Both the position numbers and the translations under genes were made by a program. Below are positions 1 to 43,326 of a stretch of 43,326 nucleotides of DNA, one piece after another (position 1 is the stretch's first letter; each line of letters begins with the position of its first letter). Origin of the DNA: a bacterium (GTDB lineage Bacteria; Patescibacteriota; Minisyncoccia; Moranbacterales; UBA2206); contig JAJYGF010000019.1 of NCBI GenBank assembly GCA_021785125.1, positions 1 to 43,326 of the forward strand. Direction: 5' to 3'. The notes under the pieces are model-generated. The model ran no database searches and had not been told where the DNA came from. It saw only the letters and a program-made list of their open reading frames with translations.

Positions 1-450
1 AACTGCAAATGTCGGGGGATAAATTTCACCGGCCACATTGCCCGGGTTGAGCATTTTGCAACTGCCGACCATTTCTTCCCATGGTTTGTGGGTGTGGCCA
101 TAAAAGATAAAATCATATTTTCCAGTTTCGCACAGTTTTTTGGCCTTGTCCGGAAAATGCACAAATGATATTTTTTTATTTTCAATCTCTGTCTCGCCAA
201 ATTTCTGGTAGATTTTTGTATTCTTGTAATTTTCAACATGCTCGAAATTGCGCAATTGATCGTTGTCCATATTTCCGAAAGTGTAATGGATCGTGCCGGA
301 AAAATTATCATTGGCGAAATCCAAAGTTTCCTGCGAGGCCAGGTCCCCACAGCAAATGATCGTTTTGATATTTCCACGCTCACAATAATCCAAAACCTTT
401 TTCAAGTTTGTTTCATTATTGTGAACGTCGGAGATGATAGCAACCCGCAT
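1..450 (-). CDS. Metallophosphoesterase, YfcE/MJ0936-like phosphodiesterase (C-terminus cut)
   Basis: The reading frame is open from an ATG at 448-450 down to the window edge (150 codons), so the C-terminus is missing. Reading the minus strand shows the calcineurin-like metal-binding motifs in order: DVHNN near residue 8, CGDLA near 34, FGNMDND near 58, and GHTHKP near 116 followed by NPGN. This is the compact YfcE/MJ0936 phosphodiesterase layout, a cytosolic two-metal enzyme family acting on phosphodiesters. The physiological substrate cannot be read from sequence. The start lies one base after the stop of endonuclease IV (TAA then TATG), so the two genes are probably cotranscribed and translationally coupled. 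The family call is secure; a more specific role is not. Confidence 0.85.
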   Translation of the reverse strand, partial: MRVAIISDVHNNETNLKKVLDYCERGNIKTIICCGDLASQETLDFANDNFSGTIHYTFGNMDNDQLRNFEHVENYKNTKIYQKFGETEIENKKISFVHFPDKAKKLCETGKYDFIFYGHTHKPWEEMVGSCKMLNPGNVAGEIYPPTFAV

Positions 451-451
451 A

Positions 452-1279
452 TTATTTTTCGTCCCTTGATTCTTTCAAAAGCTTGATGTCTTCTTCGACC
501 TTGTCATGTTCGGTTTCTAGGATCATATCGATATCATTTTCTTTGGCGAATTTTACCAAGTTTTTGAATGAATCGATTCCGATCTGGCCTTTGCCGATGT
601 GCTCGTGGCGGTCTTTGTGAGAATCGAATTCGGTCTGGCTGTCATTCACGTGGAAAAGCTTGATCTTGTCCAAGCCGATCTCTTTGTCGATCTTCTTCAA
701 AGTTTTTTCAAAATCACGCCAATCATATCCGGAGGCAAAAGAGTGCTGGGTGTCGACACACACACCGATCAAGGTCGGGTGGTTCACGCCTTTAAAAATT
801 TCAGCAATTTCGGAAAATGTGTCGCCAAGGATGTCTCCGGCACCGGCACTGTTTTCGATTAACAGTTGCGTTGTTCCGGCATAACCTTCCAGAGTTTTTT
901 TGAGCATATGGATCGTTTTTTCAATGGATTCTTTCCGGCCCAATTCTTTGGCGCTTCCCAGGTGGGTCATGACATATTTCGCGCCGAGCAGGCTGCCGCG
1001 CTCCAATTCCTCGCGCACGGATTTGGAAGAGCCATAGCGGATGCGATTGTTGGCAGACGGGAAATTTATATAATATGGCGCGTGGATGACGAAATCTTCC
1101 AACTTATGTTTTTTCATTTCGGATTTGAATTCTTTGATGATTTCCGGTGTCAGTTCTGTCGCCTTTCCACCTTGGGGGGATTTGGTAAAGATCTGGAAGC
1201 ATTCCGCGCCCAAATCAGCGGCTCTTTTGGGAGCGTTGAAGATTCCTTGAGCTATGCTTACATGGCATCCAATATTCAT
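452..1279 (-). CDS. nfo: Endonuclease IV (deoxyribonuclease IV)
   Basis: 275 aa AP endonuclease of the TIM-barrel tri-zinc family, which cleaves 5' of abasic sites in base excision repair. Metal-ligand motifs are visible in order: VIHAPY, THLGS, LIENSAG, CVDTQHSFASGYD, FHVNDSQ, RHEHIGKG and ILETE. I chose the ATG at 1277-1279, giving MNIGCHVS, which matches the usual family N-terminus. The frame stays open upstream to 1363, but that 28-residue extension is basic and unlike the family, and it runs through a hairpin at 1334-1355. No clear ribosome-binding site precedes the start. The gene directly precedes the phosphoesterase gene, so a small repair/phosphodiesterase operon is plausible. Confidence 0.93.
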   Translation of the reverse strand: MNIGCHVSIAQGIFNAPKRAADLGAECFQIFTKSPQGGKATELTPEIIKEFKSEMKKHKLEDFVIHAPYYINFPSANNRIRYGSSKSVREELERGSLLGAKYVMTHLGSAKELGRKESIEKTIHMLKKTLEGYAGTTQLLIENSAGAGDILGDTFSEIAEIFKGVNHPTLIGVCVDTQHSFASGYDWRDFEKTLKKIDKEIGLDKIKLFHVNDSQTEFDSHKDRHEHIGKGQIGIDSFKNLVKFAKENDIDMILETEHDKVEEDIKLLKESRDEK

Positions 1280-1333
1280 AAATATTACTTTATTGCTATA
1301 TACTACCATTTTAACATATATTTGCTTAACCAA

Positions 1334-1355
1334 CTTTCTTTGTTGCCAAAGAAAG
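1334..1355. other. Perfect 9-bp hairpin in the divergent spacer
   Basis: CTTTCTTTG (1334-1342) and CAAAGAAAG (1347-1355) form a perfect inverted repeat with loop TTGC. It lies between nfo on the minus strand and the promoter of the plus-strand gene at 1455. No U-run follows on either strand, so it is not a standard terminator. It may be part of the nfo 5' leader; the function is unknown. Confidence 0.5.
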
Positions 1356-1371
1356 CGGCGCATAGTAATGC

Positions 1372-1400
1372 TTTACAAGCGGCTCAAAAGATGCTATAAT
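1372..1400 (+). promoter_or_regulatory. Sigma-70-type promoter
   Basis: TTTACA (1372-1377) and TATAAT (1395-1400) are separated by exactly 17 bases. Transcription would start near 1407, ten bases before a terminator-like hairpin and about 48 bases before the ATG at 1455. Confidence 0.75.
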
Positions 1401-1416
1401 GGATATAATCAATAAT

Positions 1417-1443
1417 AAAGACGGGTGAAAACACCGTCTTTTT
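1417..1443 (+). promoter_or_regulatory. Leader hairpin with U-run (possible attenuator), copy 1
   Basis: AAAGACGG (1417-1424) pairs with CCGTCTTT (1434-1441). The loop begins GTGAAAA, and a short U-run follows. It sits between promoter and start codon, where a true terminator would block its own gene. The same stem and loop start recur at 28610-28635 before an unrelated gene. Regulation by attenuation or RNA processing is inferred from position only. Confidence 0.6.
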
Positions 1444-1454
1444 ATTTATTCTTT

Positions 1455-1970
1455 ATGGCAACATTTGAAAAAAATTTTACTCCCCCAGTGCCGGGAACGA
1501 CCAGACATAAGGAGGCGAATAAGGAAAAAATGATCAAACTGGGAGCTGCCGCCGCGGCTGCAGGAGTCCTTCTGTCCGGCGCGCATGCCGCGTACGAAAA
1601 TGGTCTGTTTTTGGATCCTGGGATGCCCGGGGCTGAAAATGATATCAGGCAAGAAATCAAGGATCACAAAGGGGAATTCGGCAATCTCATCCGTATTGGC
1701 GGAGAAAAGGTCGATGAAGATGCGGCCATTGAATTAAAAACAGACACAGCAATCGGACTAAAAGGCGCCGGCATAGATGGGGTTGAGAAAATCGATGTCC
1801 TTCTGGAGCAATCGACGGAAGATTTGGCGCGGGTTCAAGTCGTAGTGTATTTAAAGGATAAAAGAACTTTTATGGCTGAAGGAATCAGCACAATCGCGCG
1901 AGATGGTGTGACTGCGGCTCGCAAATATGCCATCTGGAACGGACTTGGGCAAATCAAGGAAAAAATTTAA
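1455..1970 (+). CDS. Hypothetical exported or membrane-anchored protein
   Basis: Not recognised. The product is 171 aa from ATG 1455 (MATFEKNF). The frame also offers an ATG at 1425, but that codon lies inside the leader hairpin. A Lys-rich stretch is followed by an Ala/Gly-rich hydrophobic segment around residues 26-46, giving one membrane segment or signal anchor. A mixed soluble domain of about 120 residues follows, ending in a predicted strand and amphipathic helix. No cysteines or catalytic motif stand out. It has its own promoter and a leader hairpin shared with the gene at 28666, so the two may be co-regulated. A strong bidirectional terminator overlaps its stop codon. Confidence 0.7.
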   Translation: MATFEKNFTPPVPGTTRHKEANKEKMIKLGAAAAAAGVLLSGAHAAYENGLFLDPGMPGAENDIRQEIKDHKGEFGNLIRIGGEKVDEDAAIELKTDTAIGLKGAGIDGVEKIDVLLEQSTEDLARVQVVVYLKDKRTFMAEGISTIARDGVTAARKYAIWNGLGQIKEKI

Positions 1971-1997
1971 ATCGCTTCGGTAAGAAGCGATTTTCTT
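1969..1997. terminator. Bidirectional intrinsic terminator
   Basis: AATCGCTTC (1969-1977) and GAAGCGATT (1984-1992) form a 9-bp stem followed by TTCTT on the plus strand. It overlaps the stop codon of the upstream gene and ends at the nrnA stop, so it serves the two convergent transcripts. Confidence 0.8.
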
Positions 1998-2958
1998 ATA
2001 CTATTTCCCAACCGTTTTCTGTCTCCTTGATCTTACCCTTGATCTCAAACCCGCTGGCCAGCTTGTGGCCGCCGCCGCCGAACTGGGCGGCGATTTTTGA
2101 TACGTCCACACCTTTGTATTCCTCGCTCCGCAAACTGCCCTTGATGATGTCTCCGTCACGTTCGCTCAAGACCAGGGCGAATTTCGTGCCCGGGACGGTA
2201 TTCAAGATGCCGGAAACTTGCGCGATATCTTCGCTGCCGGCGTGGCATTCTTCAAGGTCTTGTTTGGTCAGCACCGAAACAATCATTCCGTTATCCGAAT
2301 TGATTTTGGCTTTTTCAAAAGCTTTGCCCCAAAGTTTCAAAGTCGAGATGCTTTTGTTGGAAAAAGTCGTTTCCACGATTTTTGGAAGCGGCGCGCCTTT
2401 TTTCATAAGTTCGGAAGAAATTTCCAAGACGCGCGGCGTCGTGTTGGAATGCTGGAACGATCCGGTGTCGCCCAAGATGCCCAGCATGATGAAAGTCGCC
2501 ATCTTGCGGTTGATCGGAATCTTGTTGAAAGTGAAAAAATCATACATGATCTCGCAGACGGAGGAATATTTCGGGTCGATGACATTTATGTCTCCCTGGA
2601 TAGTGATGTCAGGATGATGGTCAAGAAGAGCGACGACTTGATTTTCATGGATGCGATCCTCGATCTTTTGGAAACCGCGTTCAACGCTGTCCGCCGCAAT
2701 GATGAGATTGTATTTTGAAATATCCAATGTGTTCGGATTGATGAAATTTTCTTCGCTCAAATTTTTTAAGAATTCCGGAAACAGATCATAGCAGGCAATG
2801 TCGGCATTTTTTCCCAGGGTTTTGAGGTATTCCTTGAGTGCCAAAACGGAACCGGCCGTGTCGCCGTCCGGACGCGAGTGGGCGAATAAAAGAATATTTT
2901 CAGATTCTTTTATTACGAAATTCAGAGTATTGAATTCTTGAGAAAATTTATGTTTCAT
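1996..2958 (-). CDS. nrnA: DHH-family phosphoesterase, NrnA-like oligoribonuclease/pAp phosphatase
   Basis: 320 aa DHH/DHHA1 protein. Motifs: RPDGDTAGS (Asp31, Asp33), Asp90 in AADSV, LLDHHPD (DHH 113-115), GDTGSF, and a C-terminal DHHA1 GGGGH motif near residue 296 that binds the substrate phosphate. Family members degrade 2-5 nt RNA oligonucleotides and dephosphorylate pAp, and some act on cyclic dinucleotide products. The gene lies downstream of rbfA in the infB operon, a common bacterial arrangement. The spacer to rbfA holds a palindromic repeat (2964-3005), so nrnA expression could differ from that of infB-rbfA. NrnA rather than a c-di-AMP phosphodiesterase is favoured because there is no PAS, GGDEF or membrane domain. 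Confidence 0.88.
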   Translation of the reverse strand: MKHKFSQEFNTLNFVIKESENILLFAHSRPDGDTAGSVLALKEYLKTLGKNADIACYDLFPEFLKNLSEENFINPNTLDISKYNLIIAADSVERGFQKIEDRIHENQVVALLDHHPDITIQGDINVIDPKYSSVCEIMYDFFTFNKIPINRKMATFIMLGILGDTGSFQHSNTTPRVLEISSELMKKGAPLPKIVETTFSNKSISTLKLWGKAFEKAKINSDNGMIVSVLTKQDLEECHAGSEDIAQVSGILNTVPGTKFALVLSERDGDIIKGSLRSEEYKGVDVSKIAAQFGGGGHKLASGFEIKGKIKETENGWEIV

Positions 2959-2963
2959 GGCGA

Positions 2964-3005
2964 CCTAAAACGAAGTTTTAGGAATTCCTAAAAATTCGTT
3001 TTAGG
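2964..3005. repeat. Palindromic element (CCTAAA family), intergenic copy A
   Basis: Outer arms CCTAAAACGAA (2964-2974) and TTCGTTTTAGG (2995-3005) enclose the perfect palindrome TTTTAGGAATTCCTAAAA. This is two head-to-head half units of the family also found at 9728-9776 and, as one unit, at 41983-42005. It lies just upstream of the nrnA start on the minus strand, inside the rbfA-nrnA spacer. Confidence 0.75.
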
Positions 3006-3043
3006 TTTCCTGATACTAGAAAATGCGACTTGCGCCGCACTCC

Positions 3044-3382
3044 TTATAACTTTTTTGTTTGTTCGATCAATTTTTCGATTTCGTCAGCTTTCGATTCAGT
3101 CATGTCGGTCTTGAACTTGATCCTGGGAAGCGGCCGCATGCTAAGTTTTCTGTTGAGGGCGCCTTGGATCCGATACATCTCTTTTTGCAAGGTTTTTTCG
3201 ACATAATTGATTTCCTTTTCCGGAAATATGCTGATGAATACACGAGTATAGCGGAGATCGGAAGTGGTGTCAACTTTTGAAATTGTCACGAAAATTCCGG
3301 GCTTAAGGCCCAGTTCTTGCGATATAATTTCTCCGACATGTTGCTGAACCAGAGAGTTTATTTTTTGGATTCTTTCGGACAT
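3044..3382 (-). CDS. rbfA: Ribosome-binding factor A
   Basis: 112 aa single KH-fold protein. RbfA binds the immature 30S subunit and is needed for 16S 5'-end maturation. The sequence matches the family: an N-terminal helix (MSERIQKINSLVQQHVGEII), then VTISKVDTTSDLRYTRVFISIF, and the late segment RPLPRIKFKTD. The start is ATG 3380-3382 (MSERI); a longer frame to 3424 would overlap infB and has no family support. The infB stop TAA (3384-3386) is separated from this ATG by one base, so translation is very likely coupled. Confidence 0.93.
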   Translation of the reverse strand: MSERIQKINSLVQQHVGEIISQELGLKPGIFVTISKVDTTSDLRYTRVFISIFPEKEINYVEKTLQKEMYRIQGALNRKLSMRPLPRIKFKTDMTESKADEIEKLIEQTKKL

Positions 3383-3383
3383 G

Positions 3384-5168
3384 TTAAAGGGTTTTTTTCT
3401 TAACTTCCTCCGTATAACAAGCAAGAGTGTCGCCTTCTTTTATTTTTGTCTCGCCATCGAAAGTGATGCCGCATTCGTTGTTTTGGATTACTTCGTCGAC
3501 ATCCACCTTGTTCTGTTGCAAGTTGGCGAGCCTGCCTTTGCCTATGGCATTGTTATTGCGAATGACATCAATCAAACATCCTTTGGTGATTTTGCCTGAG
3601 ACTACTTTTCCACCCACGATCATGTCTTTCTTGCCCGTCTTAAAGACAGCCAGGACGTTCATCTTGCCGAAATCGGTCCGTTCGATTGTTGGCGGAAGCA
3701 TTTCGACGAGCCGATTTTTTATATCCTCCACTAGCTCATAAATTATTCTGTAGTGTTTGATTTCGACGCCGCTGGTTTCAGCCAATCTTTTGGCTACCGG
3801 TGTGGTTTCGATATTGAAGCTGAAAATAATCGCTCCCGAGGTTTGAGCCAAACGGACGTCCGATTCGGTCACATTGCCGACGCCTCGGCTGATATAATTA
3901 ACGGCCACTTCATCCGACTTCATTTCTCCCAGAATCTGTTGGATCGCTTCCAGCGATCCCTGGACATCGGATTTCAAAATAATATTCAGTTTCTTTATTT
4001 TTCCGTCTTCTATGGTTTTGTATATTTTTTGCGCGTTTAGCGAATCGCCCAATTTTCCCGTCTGGGATTTGCTTGTGCCGCGCAACACTTCAAGTTTGGT
4101 CAGCGACTTTCCGGTAACCACTTGCAAAATATCATTTGTGTTCGGAGCCGCGTTCAATCCTATCAAACCGATCGGAGTCGAAGGTCCGGCTTCTGCCAAT
4201 CTTTTGCCGGTAAAATCTTCGATTCTTCTGACGCGTCCATGCGAAGCGCCGGCAATGATATCCTGGCCTTCTTTCAGCGTGCCGGTTTTGATCAAGACCG
4301 TGGCTACAGGGCCTTTTTGCGGATCCAAGTGTGATTCCAAAACGACGCCCAAAGCGTCTCTTTTGAAGTCCGCTTTGAAATCTTCCACTTCGGCTACCAA
4401 GAGGATATTTTCCAAAAGACCGTCAATGCCGACATTTTGTTTGGCGCTCACTTCGCTGACCAAAATCTGTCCGCCCCAGTCTTCGACCAAGATGTTGTTT
4501 TCCGCCAGTCCCTGCTTTACTCTCTGGACATTGGCCTCCGGCTTGTCGATCTTGTTGATGGCGACGATTGTTGGAATTTTCTTAGCCAAGAGATATTCGA
4601 TGACTTCTTTGGTTTGCGGGCGCACACCGTCGTCGGCGGCTACGACCAGTACGGCGATATCGGCGATAGAAACTCCGCGTTCGCGCATGGCGCTGAAGGC
4701 CTCATGTCCCGGAGTGTCGACAAAAGTGATCAATCGGCCCTTCTTCTTGGCCTGATAGGCGCTGATATGCTGGGTGATTCCGCCCGATTCTTTGGCAGCC
4801 ACGCTGGCCTTTCTGATTGTGTCGAGAAGAGTCGTTTTTCCGTGATCGACATGGCCGAGAATGGTAACGATCGGCGGCCTGGACTGGAGGCCGGTATCGG
4901 ATTCCTTTTCTTTCTTCAAGATATCGATCAATTTTTCCAAAGTCATCGTTTCGCCGGTTTCAACCGCTTCTTCCCGCACTTCATAGCCCAGATCTTGAGC
5001 GATGATCGAGGCTGTTTCAAAATCGATCTGCTCGTTAATGGTCGCCAAAATGCCGTTTTTCATGAGCTCCGCTATGACAGTGCCCAATGGCAAGCCCAAA
5101 ATTTCACCGAATCTTTTGACTGTGACGGTGGCCGGAAGATTTATTTTTTTGATTCTGATTTCCGCCAT
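3384..5168 (-). CDS. infB: Translation initiation factor IF-2 (short form)
   Basis: 594 aa GTPase that positions fMet-tRNA on the 30S subunit and promotes subunit joining. An IF2_N module covers residues 1-65. The G domain follows with G1 GHVDHGKT (105-112), G2 GGITQH, G3 DTPGH, G4 NKID and the G5 region SAK, then the beta-barrel and C2 domains. The protein lacks the long N-terminal extensions of E. coli IF-2 (890 aa), which fits reduced genomes. The start ATG directly abuts the TAA stop of the DUF4446 gene. nusA, normally upstream of infB, is instead 8.5 kb away. Confidence 0.96.
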   Translation of the reverse strand: MAEIRIKKINLPATVTVKRFGEILGLPLGTVIAELMKNGILATINEQIDFETASIIAQDLGYEVREEAVETGETMTLEKLIDILKKEKESDTGLQSRPPIVTILGHVDHGKTTLLDTIRKASVAAKESGGITQHISAYQAKKKGRLITFVDTPGHEAFSAMRERGVSIADIAVLVVAADDGVRPQTKEVIEYLLAKKIPTIVAINKIDKPEANVQRVKQGLAENNILVEDWGGQILVSEVSAKQNVGIDGLLENILLVAEVEDFKADFKRDALGVVLESHLDPQKGPVATVLIKTGTLKEGQDIIAGASHGRVRRIEDFTGKRLAEAGPSTPIGLIGLNAAPNTNDILQVVTGKSLTKLEVLRGTSKSQTGKLGDSLNAQKIYKTIEDGKIKKLNIILKSDVQGSLEAIQQILGEMKSDEVAVNYISRGVGNVTESDVRLAQTSGAIIFSFNIETTPVAKRLAETSGVEIKHYRIIYELVEDIKNRLVEMLPPTIERTDFGKMNVLAVFKTGKKDMIVGGKVVSGKITKGCLIDVIRNNNAIGKGRLANLQQNKVDVDEVIQNNECGITFDGETKIKEGDTLACYTEEVKKKTL

Positions 5169-5687
5169 TTAGTTTAATTTTTTAGTATCGTTTAGCTTGG
5201 CCAGTTTCACGGCCTCCTCTTCTTCTTCAGTCAAGGGATGCTTTTCGCTTTTGCCGCCTTGGATGGCTTTGGAATAAACACGGGTGCCATCGCGAGTGTA
5301 TAAGGAGGAAACGACCAGACCGTTATTTTTGCCGTTCAGCATGGCGATGGAAAAACTTTGGTCGCCGCCCACATCATTGAAAGGATTGAACCTGACCATG
5401 GCGAACTTATGCAGGCCGCGATGAGCCAGAACATTGATCTGATTGGAAATGTTGTAAAGTTCCTGGATATCTTTGTCGAGAGCCTTGATGCTGTGCGAAT
5501 GTCCGACGAGGACGTCTTCCATGTTTTTTACACCGTTGCCGGCAAAAAATTCCGCGTTTTTCTGCTGGATTTTTCTTATCTTGATCTGAAGAGCGGTGTT
5601 CCACGCAAGAATGACGATAAACAGGCCCAATGCGATTAGGATAAATGTTCCCTGGTGTGATTTTGCGATTTGGTATATGAAATCCAT
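5169..5687 (-). CDS. DUF4446 family membrane-anchored protein
   Basis: 172 aa. A single N-terminal transmembrane helix at about residues 14-34 precedes a coiled-coil stretch (residues 36-85). The conserved DUF4446 core follows, including RFNPFNDVGGDQSF, a LNGKNNGLV segment and the late TRDGTRVYSKAI. The family is widespread in Gram-positive and CPR bacteria and has no established function. The gene is first in the infB operon and its stop abuts the infB start, so both are likely cotranscribed from the promoter at 5708-5736. Confidence 0.85.
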   Translation of the reverse strand: MDFIYQIAKSHQGTFILIALGLFIVILAWNTALQIKIRKIQQKNAEFFAGNGVKNMEDVLVGHSHSIKALDKDIQELYNISNQINVLAHRGLHKFAMVRFNPFNDVGGDQSFSIAMLNGKNNGLVVSSLYTRDGTRVYSKAIQGGKSEKHPLTEEEEEAVKLAKLNDTKKLN

Positions 5688-5707
5688 AAGCGCGTCGTGT
5701 TTATCTT

Positions 5708-5736
5708 AGGCTAGCATCTATGGCGGCTCATGTAAA
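5708..5736 (-). promoter_or_regulatory. Probable promoter of the DUF4446-infB-rbfA-nrnA operon
   Basis: On the minus strand TTTACA (5731-5736) and TAGCCT (5708-5713) are spaced by 17 bases, with TGC just before the -10. The -10 is a poor match; the extended TG compensates. Confidence 0.45.
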
Positions 5737-5784
5737 GGTTAATTATGCGGAGGATACAAGATTTTCACCCTGACACCAATTTTG

Positions 5785-5871
5785 CGGAAGAGGTGGGATT
5801 TGAACCCACGAAGACATTGCTGCCTTACGGCTTTTCGAGAGCCGCGCCTTCAACCACTCGGCCACTCTTCC
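5785..5871 (-). tRNA. tRNA-Ser (CGA)
   Basis: Acceptor GGAAGAG/CTCTTCC, a D-arm with GAGTGG, anticodon stem CGGCT/AGCCG around loop CTCGAAA (anticodon CGA, reads UCG), a long class II variable arm, and T-arm GTGGG-TTCAAAT-CCCAC. The discriminator is G. CCA is not encoded. Confidence 0.95.
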
Positions 5872-5892
5872 AAGGCTATTGAATTATCTGTT

Positions 5893-5982
5893 GAAATCCG
5901 GTGCTGGGGCGGACCTGTGAGGGAATTTTTCTCCCCAACCGCATTTCGAGTGCGGCGCGTTGGGCCACTCTGCCAATCCTCC
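5893..5982 (-). pseudogene. Degenerate tRNA-Ser-like (CGA), missing T-arm
   Basis: The 5' half reads as a serine tRNA: acceptor strand GGAGGAT, D-arm with GAGTGG, and anticodon stem CCGCA/TGCGG around loop CTCGAAA, the same anticodon as the neighbour. A weak variable-arm stem (GGGGA/TTCCC) follows. After that there is no GTTCRA T-loop and no ATCCTCC to pair with the acceptor strand. It looks like a tandem tRNA copy whose 3' part was lost or replaced. The boundary on the low-coordinate side is an estimate from normal tRNA-Ser length. Confidence 0.55.
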
Positions 5983-6035
5983 GTCATTTATATAATCTAA
6001 CTTAATTCTGCCAGGTTATCAACAGTTGCGTCAAA

Positions 6036-6064
6036 TTGTGACTTTGAATTTTTTGTAGTAAAAT
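6036..6064 (+). promoter_or_regulatory. Probable promoter of the solute-binding lipoprotein gene
   Basis: TTGTGA (6036-6041) and TAAAAT (6059-6064) are spaced by 17 bases, ending 29 bases before the ATG at 6094. A DnaA-box-like TTATCAACA lies just upstream at 6016-6024. Confidence 0.5.
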
Positions 6065-6093
6065 AAATTTAAAAGAAATAGCTTTCGGTTAAA

Positions 6094-7527
6094 ATGAAGG
6101 CCAAAATAAAAATCATAAAAAACAAAAAAACGATCGCCGCCTTTTTTTTGATGGCCGGCATCTTGGTTGTGTCCGGCTGCGGACTCAAACAGCCCAATCC
6201 GAAGCGATACACCATAAATCTTGAAGTTTGGGGGCTTTTTGATGATCAGGACGCTTTCAACAAAATCATCGATACGTACAAAAAATTGGATCCCAATATC
6301 GGGGATATCACATACAAAAAGATGTCGCCGGACACATATAAGCAAGATTTGCTGGACGCTCTGGCCAGCGGAAACGGTCCGGATATATTTTTGATCCAGA
6401 ATCATTGGCTGCCGGGCTTCCAAGACAAGATTTCGCCTGCTCCGCCTTTATATCTCAACGAACAGACATACCGCAATGAGTTTGTGGATGTGGCGGCGCA
6501 AGATTTTATAAGCCAAGGCCAGGTTTATGCCGTTCCGCTTACCGTCAATTCTTTGGCTCTCTACTATAATAAAGATCTTTTCAACGCGGCCGGCATAACG
6601 GGCCCGCCGGCAAATTGGGACGAATTTGTGTCAGACGCGAAAAAGCTGACGGTTATCGGCGGCGATGGGCAGATTGCGCAATCCGGCGCGGCCTTGGGCA
6701 CCACCGCCAATATCAACCGTCCGACGGACATACTCAATCTTTTGATGCTACAAGGCGGCACACAGATGACGGATCCGACGACGGGACGAGCCACTTTTGA
6801 TCAGGTTACCAAGCTAAGTGATGGCAGTAGCTCCGCTCCGGGTCAGAACGCGCTGAATTTCTACACCCAATTCGCCAATCGCAATTCCTCTTTCTATTCC
6901 TGGAATCCAAGCATGCATTATTCGATCGACGCTTTTGCCGAGGGTAATTTGGCCATGATGTTCAACTATTCCTGGCAGGAGCCGGTGATTGAAAGCAAGG
7001 CGCCGAAACTTAATTATGGCGTGGCGCCGGTGCCGCAGTTTGCCGGTTCGGCTCCGGTCAACTTTCCGAATTATTGGGCGTTCGCCGTGGCCAAGAACAA
7101 GACTCCGGATACGCACCAGATGAATCCGTCCCAAGCGGCCATAGTCACCAACGATGTGCGCGTGGCCGAAGCTTGGCGGTTCCTGACATATCTGACGACA
7201 AAGCCGCAGCAAAACCAGACCGTTTCGACCGGCGTGACGGGTTCCGGACAGACTGCGAATCTGAATTTTGATCCGGCGGCCGACTATCTCACAAAAACAA
7301 GCCAGCCGGCGGCCAGGAGGGATCTTATCGACCGGCAAAAGACCGATCCAAATTTGGGGGTTTTTGCGGAAGGCAATCTGATAGACAAAGATTGGACGCA
7401 ATCCGATCCGGACGCCATCGAGAATATTTTTATCAATATGATAAATCAGGTGGACAGCGGACAATCCGGCATCCAAGACGCGATCCAATCCGCGGCGGCG
7501 AGCGTCAGCCAGATTTCGATGCGCTAA
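6094..7527 (+). CDS. Extracellular solute-binding lipoprotein (family 1, ABC sugar type)
   Basis: 477 aa. A basic start and hydrophobic core lead to the lipobox VSGC with lipidated Cys29, so the mature protein is membrane-anchored outside the cytoplasm. The body matches family 1 solute-binding proteins: LEVWGLFDDQDAF at the mature N-terminus, GNGPDIFLI, YAVPLTVNSLALYYNKDLF, and the helical NWDEF segment, with a FAEGNLAMMFNYSW hinge. Such proteins deliver sugars or similar ligands to ABC permeases. No permease or ATPase gene is adjacent, so it either serves a transporter elsewhere or acts as an orphan binding protein. The pilin array follows after a 16-base gap (first pilin at 7544), so co-expression is likely. 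The ligand cannot be predicted. Confidence 0.88.
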   Translation: MKAKIKIIKNKKTIAAFFLMAGILVVSGCGLKQPNPKRYTINLEVWGLFDDQDAFNKIIDTYKKLDPNIGDITYKKMSPDTYKQDLLDALASGNGPDIFLIQNHWLPGFQDKISPAPPLYLNEQTYRNEFVDVAAQDFISQGQVYAVPLTVNSLALYYNKDLFNAAGITGPPANWDEFVSDAKKLTVIGGDGQIAQSGAALGTTANINRPTDILNLLMLQGGTQMTDPTTGRATFDQVTKLSDGSSSAPGQNALNFYTQFANRNSSFYSWNPSMHYSIDAFAEGNLAMMFNYSWQEPVIESKAPKLNYGVAPVPQFAGSAPVNFPNYWAFAVAKNKTPDTHQMNPSQAAIVTNDVRVAEAWRFLTYLTTKPQQNQTVSTGVTGSGQTANLNFDPAADYLTKTSQPAARRDLIDRQKTDPNLGVFAEGNLIDKDWTQSDPDAIENIFINMINQVDSGQSGIQDAIQSAAASVSQISMR

Positions 7528-7543
7528 AAAATAAAGGACAAAT

Positions 7544-7954
7544 ATGACAAATCGGACTAATAAAATATTGATGGTATTGCTACCTGTTTTTTTGGCGAGC
7601 TTTTCGATTGCCGATGCTTCCGGAATCGTGCCATGCGGAAATCCAGGACAAAGCGCATGCAACTTGTGCGATCTGATAATCGGATTCCATACTCTGGTCG
7701 GCTTTCTTTCCGGTTTGCTGGTGACGGTCGCTTTGGCCGGCATATTTTTTGCCGGAGTGATGTATATCGTTTCTTCCGGCGATGAAGGCATGATGACCAG
7801 CGCCAAAAATTTCGCCAAAGCCAGCGTGATCGGTTTCGCGTTCGTGATGGGCGCGTGGCTGATCGTGAATGTGACGATGTGGGCGCTGTCGGTCAGGCCG
7901 GATTTGGGAATTAAACAGACGAACTGGTATACGTTTGATTGTACGTCTAAATAA
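7544..7954 (+). CDS. T4SS pilin-like protein 1
   Basis: 136 aa. A signal peptide (about residues 1-26) leads to a short Cys-containing segment (CGNPGQSACNLCD). Two transmembrane helices follow, with the connecting motif YIVSSGDEGMMTSAKNFAKAS. This two-helix layout with a SGDE/AGDE turn followed by Lys/Ala-rich residues is the signature of the CPR T4SS_pilin family, distant relatives of VirB2/TrbC. The ORF6N gene follows 18 bases downstream. It is the most divergent of the six copies in the window, with three Cys before helix 1. Assembly into a filament is inferred from family resemblance only. Confidence 0.8.
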   Translation: MTNRTNKILMVLLPVFLASFSIADASGIVPCGNPGQSACNLCDLIIGFHTLVGFLSGLLVTVALAGIFFAGVMYIVSSGDEGMMTSAKNFAKASVIGFAFVMGAWLIVNVTMWALSVRPDLGIKQTNWYTFDCTSK

Positions 7955-7972
7955 TTTTTCAAATATTTAAAA

Positions 7973-8545
7973 ATGAAGAAGACGGAAATATCTGTGATTC
8001 CTCAAGAATTGATCCGGCAGAAAATTTATTTTATACGCGGCGAGAAAGTTATGTTTGATCGAGATCTGGCGGCGCTTTATGGCGTGGAGACGGGGGCTTT
8101 AAATCAGGCAGTTAAGAGAAACAAAGATCGTTTTCCGTCTGATTTTATGTTTCAATTAAATAAGCAGGAATTTGGAATTTTGAAATTCCACTTTGGAATC
8201 TCAAAGGAAAGTTTGATATCACAAATTGTGATATCAAAAAGAGGAGGCACAAGAAAGCTTCCATATGTTTTCACGGAACAAGGCGTGGCAATGTTATCCA
8301 GCGTTTTAAACAGCAAGAGAGCCATCCAAGTCAACATTCAAATTATCCGCACATTCACGCAACTTCGAAAAATTTTGGCAACTCACAAGGAATTGCGGGA
8401 AAAGATCGAAGCAATTGAAAAAAAGATTCTTAAGGGAGAAAAGAAAAACGACAAATATTTCAAGGCTATTTTTAACACCTTGCGGTTATTAATGAAGGAA
8501 GAGAAAGAACCAAAAGGGAAAATAGGCTTTGCAGTCAATAAATAA
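7973..8545 (+). CDS. ORF6N-domain DNA-binding protein
   Basis: 190 aa. The N-terminal ORF6N domain (about residues 8-115) is clear: IYFIRGEKVMFDRDLAALYGVET, then LNQAVKRNKDRFPSDFMFQL and LPYVFTEQGVAMLSSVLNS. A charged coiled-coil tail follows. ORF6N/KilA-N proteins are common in phages and mobile DNA as antirepressor-like DNA-binding proteins, and are also scattered in chromosomes. This copy sits alone between two pilin genes, with no phage genes nearby. Its coding DNA is visibly more AT-rich than its neighbours, which suggests acquisition. A perfect 27-bp palindrome (8212-8238) lies inside the gene. Target and function are unknown. Confidence 0.88.
   Translation: MKKTEISVIPQELIRQKIYFIRGEKVMFDRDLAALYGVETGALNQAVKRNKDRFPSDFMFQLNKQEFGILKFHFGISKESLISQIVISKRGGTRKLPYVFTEQGVAMLSSVLNSKRAIQVNIQIIRTFTQLRKILATHKELREKIEAIEKKILKGEKKNDKYFKAIFNTLRLLMKEEKEPKGKIGFAVNK
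8212..8238. repeat. Perfect 27-bp palindrome inside the ORF6N gene
   Basis: TTTGATATCACAA (8212-8224) is mirrored by TTGTGATATCAAA (8226-8238) around a single A. It encodes part of the segment between the two conserved ORF6N blocks. It could be a self-recognition operator for the encoded DNA-binding protein, but this is unsupported beyond the symmetry. Confidence 0.6.
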
Positions 8546-8560
8546 TTTTTAAAATAAAAA

Positions 8561-8577
8561 TCCAGCCTTGGGCTGGA
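8561..8577 (+). promoter_or_regulatory. Hairpin just upstream of the Cys-rich pilin-like gene
   Basis: TCCAGCC and GGCTGGA form a 7-bp stem with loop TTG, 11 bases before the ATG at 8589. There is no U-run. It could affect translation of the downstream gene or be the remnant end of the ORF6N transcript. Confidence 0.45.
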
Positions 8578-8588
8578 GAATAAAAAAT

Positions 8589-9710
8589 ATGAAAATAAAA
8601 ATACTGGGCATATTTCTTTTTTTTGCATTATTTCTTGTAAATGCAAATAGTGTGTCTGCAAATAGTTGTACAAGTGCCGGTGGAACTTGCCAGAACAGCT
8701 ACACTTGCTCCAATGGAACAAGTTCTCTGGGAAATACAGCCTCAAAAGATTGTGAATCTGCACCACTTAATTACGGAATATGCTGCACCGTATCTGGCGG
8801 AAATACAACAAATTCTCAAACTAATACCGAAAGTTCTGGTAGCTCTGGAACTAGTCCATGCATAGCGCAGAACGGAAATTGTACGGATGTATGTTCAGAT
8901 AATCAAGATCAAATTACGGCAAGTGATTGCGGTACCTTGAAGTGTTGTCGGACAAAGGGCGCGGCGGTGATTCCTCCAGGCACAAATAATACTAATGTCG
9001 CGGATTGTGATGCTGTCAACGGGGCATGTTATACGGGATCAAAATGTCCATCCGGTATGGATTTGGTTAGCTCTACTATGAAAGAGTGCGCTCAACCTGA
9101 CAATACACAAGGCCTATGTTGCCGCAATGCCGACGCTTCTTCCAATCCAAATATTGCTACTCCAAATTCCGGTTCAACCCAATTTGCCAATCCTCTCGGC
9201 AATGTTACTTCGATTTCTCAAGTGGTGGGAAATCTGCTTGATAATTTGAGGGGAGTTTTGGGAGCCATCGCCATCGTGATGATCGTAGTCGGCGGCATCA
9301 TGTATATCTTGAGTGCCGGCAATGAGAAAACTATCACGAGAGCCAAAGGCACAATCACCGCGGCCGTCGTCGGTTTGGCGCTTGCTTTCGCGGCCCCGTC
9401 ATTTTTGAAAGAAATCCAATCGGTTTTGGGAGGCGTCAGCAGCAGCAATCCGGACCAGATGGTCAACCAGGCGCTGACGTTGAAACAGATCGCCATGAAT
9501 ACGCTCGGAACATTGTTGTCGATAATCGGCATCCTTGGTATAATCGGATTGGTGATCGGCGGCGCTTTCTACTTGACCGCGTACGGCGACGAAAAAAGGA
9601 TCGAAAAGGGCAAGACGATCATCACGTCATCCATCATTGGGATTGCGATCGCGCTGGCCGCTCTGGTTATCGTCAAACAGATCGCAAGCCTGATGGGAAT
9701 TCCGCAATAG
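8589..9710 (+). CDS. Cys-rich surface protein with duplicated T4SS-pilin domain
   Basis: 373 aa from ATG 8589 (MKIKILG); the longer frame at 8568 would start inside the hairpin. A signal peptide (1-25) is followed by three cysteine modules, each with six Cys ending in CC: Cys 27/34/40/55/65/66, 91/98/102/114/119/120 and 140/147/153/167/177/178. All three begin C-x6-C, so they are diverged repeats, probably disulfide-bonded outside the cell. After a Ser/Asn-rich linker come two successive pilin-like units: helices near 222-242 and 256-276 around SAGNEKTITRAKG, then 306-330 and 345-366 around AYGDEKRIEKGK. The doubled pilin domain and Cys-rich ectodomain are unusual. Function is not recognised; an adhesin-like or structural subunit is a guess. 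Confidence 0.78.
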   Translation: MKIKILGIFLFFALFLVNANSVSANSCTSAGGTCQNSYTCSNGTSSLGNTASKDCESAPLNYGICCTVSGGNTTNSQTNTESSGSSGTSPCIAQNGNCTDVCSDNQDQITASDCGTLKCCRTKGAAVIPPGTNNTNVADCDAVNGACYTGSKCPSGMDLVSSTMKECAQPDNTQGLCCRNADASSNPNIATPNSGSTQFANPLGNVTSISQVVGNLLDNLRGVLGAIAIVMIVVGGIMYILSAGNEKTITRAKGTITAAVVGLALAFAAPSFLKEIQSVLGGVSSSNPDQMVNQALTLKQIAMNTLGTLLSIIGILGIIGLVIGGAFYLTAYGDEKRIEKGKTIITSSIIGIAIALAALVIVKQIASLMGIPQ

Positions 9711-9727
9711 AATCAGCAAAAGAAAAA

Positions 9728-9776
9728 TTTCCTAAAGCGAAGTTTTAGGAATTTCCTAAAACTTCGCTTTAGGAAA
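9728..9776. repeat. Palindromic element (CCTAAA family), intergenic copy B
   Basis: Two 24-base arms (9728-9751 and 9753-9776) are perfect reverse complements around a single T, each arm itself a near-palindrome with TTCCTAAA and TTTAGGAA ends. It lies between pilin-like genes 2 and 3. As RNA it would form an extremely stable hairpin. It has no U-run, so it is an unlikely simple terminator. Confidence 0.85.
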
Positions 9777-9814
9777 GAAATTATAATAAAAATAAATAGA
9801 AAGGCAGGTGTTAT

Positions 9815-10171
9815 ATGAAAAGCAAAATTAAAGCATTGGCAGCATCGGCATCAGTTGCGGCCTTGACTGTTCCGGCTTTGGCTCTGGCCCAATTCCAAAA
9901 TCCGCAAGGGACGAATTTGCCGTCCGGCAGCGTAACCGGAATCATCAAGAACGCGATGAACTGGCTTTTGATGCTGGTCGGATTTCTCGGCGTCATCGGC
10001 TTCGCTATCGCCGGCATCCTGTATTTGACCGCGGCCGGAGACGAGGGGCAGATCGACAAAGCTAAGCGCGCCATGATGTATTCGATCATCGGAGTTATTG
10101 TCGCTATCGTAGGCTTGGTCGTCATCCAGGCGGCACAAGGCCTTTTGGGCGGATCATCGTCGAATTTTTAA
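9815..10171 (+). CDS. T4SS pilin-like protein 3 (minimal form)
   Basis: 118 aa. Signal peptide 1-25 with an ALA-Q cleavage context is followed by a short linker with LPSGSVTGII. Helices lie at 50-73 and 89-112, with the connecting motif TAAGDEGQIDKAKRAM, and helix 2 ends VVIQAAQGLLGG. This is the shortest member and the best template of the family in this window. A good Shine-Dalgarno-like AGGCAGG precedes the start, unlike many neighbours. It is separated from the next pilin by its own terminator (10216-10249), so it is probably transcribed independently. It is the most plausible major subunit if these proteins form a filament; that is inference. Confidence 0.82.
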   Translation: MKSKIKALAASASVAALTVPALALAQFQNPQGTNLPSGSVTGIIKNAMNWLLMLVGFLGVIGFAIAGILYLTAAGDEGQIDKAKRAMMYSIIGVIVAIVGLVVIQAAQGLLGGSSSNF

Positions 10172-10215
10172 ATACGATTTTTTCAGCGAAGATCAAGCTT
10201 TCGAAAGAGATTTTC

Positions 10216-10249
10216 AAAACGGCTGGACGGGTTATCCACAGCCGTTTTT
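10216..10249 (+). terminator. Intrinsic terminator containing a DnaA-box-like loop
   Basis: AAAACGGCTG (10216-10225) pairs with CAGCCGTTTT (10239-10248), followed by T-rich DNA. The loop and stem edge include a perfect TTATCCACA (10232-10240). Confidence 0.75.
10232..10240 (+). other. DnaA-box-like TTATCCACA
   Basis: Perfect consensus 9-mer in the loop of the terminator after pilin-like gene 3. Other perfect copies are at 20984-20992 (reverse), 29752-29760 (reverse) and 41586-41594. Confidence 0.4.
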
Positions 10250-10326
10250 CGTTTTCAGGTTAAAAATTTTTGTAAAAGTGATATAATAAAATCAATAAAA
10301 CTTACGGCGTAAACATAAATAAAAAA

Positions 10327-10806
10327 ATGAGCAGGGCAAAATTATTTTTTATCGTATTCTTGGCGGCGGCAATCACTTTTCCTTCGTTCGCGCACGCGTC
10401 TTTCAACCCGCTCTCCTTTCTTTTTCCGAGCCCGTCACAAATCAAGGGCGCTGTCACCAGCGGCAATATGCCGGTTCCGCCTCTGCCTCCATTGTCGGGC
10501 GGAATGATGTTCGGCGGAAGCGGTTGGAACGTGGGAAATTATTACGGGACGGGGTTGCCTTCCGGCTCCATAACGGGCATCATCCGAAATCTTCTGATGT
10601 GGCTTTTGATGATTTTCGGATTTTTGGGAATCATCGGATTTGTGATTTCCGGCATCATGTATATTTTGGCGGCCGGAGAAGAAGGCACGATGGAAAAAGC
10701 CAAAAGTGCCATGAAATGGTCTATTGTCGGAGTTGCGGTGGGATTGCTTGGCATCGTGGTCATCCAGGCTGTTACGCTGGCGCTCAATGGCATCGCAGGT
10801 TTTTAA
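10327..10806 (+). CDS. T4SS pilin-like protein 4
   Basis: 159 aa. A signal peptide (1-24, AHA-S) leads to a Pro/Gly-rich ectodomain of about 60 residues, then the shared GLPSGSITGIIRNLLMWLL entry. Helices lie at 88-114 and 131-152, connected by LAAGEEGTMEKAKSAMKW. Helix 2 runs SIVGVAVGLLGIVVIQAV. The last 75 residues closely resemble copies 3 and 5. The next copy starts 17 bases after its stop, so copies 4, 5 and 6 look like one operon. A TATAAT at 10282-10287 with an upstream TGA suggests a promoter, although no good -35 is present. Confidence 0.82.
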   Translation: MSRAKLFFIVFLAAAITFPSFAHASFNPLSFLFPSPSQIKGAVTSGNMPVPPLPPLSGGMMFGGSGWNVGNYYGTGLPSGSITGIIRNLLMWLLMIFGFLGIIGFVISGIMYILAAGEEGTMEKAKSAMKWSIVGVAVGLLGIVVIQAVTLALNGIAGF

Positions 10807-10823
10807 CTTTTTCAAAATAAAAA

Positions 10824-11291
10824 ATGAAAATCAAATCATTGCTCGTCTGGTCAATCATTTTTTTGGCAGCGTTTTCGATAAGCGCCAAATCCGTATTCGC
10901 TTGCGCCACTTCCGCCGATTGCGACAGTGGATATGTTTGTAATATAACCTACTCCGGCGGCACATGCGTTCCGGGAGGAGGAAGCGGAAGCGGATCTAGC
11001 AGTGGCGGTTGGAGCTTGTCGAGCGTGTCTGATTTCGGGTTGCCGGCGGGCAGTATCGGCGGAATCGTGAACAATCTTCTGATGTGGCTTCTGATGATTT
11101 TTGGTTTTATCGGCATCATCGGTTTCATCATTTCCGGCATCATGTATGTTATGTCAGCTGGCGATGAGACTGCCGCGGGCAAAGCGAAAAATATGATGAA
11201 ATGGTCCATCGTCGGAGTCGTGGTCGGATTGGCCGGCGTTGTAATTATTCAGGCGGTCGACTTCGCGTTGCGGGCTTACGGAGGATTTTAA
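10824..11291 (+). CDS. T4SS pilin-like protein 5 (four-Cys ectodomain)
   Basis: 155 aa. A signal peptide covers about residues 1-26. A small ectodomain with Cys 27, 33, 39 and 48 follows, probably two disulfides, then a Gly/Ser-only linker (51-62). The pilin unit follows: LPAGSIGGIVNNLLMWLL, helices 87-110 and 127-149, and connecting motif SAGDETAAGKAKNMMKW. The Cys spacing in the ectodomain is unlike that of copy 2, so outer regions differ while the membrane core is conserved. It lies 17 bases after copy 4 and 16 bases before copy 6. Confidence 0.82.
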   Translation: MKIKSLLVWSIIFLAAFSISAKSVFACATSADCDSGYVCNITYSGGTCVPGGGSGSGSSSGGWSLSSVSDFGLPAGSIGGIVNNLLMWLLMIFGFIGIIGFIISGIMYVMSAGDETAAGKAKNMMKWSIVGVVVGLAGVVIIQAVDFALRAYGGF

Positions 11292-11307
11292 AAATTTTTA
11301 TATAAAA

Positions 11308-12084
11308 ATGGCAAAAATAAAAATCATAACTTTACTTGTCGCAATTATTTTCATAAGCAGTGTTTTTTCCGCCAGTGCGCAAGTAGGTGTAAGTTCAAGC
11401 GCGCCAGGTTATGGTGACAATAACGGTCCGGCAGCACCGGCCGGATACGGCAATAATAACGGTCCGGCGTTTCCGACCGTTTATGGATCGCAATGTAACA
11501 ATGGCGAAAATGATTGTACCAACACGAATGATTCCGCCATTTTGAAAGATCAATGCACCACTTACTATGACGCTAGCGTGTGCGGTTCCATGCCAAGCTA
11601 TCTCGGGCAGATGGAATCGGATTGCGATACCAATCAATCCCAGGGCAAAGCTCAAGGTATAGATTGCAATATGATTTCGCATGGGAATTATTACGGGCCG
11701 GCCGCAGCCGCGTACGCGCAATGGATGGCAAGCAACCAAGCATCCGGTGAGCCTTCAAAAACTCCCGATGTATCTGGTGAGCCTTCAAAAACTTCAGATG
11801 GAGTGTATATTCCAACCTCTGCCGAAACCGGTCTTTCGGATAAAAGCATCAAAGATATTTTGACCGGGATCCTGACATGGATGCTTGGCATCGTCGGCGT
11901 GATCGCGCTTATCGGCTTTGTGATTTCCGGCGCGCAATATATCCTGGCCTCTGGAAATGAAAGGACGATCGAAACCGCCAAGAGAAATATGATTTATTCG
12001 ATTATCGGCGTGGTGGTCGTTCTGGCGGGGTTTGTCATCATCCAGGCGATTGATTTTGCCTTGCGCGGCTACTCTTCTTTTTGA
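11308..12084 (+). CDS. T4SS pilin-like protein 6 (long six-Cys ectodomain)
   Basis: 258 aa. Signal peptide 1-24 is followed by a tandem repeat, GYGDNNGPAAPA then GYGNNNGPAFPT, and a region with Cys 63, 70, 83, 92, 106 and 120. A second short tandem, SGEPSKTPDV then SGEPSKTSDG, follows at 146-165. The pilin unit ends the protein: helices 189-213 and 229-251, connected by ASGNERTIETAKRNM, with helix 2 ending FVIIQAIDFALRGY. The ectodomain is about 150 residues, far longer than in copies 3-5. It is the last gene of the array and is closed by a bidirectional terminator. Confidence 0.8.
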   Translation: MAKIKIITLLVAIIFISSVFSASAQVGVSSSAPGYGDNNGPAAPAGYGNNNGPAFPTVYGSQCNNGENDCTNTNDSAILKDQCTTYYDASVCGSMPSYLGQMESDCDTNQSQGKAQGIDCNMISHGNYYGPAAAAYAQWMASNQASGEPSKTPDVSGEPSKTSDGVYIPTSAETGLSDKSIKDILTGILTWMLGIVGVIALIGFVISGAQYILASGNERTIETAKRNMIYSIIGVVVVLAGFVIIQAIDFALRGYSSF

Positions 12085-12105
12085 TTCTAATTGTTGGAAA
12101 AATAA

Positions 12106-12136
12106 AAAAGGCGCACAATTTTTTGTGCGCCTTTTC
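12106..12136. terminator. Bidirectional intrinsic terminator
   Basis: AAAAGGCGCACAA (12106-12118) and TTGTGCGCCTTTT (12123-12135) form a 13-bp stem with loop TTTT. It separates the pilin array from the convergent gene at 12156. Confidence 0.88.
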
Positions 12137-12155
12137 CTTTCTGGTAATACGATTA

Positions 12156-13238
12156 CTAGAAAGGCTTCAGTTCTATGCTGTGCTCTCCCGATCCGGTCAC
12201 TATTGTTCCGGTGGCGCTTCCATCCGGTTGGAGTGAAAGCGAGAATGTGCCATGACCTTGGCCTGGCTCATCCCAAGTGCCGGCATATGTGCCGGAAGAT
12301 TCATCATAATTTCCGGTGAACGTGGGTCCGCTGGTATGCAGTTCCAAGACATTGCCGTTCCTGATTGTTTCAGTGACAGTATTGTGTCCGCCATCGGCGT
12401 AATGGATTTTCCAGCCGTTGTAATTGATCACAACTGGCGCTGGTGGAGGACACGTCACTTGCACTTGCGTAACCTGTGTGACTTGAGTCGCCGGAGCCGG
12501 TTCTGGCGCAGGTGCGGCCAGTGCTGGCTGTGTCTCGCTGGCTTCGGCAATCGAACTAAAGAAAGCTTTGATTCTGCCGAGAGTTGAAGGATCGCCATAT
12601 TTACGCACGATTTTTTTCTGTTCAGGCGTCCACTCTTCTTCCGGGATGGTCAACTTGATCTTGGCTGCTTCCCATTTTTTCTCTTCAATCTGATCCTTAT
12701 TTATTTCTACTAGCGTTTGGTCGGCATAGGATTGATCGGGGTTATAGTTGAACAGATCTTTGCCCCACGTATTTAGGCCAACCTTGAGACAGGTTACCAC
12801 CATTAAAATAATGGCTATCGCTCCTACGTATTTTTTTACTCTTGATACCTTATACGCAGTTGCGATGAGTATGCCGGTGATTAAAATGGCCAGGATATGC
12901 TGGAAGTAAAACGACATCAGCGCCAACGATCCGAAGATTAGCGCCACCCAGAAAAAAAAGTCATTCAATGCCTGTTTTGCTTGGCGACGAACTTCATCAG
13001 TAAGAGCATCTCGATCGAAGGCATAATGATTGATGAAAGCCCCAGCCGCCAGAATCAACGCTGCCAGCATAACCACGATCATTATTATGCCGCTGATGTT
13101 TTTGTGGCCAGTATTGTTGGCCACAATTGAAATTCCGATCAAGGTGGCTGCGATTAATGCAGCGCAGAACAGACCTAAAATAATCAAGAATAATCTGCGA
13201 CCATTCAACATCGCCGTTTCAAGCATCTCTCTAAACAT
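12156..13238 (-). CDS. Multi-pass membrane protein with C-terminal beta-rich domain, unknown
   Basis: Not recognised. The product is 360 aa. About five hydrophobic helices fill the first 160 residues: near 14-38, 46-68, 93-112, 114-131 and 135-157. A charged region follows, with NPDQSYADQTLVEINKD and PEEEWTPEQKKIV. An Ala/Pro/Thr/Gln low-complexity linker (about 240-265) leads to a C-terminal domain of about 95 residues rich in Gly, Thr and short strands, with TYAGTWDEPGQGHGTFSL resembling lipocalin-like or MORN-like sheets. The start is supported by a strong AGGAGG eight to nine bases upstream, one of the best ribosome-binding sites in the window. A promoter lies at 13329-13357. A membrane sensor or envelope role is speculation. 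Confidence 0.75.
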   Translation of the reverse strand: MFREMLETAMLNGRRLFLIILGLFCAALIAATLIGISIVANNTGHKNISGIIMIVVMLAALILAAGAFINHYAFDRDALTDEVRRQAKQALNDFFFWVALIFGSLALMSFYFQHILAILITGILIATAYKVSRVKKYVGAIAIILMVVTCLKVGLNTWGKDLFNYNPDQSYADQTLVEINKDQIEEKKWEAAKIKLTIPEEEWTPEQKKIVRKYGDPSTLGRIKAFFSSIAEASETQPALAAPAPEPAPATQVTQVTQVQVTCPPPAPVVINYNGWKIHYADGGHNTVTETIRNGNVLELHTSGPTFTGNYDESSGTYAGTWDEPGQGHGTFSLSLQPDGSATGTIVTGSGEHSIELKPF

Positions 13239-13257
13239 TTAAAACCTCCTGTGTTTT

Positions 13258-13271
13258 GGCTAAAAAGCCAG
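13258..13271 (-). promoter_or_regulatory. Small hairpin next to a strong ribosome-binding site
   Basis: TGGCT and AGCCA flank AAAA, a few bases upstream of the AGGAGG of the gene at 12156-13238. It could modulate access to the ribosome-binding site. Confidence 0.35.
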
Positions 13272-13328
13272 TTGATATTTTATTTTCAAGGTACTGGGCT
13301 ACCACCAGAACCATTCTGATGACCTATT

Positions 13329-13357
13329 ATCCTAGCACAAAATGGGCGAAAAGTCAA
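13329..13357 (-). promoter_or_regulatory. Promoter of the minus-strand membrane protein gene
   Basis: On the minus strand TTGACT (13352-13357) and TAGGAT (13329-13334) are spaced by 17 bases, with an extended TGC before the -10. This leaves a leader of about 85 bases before the ATG. Confidence 0.65.
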
Positions 13358-13361
13358 CTCG

Positions 13362-13488
13362 GCACTAAAGCTGGGATTGGAATAATAAAAGTAAGCCTTA
13401 AATAAGCCAAATACAGGTTATTTTTTTTAATTTTTCATCTCGTGAGAAAATTTTCCAAGCCTTTCGGCTTGGTATCCCAGCTTAGTGC
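13362..13488. repeat. Inverted-repeat-flanked spacer, 127 bp
   Basis: The 13239-13671 gene-free stretch contains promoters for both directions and this structure. Arm 13362-13377 begins GCACTAA and ends GCTGGGAT; arm 13474-13488 is ATCCCAGCTTAGTGC, its reverse complement apart from one extra A. Inside lies a 7-bp hairpin CCAAGCC/GGCTTGG (13455-13472). No open reading frame fits inside. It resembles a small non-coding element or MITE-like remnant; there are no obvious target-site duplications. Confidence 0.5.
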
Positions 13489-13516
13489 GGGGTAAATGCA
13501 TAAGGCATCGCATGAG

Positions 13517-13544
13517 TTGACAATTTTGATATTTTTGCTATACT
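13517..13544 (+). promoter_or_regulatory. Promoter of nusA operon
   Basis: TTGACA (13517-13522) and TATACT (13539-13544) are spaced by 16 bases. Transcription would start near 13551. Confidence 0.75.
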
Positions 13545-13571
13545 GTCTTTGTAGTAATCCAGTGAAGAATG

Positions 13572-13596
13572 ATCCGCCTGCGGCGGATTTTATTTT
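13572..13596 (+). terminator. nusA: Intrinsic terminator in the nusA leader (probable attenuator)
   Basis: ATCCGCC (13572-13578) and GGCGGAT (13582-13588) form a 7-bp GC-rich stem with loop TGC, followed by TTTATTTTT. It lies about 20 bases after the predicted transcription start and 76 bases before the nusA ATG. No other gene upstream on this strand needs it. Because NusA promotes hairpin-dependent pausing and termination, negative autoregulation by attenuation is a natural hypothesis. Confidence 0.65.
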
Positions 13597-13627
13597 TAAG
13601 AAACCTAATTTAAAAATAGGACGGAAA

Positions 13628-13648
13628 GGACAGATAGGACTTATCTTT
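13628..13648. repeat. Direct repeat flanking nusA, upstream copy
   Basis: GGACAGATAGGAC followed at once by TTATCTTT. The same two blocks recur after nusA at 14949-14978, separated there by nine bases. Confidence 0.6.
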
Positions 13649-13671
13649 CAATTCCATCCTGCAAAAGCTTT

Positions 13672-14949
13672 ATGGTAAAAAAGAAAACGGCCAAGAATGA
13701 AGAAGCGCAATCCGGAAGATTGGGCGACTTCGGCAGCGCGATCGCACAGATCTGCGAAGAAAAAGGAATCTCCAAAGACAAGGTCATTGAGACGATCGAA
13801 GCCGCTCTGGCTGCCGCTTACAAAAAAGATTACGGAAAGAAAGGCCAGAATATCAAAGCGATTTTCGATGAAAAGACCGGCGCTACGAAATTTTTCCTGG
13901 TCAAAGAAGTTGTGGATGAAACAACCCGTGATTTTACGGTGGAAGAAGAGATCGAGGAGGAGGTTAAGGGGGTTAAGGAGGTAAAGGGAAATGCGGAGGA
14001 CGTCAAGGAGGTAAAGGAGGAAAAGGGAGAAAGCGAGGAAGAAGAAAGACTTTCTCGGTATAATCCGGAGCGAGATCTGACAGTCGAAGAAGCGAAGGAA
14101 TTCAAAGAAGACCCGCAAGTCGGCGATGTGATCGAATTGGAATTGGAAGAAAAAAATGATTATGGACGCGTGGCGGCTCAAACCGCCAAACAAGTCATCA
14201 TCCAAAGAATTCGAGAGGCGGAGAGAGATCAGATGTATGACGAATATAAGAATCGCGAAGGTGAGATCGTGGCCGGCGTGGTGCAGAGAATCGAAGGACG
14301 CAATGTATTTGTCGATCTTGGAAAATCGGTTGGAATCTTGTTTCCATCTGAACAGGTACCGGGCGAAAGTTACCGGATCGGACAGCGATTGAAAGTATAT
14401 CTGGCGAGAGTTGAGGCTGGAAATAAGGGGCCTGGCATCACTTTGAGCCGCATCCATCCGGAAATGATCAAAAAATTATTTGAATTGGAAGTGCCGGAAA
14501 TTTTTGCCGGTACGGTTGAGATAAAATCGATCGCCAGAGAAGCGGGAGAAAGGACTAAGATTGCCGTGGCTTCGACCGAAGAAGGAATTGATCCGATCGG
14601 ATCTTGCGTCGGGCAGAAAGGAACCCGCGTTCAGGCGGTAATCGATGAGTTGGGCGGGGAAAAGATCGACATCATCCTGTGGAATGACGATATTGCTAAA
14701 TTCATCGCGGCGGCTTTGTCGCCGGCCAAAGTTTTGAGGGTGGACGTGAAGGAGGCGCAAAAGGAGGCGGCGGTGTCCGTTCCGGAAGACCAGCTGTCAT
14801 TGGCGATCGGAAAGAAAGGACAGAATGTGCGTCTGGCGGCCAAACTAACGGGTTGGAAGATCGATATTTTGGGAGTGAAGTCGCAGGGAGAGAACGTGGA
14901 GGAGGTCAAGGAGGAAAAGGGAGAAGGTGAAGAGGAAGCGCAGGAATAG
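13672..14949 (+). CDS. nusA: Transcription termination/antitermination protein NusA
   Basis: 425 aa. The N-terminal RNA polymerase-binding domain begins near residue 15 (FGSAIAQICEEKGISKDKVIETIEAALAAAY). An S1 domain follows around 197-255 (EGEIVAGVVQRIEGRNVFVDLG). KH1 and KH2 include PEIFAGTVEIKSIAREAGERTKIAV and the GxxG-type SCVGQKGTRVQAV, and the final QLSLAIGKKGQNVRLAAKLTGWKIDI. NusA binds elongating polymerase and modulates pausing, termination and antitermination. Within the N-terminal domain, 13938-14053 encodes a Glu/Val/Lys-rich low-complexity insert (EVKGVKEVKG...), and a related tail closes the protein. Similar repeats occur in FtsK. There is no AR2-type acidic repeat domain as in E. 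coli. Start ATG 13672; no clear Shine-Dalgarno. Confidence 0.95.
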   Translation: MVKKKTAKNEEAQSGRLGDFGSAIAQICEEKGISKDKVIETIEAALAAAYKKDYGKKGQNIKAIFDEKTGATKFFLVKEVVDETTRDFTVEEEIEEEVKGVKEVKGNAEDVKEVKEEKGESEEEERLSRYNPERDLTVEEAKEFKEDPQVGDVIELELEEKNDYGRVAAQTAKQVIIQRIREAERDQMYDEYKNREGEIVAGVVQRIEGRNVFVDLGKSVGILFPSEQVPGESYRIGQRLKVYLARVEAGNKGPGITLSRIHPEMIKKLFELEVPEIFAGTVEIKSIAREAGERTKIAVASTEEGIDPIGSCVGQKGTRVQAVIDELGGEKIDIILWNDDIAKFIAAALSPAKVLRVDVKEAQKEAAVSVPEDQLSLAIGKKGQNVRLAAKLTGWKIDILGVKSQGENVEEVKEEKGEGEEEAQE

Positions 14950-14978
14950 GACAGATAGGACAAATGGAACTTATCTTT
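14949..14978. repeat. Direct repeat flanking nusA, downstream copy
   Basis: GGACAGATAGGAC (14949-14961) and TTATCTTT (14971-14978), the same blocks as at 13628-13648, starting at the nusA stop codon. Confidence 0.6.
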
Positions 14979-15003
14979 AATTATAATTTTTAAAAACAAA
15001 ACC

Positions 15004-15534
15004 ATGAACTTGTGGCATGATCTGTCGCTTGGCGACAAAGCCCCGGAAGAATTAAATGTGATCGTTGAAATTCCCAGGGGATCAAAAAACAAATACGAAG
15101 TCGATAAGGAAACGGGACTCATTAAGCTGGATCGCGCTCTGAAGACATCGCAGGATTATCCGTTCGATTACGGATTTGCTCCGCGGACCCTGTGGGAAGA
15201 CGGCGATCCGCTGGATGTTGTCATTCTGACCACGTATCCGCTGCATCCGGGCATTCTTTTGAAAGTCAGGCCGGTCGCGGTGATGCATATGATGGATGAC
15301 GGCGACAGCGATGACAAGATTATCGCTGTTCCGATCAAAGATGTGCGTTGGGAAAACGTGCGGGATTTGGATGATATAAACAAGCACACTATCAAGGAGT
15401 TTCAGCATTTTTTCGAAACCTACAAATCTATCGAGGAGAAAAAGGTTACTATCGATGGAGTGGAGGGTAAGGCCGCGGCGCTTGAAGCGGTGAAGAAAGG
15501 CGTTCGATTATATAACGATAAATTCAAAAAATAA
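15004..15534 (+). CDS. ppa: Inorganic pyrophosphatase, family I
   Basis: 176 aa soluble family I enzyme. It hydrolyses pyrophosphate released by nucleic acid and aminoacyl-tRNA synthesis and so drives those reactions. The signature DGDPLDV (66-72), holding metal-binding Asp residues, is intact, as are VEIPRGSKNKYEVDK (21-35) and YPFDYGFAP (52-60). The second acidic cluster DGDSDDKIIAVP is also present. The length matches bacterial PPases (about 175 aa). It lies 54 bases after nusA, and its stop shares a base with the start of tig (TAATG), so ppa and tig are translationally coupled. Confidence 0.95.
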   Translation: MNLWHDLSLGDKAPEELNVIVEIPRGSKNKYEVDKETGLIKLDRALKTSQDYPFDYGFAPRTLWEDGDPLDVVILTTYPLHPGILLKVRPVAVMHMMDDGDSDDKIIAVPIKDVRWENVRDLDDINKHTIKEFQHFFETYKSIEEKKVTIDGVEGKAAALEAVKKGVRLYNDKFKK

Positions 15535-16817
15535 TGATCAAAAAATTACCGAAATCACAGGTCGAGTTCGAAGTGACAGTCGCTTGGGCCGATTGGGAAA
15601 AATATTTGGACAAGGCGGCGGAAGAAGTTTCCGAAGAATTGAAGTTTCCCGGATTCCGTCCGGGCAAGGCTCCGAGAAAATTGGTCGAACAAAAAGTGGG
15701 TGAAGGCGTTTTGCTGAATAATGCGGCGGAAAAGGCGGTCCAGAAAAGCTATGCTGATTTCGTCACGAAAGAAAAACTGGACGTTATCGGCCATCCGGAA
15801 GTTACGATCGAAGAATTGGCGTCCGGCAAAGATCTTACATACAAAGCGAAGGTGGCGGTTGTGCCGGAAGCAAAAGTCAAAGAAGAGTACAAGAAAGAAA
15901 TCAAAAAGATCAACGTCGAATTTTCCGGCAGATCGGATGAACCGACCGAAGACGAGATCAAGCGCGAACTGGAACATTTGGCCAACAGCCGGGTAAAATT
16001 GGTGACTGTTAACCGCGAGATCAAAAAAGACGATAGCGCGGAGATCAATTTTACGGTCCTGATCGATGGAGTTCCGATCGAAGGCGGAACCAGCAAGAAT
16101 CATCCGATCGTGGTCGGCAAGGGAGTTTTCATTCCCGGCTTCGAGGATAATCTGATCGGGATGAAGGAAGGCGAAGAAAGGGAATTCGAGCTGAATTTTC
16201 CGGAAGATTATCATAAAAAAGATCTGGCCGGAAAGCCGGCGGTCTTCAAAGTGAAAGTGAATCTGGTTCAAGAAAGACAGACTCCGGAAATCAATGATGA
16301 ATTTGCCAAGTCGCTGGGATCATTTGAAAATCTCGATGCACTCAAGAAAAATTTGAAAGATGGTATCGGGCGCGAGAATAAGCACAAGATTGTAGAAGAA
16401 AGAAGGACTCGATACTTGGACAAGATCGTGGAAAATACGGAAGTCGATCTGCCGGAAGTTCTGATACATGAGGAGATCCATAAGATGCTAGCCGAGTTTG
16501 AACAGCAGACTATGGCAATGGGCATGAATCTGGACCAATATCTTTCGAATTTGAAAAAAAGCAAGGAGGATCTGGAAAAAGATTGGGAGCCGCAAGCGGA
16601 AAAGAGAGTAAAATCGGCACTGGCCATGCGTGAGATAGCGAAGATGGAAGAGATCAAGGTCGACTCCAAAGATGTCGAAGACGAGATTAACAAAACATTG
16701 CAATACTATAAGAACGTCAAGGATTTTGAAAAGAATATCGATATGGAAAGATTGTATTCATATACCAAGGGCGTCCTTGAAAATGAGGAGGTGTTTAAAA
16801 GGCTGGAGAGGATATAA
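15534..16817 (+). CDS. tig: Trigger factor, ribosome-associated chaperone
   Basis: 427 aa. The N-terminal ribosome-binding domain carries the GFRPGKAP signature (40-47), which docks near the polypeptide exit tunnel. A central FKBP-like isomerase domain (about 155-245) contains IDGVPIEGG, PIVVGKGVFIPGFEDNLIGM and LNFPEDYH. A helical C-terminal cradle follows. Trigger factor meets nascent chains and helps exported proteins, which suits a genome with many envelope proteins. The length is normal for the family. The ATG overlaps the ppa stop by one base. clpP follows after an AT-rich 96-base spacer, matching the common tig-clpP order, though clpX is absent here. Confidence 0.95.
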   Translation: MIKKLPKSQVEFEVTVAWADWEKYLDKAAEEVSEELKFPGFRPGKAPRKLVEQKVGEGVLLNNAAEKAVQKSYADFVTKEKLDVIGHPEVTIEELASGKDLTYKAKVAVVPEAKVKEEYKKEIKKINVEFSGRSDEPTEDEIKRELEHLANSRVKLVTVNREIKKDDSAEINFTVLIDGVPIEGGTSKNHPIVVGKGVFIPGFEDNLIGMKEGEEREFELNFPEDYHKKDLAGKPAVFKVKVNLVQERQTPEINDEFAKSLGSFENLDALKKNLKDGIGRENKHKIVEERRTRYLDKIVENTEVDLPEVLIHEEIHKMLAEFEQQTMAMGMNLDQYLSNLKKSKEDLEKDWEPQAEKRVKSALAMREIAKMEEIKVDSKDVEDEINKTLQYYKNVKDFEKNIDMERLYSYTKGVLENEEVFKRLERI

Positions 16818-16913
16818 TTTCTAATTTTCAATTACTAATTTCTAGACAATTTTTAATTAAGAATTAAATCATTGTTTGAAAATTGAAAATTAATAATTTA
16901 AAATTTAAATTTT
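16818..16913. other. AT-rich spacer with inverted words
   Basis: The spacer is almost entirely A/T with repeated and inverted words such as AATTTTCAATTA and GAAAATTGAAAATT. Similar AT-only spacers occur at 33503-33541 and 40502-40548, each just before a start codon. No gene or terminator is evident. Confidence 0.5.
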
Positions 16914-17510
16914 ATGTCTAATAAAATTTATAATCAATATCTCATTCCGACTGTCATCGAGAAAAGCGGATATGGGGAAAGAGCGTATGATATCTATTCC
17001 AGGTTGCTAAAGGATCGCATAATTTTCTTGGGCGGTCCGATCGATGATGTCGTGGCGAACAGCATCATCGCCCAGCTTCTGTTCCTTGATTCGCAGAATT
17101 CCAAAGAGGATATCAAGCTGTACATAAATTCTCCGGGAGGAGTCGTCACTTCGGCCTTGGCGATCTACGACACGATGCAATATGTCAAAGCGGACGTTTC
17201 CACGATCTGCATCGGCATGGCGGCTTCCGCGGCGGCTCTGCTTCTGACGGCCGGAAAGGAAGGCAAGCGCATCGTTCTTCCGAACGGAGAAATCATGATT
17301 CATCAAGTCATGGGCGGGGCGCAGGGCCAAGCGACTGACGTGGCCATCCACGCCGACCATATTTTGAGGATCAAGAAAAAACTGAACGAAATTATGGCCA
17401 GACACACCGGCCAGCCGGTGTCCAAAGTCGAAAAAGATACGGAGCGCGATTATTTTATGACTGCGGATGAGGCTAAAAAATATGGAATAGTCGACAAGAT
17501 AATCAAATAA
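16914..17510 (+). CDS. clpP: ATP-dependent Clp protease proteolytic subunit
   Basis: 198 aa serine protease that forms the tetradecameric chamber used with ClpX or ClpA-type unfoldases. The catalytic triad is complete: Ser105 in GMAASAA, His130 in IMIHQ, and Asp179 in TERDYF. The oxyanion-region motif NSPGGVV (72-78) and the handle-helix QGQATD segment are also intact. The start is ATG 16914 ([19 protein letters not shown]); the [15 protein letters not shown] lead is typical of a short cleavable propeptide. Transcription ends at the terminator 17531-17561. Confidence 0.97.
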
Positions 17511-17530
17511 AACTTCCACGAAGAATTTAC

Positions 17531-17561
17531 AAAAAGCGTCTTGAATGAAAAGACGCTTTTT
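17531..17561. terminator. Bidirectional intrinsic terminator
   Basis: AAAAAGCGTCTT (17531-17542) and AAGACGCTTTTT (17550-17561) form a 12-bp stem between convergent clpP and gpmI. Confidence 0.9.
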
Positions 17562-17572
17562 CGATATCGTTT

Positions 17573-19144
17573 CTATTTCAGAAGTGGCAACAAGTTTTCG
17601 CCGGTCATTTCAGCCGGCTTTTCCAGATTGAAAAGTTCGAGGATGGTCGGCGCGATGTCGTTTAACATGTCTTCCGATTTTTTTGCGTCGGAAGCCGCCG
17701 CTTTTTCTCTGTGATTTTCGCCCGTCACAAACCAAAGAGGCACGGGATTTGTCGAATGCTCGGTATCGATTTCGCCCGTCAGGCTGTTTTTAACTTCTTC
17801 GGCATTGCCATGATCGGCGGTGATCAAAAGACATCCATCTTTCAACAATACTTGCGGTATCAATATGGACAGGCATGCATCGATGGTTTCAACCGCTTTT
17901 ATCGTAGCTTTTTCGTTTCCGGTGTGTCCGACAATGTCCGCATTGGCGTAGTTGATGAGAATGAAATCATAGGTATCTTTCTTTATTTCTTCCACGACTT
18001 TGTCGGTAATTTCATGAGCGCTCATTTCCGGAGCTTGGTCGAAGCTGGAAACGCTCTTTGACGGAATGATTATGCGATCTTCTCCGGGAAAAGGATCTTC
18101 CCGGCCGCCGTTGAAAAAGTATGTCACATGCGCGAACTTTTCCGTTTCGGCGATCCGGAGCTGTTTTAATCCATGCCGGCTGATCGTATCGCCCAGGCAG
18201 GTTAGAGTCTTTAGAGGATGGAACGCAATGCTGACCGGCAATCCTTCTTCGTATTGTGTCATGGTGACAAAATCAAGATTTTTGATCGATTGCCTTTCGA
18301 ATTTCATAAATCCCGGCAAGACAAACGCTTCGGTCAATTGGCGCGCGCGGTCTTCGCGAAAGTTGAAAAAAATAACAGAGTCGTTTTCTTTAATCGTCGC
18401 TATCGGATCGTTTTCGGAATCCGTCATAACTGCCGGTTCGACATATTCATCGAAAATTTCTCGGGCATACGAATCTTTCAGGTATCGGACCGGGTCTTTT
18501 ATTTTTATTCCTTTGCCTTCGGTCATGGCGTCGTAAGCTTTCTTCACTCGGTCCCAATTGTTATTCCTGTCCATGCCGAAATATCTTCCGCCGATAGTAG
18601 CAATCTTTCCTATTCCAAATTCAGCCATCTTTTTTTCCAATTCTTCTATTGATTCCACGCCCGAAGTGGGAGCTGAATCGCGGCCATCCGTGAACACATG
18701 CATGAAGACATTTCGCACTTTTTGATCTTTCGCCATTTCTAGAAGGGCGTAGAGGTGGTCCGTGTGCGAATGGACGGATCCTTTGCCGACCAAGCCGACA
18801 AGATGCAAGGCGGAATCATTTTCTTTGGCATGGTCCATGGCTCGCAAAAAACTCTGATGCTTGAAAAACTCTCCCGATTCGATCTCCATGGTTATCCGGG
18901 GCAGATTCTGGTAGATTATCTTGCCCGTACCGATAGTCATATGGCCGACCTCGGAATTGCCTGCCTCTCCCCATGGCAGGCCGACGGAAATGCCCGAAGC
19001 CTGAAGCGCCAGATTCGGATAGAATTTGTTCAGTTTTTCGATAGTCGGCAGGGCGGCTTTTGCGATGGCGTTTCCTTTCTCGCTTTTCCCAATGCCCCAG
19101 CCGTCGAGAACTATCAGAACGACAGGTTTGTGCATATTGAACAT
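17573..19144 (-). CDS. gpmI: 2,3-bisphosphoglycerate-independent phosphoglycerate mutase
   Basis: 523 aa two-metal (usually Mn) enzyme of the alkaline phosphatase superfamily. It interconverts 3- and 2-phosphoglycerate in glycolysis. Asp14 (VLDGWGIG) and catalytic Ser64 (GNSEVGH) are present, as are HSHTDH, FTDGRDSAP, FFNFREDRARQL, and the metal site ITADHGNAEE with EHSTNPVP near the C-terminus. The length is typical (about 510-525 aa). ATG 19144 (MFNMHKP) and an ATG nine bases later (MHKP) are both possible; no Shine-Dalgarno separates them. It is transcribed divergently from rny, with overlapping -35 elements. Confidence 0.96.
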   Translation of the reverse strand: MFNMHKPVVLIVLDGWGIGKSEKGNAIAKAALPTIEKLNKFYPNLALQASGISVGLPWGEAGNSEVGHMTIGTGKIIYQNLPRITMEIESGEFFKHQSFLRAMDHAKENDSALHLVGLVGKGSVHSHTDHLYALLEMAKDQKVRNVFMHVFTDGRDSAPTSGVESIEELEKKMAEFGIGKIATIGGRYFGMDRNNNWDRVKKAYDAMTEGKGIKIKDPVRYLKDSYAREIFDEYVEPAVMTDSENDPIATIKENDSVIFFNFREDRARQLTEAFVLPGFMKFERQSIKNLDFVTMTQYEEGLPVSIAFHPLKTLTCLGDTISRHGLKQLRIAETEKFAHVTYFFNGGREDPFPGEDRIIIPSKSVSSFDQAPEMSAHEITDKVVEEIKKDTYDFILINYANADIVGHTGNEKATIKAVETIDACLSILIPQVLLKDGCLLITADHGNAEEVKNSLTGEIDTEHSTNPVPLWFVTGENHREKAAASDAKKSEDMLNDIAPTILELFNLEKPAEMTGENLLPLLK

Positions 19145-19161
19145 TTTTTATTTATGATGAA

Positions 19162-19190
19162 ATAATATCATTTCAGCCGTTCTTTGACAA
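19162..19190 (-). promoter_or_regulatory. gpmI: gpmI promoter
   Basis: On the minus strand TTGTCA (19185-19190) and TATTAT (19162-19167) are spaced by 17 bases. The -35 shares five bases with the -35 of the divergent rny promoter. Confidence 0.6.
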
Positions 19191-19212
19191 AAGGGTCGCG
19201 TTGTAATAAGAT
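19184..19212 (+). promoter_or_regulatory. rny: rny promoter
   Basis: TTGACA (19184-19189) and TAAGAT (19207-19212) are spaced by 17 bases, leaving a leader of about 150 bases before rny. That leader is AT-rich and shows no open frame with a homologue. A second TATAAT at 19221-19226 lacks a matching -35. Confidence 0.65.
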
Positions 19213-19367
19213 TGAAGGCGTATAATAATTTGTTTAAATCGGTTTATTTATTTGATAAATTTAGGAATCATGGTCAAATTTTGGCCGCTTGAAAGCTAAA
19301 ATTTAAAAATGACGAAACAAGATGAGTGTTGCTGGCGTGATTTATCAATTGAATAGAAGAAAAAAAT

Positions 19368-20885
19368 ATGGAAACAATAGTGGGTCTTTTGAGTTTGGCG
19401 ATAGGAGCGGCATCGGGTTATTATGTAAGACAGATTATCGCTAAAAAACAGCTCGGCACGGCGGAAGGCAAAGCTTCCAAGCTTTTGGACGAAGCGGAAA
19501 AAAAGGCGCAGGAAGCTTTGTTGGATGCCAAAAACAAAGCCGTAAATATTCTGGAAGAAGCCAAAAAGAAAGAAGCGGACAGGGAGAATCAAATAATGCG
19601 CCTCGAAGAGCGCCTTGAAAAAAGAGAGATCAGCCTCGACAGCAAGATGGAGGAAATTGAGCGCGCGAAGAATATTTTGGAAAAGAAAGCGGAAGAAATT
19701 CGTCAGATCAGAAAAGAAGCGGATGATGCCAGAAAGCAGGAGTTGAAAAGGCTGGAGAAAATCGCCGGACTTTCCAAGGAAGATGCGAAAAAAGTCCTGT
19801 TGCAGTTGACCGAAGAAGAGAATCGGGGCATGCTTGCCAAAAAGATCAAAGATCTCGAAATCAATGGTCTGGAAGAACTGAATAAAAAGGCCAAGGACAT
19901 CATGACCGCAGCTATCCAAAAATACGCCGGTTCGCATGCGGCGGATGTGACGACCAGCACGGTCAGCATCCCATCCGATGAAGTGAAGGGGAGGATAATC
20001 GGACGAGAGGGAAGGAATATCAAAACTTTGGAGAGATTGACCGGCATAGAAATCATCGTTGACGATACTCCGGAAGCGATCGTGATTTCCGGATTCGATC
20101 CGATCAGGAGGGAAACCGCCAAAATAGCCATTGAAAAATTGGTGGGTGACGGAAGGATCCATCCGACCAAAATTGAAGAAGCGGTCGAATATGCCAAGCA
20201 GGAGATAAACAACAAGATCAAAGAAGCTGGTGAAGCGGCGGCGTATGACGTGGGCGTGGCCGGGCTTGATCCGAAACTGATACAGATTCTCGGCAGGCTT
20301 CGCTACAGGACCAGTTATGGCCAGAACGCGTTGCTCCATTCGTTGGAAGTGGCGCATTTGTCCGGAGCATTGGCGGCGGAGCTGGGCGCGGATGTGGCGA
20401 TCGCGAAAAAAGCCGGACTCCTGCACGACATAGGCAAGGCGATTGATCATGAAGTCGAGGGGACCCATGTCGAAATCGGCATCAAGATACTTCAAAAATT
20501 CAACGTCGGCAAGGAGATAATCAATGCCATGCGGGCGCATCACGAGGATTATCCTTTCGAAAGTCCGGAATCCATGATCATTGCGGCGGCCGATGCTATT
20601 TCTGCCAGCCGGCCGGGCGCCAGAAAAGATACTTTGGAAAATTATCTGAAGAGATTGAGCGAACTGGAGGAAGTGGCCAATTCGTTTGAAGAAGTTGAAA
20701 AGAGCTATGCCATTCAAGCCGGCCGTGAAATCAGAGTTTTCGTCAAGCCTGAAAAAACCGATGATCTCGGAGCGATCAAATTGGCTCGCGCGATCGCGGA
20801 TAAGATTGAAAAAGAACTTAAATATCCGGGCGAGATCAAAGTCAATGTCATCCGGGAGACGAGGGCCTTGGAAGTGGCGAGATAA
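19368..20885 (+). CDS. rny: Ribonuclease Y
   Basis: 505 aa membrane-anchored endoribonuclease that initiates mRNA decay in bacteria lacking RNase E. The N-terminal helix (1-22) is followed by a long coiled coil (30-150) and a KH domain with GRIIGREGRN (208-217). The HD domain carries HSLEVAHLSG (324-333) and His353-Asp354 in LLHDIGKAIDHE. The C-terminal region includes AADAISASRPGARKDTLENY. Length and domain order match the family (about 510-520 aa). No RNase E is in the window, so this is probably the main decay nuclease. Confidence 0.97.
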   Translation: METIVGLLSLAIGAASGYYVRQIIAKKQLGTAEGKASKLLDEAEKKAQEALLDAKNKAVNILEEAKKKEADRENQIMRLEERLEKREISLDSKMEEIERAKNILEKKAEEIRQIRKEADDARKQELKRLEKIAGLSKEDAKKVLLQLTEEENRGMLAKKIKDLEINGLEELNKKAKDIMTAAIQKYAGSHAADVTTSTVSIPSDEVKGRIIGREGRNIKTLERLTGIEIIVDDTPEAIVISGFDPIRRETAKIAIEKLVGDGRIHPTKIEEAVEYAKQEINNKIKEAGEAAAYDVGVAGLDPKLIQILGRLRYRTSYGQNALLHSLEVAHLSGALAAELGADVAIAKKAGLLHDIGKAIDHEVEGTHVEIGIKILQKFNVGKEIINAMRAHHEDYPFESPESMIIAAADAISASRPGARKDTLENYLKRLSELEEVANSFEEVEKSYAIQAGREIRVFVKPEKTDDLGAIKLARAIADKIEKELKYPGEIKVNVIRETRALEVAR

Positions 20886-20917
20886 AGCCAAATTGATTGT
20901 ATTATTATGGGCCTGTG

Positions 20918-20983
20918 CCCAGCACTAAGCACTTGCTTCGCAATTTTGGTGCCAAAGACACCGTGTGCAAAGTTAGTGCTGGG
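20918..20983. repeat. Inverted-repeat element with internal stems
   Basis: CCCAGCACTAA (20918-20928) and TTAGTGCTGGG (20973-20983) are perfect 11-base arms. Inside are GGTG/CACC and GCAC/GTGC pairs, so the RNA could fold into a branched structure. It lies between rny and hup with no U-run. The arms share the GCACTAA word with the element at 13362-13488. Confidence 0.5.
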
Positions 20984-20992
20984 TGTGGATAA
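20984..20992 (-). other. DnaA-box-like TTATCCACA (reverse)
   Basis: Perfect consensus directly after the inverted-repeat element, upstream of hup. Confidence 0.4.
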
Positions 20993-20998
20993 GTAAAT

Positions 20999-21028
20999 TT
21001 GCCTTATCTAAAGCGGAAATAGTAAAAT
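20999..21028 (+). promoter_or_regulatory. Possible hup promoter
   Basis: TTGCCT (20999-21004) and TAAAAT (21023-21028) are spaced by 18 bases, with a leader of about 90 bases before the HU gene. It is a moderate match. A DnaA-box-like TGTGGATAA lies just upstream (20984-20992). Confidence 0.4.
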
Positions 21029-21127
21029 AGATAAAGAGAATCGCTTGTTTAAGCGGAAAATAAAAATAGATTCGCTCTGGCGGGTAAGTTCGCAGAAGGC
21101 GGATGAACTAGAAAGGAAGGTGTAAAT

Positions 21128-21409
21128 ATGACAAACATAAATAAAGACGCTTTGGTAACCTCCATTTCGACCAAGACGGAGCAATCCAAAAAGGATGTCG
21201 AAACAGTTATCGACACGATGGTGGAAGAAATCACAAAATCTCTTCGCGCCGGAGACAAAGTCACTTTGACCGGTTTCGGAACTTTTAAAGTTTCCAAGAG
21301 AGCCGCGAGAGAGGGTATCAATCCTCAAACCAAGGCTAAGATCCAGATTCCTGCAATGACCGTTCCGAAATTCACGGCCGGAAAAGCCTTGAAAGAAGCT
21401 GTAAAATAA
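21128..21409 (+). CDS. hup: HU-family DNA-binding protein
   Basis: 93 aa histone-like protein that bends and compacts DNA as a dimer. It has the dimerising helical N-terminus (MTNINKDALVTSISTKTEQSKKDVE...). The family core GDKVTLTGFGTFKVSKRAAREGINPQTKAKIQIPA includes the Pro of the DNA-intercalating arm, followed by VPKFTAGKALKEAV. Length is standard (about 90 aa). A clear Shine-Dalgarno GGAAGG precedes the start, fitting high expression. A GC-rich terminator follows at 21431. Only one HU-type gene is seen in this window. Confidence 0.96.
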   Translation: MTNINKDALVTSISTKTEQSKKDVETVIDTMVEEITKSLRAGDKVTLTGFGTFKVSKRAAREGINPQTKAKIQIPAMTVPKFTAGKALKEAVK

Positions 21410-21430
21410 TTTCTTTCTTGCAGATATGCA

Positions 21431-21453
21431 AATCCCGCCTAGGCGGGATTTTT
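21431..21453 (+). terminator. Intrinsic terminator after hup
   Basis: AATCCCGCC (21431-21439) and GGCGGGATT (21442-21450) are followed by TTT. Confidence 0.88.
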
Positions 21454-21505
21454 GCTTCTCCGGTTGACTCATCGTAAATTTAAAGATAATATATTTATGT
21501 TATGG

Positions 21506-21576
21506 CGGGGCGTTGTGTAATGGTAGCGCGCTTGGTTTGGGACCAAGTAGTCCGAGTTCAAGTCTCGGCGCCCCGA
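21506..21576 (+). tRNA. tRNA-Pro (UGG)
   Basis: Acceptor CGGGGCG/CGCCCCG, anticodon stem CTTGG/CCAAG around loop TTTGGGA (anticodon TGG), T-arm CCGAG-TTCAAGT-CTCGG, discriminator A. CCA is not encoded. It is 71 bases, slightly short because of a compact D-arm. Confidence 0.95.
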
Positions 21577-21594
21577 CACGATGGAAGATAACAA

Positions 21595-21666
21595 GCGGGT
21601 ATCGTATAGCGGCTATTATGCGACCCTTCCAAGGTTGAGATGGGGGTCCGACTCCCCCTACCCGCT
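21595..21666 (+). tRNA. tRNA-Gly (UCC)
   Basis: Acceptor GCGGGTA/TACCCGC, anticodon stem CGACC/GGTTG around loop CTTCCAA (anticodon TCC), T-arm GGGGG-TCCGACT-CCCCC, discriminator T. CCA is not encoded. Confidence 0.94.
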
Positions 21667-21674
21667 CAAAAAAA

Positions 21675-21703
21675 GAAAAAACTTCCCTTTTGGAAGTTTT
21701 TTC
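21675..21703 (+). terminator. Intrinsic terminator after tRNA-Gly (UCC)
   Basis: GAAAAAACTTCC (21675-21686) and GGAAGTTTTTTC (21692-21703) form a 12-bp stem with loop CTTTT. It separates the first two tRNAs from the third. Confidence 0.8.
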
Positions 21704-21726
21704 TTTATAATTGCTTTATTGCGCAG

Positions 21727-21797
21727 GCGAGATTAGTACAGTGGCAGTACGCTTGCTTCCCAAGCAAGAGACGCGAGTCCGATTCTCGTATCTCGCT
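21727..21797 (+). tRNA. tRNA-Gly (CCC)
   Basis: Acceptor GCGAGAT/ATCTCGC, anticodon stem CTTGC/GCAAG around loop TTCCCAA (anticodon CCC, reads GGG), T-arm GCGAG-TCCGATT-CTCGT with a final G-T pair, discriminator T. The 3' flank is CCT rather than CCA. The FKBP gene begins 22 bases later, so the tRNA may be cotranscribed with it. Confidence 0.93.
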
Positions 21798-21819
21798 CCT
21801 TAATTATTTATTGAATAAC

Positions 21820-22347
21820 ATGAAAAAAATAATCATCGTGGCAACAGCTGTTCTTGTGATTGGCGGAATAATTTTTATTTCGGTGAAAAATAAAAACAAT
21901 AAATCTCAAAATTCCAAGGAGCTTAGCTCCAAAACGGCCAAAGAATCTCAGGAGCTAAGCTCCTTGGCTTCCCAAAGCGCGGCAGACCAAGCTAATCAAC
22001 AAACTCAAGATACAAAACCTATGGGACTGGAAATTAAAACCACGAAAGAAGGGGCTGGCGATCGAGTGGTGAAAAATGGCGACACCATCACGGTCAATTA
22101 CACCGGCAAATTGGAAAACGGCACTAAATTCGATTCGAGCTATGATCGGAATCAGCCGTTCACTTTCCAGATCGGACAAGGCCAAGTCATCCAAGGTTGG
22201 GAACAAGGGCTTCTGGGAATGAAAGTCGGCGAGAAAAGAACCTTGACCATTCCGGCTGATTTAGGCTATGGCGCCAATGGCATACCGGGAGTTATCCCGC
22301 CGAACGCGACTTTGATCTTCGATACGGAACTCGTCTCGATCCAATAA
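21820..22347 (+). CDS. Membrane-anchored FKBP-type peptidyl-prolyl isomerase
   Basis: 175 aa. ATG 21820 gives one N-terminal transmembrane anchor (residues 2-22), then a Lys/Ser/Gln-rich linker and an FKBP domain (about 70-175). Conserved pocket residues are visible: [48 protein letters not shown] and [13 protein letters not shown]. It should catalyse cis-trans proline isomerisation outside the membrane. The linker (residues 32-50) is encoded by a palindromic DNA element with 17-base arms, giving the mirrored peptides KELSS and QELSS. The frame continues upstream through tRNA-Gly, but that extension is an artefact. Confidence 0.92.
21914..21967. repeat. Palindromic element inside the FKBP linker (GGAGCTTAGCTCC family)
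   Basis: CCAAGGAGCTTAGCTCC (21914-21930) and GGAGCTAAGCTCCTTGG (21951-21967) are perfect 17-base reverse complements 20 bases apart, and each arm is itself nearly palindromic. A single copy of the unit occurs at 41953-41971 in the Kelch protein gene. Confidence 0.8.
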
Positions 22348-22358
22348 TTTTTGCAAAG

Positions 22359-22381
22359 ACTGCCTCTTCGGGCAGTTTTTT
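22359..22381 (+). terminator. Intrinsic terminator after the FKBP gene
   Basis: ACTGCC (22359-22364) and GGCAGT (22371-22376) are followed by TTTTT. Confidence 0.82.
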
Positions 22382-22449
22382 GTTGTACATAGAATATCGA
22401 AAAAATTGAATCGACCCTGCCGAAAGAGTTTGGAGAGATTATGGAATAA

Positions 22450-22478
22450 TTGACAATAACTTAAGAATGAATTAATTT
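22450..22478 (+). promoter_or_regulatory. Possible promoter of the pyrD-pyrC pair
   Basis: TTGACA (22450-22455) and TAATTT (22473-22478) are spaced by 17 bases. The -35 is perfect, the -10 weak. Confidence 0.4.
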
Positions 22479-22535
22479 GAATAGAACCGTCAGGGTTTTA
22501 TTCCTTTAAAATTTAATATAACAAGGGGGCAAAAG

Positions 22536-23513
22536 ATGAATCTTCTGGGAGTGTATTTCGGGTATGTTTTCTGGGCATCAGGAGCGCGGAATTTTTTCGG
22601 GCAGGGTTGGTGGTACCATATTTTTCTTAGATTGTGGTATGGCATAGATTTTTCTCGTGCGACATTGATAAGTAAGACCACGACGCTCTGGATGCGGGCT
22701 GGCAACATGCCGTTGTTTTTCCTCCAGCCTTCGGAGATTATTCCAAGATGCATCTATATCGATCGGAAGAATAAGGTCATTGTTAATGCTGTCGGATTGA
22801 GCGGGCCTGGATTTAAGAAATTATTAAAGAAGAACAAGTGGCAGAAAATGAAAAAGCCATTCCTTCTTTCAGTCATGCCTGTTGGGAAAACGAAAGAGGA
22901 ACGTTTGGAGGAGATGCGTGAAATCATCGTATTGCTCTTCGCTGATATGCGCAGGAAGGCCTGGGCGACAGAATTCGGATTGGAAATAAACATATCTTGT
23001 CCGAACACGGAACATGACCCGAATGAACTTGTCAAAGAAGCGATGGAGCTTCTTGAAATCGCTAGACGTTCTGGGCTTCCGATCGTCCTCAAGATCAATG
23101 CATTGGTGAAGATCAAATCGGCGCTTGCTATTGCAGAATCCGGCCTTTGCGACGCGATTGATGTTTCCAATACGATTCCTTTCGGCGAATTGCCGGATCG
23201 GATCCCTTGGAAAAAACTTTTTCCGGAAGGCTCCCCTCTTCTCAAGAGAGGACTCAAGGAAAAAGGCGGTCTTTCCGGAGAGCCTCTGCTGGAAATCGTG
23301 GCTGATTGGATAAGAGAATTCAGGAAATTCAACAAGCTTTTTCCGCTTATCGGAGGAGGTGGTATTCTCGATGCCAGAGACGTGGATGTGATGTTTGAAT
23401 CCGGAGCGACTGCCATTTCGATCGGCAGCATAGTCATGTTAGCTCCGCAGAGTATACGGGGAGTCATGGAGAGGATCGATCGACATATGCGCATGGATCT
23501 GATACGCAAATAA
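22536..23513 (+). CDS. pyrD: Dihydroorotate dehydrogenase-like flavoprotein
   Basis: 325 aa FMN-binding TIM barrel. Diagnostic segments are VNAVGLSGPG (FMN/substrate region), LEINISCPNTEHDPNEL (the active-site loop of DHODH), IVLKINAL, DAIDVSNT, and the phosphate-binding end PLIGGGGILDARDVDVM with AISIGSIVM. DHODH oxidises dihydroorotate to orotate in pyrimidine synthesis. The N-terminus (FGYVFWASGARNFFGQGWWYHIF) is unusual and resembles a membrane-proximal lead, so the electron acceptor class is unclear. A strong AAGGGGG precedes the start. It is followed 22 bases later by a dihydroorotase gene, supporting a shared pathway. Confidence 0.82.
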   Translation: MNLLGVYFGYVFWASGARNFFGQGWWYHIFLRLWYGIDFSRATLISKTTTLWMRAGNMPLFFLQPSEIIPRCIYIDRKNKVIVNAVGLSGPGFKKLLKKNKWQKMKKPFLLSVMPVGKTKEERLEEMREIIVLLFADMRRKAWATEFGLEINISCPNTEHDPNELVKEAMELLEIARRSGLPIVLKINALVKIKSALAIAESGLCDAIDVSNTIPFGELPDRIPWKKLFPEGSPLLKRGLKEKGGLSGEPLLEIVADWIREFRKFNKLFPLIGGGGILDARDVDVMFESGATAISIGSIVMLAPQSIRGVMERIDRHMRMDLIRK

Positions 23514-23535
23514 ATTAACATGGAGGATTGAAAAA

Positions 23536-24573
23536 ATGAGGCGCTATGAGTTTGTCTTTAACTTCCTGCCATTTGATGCTCATCTGCATCTAAGGCGGGG
23601 CCTTATGCTGGCCGATGTCATCATCCAGGCCTCATGCTGGGCCGTCGTCATGGGCAATACTTCTCCCTACCCCATAGTTTCAAGCCGCGATGTTAGGAAG
23701 TATAGGCGGGAAATGAAGCGTCACAGGCCTGATTTCAAGCCGGTCATATCAGTTATGCTTACAAAAGATATGACAGTCAAGAAATTAAGAAGGGCCTACA
23801 AGGCAGGGGCGCAAGTTCTGAAGATGATTCCCGTGGGCACATCTACCGGATCATCCAGGGGGATAGCTCTGATAGAATTGCCGGCATATTATCCAGTCTT
23901 ACTGGAAGCAAAAAGGTTGGGCATGGTTTTTTCCGGCCATTGGGAGCTGGATGTTGATCAATTCGGAAAAGCAATCCCCAAAATTGAACAGGAAGAAGGA
24001 GCGATTCCTATTTTGGCCCAATTGGTCGCAGATATCCCGGGCCTGAAAGTAGTGGTCGAACATACCAGCGTGCGGAAAATGATCGAATTTGTAAAAGGCG
24101 CGCCGGCAAATGTGGTTGCAACCCTCACATTGCATCACGCTACTGTCACTTACGATCAGGTTTTCAGTAATAAAGGCAGTGTAAAAGCCCCCAATCTATA
24201 TTGCAAGCCATGCGCTAAAACTCGGGATGATTGCCGCGCGGTAATCGAGGCGATGACAAGCGGCAATCCGAAGTTTTTCTTCGGGTCGGATAGCGCGCCA
24301 TGGCACCGCAACGACAAAAAGCTCGGTTCGGAAAAGGCGGGCATATTCACCCCGTACAAAGTTTATGTACCCCGTTTGGTAGAGCTTTTCGAAAGGGAAA
24401 AAGCGCTGCATAAACTGGAAGCGTTCCTATGTATTTATGGTCCGCTATTCTATGGATTCCAGCCGTTTCCGGCGGCGGTTAATCTACGTCGGCGGCCGAT
24501 AAGGATATGCAAATATTATAAAAACATACCTGTGTTTCTGGGAGGAGAATTACAGGAATGGAGCATTGTTTAG
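23536..24573 (+). CDS. pyrC: Dihydroorotase-like amidohydrolase, E. coli PyrC type (class II)
   Basis: 345 aa amidohydrolase barrel. Residues matching E. coli PyrC are present: DAHLHLRRG (metal HxH), VLKMIPVGTSTGSSRG (carbamylated Lys), SGHWE, VVVEHTS, LTLHHATV, LYCKPCAK, and the catalytic Asp in GSDSAPWHR. A C-terminal CIYGPLFYGF also matches. It should cyclise carbamoyl aspartate to dihydroorotate. A GGAGGA Shine-Dalgarno lies 10-15 bases upstream. The pair pyrD-pyrC covers two consecutive steps of UMP synthesis. Many CPR genomes lack the full pathway, so this pair may have been acquired or may work on salvaged intermediates. A strong terminator follows. Confidence 0.85.
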   Translation: MRRYEFVFNFLPFDAHLHLRRGLMLADVIIQASCWAVVMGNTSPYPIVSSRDVRKYRREMKRHRPDFKPVISVMLTKDMTVKKLRRAYKAGAQVLKMIPVGTSTGSSRGIALIELPAYYPVLLEAKRLGMVFSGHWELDVDQFGKAIPKIEQEEGAIPILAQLVADIPGLKVVVEHTSVRKMIEFVKGAPANVVATLTLHHATVTYDQVFSNKGSVKAPNLYCKPCAKTRDDCRAVIEAMTSGNPKFFFGSDSAPWHRNDKKLGSEKAGIFTPYKVYVPRLVELFEREKALHKLEAFLCIYGPLFYGFQPFPAAVNLRRRPIRICKYYKNIPVFLGGELQEWSIV

Positions 24574-24578
24574 TTCTC

Positions 24579-24613
24579 AAGACCTGCCAAGTCATGACTT
24601 GGCAGGTCTTTTC
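24579..24613 (+). terminator. Intrinsic terminator after pyrC
   Basis: A near-perfect palindrome (arms AAGACCTGCCAAGT and ACTTGGCAGGTCTT around CATG) covers 24579-24610 and is followed by TTC. The -35 of the next promoter lies inside its 3' arm. Confidence 0.85.
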
Positions 24614-24627
24614 ATTTGCTATATAAT
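24599..24627 (+). promoter_or_regulatory. Promoter of the amidase gene, embedded in a terminator
   Basis: TTGGCA (24599-24604) and TATAAT (24622-24627) are spaced by 17 bases. The ATG is 36 bases downstream. Confidence 0.65.
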
Positions 24628-24662
24628 ATGCGGCACTAAACTAATATGGTAAGATGTAAAAT

Positions 24663-25337
24663 ATGAATTATAAAACAAAGCTATTGGTAGCTGGAATTGT
24701 AATTTTTATTTTGGCGGTTGCTAGTCTTTTATACATCAAAAATGCCGGCAGTAAAAAGGCGGAAATAAGGGTGAATGATCAGCAAGTGCAAATCGGAGGT
24801 TCGACCTCTGATGCTCCGAAAGATACCTCGAGGTCGAACCTCGATAAGCCATCGATAACAGACGCCAAAAGCAATGGTTTGAAAATCCAGGATAAGCCGG
24901 TCGATTTCGGCTTCAAACCGGCTTCCGGAAGAATTATCGACACAATCGTCATCCATTCGACGTATAATGCCATGGGCGGCGACCCCTATAGTGTTGATGG
25001 AGTCATTGCCGAATATAAGAGCTATGGCGTTTCGCCGCACTACTTGATCGACCGTGACGGGAATATTTATCGCCTCGTCGAAGACAAGAATATCGCCTAT
25101 CATGCCGGGATCAGTCGCGTGCCGGACGGCCGGACCAATGTGAATGATTTTTCGCTCGGCATCGAGCTGATTGAAAAAGATACTGACCATCCGACCGACG
25201 CGCAATACGCTTCTTTGAACGCGCTATTGGCACAGCTCAAAGGCGAATATAAGATCAAATATGTCTTGGGACATGACCAGATCGCTCCCGGCAGAAAAAC
25301 TGATCCGTGGAATTTTGATTGGAATCGGATAAGATAA
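24663..25337 (+). CDS. Membrane-anchored N-acetylmuramoyl-L-alanine amidase (Amidase_2)
   Basis: 224 aa. One N-terminal anchor (about 6-25) and a linker precede a type 2 amidase/PGRP domain (about 85-224). Zinc ligands are His98 (IVIHST), His204 (GHDQIAPGRKTDP) and Asp214, with catalytic Lys212 as in AmpD. YHAG (146-149) and FSLGIELI also fit the family. The enzyme should cleave the bond between MurNAc and the stem peptide. The anchor puts it outside the membrane, so it acts on the cell's own wall or on that of a neighbour. Linker residues 45-60 are encoded by a palindromic DNA element. It has its own promoter. Confidence 0.92.
   Translation: MNYKTKLLVAGIVIFILAVASLLYIKNAGSKKAEIRVNDQQVQIGGSTSDAPKDTSRSNLDKPSITDAKSNGLKIQDKPVDFGFKPASGRIIDTIVIHSTYNAMGGDPYSVDGVIAEYKSYGVSPHYLIDRDGNIYRLVEDKNIAYHAGISRVPDGRTNVNDFSLGIELIEKDTDHPTDAQYASLNALLAQLKGEYKIKYVLGHDQIAPGRKTDPWNFDWNRIR
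24796..24842. repeat. Palindromic element inside the amidase linker (GAGGTTCGACCTC)
   Basis: GAGGTTCGACCTC (24796-24808) and GAGGTCGAACCTC (24830-24842) are perfect reverse complements 21 bases apart, each nearly palindromic. The architecture is the same as in the FKBP linker but the sequence differs. Confidence 0.75.
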
Positions 25338-25424
25338 CTTTCAGATAATTACAAATTCATTCTTTCTTCATTGTATGCCTGTATACTCATGAAGTGATAT
25401 TTTTAATAAAAGTGGAAAAATACA

Positions 25425-25766
25425 ATGGTCGTAAAAAATAAGCTGGAAAAATTTCTCATCGGACTGTCAGGATTTTTCGCCCTGGCGCTTTTCGTGATGG
25501 GGATCAAAGTCGCAGATAGCAACAAGAAATTGGATGCCATCCAGAACGATTTGGCGATGAATCCCGCCGATCCGGGATCCGGTCCGGCCATCCAGAATGA
25601 GATCGGCACGACTCGTGACGCCATCCTGAACAAGGCGGCGCATTCTCCCGAATCGACCACGAAACAGACAACCGTCATAAGAACCGTGATTCCCGGAAAG
25701 GTGATTACTCAGACGGTGCCAGTATCTTCGAGCGGTTCTTCGAATAAAACAACTAAAACATCATAA
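25425..25766 (+). CDS. Small membrane-anchored hypothetical protein
   Basis: Not recognised. The product is 113 aa. A basic N-terminus and one transmembrane helix (about 10-30) precede an extracytoplasmic region. This contains NPADPGSGPAIQNEIGTT and a Thr/Val/Ser-rich tail (TVIRTVIPGKVITQTVPVSSS) with almost no hydrophobic core. No Cys and no FMN-attachment motif of the (S/T)GAT type is visible, so it does not look like an ApbE substrate. It is first in a tightly packed operon; ApbE starts three bases after its stop. A TATACT at 25382-25387 lacks a convincing -35. Confidence 0.65.
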   Translation: MVVKNKLEKFLIGLSGFFALALFVMGIKVADSNKKLDAIQNDLAMNPADPGSGPAIQNEIGTTRDAILNKAAHSPESTTKQTTVIRTVIPGKVITQTVPVSSSGSSNKTTKTS

Positions 25767-25769
25767 GAT

Positions 25770-26714
25770 ATGGATCGTAAGGAAATGGAGGTTTTCAAAA
25801 CTGGATTCAGGGCGATGGGAACTGATATTTCGGTCGATATAGTTTCGGAAAAAGAAAAAGGATTCGAGGCGGAAGAAGCTTTCCAAGAGATAAAAAAAAT
25901 ATTTGAGAAAAATGAAAAAATTTTCAGCCGGTTCAATCCGGACAGCGAGCTTTCGGAAATAAATCGGAATATCGGAAAAGAAGTTGCAATTTCTCCGGAA
26001 ATGTTCGAATTATTGGAACTCTGCCTCAAATTTTATGACATCTCGGACGGCTATTTCGATCCGCGCATAATCGGCAATCTGGAGAAAGCCGGATATGACA
26101 AGGATTTCCGGAGCCACGATTTTAACGAGCGAGCGGAAAGAGAAATAATTTTGGAAAAAATCGGGGGCGATCTGAAAAAAGATCTAACTCTAAAGAATGG
26201 AAAGCGGACAGTCTTGATCAAAAAAAGGATCGATACGACCGGCATCGCCAAAGGCTACACCGTGGATCAAGCGGCGGACCATCTCAAAAAAATGGGATTT
26301 CGGAATTTTATCGTAGAGGCGGGAGGGGATATGCGTGCTGCAGGAAAGAATCAGGACAGCGAGGTATGGAAGGTCGGAGTTGAAGGGATAGAAGACGAGC
26401 GGCTGATGCTGAACTTGGAAAACGAAAGCGTTGCCACTTCCGGAATCAGCCGGAAGCGCTGGCAGATCGGAGAAAAGAAATTCCACCATCTGATCGATCC
26501 CAAAGATCCGGAGAAATTTTCCTTTGACATAAAAACTGTCACAGTGATCGGAAAGGAAACTGTCGAGGCGGACGGATGGGCCAAAATATTGCTGCTCATG
26601 GGCAGAGAAAAAGGGTTGGAATTTGCGAATCAAAATGGTTTGAGGGCGCTGTTTTTGGATTATAAAGGTAACGCGTATCTTTCGCGAAATATGAAACAAA
26701 ATCTGATATCATGA
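25770..26714 (+). CDS. apbE: ApbE-type FAD:protein FMN transferase
   Basis: 314 aa. Family motifs in order: RAMGTDISVDIV near the N-terminus, SRFNPDSELSEIN, SDGYFDPRI, TGIAKGYTVDQAADHL, FIVEAGGDMRAAG, ESVATSGISRKRW and HHLIDP. ApbE enzymes transfer FMN from FAD to Thr or Ser of target proteins, usually redox subunits outside the membrane. No signal peptide or lipobox is seen, so this copy may act in the cytoplasm or be exported some other way. ATG 25770 and 25785 are both possible. Its stop overlaps the next start (ATGA). The neighbour has a heme-type membrane domain, which suggests a shared electron-transfer role. Confidence 0.9.
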   Translation: MDRKEMEVFKTGFRAMGTDISVDIVSEKEKGFEAEEAFQEIKKIFEKNEKIFSRFNPDSELSEINRNIGKEVAISPEMFELLELCLKFYDISDGYFDPRIIGNLEKAGYDKDFRSHDFNERAEREIILEKIGGDLKKDLTLKNGKRTVLIKKRIDTTGIAKGYTVDQAADHLKKMGFRNFIVEAGGDMRAAGKNQDSEVWKVGVEGIEDERLMLNLENESVATSGISRKRWQIGEKKFHHLIDPKDPEKFSFDIKTVTVIGKETVEADGWAKILLLMGREKGLEFANQNGLRALFLDYKGNAYLSRNMKQNLIS

Positions 26715-27931
26715 TAAAAAAAATAAAATTAAAAAGAACGGCAATCATCGCGGCTTTTTTGATTTCTGTTTCGGTTGTTTCGGTGATTTTTTTGTTCGGC
26801 AAAGCCAGCCACACGCGTGCCGACAGCGGAGGTGATGAGAATGACAGCGGAGATTTCCAGGTGATCAACACCAATCCGGCCAATGATCAACCTAAAAAGC
26901 CACAAACTAAAACCATCACCATTCAACTGGCTCCGACCGTCACCCAGCAAGTGACGACAACTACCACTTTTGACAGTGATGGGGATGGCCAGCCTGACAA
27001 TGTCGATCCGACACCAACCATCAACGATAATTTCATCGTGAAAGATGTCAATCTGGATGGCATAGATGACCGGTATGAAACGCCCGAGCAATTGGCGCAT
27101 GTAGGCGCTTTCGGTACCGGACAAAAAGTCGATTATCACGGCCAAGTGATCGTTGACAGCGACTTGGACGGTCTGACCGACCAAGGCGAACTCCAACTCT
27201 ATCATACCGATCCGGGCAAACCGGATTCGGATGGAGATGGATATTTGGATGGGGCGGAAGTTCTGGCCGGGACCAATCCCAACGACCCTAAAGATTATCC
27301 CGGTTATTTCAACATCAAAGACATGACCGATCCTATTTTGCAAAATTTGAACGCAGGAACTCCTTGGGCCTGGTATGTCGGACGCGCGGCCGGCATGATC
27401 GGATTTATCTTTCTCTGGCTGACGGTATTTCTGGGTCTTGCCATTCGGAATCCTCTTTTGAAAAAGATCGTCGAGCCGATCTATAGCTTCAGTCTGCATA
27501 GTTTCATGGCGGCTATGGCGGTTTTCTGGTCGCTCGTGCACGGCACCGCCTTTCTTTTTGACGGCTCACTGGGATTCGGCCTGAAAGATATCGCGGTACC
27601 GTTCTATTCCAAGACGATCGCGGTGGATCCGACCTTTCTCGGCTTGGGAATTTTGGCTTTTTACGCGATGGCAATCATGACCATTACTTCGTATCTGCGC
27701 CAGCACATGAACCATCGGTTGTGGCGCATCTTGCATTTTTTGAATCCATTGGCCTTCGTATTCGTGGTGGCGCATGGGTATGTCAATGGAACCGATATAA
27801 AAAATTTCTATGTCGGGAGCGCTTTCCTTTTTTCTTCATTTTTGCTAGTTTTGATCTATCTTTCTAGTCTCATTTTCATCCTTATCAACAAAATTCGACA
27901 AAGGAATAATAATTTCGCACAAATAAGATGA
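26711..27931 (+). CDS. Ferric-reductase-like heme membrane protein with calcium-binding type 3 repeats
   Basis: 406 aa. An N-terminal anchor (about 9-30) is followed by Asp-rich TSP3/dockerin-like repeats: DSDGDGQPDNVDP, DVNLDGIDD, DSDLDGLTD and DSDGDGYLDGAE, typical Ca-binding loops. The second half has about six helices (220-400). His263 and His277 (spacing H-x13-H) and His342 and His355 (H-x12-H) match the bis-His heme pairs of ferric-reductase-like domains (FRD/MsrQ/Nox). No FAD or NAD(P)H domain is attached. An extracellular Ca-repeat module fused to a heme b-type membrane core is unusual. It is coupled by ATGA overlaps to apbE upstream and to the TsaB-like gene downstream. Confidence 0.82.
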   Translation: MIKKIKLKRTAIIAAFLISVSVVSVIFLFGKASHTRADSGGDENDSGDFQVINTNPANDQPKKPQTKTITIQLAPTVTQQVTTTTTFDSDGDGQPDNVDPTPTINDNFIVKDVNLDGIDDRYETPEQLAHVGAFGTGQKVDYHGQVIVDSDLDGLTDQGELQLYHTDPGKPDSDGDGYLDGAEVLAGTNPNDPKDYPGYFNIKDMTDPILQNLNAGTPWAWYVGRAAGMIGFIFLWLTVFLGLAIRNPLLKKIVEPIYSFSLHSFMAAMAVFWSLVHGTAFLFDGSLGFGLKDIAVPFYSKTIAVDPTFLGLGILAFYAMAIMTITSYLRQHMNHRLWRILHFLNPLAFVFVVAHGYVNGTDIKNFYVGSAFLFSSFLLVLIYLSSLIFILINKIRQRNNNFAQIR

Positions 27932-28203
27932 ATATCGAGATAAAAATCAAAAATAAGATCGTTTCGATCGGGCTGATGGGCAAGAGTGATGAAATTCTGG
28001 ATCGCATCGTCCTCTCCGAAGAGCGCAGGCTTTCGGAGGATCTCTTGCCTTCCATCGATGATCTTTTGAAAAAGAACAATCTCGAGCCGAAGGATGTCGA
28101 AAAAATGACTTTGGAATCAGATATGGGTGAAAACTTCACAACGTACCGCATCGCCAAAGCGGTTGTGGATGCTTTCAATTGGGCGAATAGAAACAATAAT
28201 TGA
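27928..28203 (+). CDS. Short TsaB-like protein (truncated ASKHA fold)
   Basis: 91 aa. The middle and C-terminal half resembles TsaB: LLPSIDDLLKKNNLEPKDVEKM followed by GENFTTYRIAKAVVDAFNWA, equivalent to the TsaB segment GxGSFTGLRIGxxxAKGLA. The N-terminal nucleotide-binding strand (ILAIDTS type) is replaced by a divergent start, and the C-terminal half of full-length TsaB (about 220 aa) is absent. TsaB partners TsaD in making the t6A tRNA modification; whether this fragment can do so is doubtful. The start overlaps the preceding stop (ATGA). Confidence 0.55.
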   Translation: MNIEIKIKNKIVSIGLMGKSDEILDRIVLSEERRLSEDLLPSIDDLLKKNNLEPKDVEKMTLESDMGENFTTYRIAKAVVDAFNWANRNNN

Positions 28204-28233
28204 CATTCCATTTGTTGATGATAAAATTAATCC

Positions 28234-28572
28234 ATGGAAAATAATAATAAAAAAGAAATAACACTCGAAGATTTAGCAGAATTGATTAAATCTACAGAAA
28301 AGAGCTTAAGCGCAAAGATTGAAACTTCAGCCGAAGAATTGGCAGTCATGACGCAAAAACACTTTCTAACATTGGAAGCCGATATGAAAGAAATAAAAAC
28401 TGATGTCGAGGTATTGAAGTCTGATTTAGGGGTTGTAAAAAATGATGTTGGAGAGATTAAAGCGAATATGAATAAAAAGGTTGATATCTTTAAGCATAAT
28501 GAGCTTACTTATCGAGTTGAGAAGCTAGAAGATAAGGCTGGGATAATGAGGATGAAGATTGCGACCGCTTGA
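28234..28572 (+). CDS. Coiled-coil hypothetical protein
   Basis: 112 aa, not recognised beyond general form. It is soluble, with heptad-like helices throughout: LEDLAELIKSTEKSLSAKIET, then HFLTLEADMKEIKTDVEVLKSDLGVVKNDVGEIKANM. There is no transmembrane segment and no Cys. Similar short coiled-coil proteins are common in CPR genomes. The coding DNA is more AT-rich than that of the apbE operon. It starts 30 bases after the TsaB-like gene and could be transcribed with it or separately. Confidence 0.6.
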   Translation: MENNNKKEITLEDLAELIKSTEKSLSAKIETSAEELAVMTQKHFLTLEADMKEIKTDVEVLKSDLGVVKNDVGEIKANMNKKVDIFKHNELTYRVEKLEDKAGIMRMKIATA

Positions 28573-28597
28573 CCGACCGCCAAAAATCTGCTATACT
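28569..28597 (+). promoter_or_regulatory. Promoter of the gene at 28666
   Basis: TTGACC (28569-28574) and TATACT (28592-28597) are spaced by 17 bases. The -35 overlaps the stop codon of the upstream coiled-coil gene. Confidence 0.7.
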
Positions 28598-28609
28598 TAA
28601 AATAATCAT

Positions 28610-28637
28610 AAAGACGGGTGAAAAATGCCGTCTTTTT
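28610..28637 (+). promoter_or_regulatory. Leader hairpin with U-run (possible attenuator), copy 2
   Basis: AAAGACGG (28610-28617) pairs with CCGTCTTT (28628-28635), followed by TT. The loop begins GTGAAAA. Stem, loop start and the preceding AATAATC word match copy 1 at 1417-1443. Confidence 0.6.
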
Positions 28638-28665
28638 GTTTAATTTAAGTCAATAAAAAATAAAA

Positions 28666-29745
28666 ATGCCTAATTTTGAAACAAAAACAAATCCAAGAGA
28701 GGATTTCGATAAGAACGAAGAAGACGTGGAATCCATAAAAGCGCAGTTCGCTTCCGCGAAATCATCTGAAGAGATGATGGCTTTGGCTAAGAAAATGCAA
28801 GAACTCGAAGGCAATAAAAATGAGATGGTCGGAAATGCGCAAGAAGAAGCAGAGAAAGAAAATGAACAGCGAGATTTGGGCGCTGAAATGGCGAAGGACA
28901 AAGAGGCTGAAATTTTAGCTGCTAAAGAGCTGGCTGATCTAAAATTAAAAGATGCGGCCGAATCTGCCAAAAAAGCCGAAGCATTATTGCAACGAATAAA
29001 AGGAGAAGTGTCTGTTGAAAAAACTGAACCTGTAGCGGTTGAGAATGTCGGACAAGCAAAAGAAATTGGGCAGAAAGATTTAATTGAACAAATAGGAGCT
29101 CCGAAAAGTGAAATGTTTGAAAAATATGGAGAAAAAATGCGTCAAGCCGCGGATGATTTAGTTGAAAATAGGAAAGCTATCGAAGCGAACGAGGAGGCTA
29201 GAAAAAAGGTTGAATATGGGACACCTGAGTGGCAAAAACTATGGGATGAAGGCAGGGCCTTAAATGATCGCAGAAATGAGCTTGCAAGTGATGCTGCCTG
29301 GGGGAGTAATGTGGTTAAATTTCGTGAAGAAAAATCTAATGAAAGCTGGACTAGTTATGGAAATTACAAAAGCGAAGAACTAAGACAATATAGAAGTGCT
29401 GCCCTTGATGATCCATATGTTGTTCTTCGTATGGTGGAGGCGGGAGCATTAGGCATTGATGCACGCGGAGACGGGCTCGCTTATGTGTCAGAGCGTCTTA
29501 TGGGAAATTCTGAATTTGTTAGAGAAGCTTTTAAATTGGCAAAAAAACATGAGGCGGGGTATTCTGGATGGTTTTGGAATAATGTCACTGGAGAGGCTAG
29601 AAGAAATAAAGAGTTATATATTGAAGCCATAAAAACGAACCACTTAAATTATCAATTTGGATCAAATGAATTTAAGAAGGACCCGGAAGTTCAAAGGGTA
29701 GCCCTTGAAAGCGGATTGAATCCGGTATACTTATTTAAGGGCTAG
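28666..29745 (+). CDS. Coiled-coil protein with C-terminal DUF4116-like repeats
   Basis: 359 aa without signal peptide or transmembrane segment. Residues 1-130 are a charged, Glu/Lys/Ala-rich coiled coil. The centre has AADDLVENRKAIEANEEARKKV. The C-terminal 110 residues show weak repeats resembling DUF4116: DDPYVVLRMVEAGALGI, GNSEFVREAFKLAKKH, NKELYIEAIKTNHLNYQFGSNEF, and DPEVQRVALESG. Such repeats occur in many bacterial proteins of unknown function. It shares promoter layout and leader hairpin with the gene at 1455, although the two proteins are unrelated apart from the starts MATFE and MPNFE. The coding DNA is AT-rich. Function unknown. Confidence 0.65.
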   Translation: MPNFETKTNPREDFDKNEEDVESIKAQFASAKSSEEMMALAKKMQELEGNKNEMVGNAQEEAEKENEQRDLGAEMAKDKEAEILAAKELADLKLKDAAESAKKAEALLQRIKGEVSVEKTEPVAVENVGQAKEIGQKDLIEQIGAPKSEMFEKYGEKMRQAADDLVENRKAIEANEEARKKVEYGTPEWQKLWDEGRALNDRRNELASDAAWGSNVVKFREEKSNESWTSYGNYKSEELRQYRSAALDDPYVVLRMVEAGALGIDARGDGLAYVSERLMGNSEFVREAFKLAKKHEAGYSGWFWNNVTGEARRNKELYIEAIKTNHLNYQFGSNEFKKDPEVQRVALESGLNPVYLFKG

Positions 29746-29751
29746 TTTAAC

Positions 29752-29760
29752 TGTGGATAA
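29752..29760 (-). other. DnaA-box-like TTATCCACA (reverse)
   Basis: Perfect consensus just after the stop codon of the gene at 28666, upstream of the rpoBC promoter. Confidence 0.4.
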
Positions 29761-29788
29761 GTAGTGTAATAATAAAACTTAAAAATAT

Positions 29789-29814
29789 AAAAAGGCTTGG
29801 TTGAGCCTTTTTTG
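29789..29814 (+). terminator. Intrinsic terminator
   Basis: AAAGGCT (29791-29797) and AGCCTTT (29804-29810) with a flanking A-run and a T-run, after the gene at 28666. Confidence 0.78.
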
Positions 29815-29843
29815 ATTTTGACTTGACAAAAGCAAATTATTTC

Positions 29844-29871
29844 TTGACATGTCTCGGAAAACAGGTATAAT
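29844..29871 (+). promoter_or_regulatory. rpoBC promoter
   Basis: Perfect TTGACA (29844-29849) and perfect TATAAT (29866-29871) are spaced by 16 bases. A second TTGACA at 29823-29828 has no matching -10. Confidence 0.82.
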
Positions 29872-29877
29872 TGATAT

Positions 29878-30067
29878 ACATTTGTCAAGTCCCGAGTTAT
29901 CGGGACAGACTCCTATTTTCACGAACTAGGTCCTTGGGGTGATAAATCTCCCGCTTAGCGGGAGAAAATTTAGGGGAAACTCTTGCAAAAGACAATAAAA
30001 TAATTTAATACATAATTCCTAAACTCATTCATTTTACCCACTCTCTAGAATCTCAACGGAGCGGGTA
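29878..30067 (+). promoter_or_regulatory. Structured 5' leader of rpoB
   Basis: About 190 untranslated bases separate the promoter from rpoB. Two strong hairpins are visible: GTCCCGA/TCGGGAC (29889-29906, loop GTTA) and TCTCCCGC/GCGGGAGA (29947-29965, loop TTA). Between and after them lie CTAGGTCCTTGGGGTGATAA and AGGGGAAACTC, which could form further pairs. There is no U-run, so simple termination is unlikely. I recognise no known riboswitch or ribosomal-protein leader. Confidence 0.5.
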
Positions 30068-33000
30068 ATGGATAATGAGAGTATTTTTATGCTTAAATCC
30101 CAAAAAACGTTGAAGGTTAAGAATGCTTTTGGTTCCGAATCATCCCTGTCCAAAAGAAAATTTTTCAAACAGATGTCGATGGTGTCGCTGCCGAACTTGA
30201 TCGAGATCCAGCTGGATTCATACGACTGGTTTCTGGAAAAAGGCCTTCGCGAACTTTTGGAGGAGATAAATCCGATCACCGACTTCACCGGAAAGGATCT
30301 TGAATTGACCTTTTCCGATTATTATTTGGACGAGCCGAAATATGACGAGGTCACAGCCAAGAATAAAAATATTTCTTTCGAAGCGCCGTTGCGCTGCAAG
30401 GTGAAGCTTGTCATAAAAAAGACCGGAGAGATCAAGGAGCAAGAAATTTACTTGGGCGATTTTCCGATCATGACGGATCGCGGAACCTTCATCATTAACG
30501 GCGTGGAAAGAGTTGTCGTCAGCCAGCTGATCAGGAGTCCGGGCGTCTTCTTTACGATGGATTATCAGAAAGGACGCCGGCTGTTCGGCGCCAAAATCAT
30601 CCCGAACCGCGGAGCTTGGCTGGAAATTGAAACCGATTTCGACGGAGTCTTAAGTGTGAAAATCGACCGAAAAAGAAAAGTCGCTTTGACTTCATTGCTT
30701 CGGGCTTTTGGATATTCGACCGACAAAGAACTGTCGGATCTTTTTGCCGGTGTCGATAAGGGGGAAATCAGATATATGGAAGAAACGATCAGAAAAGACG
30801 CCGCCAAAGATCAGGCGGAAGGTTATAAAGAAGTGTATAAAAGAATCCGCCCAGGCGATCTGGCGACCGCGGAAAACGCGAAGCAGATGATCGATTCGAT
30901 GTTTTTCAATTTTGAAAAATATGATTTCGGCAGCGTGGGGCGGTATCGTCTGAATCAAAGATTGGATGTCGAACTTCCGGATAGGGAAGAAAATCGCGTC
31001 CTGCTTCGCGAAGATTTGATCGCAATCATAAAAGAAATCATCCGATTGAACAATGATCCGTCTGCTCAGGCCGATGACATCGACCATCTTGGCAACAGGC
31101 GCGTCCGTGCCGTGGGCGAATTGGTGCAGAACAAACTGCGCGTCGGTTTGGCCAGGATGGCGAGAAATATCAAAGACAGAATGAGTACTTGCGATGTTGA
31201 AACCGTCGTGCCGGGACAATTAGTCAATTCACGGCCTATCGCGGCCGCCATCAAAGAATTTTTTGCCAGTTCGCAGTTATCTCAATTCATGGATCAAGTA
31301 AATCCATTGGCTGAATTGGAGCACAAGCGCAGGCTTTCAGCAATGGGGCCGGGCGGTTTAACCAGAGAGAGGGCCGGATTTGAAGTGCGTGACGTGCATC
31401 ATTCCCACTACGGCAGGATATGTCCGGTTGAGACTCCGGAGGGTCCGAACATCGGCCTGGTCGGACATCTTTCCACATATGCCAAGATCAATGAATACGG
31501 ATTTTTGGAAACTCCTTATCTCAAGGTTTATCATGAAATTGAAAGCGGTTCTGAAAAACTTTTGCACCGGATTCTGGATGAGGACGCGGCCGGCATCAAA
31601 GCGGGAATCTTAATCGATGAAAGATTGGCTGAAGAAATCGCCAAAGACAAATCGATTAAGTCCGTCAAGATCAAGCCATGGGTTAGCCGCGAGATCGAAT
31701 ATGTCAACGCGACAAAAGAAGACAGGAAAAATATAGCGCATGCCAACATCGCGATGGATGAATATGGCAACATTTTGGATAGCGTAGTCGGCGCCAGAGT
31801 GAAGGGCCATGCGACCGAAATCGAAGCGGCCAAGCTTGATTATGTGGACGTTTCGGCCAAACAGATGATCTCGGTGGCAACCTCGCTGATTCCATTTTTG
31901 GAACATGATGACGCCAACCGCGCCCTGATGGGTTCGAATATGCAACGTCAAGCCGTATCTTGCGTCAAGCCGCAGGCTCCATTGGTCGGAACGGGCATTG
32001 AAGACAAGGCCGCGGCCGATTCCGGACAAGTTGTCATTGCGAAACAGGCGGGAGAAGTCGTGGAAGTGGACGCGGATCATGTTGTGATCAGGGAAGAAGC
32101 TCCGGCCGGCGCCAAAAAACCTTTCATCAAAAGAGAATATCGTTTGCAGAGTTTCGTAAAATCCAACGCGTTTACCTCGATGAATCAATTGCCTCGTGTT
32201 GAAAAAGGCCAAATGATCAAGAAGGGACAATTGCTGGCTGACGGCGCCTCCACCGATCATGGTGAATTGGCACTGGGACAGAACATAGTGGTGGCTTTCA
32301 TTCCATGGGAAGGATCGAATTATGAAGACGCTATCATCTTAAGCGAAAAATTGGTGCAAGACGACAGATACAGCTCCATCCACATCGAAGATTTCTCTAT
32401 CGACGTGCGCGACACCAAGCTTGGACCGGAAGTGATTACTCGCGATATTCCGAACATAGGCGAAGAGAGGTTGAAAAATCTGGATGAGACCGGGGTTATC
32501 CGCATCGGAGCGGAAGTGGCCTCCGGTGATATTCTGGTCGGAAAGATTTCTCCGAAAGGCGAAGGCGATTTGACGAGCGAGGAAAGACTTTTACGCGCGA
32601 TCTTCGGAGAAAAATCCCGCGATGTCAAGGACAGCTCGCTGTATTTGCCGCATGGCGAATACGGAAAAGTTGTAGATATAAAAATATTTTCACGTGAACA
32701 GGGAGACAAGCTTCCGACCGGAGTCATCCAACAGATCCAAGTTTCAGTGGCACAGCTCAAGAAAATCTCCGTCGGAGATAAATTGGCCGGACGCCATGGA
32801 AACAAGGGTGTCATTTCAAGAGTGGCTCCTGTGGAGGATATGCCATATCTGCCGGATGGAACTCCGGTAGACATGATCTTGAACCCTCTCGGCGTGGCTT
32901 CCCGTATGAACATCGGACAGATTTTGGAAACTCACTTGGGCTGGGCGGCCTTGAAATTGGGCTACAAAGCAGCCACTCCGGCTTTGGAAGGTGTAACTGA

Positions 33001-33502
33001 AGCGCAAATCAAAGAAGAGCTCGGAAAAGCGGGTCTTCCGGAGACCGGAAAGATCAGATTGGTCAACGGGCGAACCGGCGAGATGTTTGATAATGAATCG
33101 ACCGTCGGGGTCATGTATGTCATGAAACTGCATCACTTGGTCGATGACAAGATCCATATGCGTTCGATCGGGCCATACTCTTTGATTACGCAGCAGCCGC
33201 TCGGAGGAAAAGCCCAATTCGGAGGACAGAGATTTGGAGAAATGGAAGTATGGGCGCTGGAAGGATACGGCGCGGCCTATACGTTGCAAGAGATGCTGAC
33301 CATCAAATCCGATGACGTGATGGGACGGAGCAAGGCGTACGAATCTATCATAAAAGGCGAGGTTATTAAGAGTCCGAACCTGCCGACTTCATTCAATGTT
33401 CTGGTGAACGAATTGAAAGGCCTGGCACTGAATGTTGAATTGATGGGCGTCAAAAAAGAAGAAGAGGAAGATTCCGAGGAAGAAGACGTAACGCAAGCGT
33501 AA
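30068..33502 (+). CDS. rpoB: RNA polymerase beta subunit
   Basis: 1144 aa. The family backbone is clear: the N-terminal SLPNLIEIQLDSYDWFL, GTFIINGVERVVVSQLIRSPGVFF, the rifampicin region with SSQLSQFMDQVNPLAELEHKRRLSAMGPGGL, YGRICPVETPEGPNIGL, LMGSNMQRQAV, and the C-terminal QPLGGKAQFGGQRFGEMEVWALE. It forms the catalytic core with beta prime. It is shorter than E. coli RpoB (1342 aa), lacking lineage-specific inserts. The tail ends in an acidic run. The start ATG 30068 follows a GGAG motif; ATG 30089 is a less likely alternative. rplJ/rplL are not upstream. Confidence 0.98.
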   Translation: MDNESIFMLKSQKTLKVKNAFGSESSLSKRKFFKQMSMVSLPNLIEIQLDSYDWFLEKGLRELLEEINPITDFTGKDLELTFSDYYLDEPKYDEVTAKNKNISFEAPLRCKVKLVIKKTGEIKEQEIYLGDFPIMTDRGTFIINGVERVVVSQLIRSPGVFFTMDYQKGRRLFGAKIIPNRGAWLEIETDFDGVLSVKIDRKRKVALTSLLRAFGYSTDKELSDLFAGVDKGEIRYMEETIRKDAAKDQAEGYKEVYKRIRPGDLATAENAKQMIDSMFFNFEKYDFGSVGRYRLNQRLDVELPDREENRVLLREDLIAIIKEIIRLNNDPSAQADDIDHLGNRRVRAVGELVQNKLRVGLARMARNIKDRMSTCDVETVVPGQLVNSRPIAAAIKEFFASSQLSQFMDQVNPLAELEHKRRLSAMGPGGLTRERAGFEVRDVHHSHYGRICPVETPEGPNIGLVGHLSTYAKINEYGFLETPYLKVYHEIESGSEKLLHRILDEDAAGIKAGILIDERLAEEIAKDKSIKSVKIKPWVSREIEYVNATKEDRKNIAHANIAMDEYGNILDSVVGARVKGHATEIEAAKLDYVDVSAKQMISVATSLIPFLEHDDANRALMGSNMQRQAVSCVKPQAPLVGTGIEDKAAADSGQVVIAKQAGEVVEVDADHVVIREEAPAGAKKPFIKREYRLQSFVKSNAFTSMNQLPRVEKGQMIKKGQLLADGASTDHGELALGQNIVVAFIPWEGSNYEDAIILSEKLVQDDRYSSIHIEDFSIDVRDTKLGPEVITRDIPNIGEERLKNLDETGVIRIGAEVASGDILVGKISPKGEGDLTSEERLLRAIFGEKSRDVKDSSLYLPHGEYGKVVDIKIFSREQGDKLPTGVIQQIQVSVAQLKKISVGDKLAGRHGNKGVISRVAPVEDMPYLPDGTPVDMILNPLGVASRMNIGQILETHLGWAALKLGYKAATPALEGVTEAQIKEELGKAGLPETGKIRLVNGRTGEMFDNESTVGVMYVMKLHHLVDDKIHMRSIGPYSLITQQPLGGKAQFGGQRFGEMEVWALEGYGAAYTLQEMLTIKSDDVMGRSKAYESIIKGEVIKSPNLPTSFNVLVNELKGLALNVELMGVKKEEEEDSEEEDVTQA

Positions 33503-33541
33503 GAATTTTAAATTTAAAATTTTAAATTATAAATTTATATT

Positions 33542-36500
33542 ATGGATCCTATAACCAAAGTAAGTGATTTCAATAGCGTGAGATTGAAACTGGCCGGTCC
33601 TGACCAGATCTTGGAATGGTCTCATGGCGAAGTCACCAAGCCCGAGACAATCAACTACAGGACGCAGCGTTATGAGAAAGACGGTCTTTTCTGCGAAAAG
33701 ATCTTCGGACCTTCCCGCGACTGGGAGTGTTATTGCGGAAAATACAAAAGAATCAGATACAAAGGCATCGTCTGCGACAAGTGCGGCGTGGAAGTAACAA
33801 GATCGAGTGTCCGTCGCGAAAGGATGGGCCACATCCAATTGTCCGTGCCAGTTTCTCATATCTGGTTTTTGCGCGGCGTGCCTTCAAAGATCGGCTTGGC
33901 GCTCGGTATGAGTCCGCAAGAACTCGAGAAGGTCATTTATTTCTCAAACTACATCATCTTGAATGTGGATGAGAACGCGCGCGAGAAATCTTTGTCGCAA
34001 CTGGAGCAAGAGTTCAAATCGAAGCAGAAAGAGATAAACAAGCTGGAAGGTGATGCGAAAGACAAGAAGACCGAGGAATTGAAGGGCATTTATCGTACGG
34101 CCAAGGAAGAATTGAAAGACCTGCAAAGGTTCCAAATTATTTCCGAGATCGAATATTTCAATCTTTCCACCCGTTATGGCCAAGTTTTCACGGCCGGCAT
34201 CGGAGCGGAAGCTATCCGTAAGATTTTGGAAAATTTGAATGTGAAAGCTGAAATCGAGATTTTGAAAAAAGATTTGGAAAATGATGAGATTGTTGATAAG
34301 AAAAAAGTTTTGCGCCGGATCAAACTGTTTCAAGGATTTATCAATGCCGGACTCCGCTTAGAATGGATGCTGCCGACGATCATTCCTGTCATTCCGCCGG
34401 ATCTTCGTCCGATGGTGGCGTTGGACGGAGGACGTTTTGCAACTTCCGACCTCAATGACTTATATAGAAGAATCATCAATAGAAATAATCGTCTGAAAAA
34501 GCTGATCGAAATCGGCGCGCCGGAAGTCATCACCCGAAATGAAAAAAGGATGCTTCAGGAAGCGGTGGATGCTTTGTTTGACAACAGCGCTCGACGCGGA
34601 CAAGTCAGCGTCACGGCTTCGACCGGCCAGAGAAGAGCGCTCCGCTCTTTGGCGGACACATTGAAAGGCAAGCAGGGCCGCTTCCGGCAGAACTTGCTCG
34701 GAAAACGTGTCGACTATTCCGGACGTTCCGTAATCGTGGTCGGTCCGAAATTAAAATTGCACCAATGCGGATTGCCGAAGAAGATGGCGTTGGAGCTTTT
34801 CAAACCGTTCATCATCAACAAGCTTATTGAGAGAGAGCTGGCATATAATGTCAGAAGCGCTGGCAAAATGGTGGAGAGTGAAAGCGAGGAGGCATATGAA
34901 ATTCTGGATGAAATCATCTCGCATCACTATGTCATGCTGAACCGCGCTCCGACCCTGCACCGTCTTTCCATTCAGGCTTTTCAGCCAGTACTTATTGAAG
35001 GAAAGGCTATTCAGATCCATCCTATGGTGTGTTCGGCCTTCAATGCCGACTTCGATGGAGACCAAATGGCCGTCCATGTGCCGTTGACCGACAGAGCGCG
35101 CTGGGAAAGCGAGAATCTGATGTTATCCAAGAGAAATCTCTTGAAGCCGGCCAGTGGCGACCCTATCACCACGCCGACTTTGGATATGGTGCTCGGATGT
35201 TACTATATTTCTCATATTCTGAAAGGTGCCAGGGGAGAAGGAAAGGCATTTTCAAATTCCGACGAAGCGATCATGGCATATGAATTGGGGCAAGTCGATA
35301 TTCGTGCCGGCATAAAAGTCGTGATCGATGGAAAAGTTTTGGAAACTTCGATCGGACGCATCAAGCTCAATGAGATCATGCCTTCCGGAATCGAATTCAT
35401 TAATTATGAAATGACCAAAAAGGAACTTAAGGGCTTGGTGGCGCGAGTGTTGGAAGCGGCCGGTCCGGAAGAAACCGCCAATTTTGTCGATAAGATCAAG
35501 GATCTTGGATTCGCTTCCGTCACCAAATCCGGCATCAGTTGGGGAATGGAAGATTTGAGCATTCCGACTGCCAAGAAAAATTATTTGCAAGAGGCTGAAG
35601 AAAAAGTCGAAACTATCAAGCGGCAGTACAATATGGGACTTTTGACCGAGGATGAAAGAAAAAGCCAAGTGATTGAAATTTGGAACGGCGCCAAGAACAA
35701 AATTACGGATGCCGTCCGGAACGAGATCGACAAGGAGGGCCCGGTATATTCCATGGTATATTCCAAAGCCCGCGGTTCCGAATCGGTCGTCGTCCAGATG
35801 GCCGGCATGAAAGGTCTGATGGCCGGCCCGACCGGAGAAACGATCGAACTGCCGGACAAAAGCTGTTATAAAGAAGGCTTGAATGTGTTGGAATATTTCA
35901 TCTCCACCCATGGTGCCAGAAAAGGTATGGCCGACACTGCTCTTCGAACCGCGACTGCCGGATACCTGACCAGGCGTCTGGTGGATGTTTCTCAAGATAT
36001 CATCGTGCGCGAGGAGGATTGCAAGGACAAGGTCGGATCATATCTGTATAAAGAAGATTCAGACAGGATCGGACAAAGCTTTGCCAGCCGGGTGATCGGC
36101 CGGGTCGTTCTGGAAGATGTGGCTGATCCGAAAACAGGCAAAGTAATCGTTGGAAAAGGCGCGCTTGTGAATAAAGAACAGGGTGAAAAAATCGAGAAAG
36201 CCAACATTCCGCAAGTTAAGATAAGATCCCTCGTTTCCTGCAAAACTTCGCGCGGAGTCTGTCAGAAATGTTATGGATTGGATCTCGGCCGCGGCAATCT
36301 TGTCCAGCTCGGACAGGCCGTCGGTATCGTAGCTGCCCAAGCGATCGGCGAGCCGGGAACCCAGCTGACCATGCGTACCTTCCATGTCGGAGGTGTGGCC
36401 GGAACGGACATCACCCAAGGTCTGCCGCGTGTGGAAGAAATTTTCGAAGCCCGGCCTCCGAAGGGAGAATCCGTCCTGGCTGAAGTTGATGGAAAGGTCG

Positions 36501-37117
36501 TAGAGATTTCGACCGGAGATAAGACGATCGATATCAAAATTGAAGTTCAGGGCAAGACCAAGACTGTCAAAGAATATCAGGTTCCGCTCGGCAGCACGTT
36601 GAAAATCGCCGAAGGGGATCTCATCGGAAAAGGATCCAAGCTTTCTGAAGGAAACATCGATCTGAAGAAGTTATACAACACGATGGGTGCCGAAGCGGTG
36701 CATCGATATATTGTCCAAGAGATCCAAGAGATCTATGCTTCCCAAGGTGAAGGAATCAATGACAAGCATATCGAAGTGATCATCAAGCAGATGTTCAGCC
36801 GGGTGCAGATCACCGATTCCGGAAGTACAACTCTCTTGGTCGGCGATGTGGTCGAGAAAGACCAGTTCCGCGAAGTGAATGAGGCGGCGAAGGCTGAGGG
36901 CGGTGAGCCGGCGAAAGGTGAAGATCTGTTGCTCGGTATTACGAAAGTTGCCCTCTCGACAGAAAGCTTCTTGTCGGCCGCTTCTTTCCAGGAAACTGCC
37001 CGCGTCCTGATCAACGCGGCGGTCGAAGGCAAAGAAGATCAGCTCCGAGGATTGAAAGAAAATGTCATCATCGGAAAACTGATCCCGGCTGGAACCGGAT
37101 ACAGGCAAGAAAAATAA
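33542..37117 (+). CDS. rpoC: RNA polymerase beta prime subunit
   Basis: 1191 aa. The first zinc site uses Cys63, Cys65, Cys78 and Cys81. The catalytic Mg-binding NADFDGDQM lies at 501-509. The clamp, bridge helix and trigger-loop regions follow ([32 protein letters not shown]), then a second Cys cluster ([13 protein letters not shown]) and [14 protein letters not shown]. It forms the active centre of RNA polymerase. It lacks the large inserts of E. coli RpoC (1407 aa). It follows rpoB after a 39-base, almost pure A/T spacer, and is closed by a terminator at 37161. Confidence 0.98.
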
Positions 37118-37130
37118 TCTTCAAATAGAT

Positions 37131-37155
37131 CACTTAGACATCCGATGTCTAAGTG
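37131..37155. repeat. Perfect palindrome after rpoC
   Basis: CACTTAGACATC (37131-37142) and GATGTCTAAGTG (37144-37155) around a single C. It has no U-run and precedes the actual terminator by five bases. It could protect or process the 3' end of the rpoBC mRNA, or bind a protein. Confidence 0.6.
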
Positions 37156-37160
37156 CGATG

Positions 37161-37191
37161 AAAAAGGCGATTCGAAAGAGTCGCTTTTTTA
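37161..37191 (+). terminator. Intrinsic terminator of rpoBC
   Basis: GCGATTC and GAGTCGC form the stem around GAAA, flanked by AAAAAG and TTTTTT. Confidence 0.82.
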
Positions 37192-37309
37192 AGTTTGCTC
37201 TCCATACTCTCACTACTTTTTGCAAATCAAAAAAATAGTGTTAGTATAATAAAAGTAAGTTGTCGATGGTAAATAATGCAATTATCCTAATGAATTTATA
37301 ATATAACTC

Positions 37310-37507
37310 ATGAACATGATTAAAAAAATCCAACACTGGTTATGGTGGAAGTATCAAGTGAATATCCCAACAAGTCCAATCGTAATGCTTTTAATCATAG
37401 TTGTCCTCCTTGTTGTTTTAGTTATTTCTATTTTAATGAACCAAAGTGGCGGCAATTTTTCCGGACAAGCATCCGTAGCGCCTCCATCAGCTATTTTAAT
37501 TCGATGA
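37310..37507 (+). CDS. Small single-helix membrane protein
   Basis: 65 aa, not recognised. A basic and Trp-rich start (MNMIKKIQHWLWWKYQ) leads to a strongly hydrophobic helix (about 22-43), then a short Ser/Gly/Ala tail. The stop overlaps the start of the prepilin gene (ATGA), so the two are translationally coupled and probably act together. It could be a pilin-assembly accessory, but no motif shows this. Confidence 0.55.
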   Translation: MNMIKKIQHWLWWKYQVNIPTSPIVMLLIIVVLLVVLVISILMNQSGGNFSGQASVAPPSAILIR

Positions 37508-38061
37508 TTTATCCGGTTTGTCAAAACAGAAAAGGATTCACTCTCATTGAATTGTTGATGGTGATAGCAATCATCGGAATCTTGGCATCGATAATAATCG
37601 TAAATTTGAGCGGAGGCAAGAATAGGGCTGAGGATGCTTCCATAATTTCTTCGGCGGAATCAATTATGAAAGCGGCGCAGAATGATATAATATCATCTCC
37701 CCAGGATGCCGGAATGTGGAGCATTGGATGGTTGACCAACGTTTCTGACTGTTCGACCAAAATTTCATCGAACATACCCAATTATTCTCAACTGGTTGCA
37801 ACGTGCCAGTCCATAATCGATGCTACCGGATCAGCCTCATTGGCAGGCTATCCAAACTACAAGATGTTAATTACTCCTCCGCCCAATGGCACTAATGGAG
37901 GTTTGTCAATAATGGTTGTGTTGCCTTATGCTCAAAGATTTTATTGTATCGGATCAAACGGGGGATCTTCCAAAATGACATTGCTTGATTCGACTGGCTG
38001 TGGCACTAGCCTAAGCTGGCATTGTCCAGGATGTGCAAATGATCCCAGCGGCGGATTTTAA
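37504..38061 (+). CDS. Type IV prepilin-like protein
   Basis: 185 aa from ATG 37504. A short basic leader (MIYPVCQNRKG) precedes the class III signal GFTLIELLMVIAIIGILASIIIV. The cleavage would fall between Gly and Phe, with Glu at +5, as required by PilD-type prepilin peptidase. The body has Cys residues that could form disulfides (SDCSTK, ATCQS, FYCIG, GCGTS, HCPGCAN). Such pilins or pseudopilins assemble into type IV pili or related systems used in adhesion, DNA uptake or secretion. No PilB, PilC or PilD gene is adjacent. It is distinct from the two-helix T4SS pilins at 7.5-12.1 kb. Confidence 0.88.
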   Translation: MIYPVCQNRKGFTLIELLMVIAIIGILASIIIVNLSGGKNRAEDASIISSAESIMKAAQNDIISSPQDAGMWSIGWLTNVSDCSTKISSNIPNYSQLVATCQSIIDATGSASLAGYPNYKMLITPPPNGTNGGLSIMVVLPYAQRFYCIGSNGGSSKMTLLDSTGCGTSLSWHCPGCANDPSGGF

Positions 38062-38170
38062 TGCTTCATTGGACTTTATTTGCAAATATGTTCTTCAGGG
38101 CAATTTCTTTTGTGAGACTCTAATTCAGAGGCAATTTTTATTTTGGTCGAATTATGATAAAATATTTACT

Positions 38171-40501
38171 ATGGGACGCAAAAAGAAAATCGACAAGGAA
38201 AAAGAGAAATTGGTGTCGGAAGACGGAAACAAGCTTGAATTCGACATCGCGGGCGATGCCAAAAGGAGCATAGCCGCGGTAATTTTTTTCGCTTTGGCGC
38301 TGGTAATTTTGCTCGGATTTTTTGGCGAAGCCGGCGTGGTCGGCGAGTCGCTTGGCAACGCGGTGGCGCAGATGATCGGATGGACCAAGTGGGTCTTTCC
38401 GATCTTCCTGATCATAGCCGGCGTCGTTCTGCTTCTGCGCAAAGAAACTTCTTTTTATGTCGCCAAACTGGCCGGCTTGTTTGTCGTCTTTTTGAGCCTG
38501 ACCGGATTTTTTCACATGTTCTTCGACGTGCATAAAATGGCTAAAATCGCCAAGGCCGGATCAGGCGGCGGATATGTTGGTTATGCCGTCGCTTATTTCG
38601 CCGTGAAATTTTTGGGGACGGCTGGAGGATTTGTTGTCCTCATTGCACTAATCCTGATCGGCATAATCATCGCTTTCAATTTTTCAATCAAGCATCTTGT
38701 CGAGAGATTGCTGGCAAAATCGGAAAACGTTGAGGAGGTGAAGGGGGTCAAAGTGGAAAAGGAAGAAAAGGAGGGAATAAAAGTGGCAAAGGAAGAGACG
38801 AAAGCGGAAGAGAAAAGATCGAAAGCGGACGAAAATATCGGCAAGATCGAATTTGTGGAAGGACCGGATCGGTATGTGGATGACAAGCTGTTCGACAAGA
38901 TTTCCGCCGGAGCGTCCGCCACCAAGAAAGTCTTGAGCAAAGCCAAGATGAAATTGAATCCGTCCGACGGGTGGGAATTCCCTCCGCTCGATCTTTTGGA
39001 GAAAAGCTCCGGCTTGGCCAAGGGTGGCGATGTTGAAAAAAATGCCGAGATCATTGAAAAAACTTTGCGCCACTTTGGGATCGAAGTGGAAAGGGGCGAG
39101 ATTTTGACCGGACCGGCCGTGACACAATACAGCTTCCGTCCGCCGGTCGGGGTGAAGGTTTCAAAAATTTTGGCGTTGCAAAACGACCTGTCGCTGGCTT
39201 TGGCGGCGCACCCGATCAGGATAGAAGCTCCGATTCCGGGCAAGTCTATGATCGGGATCGAAGTGCCGAACAAGATTTCCGCCATGGTCAGGATGCGCGA
39301 TATTTTGGAAAGCGAGGAATTCAAATATAGGAAGTCCAGCTTGACGCTGGCCTTGGGAGAAGATGTGAGCGGCGAATATATTTTCGGGAACTTGGAAAAA
39401 ATGCCGCATCTTATGATTGCCGGAGCCACCGGTACCGGAAAATCAGTTGGAATAAATTCCATCATCACCGCGCTTTTATATCAAAACTCCCCTAATGATT
39501 TGAAATTCATCATGGTAGATCCGAAGCGCGTCGAGCTGTCTTTGTATAACGGCATCCCGCATCTTTTGAGCGAAGTGATCGTGGAAAACGGCAAAGTGGT
39601 CAGCGCTTTGAAATGGGCGGTGGGTGAAATGGAAAGAAGATATCGCCAATTGCAGGATACCGGTTCGCGTGATATTGCGTCGTATAATGAAAAAGTGTCC
39701 GGCGGCAAAACCCGCAAAACCACTGATCCGGAAACCGGCGAAACATACGAACAGGAATTGGAAAAACTGCCGTTCATCGTGATCATCATCGATGAATTGG
39801 CGGATCTCATGGGCAGCCACGGCAAGGAAGTTGAGGGTGCGATCGTGCGGCTGGCGCAGATGGCGCGGGCCGTCGGGATCCATCTGATCGTTTCGACCCA
39901 GCGTCCGTCGGTCGAGGTCATCACCGGCTTGATCAAGGCCAACATCACCACGCGCGTCGCGTTCCAAGTGGCGACCCAGATCGATTCCAGGACCATCATC
40001 GATATGTCCGGCGCGGAAAAACTTTTGGGTAACGGCGATATGCTGTTTCTTTCGGCGAGTTCGCCGAAGCCGAAGCGCATCCAGGGCGTGTATGTCAGCG
40101 AATCGGAAGTCAAACGTGTCGTGAAATTCATACGCGATCAAAAACAGCCCGATGAGGCGCTCGAAATCGGCGAAGATATCACCAAGCCGACCGTCGGTGG
40201 AACTTTGGAATTCAAGGATTCGGATGAGGGGGGCGCGCAGGAAGATGATCTTTTCGAGGCGGCCAAAGCCGAAGTGGAACGTGCCGGCAAAGCCTCGGCG
40301 TCATTGTTGCAGCGCCGATTACGCGTCGGTTATGCGAGAGCCGCGAGACTTTTGGACATCCTGGAAGACAAAGGCATTATCGGGCCGGCTGACGGCGCCA
40401 AGCCGCGGGAGGTTTATACTGCCCAAAACACTCCGCATGAAGCGATAAATTACGATGATGCCATGGGTGACCAGGCAATGAGGGATAAATGGCAAATCTG
40501 A
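38171..40501 (+). CDS. ftsK: DNA translocase FtsK/SpoIIIE
   Basis: 776 aa from ATG 38171 (MGRKKKID); the open frame to 38033 overlaps the prepilin and adds no family sequence. Four to five membrane helices (about 32-54, 72-90, 97-118, 133-170) precede a charged linker. The motor has Walker A GATGTGKS (418-425), Walker B with Asp541 (IVIIIDELADLM), and RPSVEVITGLIKANITTRVAF. The C-terminal gamma winged helix begins near ASASLLQRRLRVGYARAARLLD and would read KOPS-like sites. It pumps DNA through the septum during chromosome segregation. The linker contains an EVKGVKVEKEEKEG-type repeat, similar to inserts in NusA. Confidence 0.96.
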   Translation: MGRKKKIDKEKEKLVSEDGNKLEFDIAGDAKRSIAAVIFFALALVILLGFFGEAGVVGESLGNAVAQMIGWTKWVFPIFLIIAGVVLLLRKETSFYVAKLAGLFVVFLSLTGFFHMFFDVHKMAKIAKAGSGGGYVGYAVAYFAVKFLGTAGGFVVLIALILIGIIIAFNFSIKHLVERLLAKSENVEEVKGVKVEKEEKEGIKVAKEETKAEEKRSKADENIGKIEFVEGPDRYVDDKLFDKISAGASATKKVLSKAKMKLNPSDGWEFPPLDLLEKSSGLAKGGDVEKNAEIIEKTLRHFGIEVERGEILTGPAVTQYSFRPPVGVKVSKILALQNDLSLALAAHPIRIEAPIPGKSMIGIEVPNKISAMVRMRDILESEEFKYRKSSLTLALGEDVSGEYIFGNLEKMPHLMIAGATGTGKSVGINSIITALLYQNSPNDLKFIMVDPKRVELSLYNGIPHLLSEVIVENGKVVSALKWAVGEMERRYRQLQDTGSRDIASYNEKVSGGKTRKTTDPETGETYEQELEKLPFIVIIIDELADLMGSHGKEVEGAIVRLAQMARAVGIHLIVSTQRPSVEVITGLIKANITTRVAFQVATQIDSRTIIDMSGAEKLLGNGDMLFLSASSPKPKRIQGVYVSESEVKRVVKFIRDQKQPDEALEIGEDITKPTVGGTLEFKDSDEGGAQEDDLFEAAKAEVERAGKASASLLQRRLRVGYARAARLLDILEDKGIIGPADGAKPREVYTAQNTPHEAINYDDAMGDQAMRDKWQI

Positions 40502-40548
40502 AATGATTTCATTTAGAATTTAAAATTTAGAATTTAAAATTTCCGGTT

Positions 40549-41577
40549 ATGGTCGGTTTTACCAAAAAAAGCGTCAGGAGCCTGACTTTGGGCGAAAAAC
40601 TCAAAAGTCTCCGCAACGAAAGAAGGATCACATTGGGCGAAGCTTCGCGCTTTACCAAGATCCAGCAGAAATATCTGGAGTATTTGGAAGAAGGCAACTA
40701 CAAAAAACTGCCGGCGGATGTCTATGTGAAAGGTTTTTTGCGTTCTTACGCTGATTTTCTCGGAGTGGAGGAAAAAATCCTGATAAGATTGTATGAAAAA
40801 GAAAAAGGCATCAAAAAAAATCTGGAAAAAACGAAGCCTGAAAATGTCAAGGTCCGCAAGCCGATAAATATTTCACCTTTCGTCTTTACGCCGAAAATTA
40901 TTGCTGTCTTTTTCGGCATCCTGCTGTTTTTGGGAGGATTTTTTTATCTGTACCGCGAAATGCGCGCTTTTTCCAACGCACCGAAACTGGTCATCTTGAA
41001 TCCGGATCCAAATACGACTTATAATGCCAATTCCATCACTGTCGAAGGCGTGACCGATAAAGACGCCAAGGTCTTCATAAATGACCAGCCGGTTTTGGTT
41101 TCCGATGGCGGCAGTTTTAACGAAGATCTGGCTCTTCAGTCTGGAGCAAATACGATCATAATCAAAGCGGTGAACCGTTTTGGCAAGGAAAGTTCGCAAA
41201 ACATGACGATCCGATCCAATTATCGGGAAGTGGCGGATAAAAGCGGTTCCGGCGGCAATCCCGATCCGTCATCCGGCAATTCTTCGGGCGGTTCCGATCA
41301 GAATCCAGCCTCGTCGGCGCCAAACGGCATCAGCCTAGACGTGAGCGTCGATCCTGGCCCGGTCTGGGTGAGCGTGGAAGCGGACGGCAATCCGGTTTTT
41401 TCCGGAACGATGCTGACTGGGGCCTCGCAGACATTTTCAGCTTCCGACAAGATCGTCATAAACTCCGGCAAGGGCAACGCGACGCATGTAAAATTCAACG
41501 GCAAGGACATCGGAACTTTGAGCAATGATCCCGGCCCGGTCAAGGACGTGACATTTACGAGAGACACGAAATATTGA
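40549..41577 (+). CDS. rodZ: RodZ-like helix-turn-helix membrane protein
   Basis: 342 aa. A cytoplasmic Cro-type HTH (about 13-85, TLGEKLKSLRNERRITLGEASRFTKIQQKYLEYLEEG) is followed by a basic stretch and one transmembrane helix (about 116-136). Outside lies a Big/glucodextranase-like beta domain (KLVILNPDPNTTYNANSITVEGVTD), then a Gly/Ser/Pro-rich linker and a C-terminal DUF4115-like domain (VSVEADGNPVFSGTML...). This is RodZ order with an extra beta domain inserted. RodZ links MreB to the cell-wall machinery; no mreB is in the window. The gene follows ftsK after an AT-only spacer. Confidence 0.82.
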   Translation: MVGFTKKSVRSLTLGEKLKSLRNERRITLGEASRFTKIQQKYLEYLEEGNYKKLPADVYVKGFLRSYADFLGVEEKILIRLYEKEKGIKKNLEKTKPENVKVRKPINISPFVFTPKIIAVFFGILLFLGGFFYLYREMRAFSNAPKLVILNPDPNTTYNANSITVEGVTDKDAKVFINDQPVLVSDGGSFNEDLALQSGANTIIIKAVNRFGKESSQNMTIRSNYREVADKSGSGGNPDPSSGNSSGGSDQNPASSAPNGISLDVSVDPGPVWVSVEADGNPVFSGTMLTGASQTFSASDKIVINSGKGNATHVKFNGKDIGTLSNDPGPVKDVTFTRDTKY

Positions 41578-41585
41578 GCGGAAAG

Positions 41586-41594
41586 TTATCCACA
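41586..41594 (+). other. DnaA-box-like TTATCCACA
   Basis: Perfect consensus between the rodZ-like stop and the promoter of the Kelch protein gene. Confidence 0.4.
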
Positions 41595-41612
41595 GTTTTG
41601 ACTGAAAAAGTC

Positions 41613-41641
41613 TTTACATAAAAAAATAATTTTGATAAAAT
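41613..41641 (+). promoter_or_regulatory. Promoter of the Kelch-repeat surface protein gene
   Basis: TTTACA (41613-41618) and TAAAAT (41636-41641) are spaced by 17 bases. A TTATCCACA box lies just upstream (41586-41594). Confidence 0.65.
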
Positions 41642-41660
41642 TAGAAATGTGAAGTGGGTG

Positions 41661-41694
41661 AATTCACAAAGAAGTAATTCTTGTGAATTTTTTT
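41661..41694 (+). promoter_or_regulatory. Terminator-like hairpin across the start region of the Kelch gene
   Basis: ATTCACAA and TTGTGAAT pair, with an inner GAA/TTC stem around GTAA, followed by a run of seven T. It begins about 13 bases after the predicted transcription start. The GTG at 41683 lies in its 3' arm and a second in-frame GTG (41695) directly follows it, so the hairpin could act by attenuation or by hiding the start. Confidence 0.55.
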
Positions 41695-43326
41695 GTGTTC
41701 AGGGGAAAAATACAAACAAAAATAGCCGCCATCAGCAGAGAGAGAAATTTCGCAGTGAGACTTTTTGGCATTTTGGAATTGCTTGTCATTTCTTTGGCAT
41801 GGATGTTTTTGTCCGTGCTGTTTTATTTTCCGCGAAAACTGGTTGTCCGGATCAAAGCCAGAATTTATGCGAAAAAGCAAGTGAAGCTGGCCGGTGAAAA
41901 TAAAAGATTCCGTTGCATCGATCTGCGGGAGATGCGACCTGTCAAAGTTTCTCAAGGAGCTAAGCTCCTTGTGGCGGAAAAATTCCTAAAGCTTCGTTTT
42001 AGGAAAACGGAGAAATCATTCGAAGAGAGATGGGAGAAATTCCAGGAAGAGATCATCCATCTCGTCCATTTCCATGTCAGCAAGAAAGCGGGAAAGAAAT
42101 TCGCTTTCGATATTGCCATAGCATCTTTGATTTTGGTAGTCATCTTTCAGCTTTCGGACTTCGGCCAAGCGGCGACATACACGAACACGTGGACAACGAC
42201 CGCCGATTTCGATTCCAACGCTTCAACCATCGCCAAGGGCGGACAAAACTCCAGTCTGAATCTGCCGACAACCAAAAGCCCAGACTTGACTACGGCTTCC
42301 AATCAGGTGCAAATGACCCAAACTTCGGCGGTCAGAACCGAAAATTCATTCAATGATTTTTCCAAAGGCACCAATACCAATGTTGTCTTGGACAACAACG
42401 CGATCAAAAGCATGCCGACCGCGCTGGCAAACACATGGAGCGGCCCGGGAACGATTGGTGCTGGCGGACAAATGATTAGGAATAGAAATGACGATGATGT
42501 GTATGTTTTGCAAGGAAACGGTGGTACCGGCTTCTACAAATATTCCATTTCAGCCAATGCCTGGACTACGCTGACGGTTGCGCCTGGTGCTATCAATATA
42601 GGCGCCGCCATGATCAGAAACGGTTCCGACGACAGTATCTACGTGTCACAAGGCGGCAACGCTACCGGCTTCTACAAATACTCCATCTCCGGCAATGCCT
42701 GGACGACACTGACGGCTGTGCCGGGAGCGATTGGCGATAGCGGAACCATGATAAGAAACGGTTCTGACGACAGTATCTACGTGTCACAAGGAAACAATGC
42801 AACCGGCTTCTACAAATATTCTATTGCCGGCAATTCATGGACGACGTTGGCGGCCGTCCCTGGTAATGTATATACTGGCGCCGCCATGATCAGAAACGGT
42901 TCCGACGACAGCATCTACGTGTCACAAGGCGGCAACGCTACCGGCTTTTACAAATATTCCATCTCTGCTGGCACTTGGACGACTTTGACCGTCGCGCCGG
43001 GAGCAATCGGTGTGGGCGGCACCATGATCAGAAACGGTTCCGACGACAGCATCTACGTATTACAAGGCGGCAACGCTACCGGTTTTTACAAATATTCCAT
43101 TTCTGCCGGCACTTGGACGACTTTGACCGCCGCGCCGGGAGCAATCGGTGTGGGCGGCACCATGATCAGAAACGGTTCCGACGACAGTATCTACGTGTCA
43201 CAAGGCGGCAACGCTACCGGTTTTTACAAATATTCCATTTCTGCCGGCACTTGGACGACTTTGACCGCCGCGCCGGGAGCAATCGGTGTGGGCGGCACCA
43301 TGATCAGAAACGGTTCCGACGACAGT
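41683..43326 (+). CDS. Anchored surface protein with Kelch-like beta-propeller repeats (3' end cut)
   Basis: The frame is open from a stop at 41659 to the window edge. It has no ATG until the 46th codon, so GTG 41683 or 41695 is the likely start. 548 residues are visible. A helix near 28-48, a basic cytoplasmic stretch and a second helix near 141-157 anchor it. A Ser/Thr/Asn-rich region then leads to repeats of exactly 46 residues, with the core MIRNGSDDSIYVSQGG and FYKYSISAGTWTTL. IYVxxGG and YKYxxxxxxWTTL are the hallmarks of Kelch/galactose-oxidase propeller blades. Seven repeat starts are visible and the array continues past the edge. Residues 90-107 are encoded by two palindromic DNA elements. 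Adhesion or carbohydrate binding is plausible but unproven. Confidence 0.82.
   Translation, partial: MNFFVFRGKIQTKIAAISRERNFAVRLFGILELLVISLAWMFLSVLFYFPRKLVVRIKARIYAKKQVKLAGENKRFRCIDLREMRPVKVSQGAKLLVAEKFLKLRFRKTEKSFEERWEKFQEEIIHLVHFHVSKKAGKKFAFDIAIASLILVVIFQLSDFGQAATYTNTWTTTADFDSNASTIAKGGQNSSLNLPTTKSPDLTTASNQVQMTQTSAVRTENSFNDFSKGTNTNVVLDNNAIKSMPTALANTWSGPGTIGAGGQMIRNRNDDDVYVLQGNGGTGFYKYSISANAWTTLTVAPGAINIGAAMIRNGSDDSIYVSQGGNATGFYKYSISGNAWTTLTAVPGAIGDSGTMIRNGSDDSIYVSQGNNATGFYKYSIAGNSWTTLAAVPGNVYTGAAMIRNGSDDSIYVSQGGNATGFYKYSISAGTWTTLTVAPGAIGVGGTMIRNGSDDSIYVLQGGNATGFYKYSISAGTWTTLTAAPGAIGVGGTMIRNGSDDSIYVSQGGNATGFYKYSISAGTWTTLTAAPGAIGVGGTMIRNGSDDS
41953..42005. repeat. Two palindromic units inside the Kelch protein gene
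   Basis: CAAGGAGCTAAGCTCCTTG (41953-41971) is a unit of the family in the FKBP linker. TTCCTAAA to TTTAGGAA (41983-42005) is a single half unit of the family at 2964 and 9728, differing from the latter by two bases. Both are read in frame, in the cytoplasmic stretch between the two helices. Confidence 0.75.
42472..43326 (+). repeat. 138-bp tandem repeat array (Kelch-like blades)
   Basis: Repeat units start at 42472, 42610, 42748, 42886, 43024, 43162 and 43300, always exactly 138 bases apart. The first is most diverged. The units at 43024 and 43162 differ at only a few bases. The array runs off the window. Confidence 0.95.

Follow-up and report, generated by a model that had tools for sequence, protein, structure and literature searches.

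A GGGTGA-tagged leader with a terminator-like hairpin, specific to the order Moranbacterales, probably precedes a kelch-repeat surface-protein gene

The gene for a kelch-repeat surface protein at the end of the window (the whole 43,326-nucleotide stretch of Moranbacterales DNA analysed here) is preceded by a promoter, the hexamer GGGTGA and a terminator-like hairpin, and this leader is probably one copy of a cis-acting element that is specific to the order. Promoter, motif, hairpin and U tract are coupled far beyond chance and in an order-restricted manner, and the genes that follow them are a biased selection. Most likely the element acts as a terminator-type attenuator read by a trans-acting factor, a reading of the sequences that we hold at about even confidence. 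The features of the surface-protein locus are as follows:

40549–41577, + strand: RodZ-like gene (HTH_25, RodZ_C), stop codon 82 bases ahead of the focal hairpin
41613–41641, + strand: sigma-70-type promoter TTTACA-17-TAAAAT with TG before the −10, promoter score 11
41648–41668, + strand: early hairpin TGTGAA / TTCACA that may compete, with GGGTGA in the loop, ΔG −4.8 kcal/mol
41656–41661, + strand: GGGTGA motif, with T in place of the usual C ahead of it, 14 bases past the −10
41660–41694, + strand: terminator-like hairpin (41660–41690, predicted fold) with seven-T tract (41688–41694)
41683–43326, + strand: kelch-repeat surface-protein gene, running off the contig, with GTG 41683, 41695 and 41755 as candidate starts

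Transcription of the focal leader is predicted to start at ≈41647–41649. The earlier note had described a hairpin followed by seven T between the promoter and the coding region, and promoter, fold and T run were all confirmed; its limits for the hairpin, 41661–41684, were slightly short, since the 3′ arm reaches into the T run. The fold has a ΔG of −11.1 kcal/mol, with z = −3.7 and −3.2 in two tight windows, in neither of which did any of 200 shuffles fold as well. Its 5′ strand opens with the GA of GGGTGA and leaves GGGU unpaired, which is the layout of family f5, and it starts at position +4 of the motif, a start shared by members L141 and L167. When the focal leader alone was folded, the early hairpin and the terminator hairpin were mutually exclusive. 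The heptamer here is TGGGTGA, an exact match to GGGTGA that departs from CGGGTGA at the first base. No ortholog of the N-terminal region of the surface protein was found among 55 relatives, and 384 genomes of the taxonomic class gave weak partial matches only. The site has a strong promoter within the range of 9–30 bases upstream of the motif, a U-tract hairpin overlapping the motif and an envelope-type gene downstream, and from this layout and the motif we take the focal leader to belong, probably and in slightly diverged form, to the GGGTGA leader class. An intrinsic-terminator-like hairpin with a U tract between promoter and gene is also the layout of a terminator-type attenuator.

The surface protein belongs to the repeat proteins: it carries kelch repeats and, at its N-terminus, hydrophobic segments. 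Its first in-frame GTG, at 41683, does lie within the 3′ arm of the focal hairpin, as had been claimed for the first candidate start. However, this codon has no Shine–Dalgarno sequence and adds little coding signal; it is probably not the real start, and its overlap with the hairpin is probably incidental. Both GTG 41695 and GTG 41755 are located 3′ of the hairpin, and because the likely start codons of the other leaders of the class lie downstream of their hairpins, one of these two is the likelier start. Two repeated sequences were observed at this locus. A palindromic repeat, CCTAAA-N-TTTAGG, occurs in 11 copies in the genome (0.3 expected), often as tandem pairs, with window copies at 41985–42003, 2964–3005 and 9731–9773 and others on contigs C4, C5, C16 and C22; one copy lies in frame within the surface-protein gene, adjoining a second palindrome, CAAGGAGCTAAGCTCCTTG. 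A DnaA-box-like sequence, TTATCCACA, is found at 41586–41594, ≈20 bases upstream of the focal promoter, and again in the window at 10232–10240; there are 33 copies genome-wide, many of them intergenic, compared to ≈8 expected.

The genome was scanned in full (916,793 bases in 24 contigs, the window being contig C6), with genes called by a simple custom caller that places gene starts approximately and promoters scored against the sigma-70 consensus. A good hairpin and T tract followed within 100 bases of 12 of the 99 strong promoters upstream of genes, compared to 0.6 expected from shuffled downstream DNA and 3 on the opposite strand. With a looser promoter cut-off, the corresponding figures were 16 of 216, 1.3 and 5. 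The earlier note had suggested that leader attenuation is widespread in this organism, an idea to be given up if a genome scan showed no enrichment over chance. Hairpins are enriched ≈20-fold after strong promoters; the enrichment is thus real, but “widespread” was an overstatement for ≈12% of strong promoters and 7% of all. Regulation by termination at these leaders is plausible from their sequences. Because four of the twelve promoter–hairpin sites fall in the window, which makes up 4.7% of the genome, the local density is not representative of the genome as a whole.

The three sites that had been listed beside the focal one, at 1417, 13572 and 28610, likewise consist of promoter, hairpin and T run:

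1372–1445, + strand: clear member of the class, promoter TTTACA-17-TATAAT, GGGTGA at 1423–1428, hairpin AAAGACGGGTGAAAACACCGTCTTTTT; gene at 1455–1970, upstream gene divergent
13517–13600, + strand: nusA leader, promoter and hairpin (13571–13590), no GGGTGA; nusA at 13672–14949
28569–28637, + strand: clear member of the class, promoter TTGACC-17-TATACT, GGGTGA at 28616–28621, hairpin AAAGACGGGTGAAAAATGCCGTCTTTTT; gene at 28666–29745 (DUF4116)

The hairpins at 1417 and 28610 are almost one element, AAAGACGGGTGA....CCGTCTTTTT, and further elements of this kind are found on contigs C5, C7 and C15. Treating all four sites as one group holds for 1417, 28610 and the focal site, which share GGGTGA, but not for 13572, where the motif is absent and which is therefore best kept apart. 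The gene at 13672–14949 is nusA by its Pfam domains (NusA_N, KH_5 and S1). In other bacteria, nusA is autoregulated through its leader, by NusA and a leader terminator. Those systems are relevant to the hairpin at 13571–13590, separately from the GGGTGA class, and the strong promoter and terminator-like hairpin upstream of nusA are a candidate for NusA autoregulation.

The earlier note overlooked the conserved GGGTGA, by which a vague likeness among sites becomes an element of the whole order. In a count made without presupposing the motif, it was the most enriched G+C-rich hexamer 6–36 bases after strong promoters of this genome (6 versus 0.18 expected, p = 4e-8). It lies between promoter and hairpin at 6 of the 12 hairpin-bearing strong promoters, including three of the four sites originally listed; conversely, all 6 strong promoters with GGGTGA have a hairpin, compared to 6 of the 93 without (Fisher p = 8e-7). 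Eight genome sites carry GGGTGA 6–32 bases past a promoter: the six intergenic ones, the focal site among them, are each followed by a hairpin with T tract, and the two genic ones are not. A GGGTGA hairpin without a clear promoter was also seen between rpsO and an NYN-domain-like gene (contig C4, position 41836), and could be an ordinary terminator or an internal member of the class.

The focal hairpin might alternatively be the terminator of the upstream rodZ transcript, with the promoter and GGGTGA there by chance or as part of a neighbouring start. rodZ is co-directional with the surface-protein gene and ends 82 bases upstream of the hairpin, and no other good terminator was found between the two genes. 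However, terminators of convergent genes in this genome are mostly at most ≈55 bases from the stop codon, and promoter, GGGTGA and hairpin coincide here as they do in five other leaders of the genome. At site 1417, moreover, the divergent upstream gene makes an upstream terminator impossible, which eliminates it as a general explanation of the class. For the focal site we consider it quite unlikely.

Beyond this genome, the sample comprised 131 genomes of the order, which go under Candidatus Moranbacteria where they carry a name. A covariance model (R1) also matched ordinary terminators and was dropped for counting; promoter-plus-motif patterns were used instead. The pattern TTGA-N17-21-TATAAT-N6-30-GGGTGA, which requires nothing downstream, matched in 67 of the 131 genomes, while the reversed pattern, used as a control, gave few matches. 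Changing the first G of the motif brought the matches near background (13 versus 6 in the control). We read 86 distinct sites, 57 with CGGGTGA and 29 with another base ahead of GGGTGA. A terminator-like hairpin (≤ −7 kcal/mol) with a T run was present at 54 of the 57 CGGGTGA sites, compared to 7.5% after shuffling of the downstream sequence, and a hairpin was present at only 15 of the 29 others, which like the focal site lack the C, a figure that weakens the case for its membership. In the CGGGTGA hairpin leaders, the hairpin never starts later than +4 of the motif, and its 5′ strand always overlaps the motif. The motif itself may be part of the 5′ arm, fall within the loop or stand at the base of the stem (the last in family f5, CGGGTGAGTAATTAGCT...AGCTAGTTGCTCATTTTTT). 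Stem bases outside the motif change while pairing is kept (AT, GC, GT, TA, CG). The hairpin energies resemble those of the terminators between convergent genes in this genome, and in 53 of the 54 tails T fills six or more of eight positions.

Could the same arrangement be a DNA operator, CGGGTGANNNNNCCCG, bound by a repressor just past the promoter? Many copies are partly palindromic, as this would predict. The palindrome is inconstant, however (in family f5 a long stem of unrelated sequence has GGGTGA at its base), loops vary widely and the distance from the −10 ranges from 9 to 30 bases. Because neither palindrome nor spacing is fixed, and since an operator gives the T run of the RNA strand no role, we regard it as highly improbable.

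Another possible reading is a conserved 5′ leader that is no attenuator, in which the hairpin shields the mRNA or governs its translation, and a protein or the ribosome binds GGGUGA to serve stability or initiation. The hairpins start near the predicted 5′ end, and many of the downstream genes have A-rich starts and no Shine–Dalgarno sequence, both as expected of such a leader. Yet a stabiliser needs no U tract, and a U tract is nearly always there. Shine–Dalgarno pairing was rejected as the main explanation of the motif because CAGGTGA, which would match the anti-Shine–Dalgarno sequence better (16S tail ...GGATCACCTCCTTTCT), is not used; a leader peptide was rejected because the frame opened by the GTG of the motif is no longer than a control frame. 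A stabilising or translational leader seems to us rather unlikely overall.

Outside the order the element occurs at close to background level, and it appears from these sequence counts to be order-specific. Among 384 genomes of the taxonomic class, there were 25 matches in the 38 genomes of the order and 10 in the 346 outside it, with 3 for the control. A stringent version of the pattern gave 18 matches in a set of 84,980 species, each represented by a single genome. Most of these were titled Moranbacteria or Moraniibacteriota and others Patescibacteria, Parcubacteria or simply “bacterium”; two, in Anaerolineae and Lachnospiraceae, look like chance. Rfam returned no family at the gathering threshold for the leaders of the window and, at a relaxed threshold, no match to the GGGTGA leaders in 13 related loci. 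A literature search on RNA motifs, leaders and riboswitches in Patescibacteria found nothing relevant. The leader element is probably an unrecorded, shared on/off switch.

Across genomes, the same gene families recur downstream of the leader, mostly within 20–130 bases, and most of these are exported or cell-envelope genes. A hydrophobic N-terminus was present in 47 of the 60 readable downstream ORFs, a count in which related genomes enter repeatedly, compared to 32% of all genes in this genome. The focal kelch-repeat surface gene fits this bias. The commonest downstream gene encodes a membrane protein of 44–58 aa with a CxxC-type head, MEK..CPHC...FAVLVALVPVLTITLFNTVGLL, and a FAVLVALVPxLTxTLF-type tail (behind L066, L069, L195, L203, L204 and others); the one such protein tested had no match in Pfam. 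Further families are surface proteins beginning ...INKQINFQGKVVNTDGTNV, lysozyme-like proteins (GYPIEEMAPFIA..KKESNWG), CAP-domain proteins and the secreted proteins of family f5.

The recurrence of these families bears on the idea that the promoter–hairpin units are themselves small RNA genes of ≈45 nt, with incidental read-through into the next gene. Short RNAs ending at the U tract are indeed predicted, and in several genomes the unit precedes a protein-free stretch before murA or elsewhere. However, with the same gene families following closely in genome after genome, and with no body sequence conserved outside the motif, we find this very unlikely. The protein-free stretches, 100–200 bases long, follow leader units in this genome (contig C15, 20757–21000) and in L078, L132, L198 and L199. 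They share short hairpins, such as CAAGGNATTCCTTG, with a terminator at the end, lie before murA in several genomes, and are possibly an unrecorded small RNA. No partner RNA with TCACCC was seen in the unit upstream of murA.

We return to the attenuator. Because promoter, motif, hairpin and U tract are coupled and the motif always overlaps the 5′ strand of the hairpin, we infer a terminator that a factor can prevent, which entails termination at the hairpin, regulation of that termination and a factor that reads the motif. In the default state, RNA polymerase would halt at the newly made hairpin and U tract, ≈45 bases past the start. As GGGUGA emerges from the polymerase, it would be bound by a trans-acting factor, for which an RNA-binding protein is the likeliest candidate; the 5′ strand would then be unable to pair, and transcription would proceed into the gene. 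More tentatively, and with some doubt, we suggest that a single trans-acting factor, specific to the Moranbacteria order, reads (C)GGGUGA on leaders as they are transcribed and, by antitermination, controls a regulon of surface and envelope genes. If true, bacteria of the Candidate Phyla Radiation, whose gene regulation has hardly been studied and most of which cannot be grown, would possess a hard-wired RNA regulon. An order-wide element tied to surface, lysozyme-like, CAP-domain and small CxxC membrane proteins points to one common control of the cell surface, which is where contact with a host cell would take place.

The closest parallels are the protein-dependent terminator and antiterminator leaders: the RAT of LicT and SacY, and the leaders of PyrR and HutP. 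The arrangement is alike, with a promoter, a short leader, a recognition sequence overlapping an intrinsic-terminator-like hairpin, and the gene. In those systems the protein is known and a longer antiterminator, or a set of repeats, is conserved, whereas in the GGGTGA leaders a motif of 6–7 bases alone is conserved, the hairpin sequence is variable and the factor is hypothetical. Like riboswitches and other Rfam leaders, the element is a cis-acting leader upstream of recurring gene families, but it has no Rfam match and is probably too short for a ligand pocket. In the 5′ UTRs of E. coli, premature termination has been mapped experimentally and is a common mode of control (PMC7815308). The E. 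coli sites share no single tag, whereas the GGGTGA leaders, as a prediction from sequence, carry one tag throughout the order.
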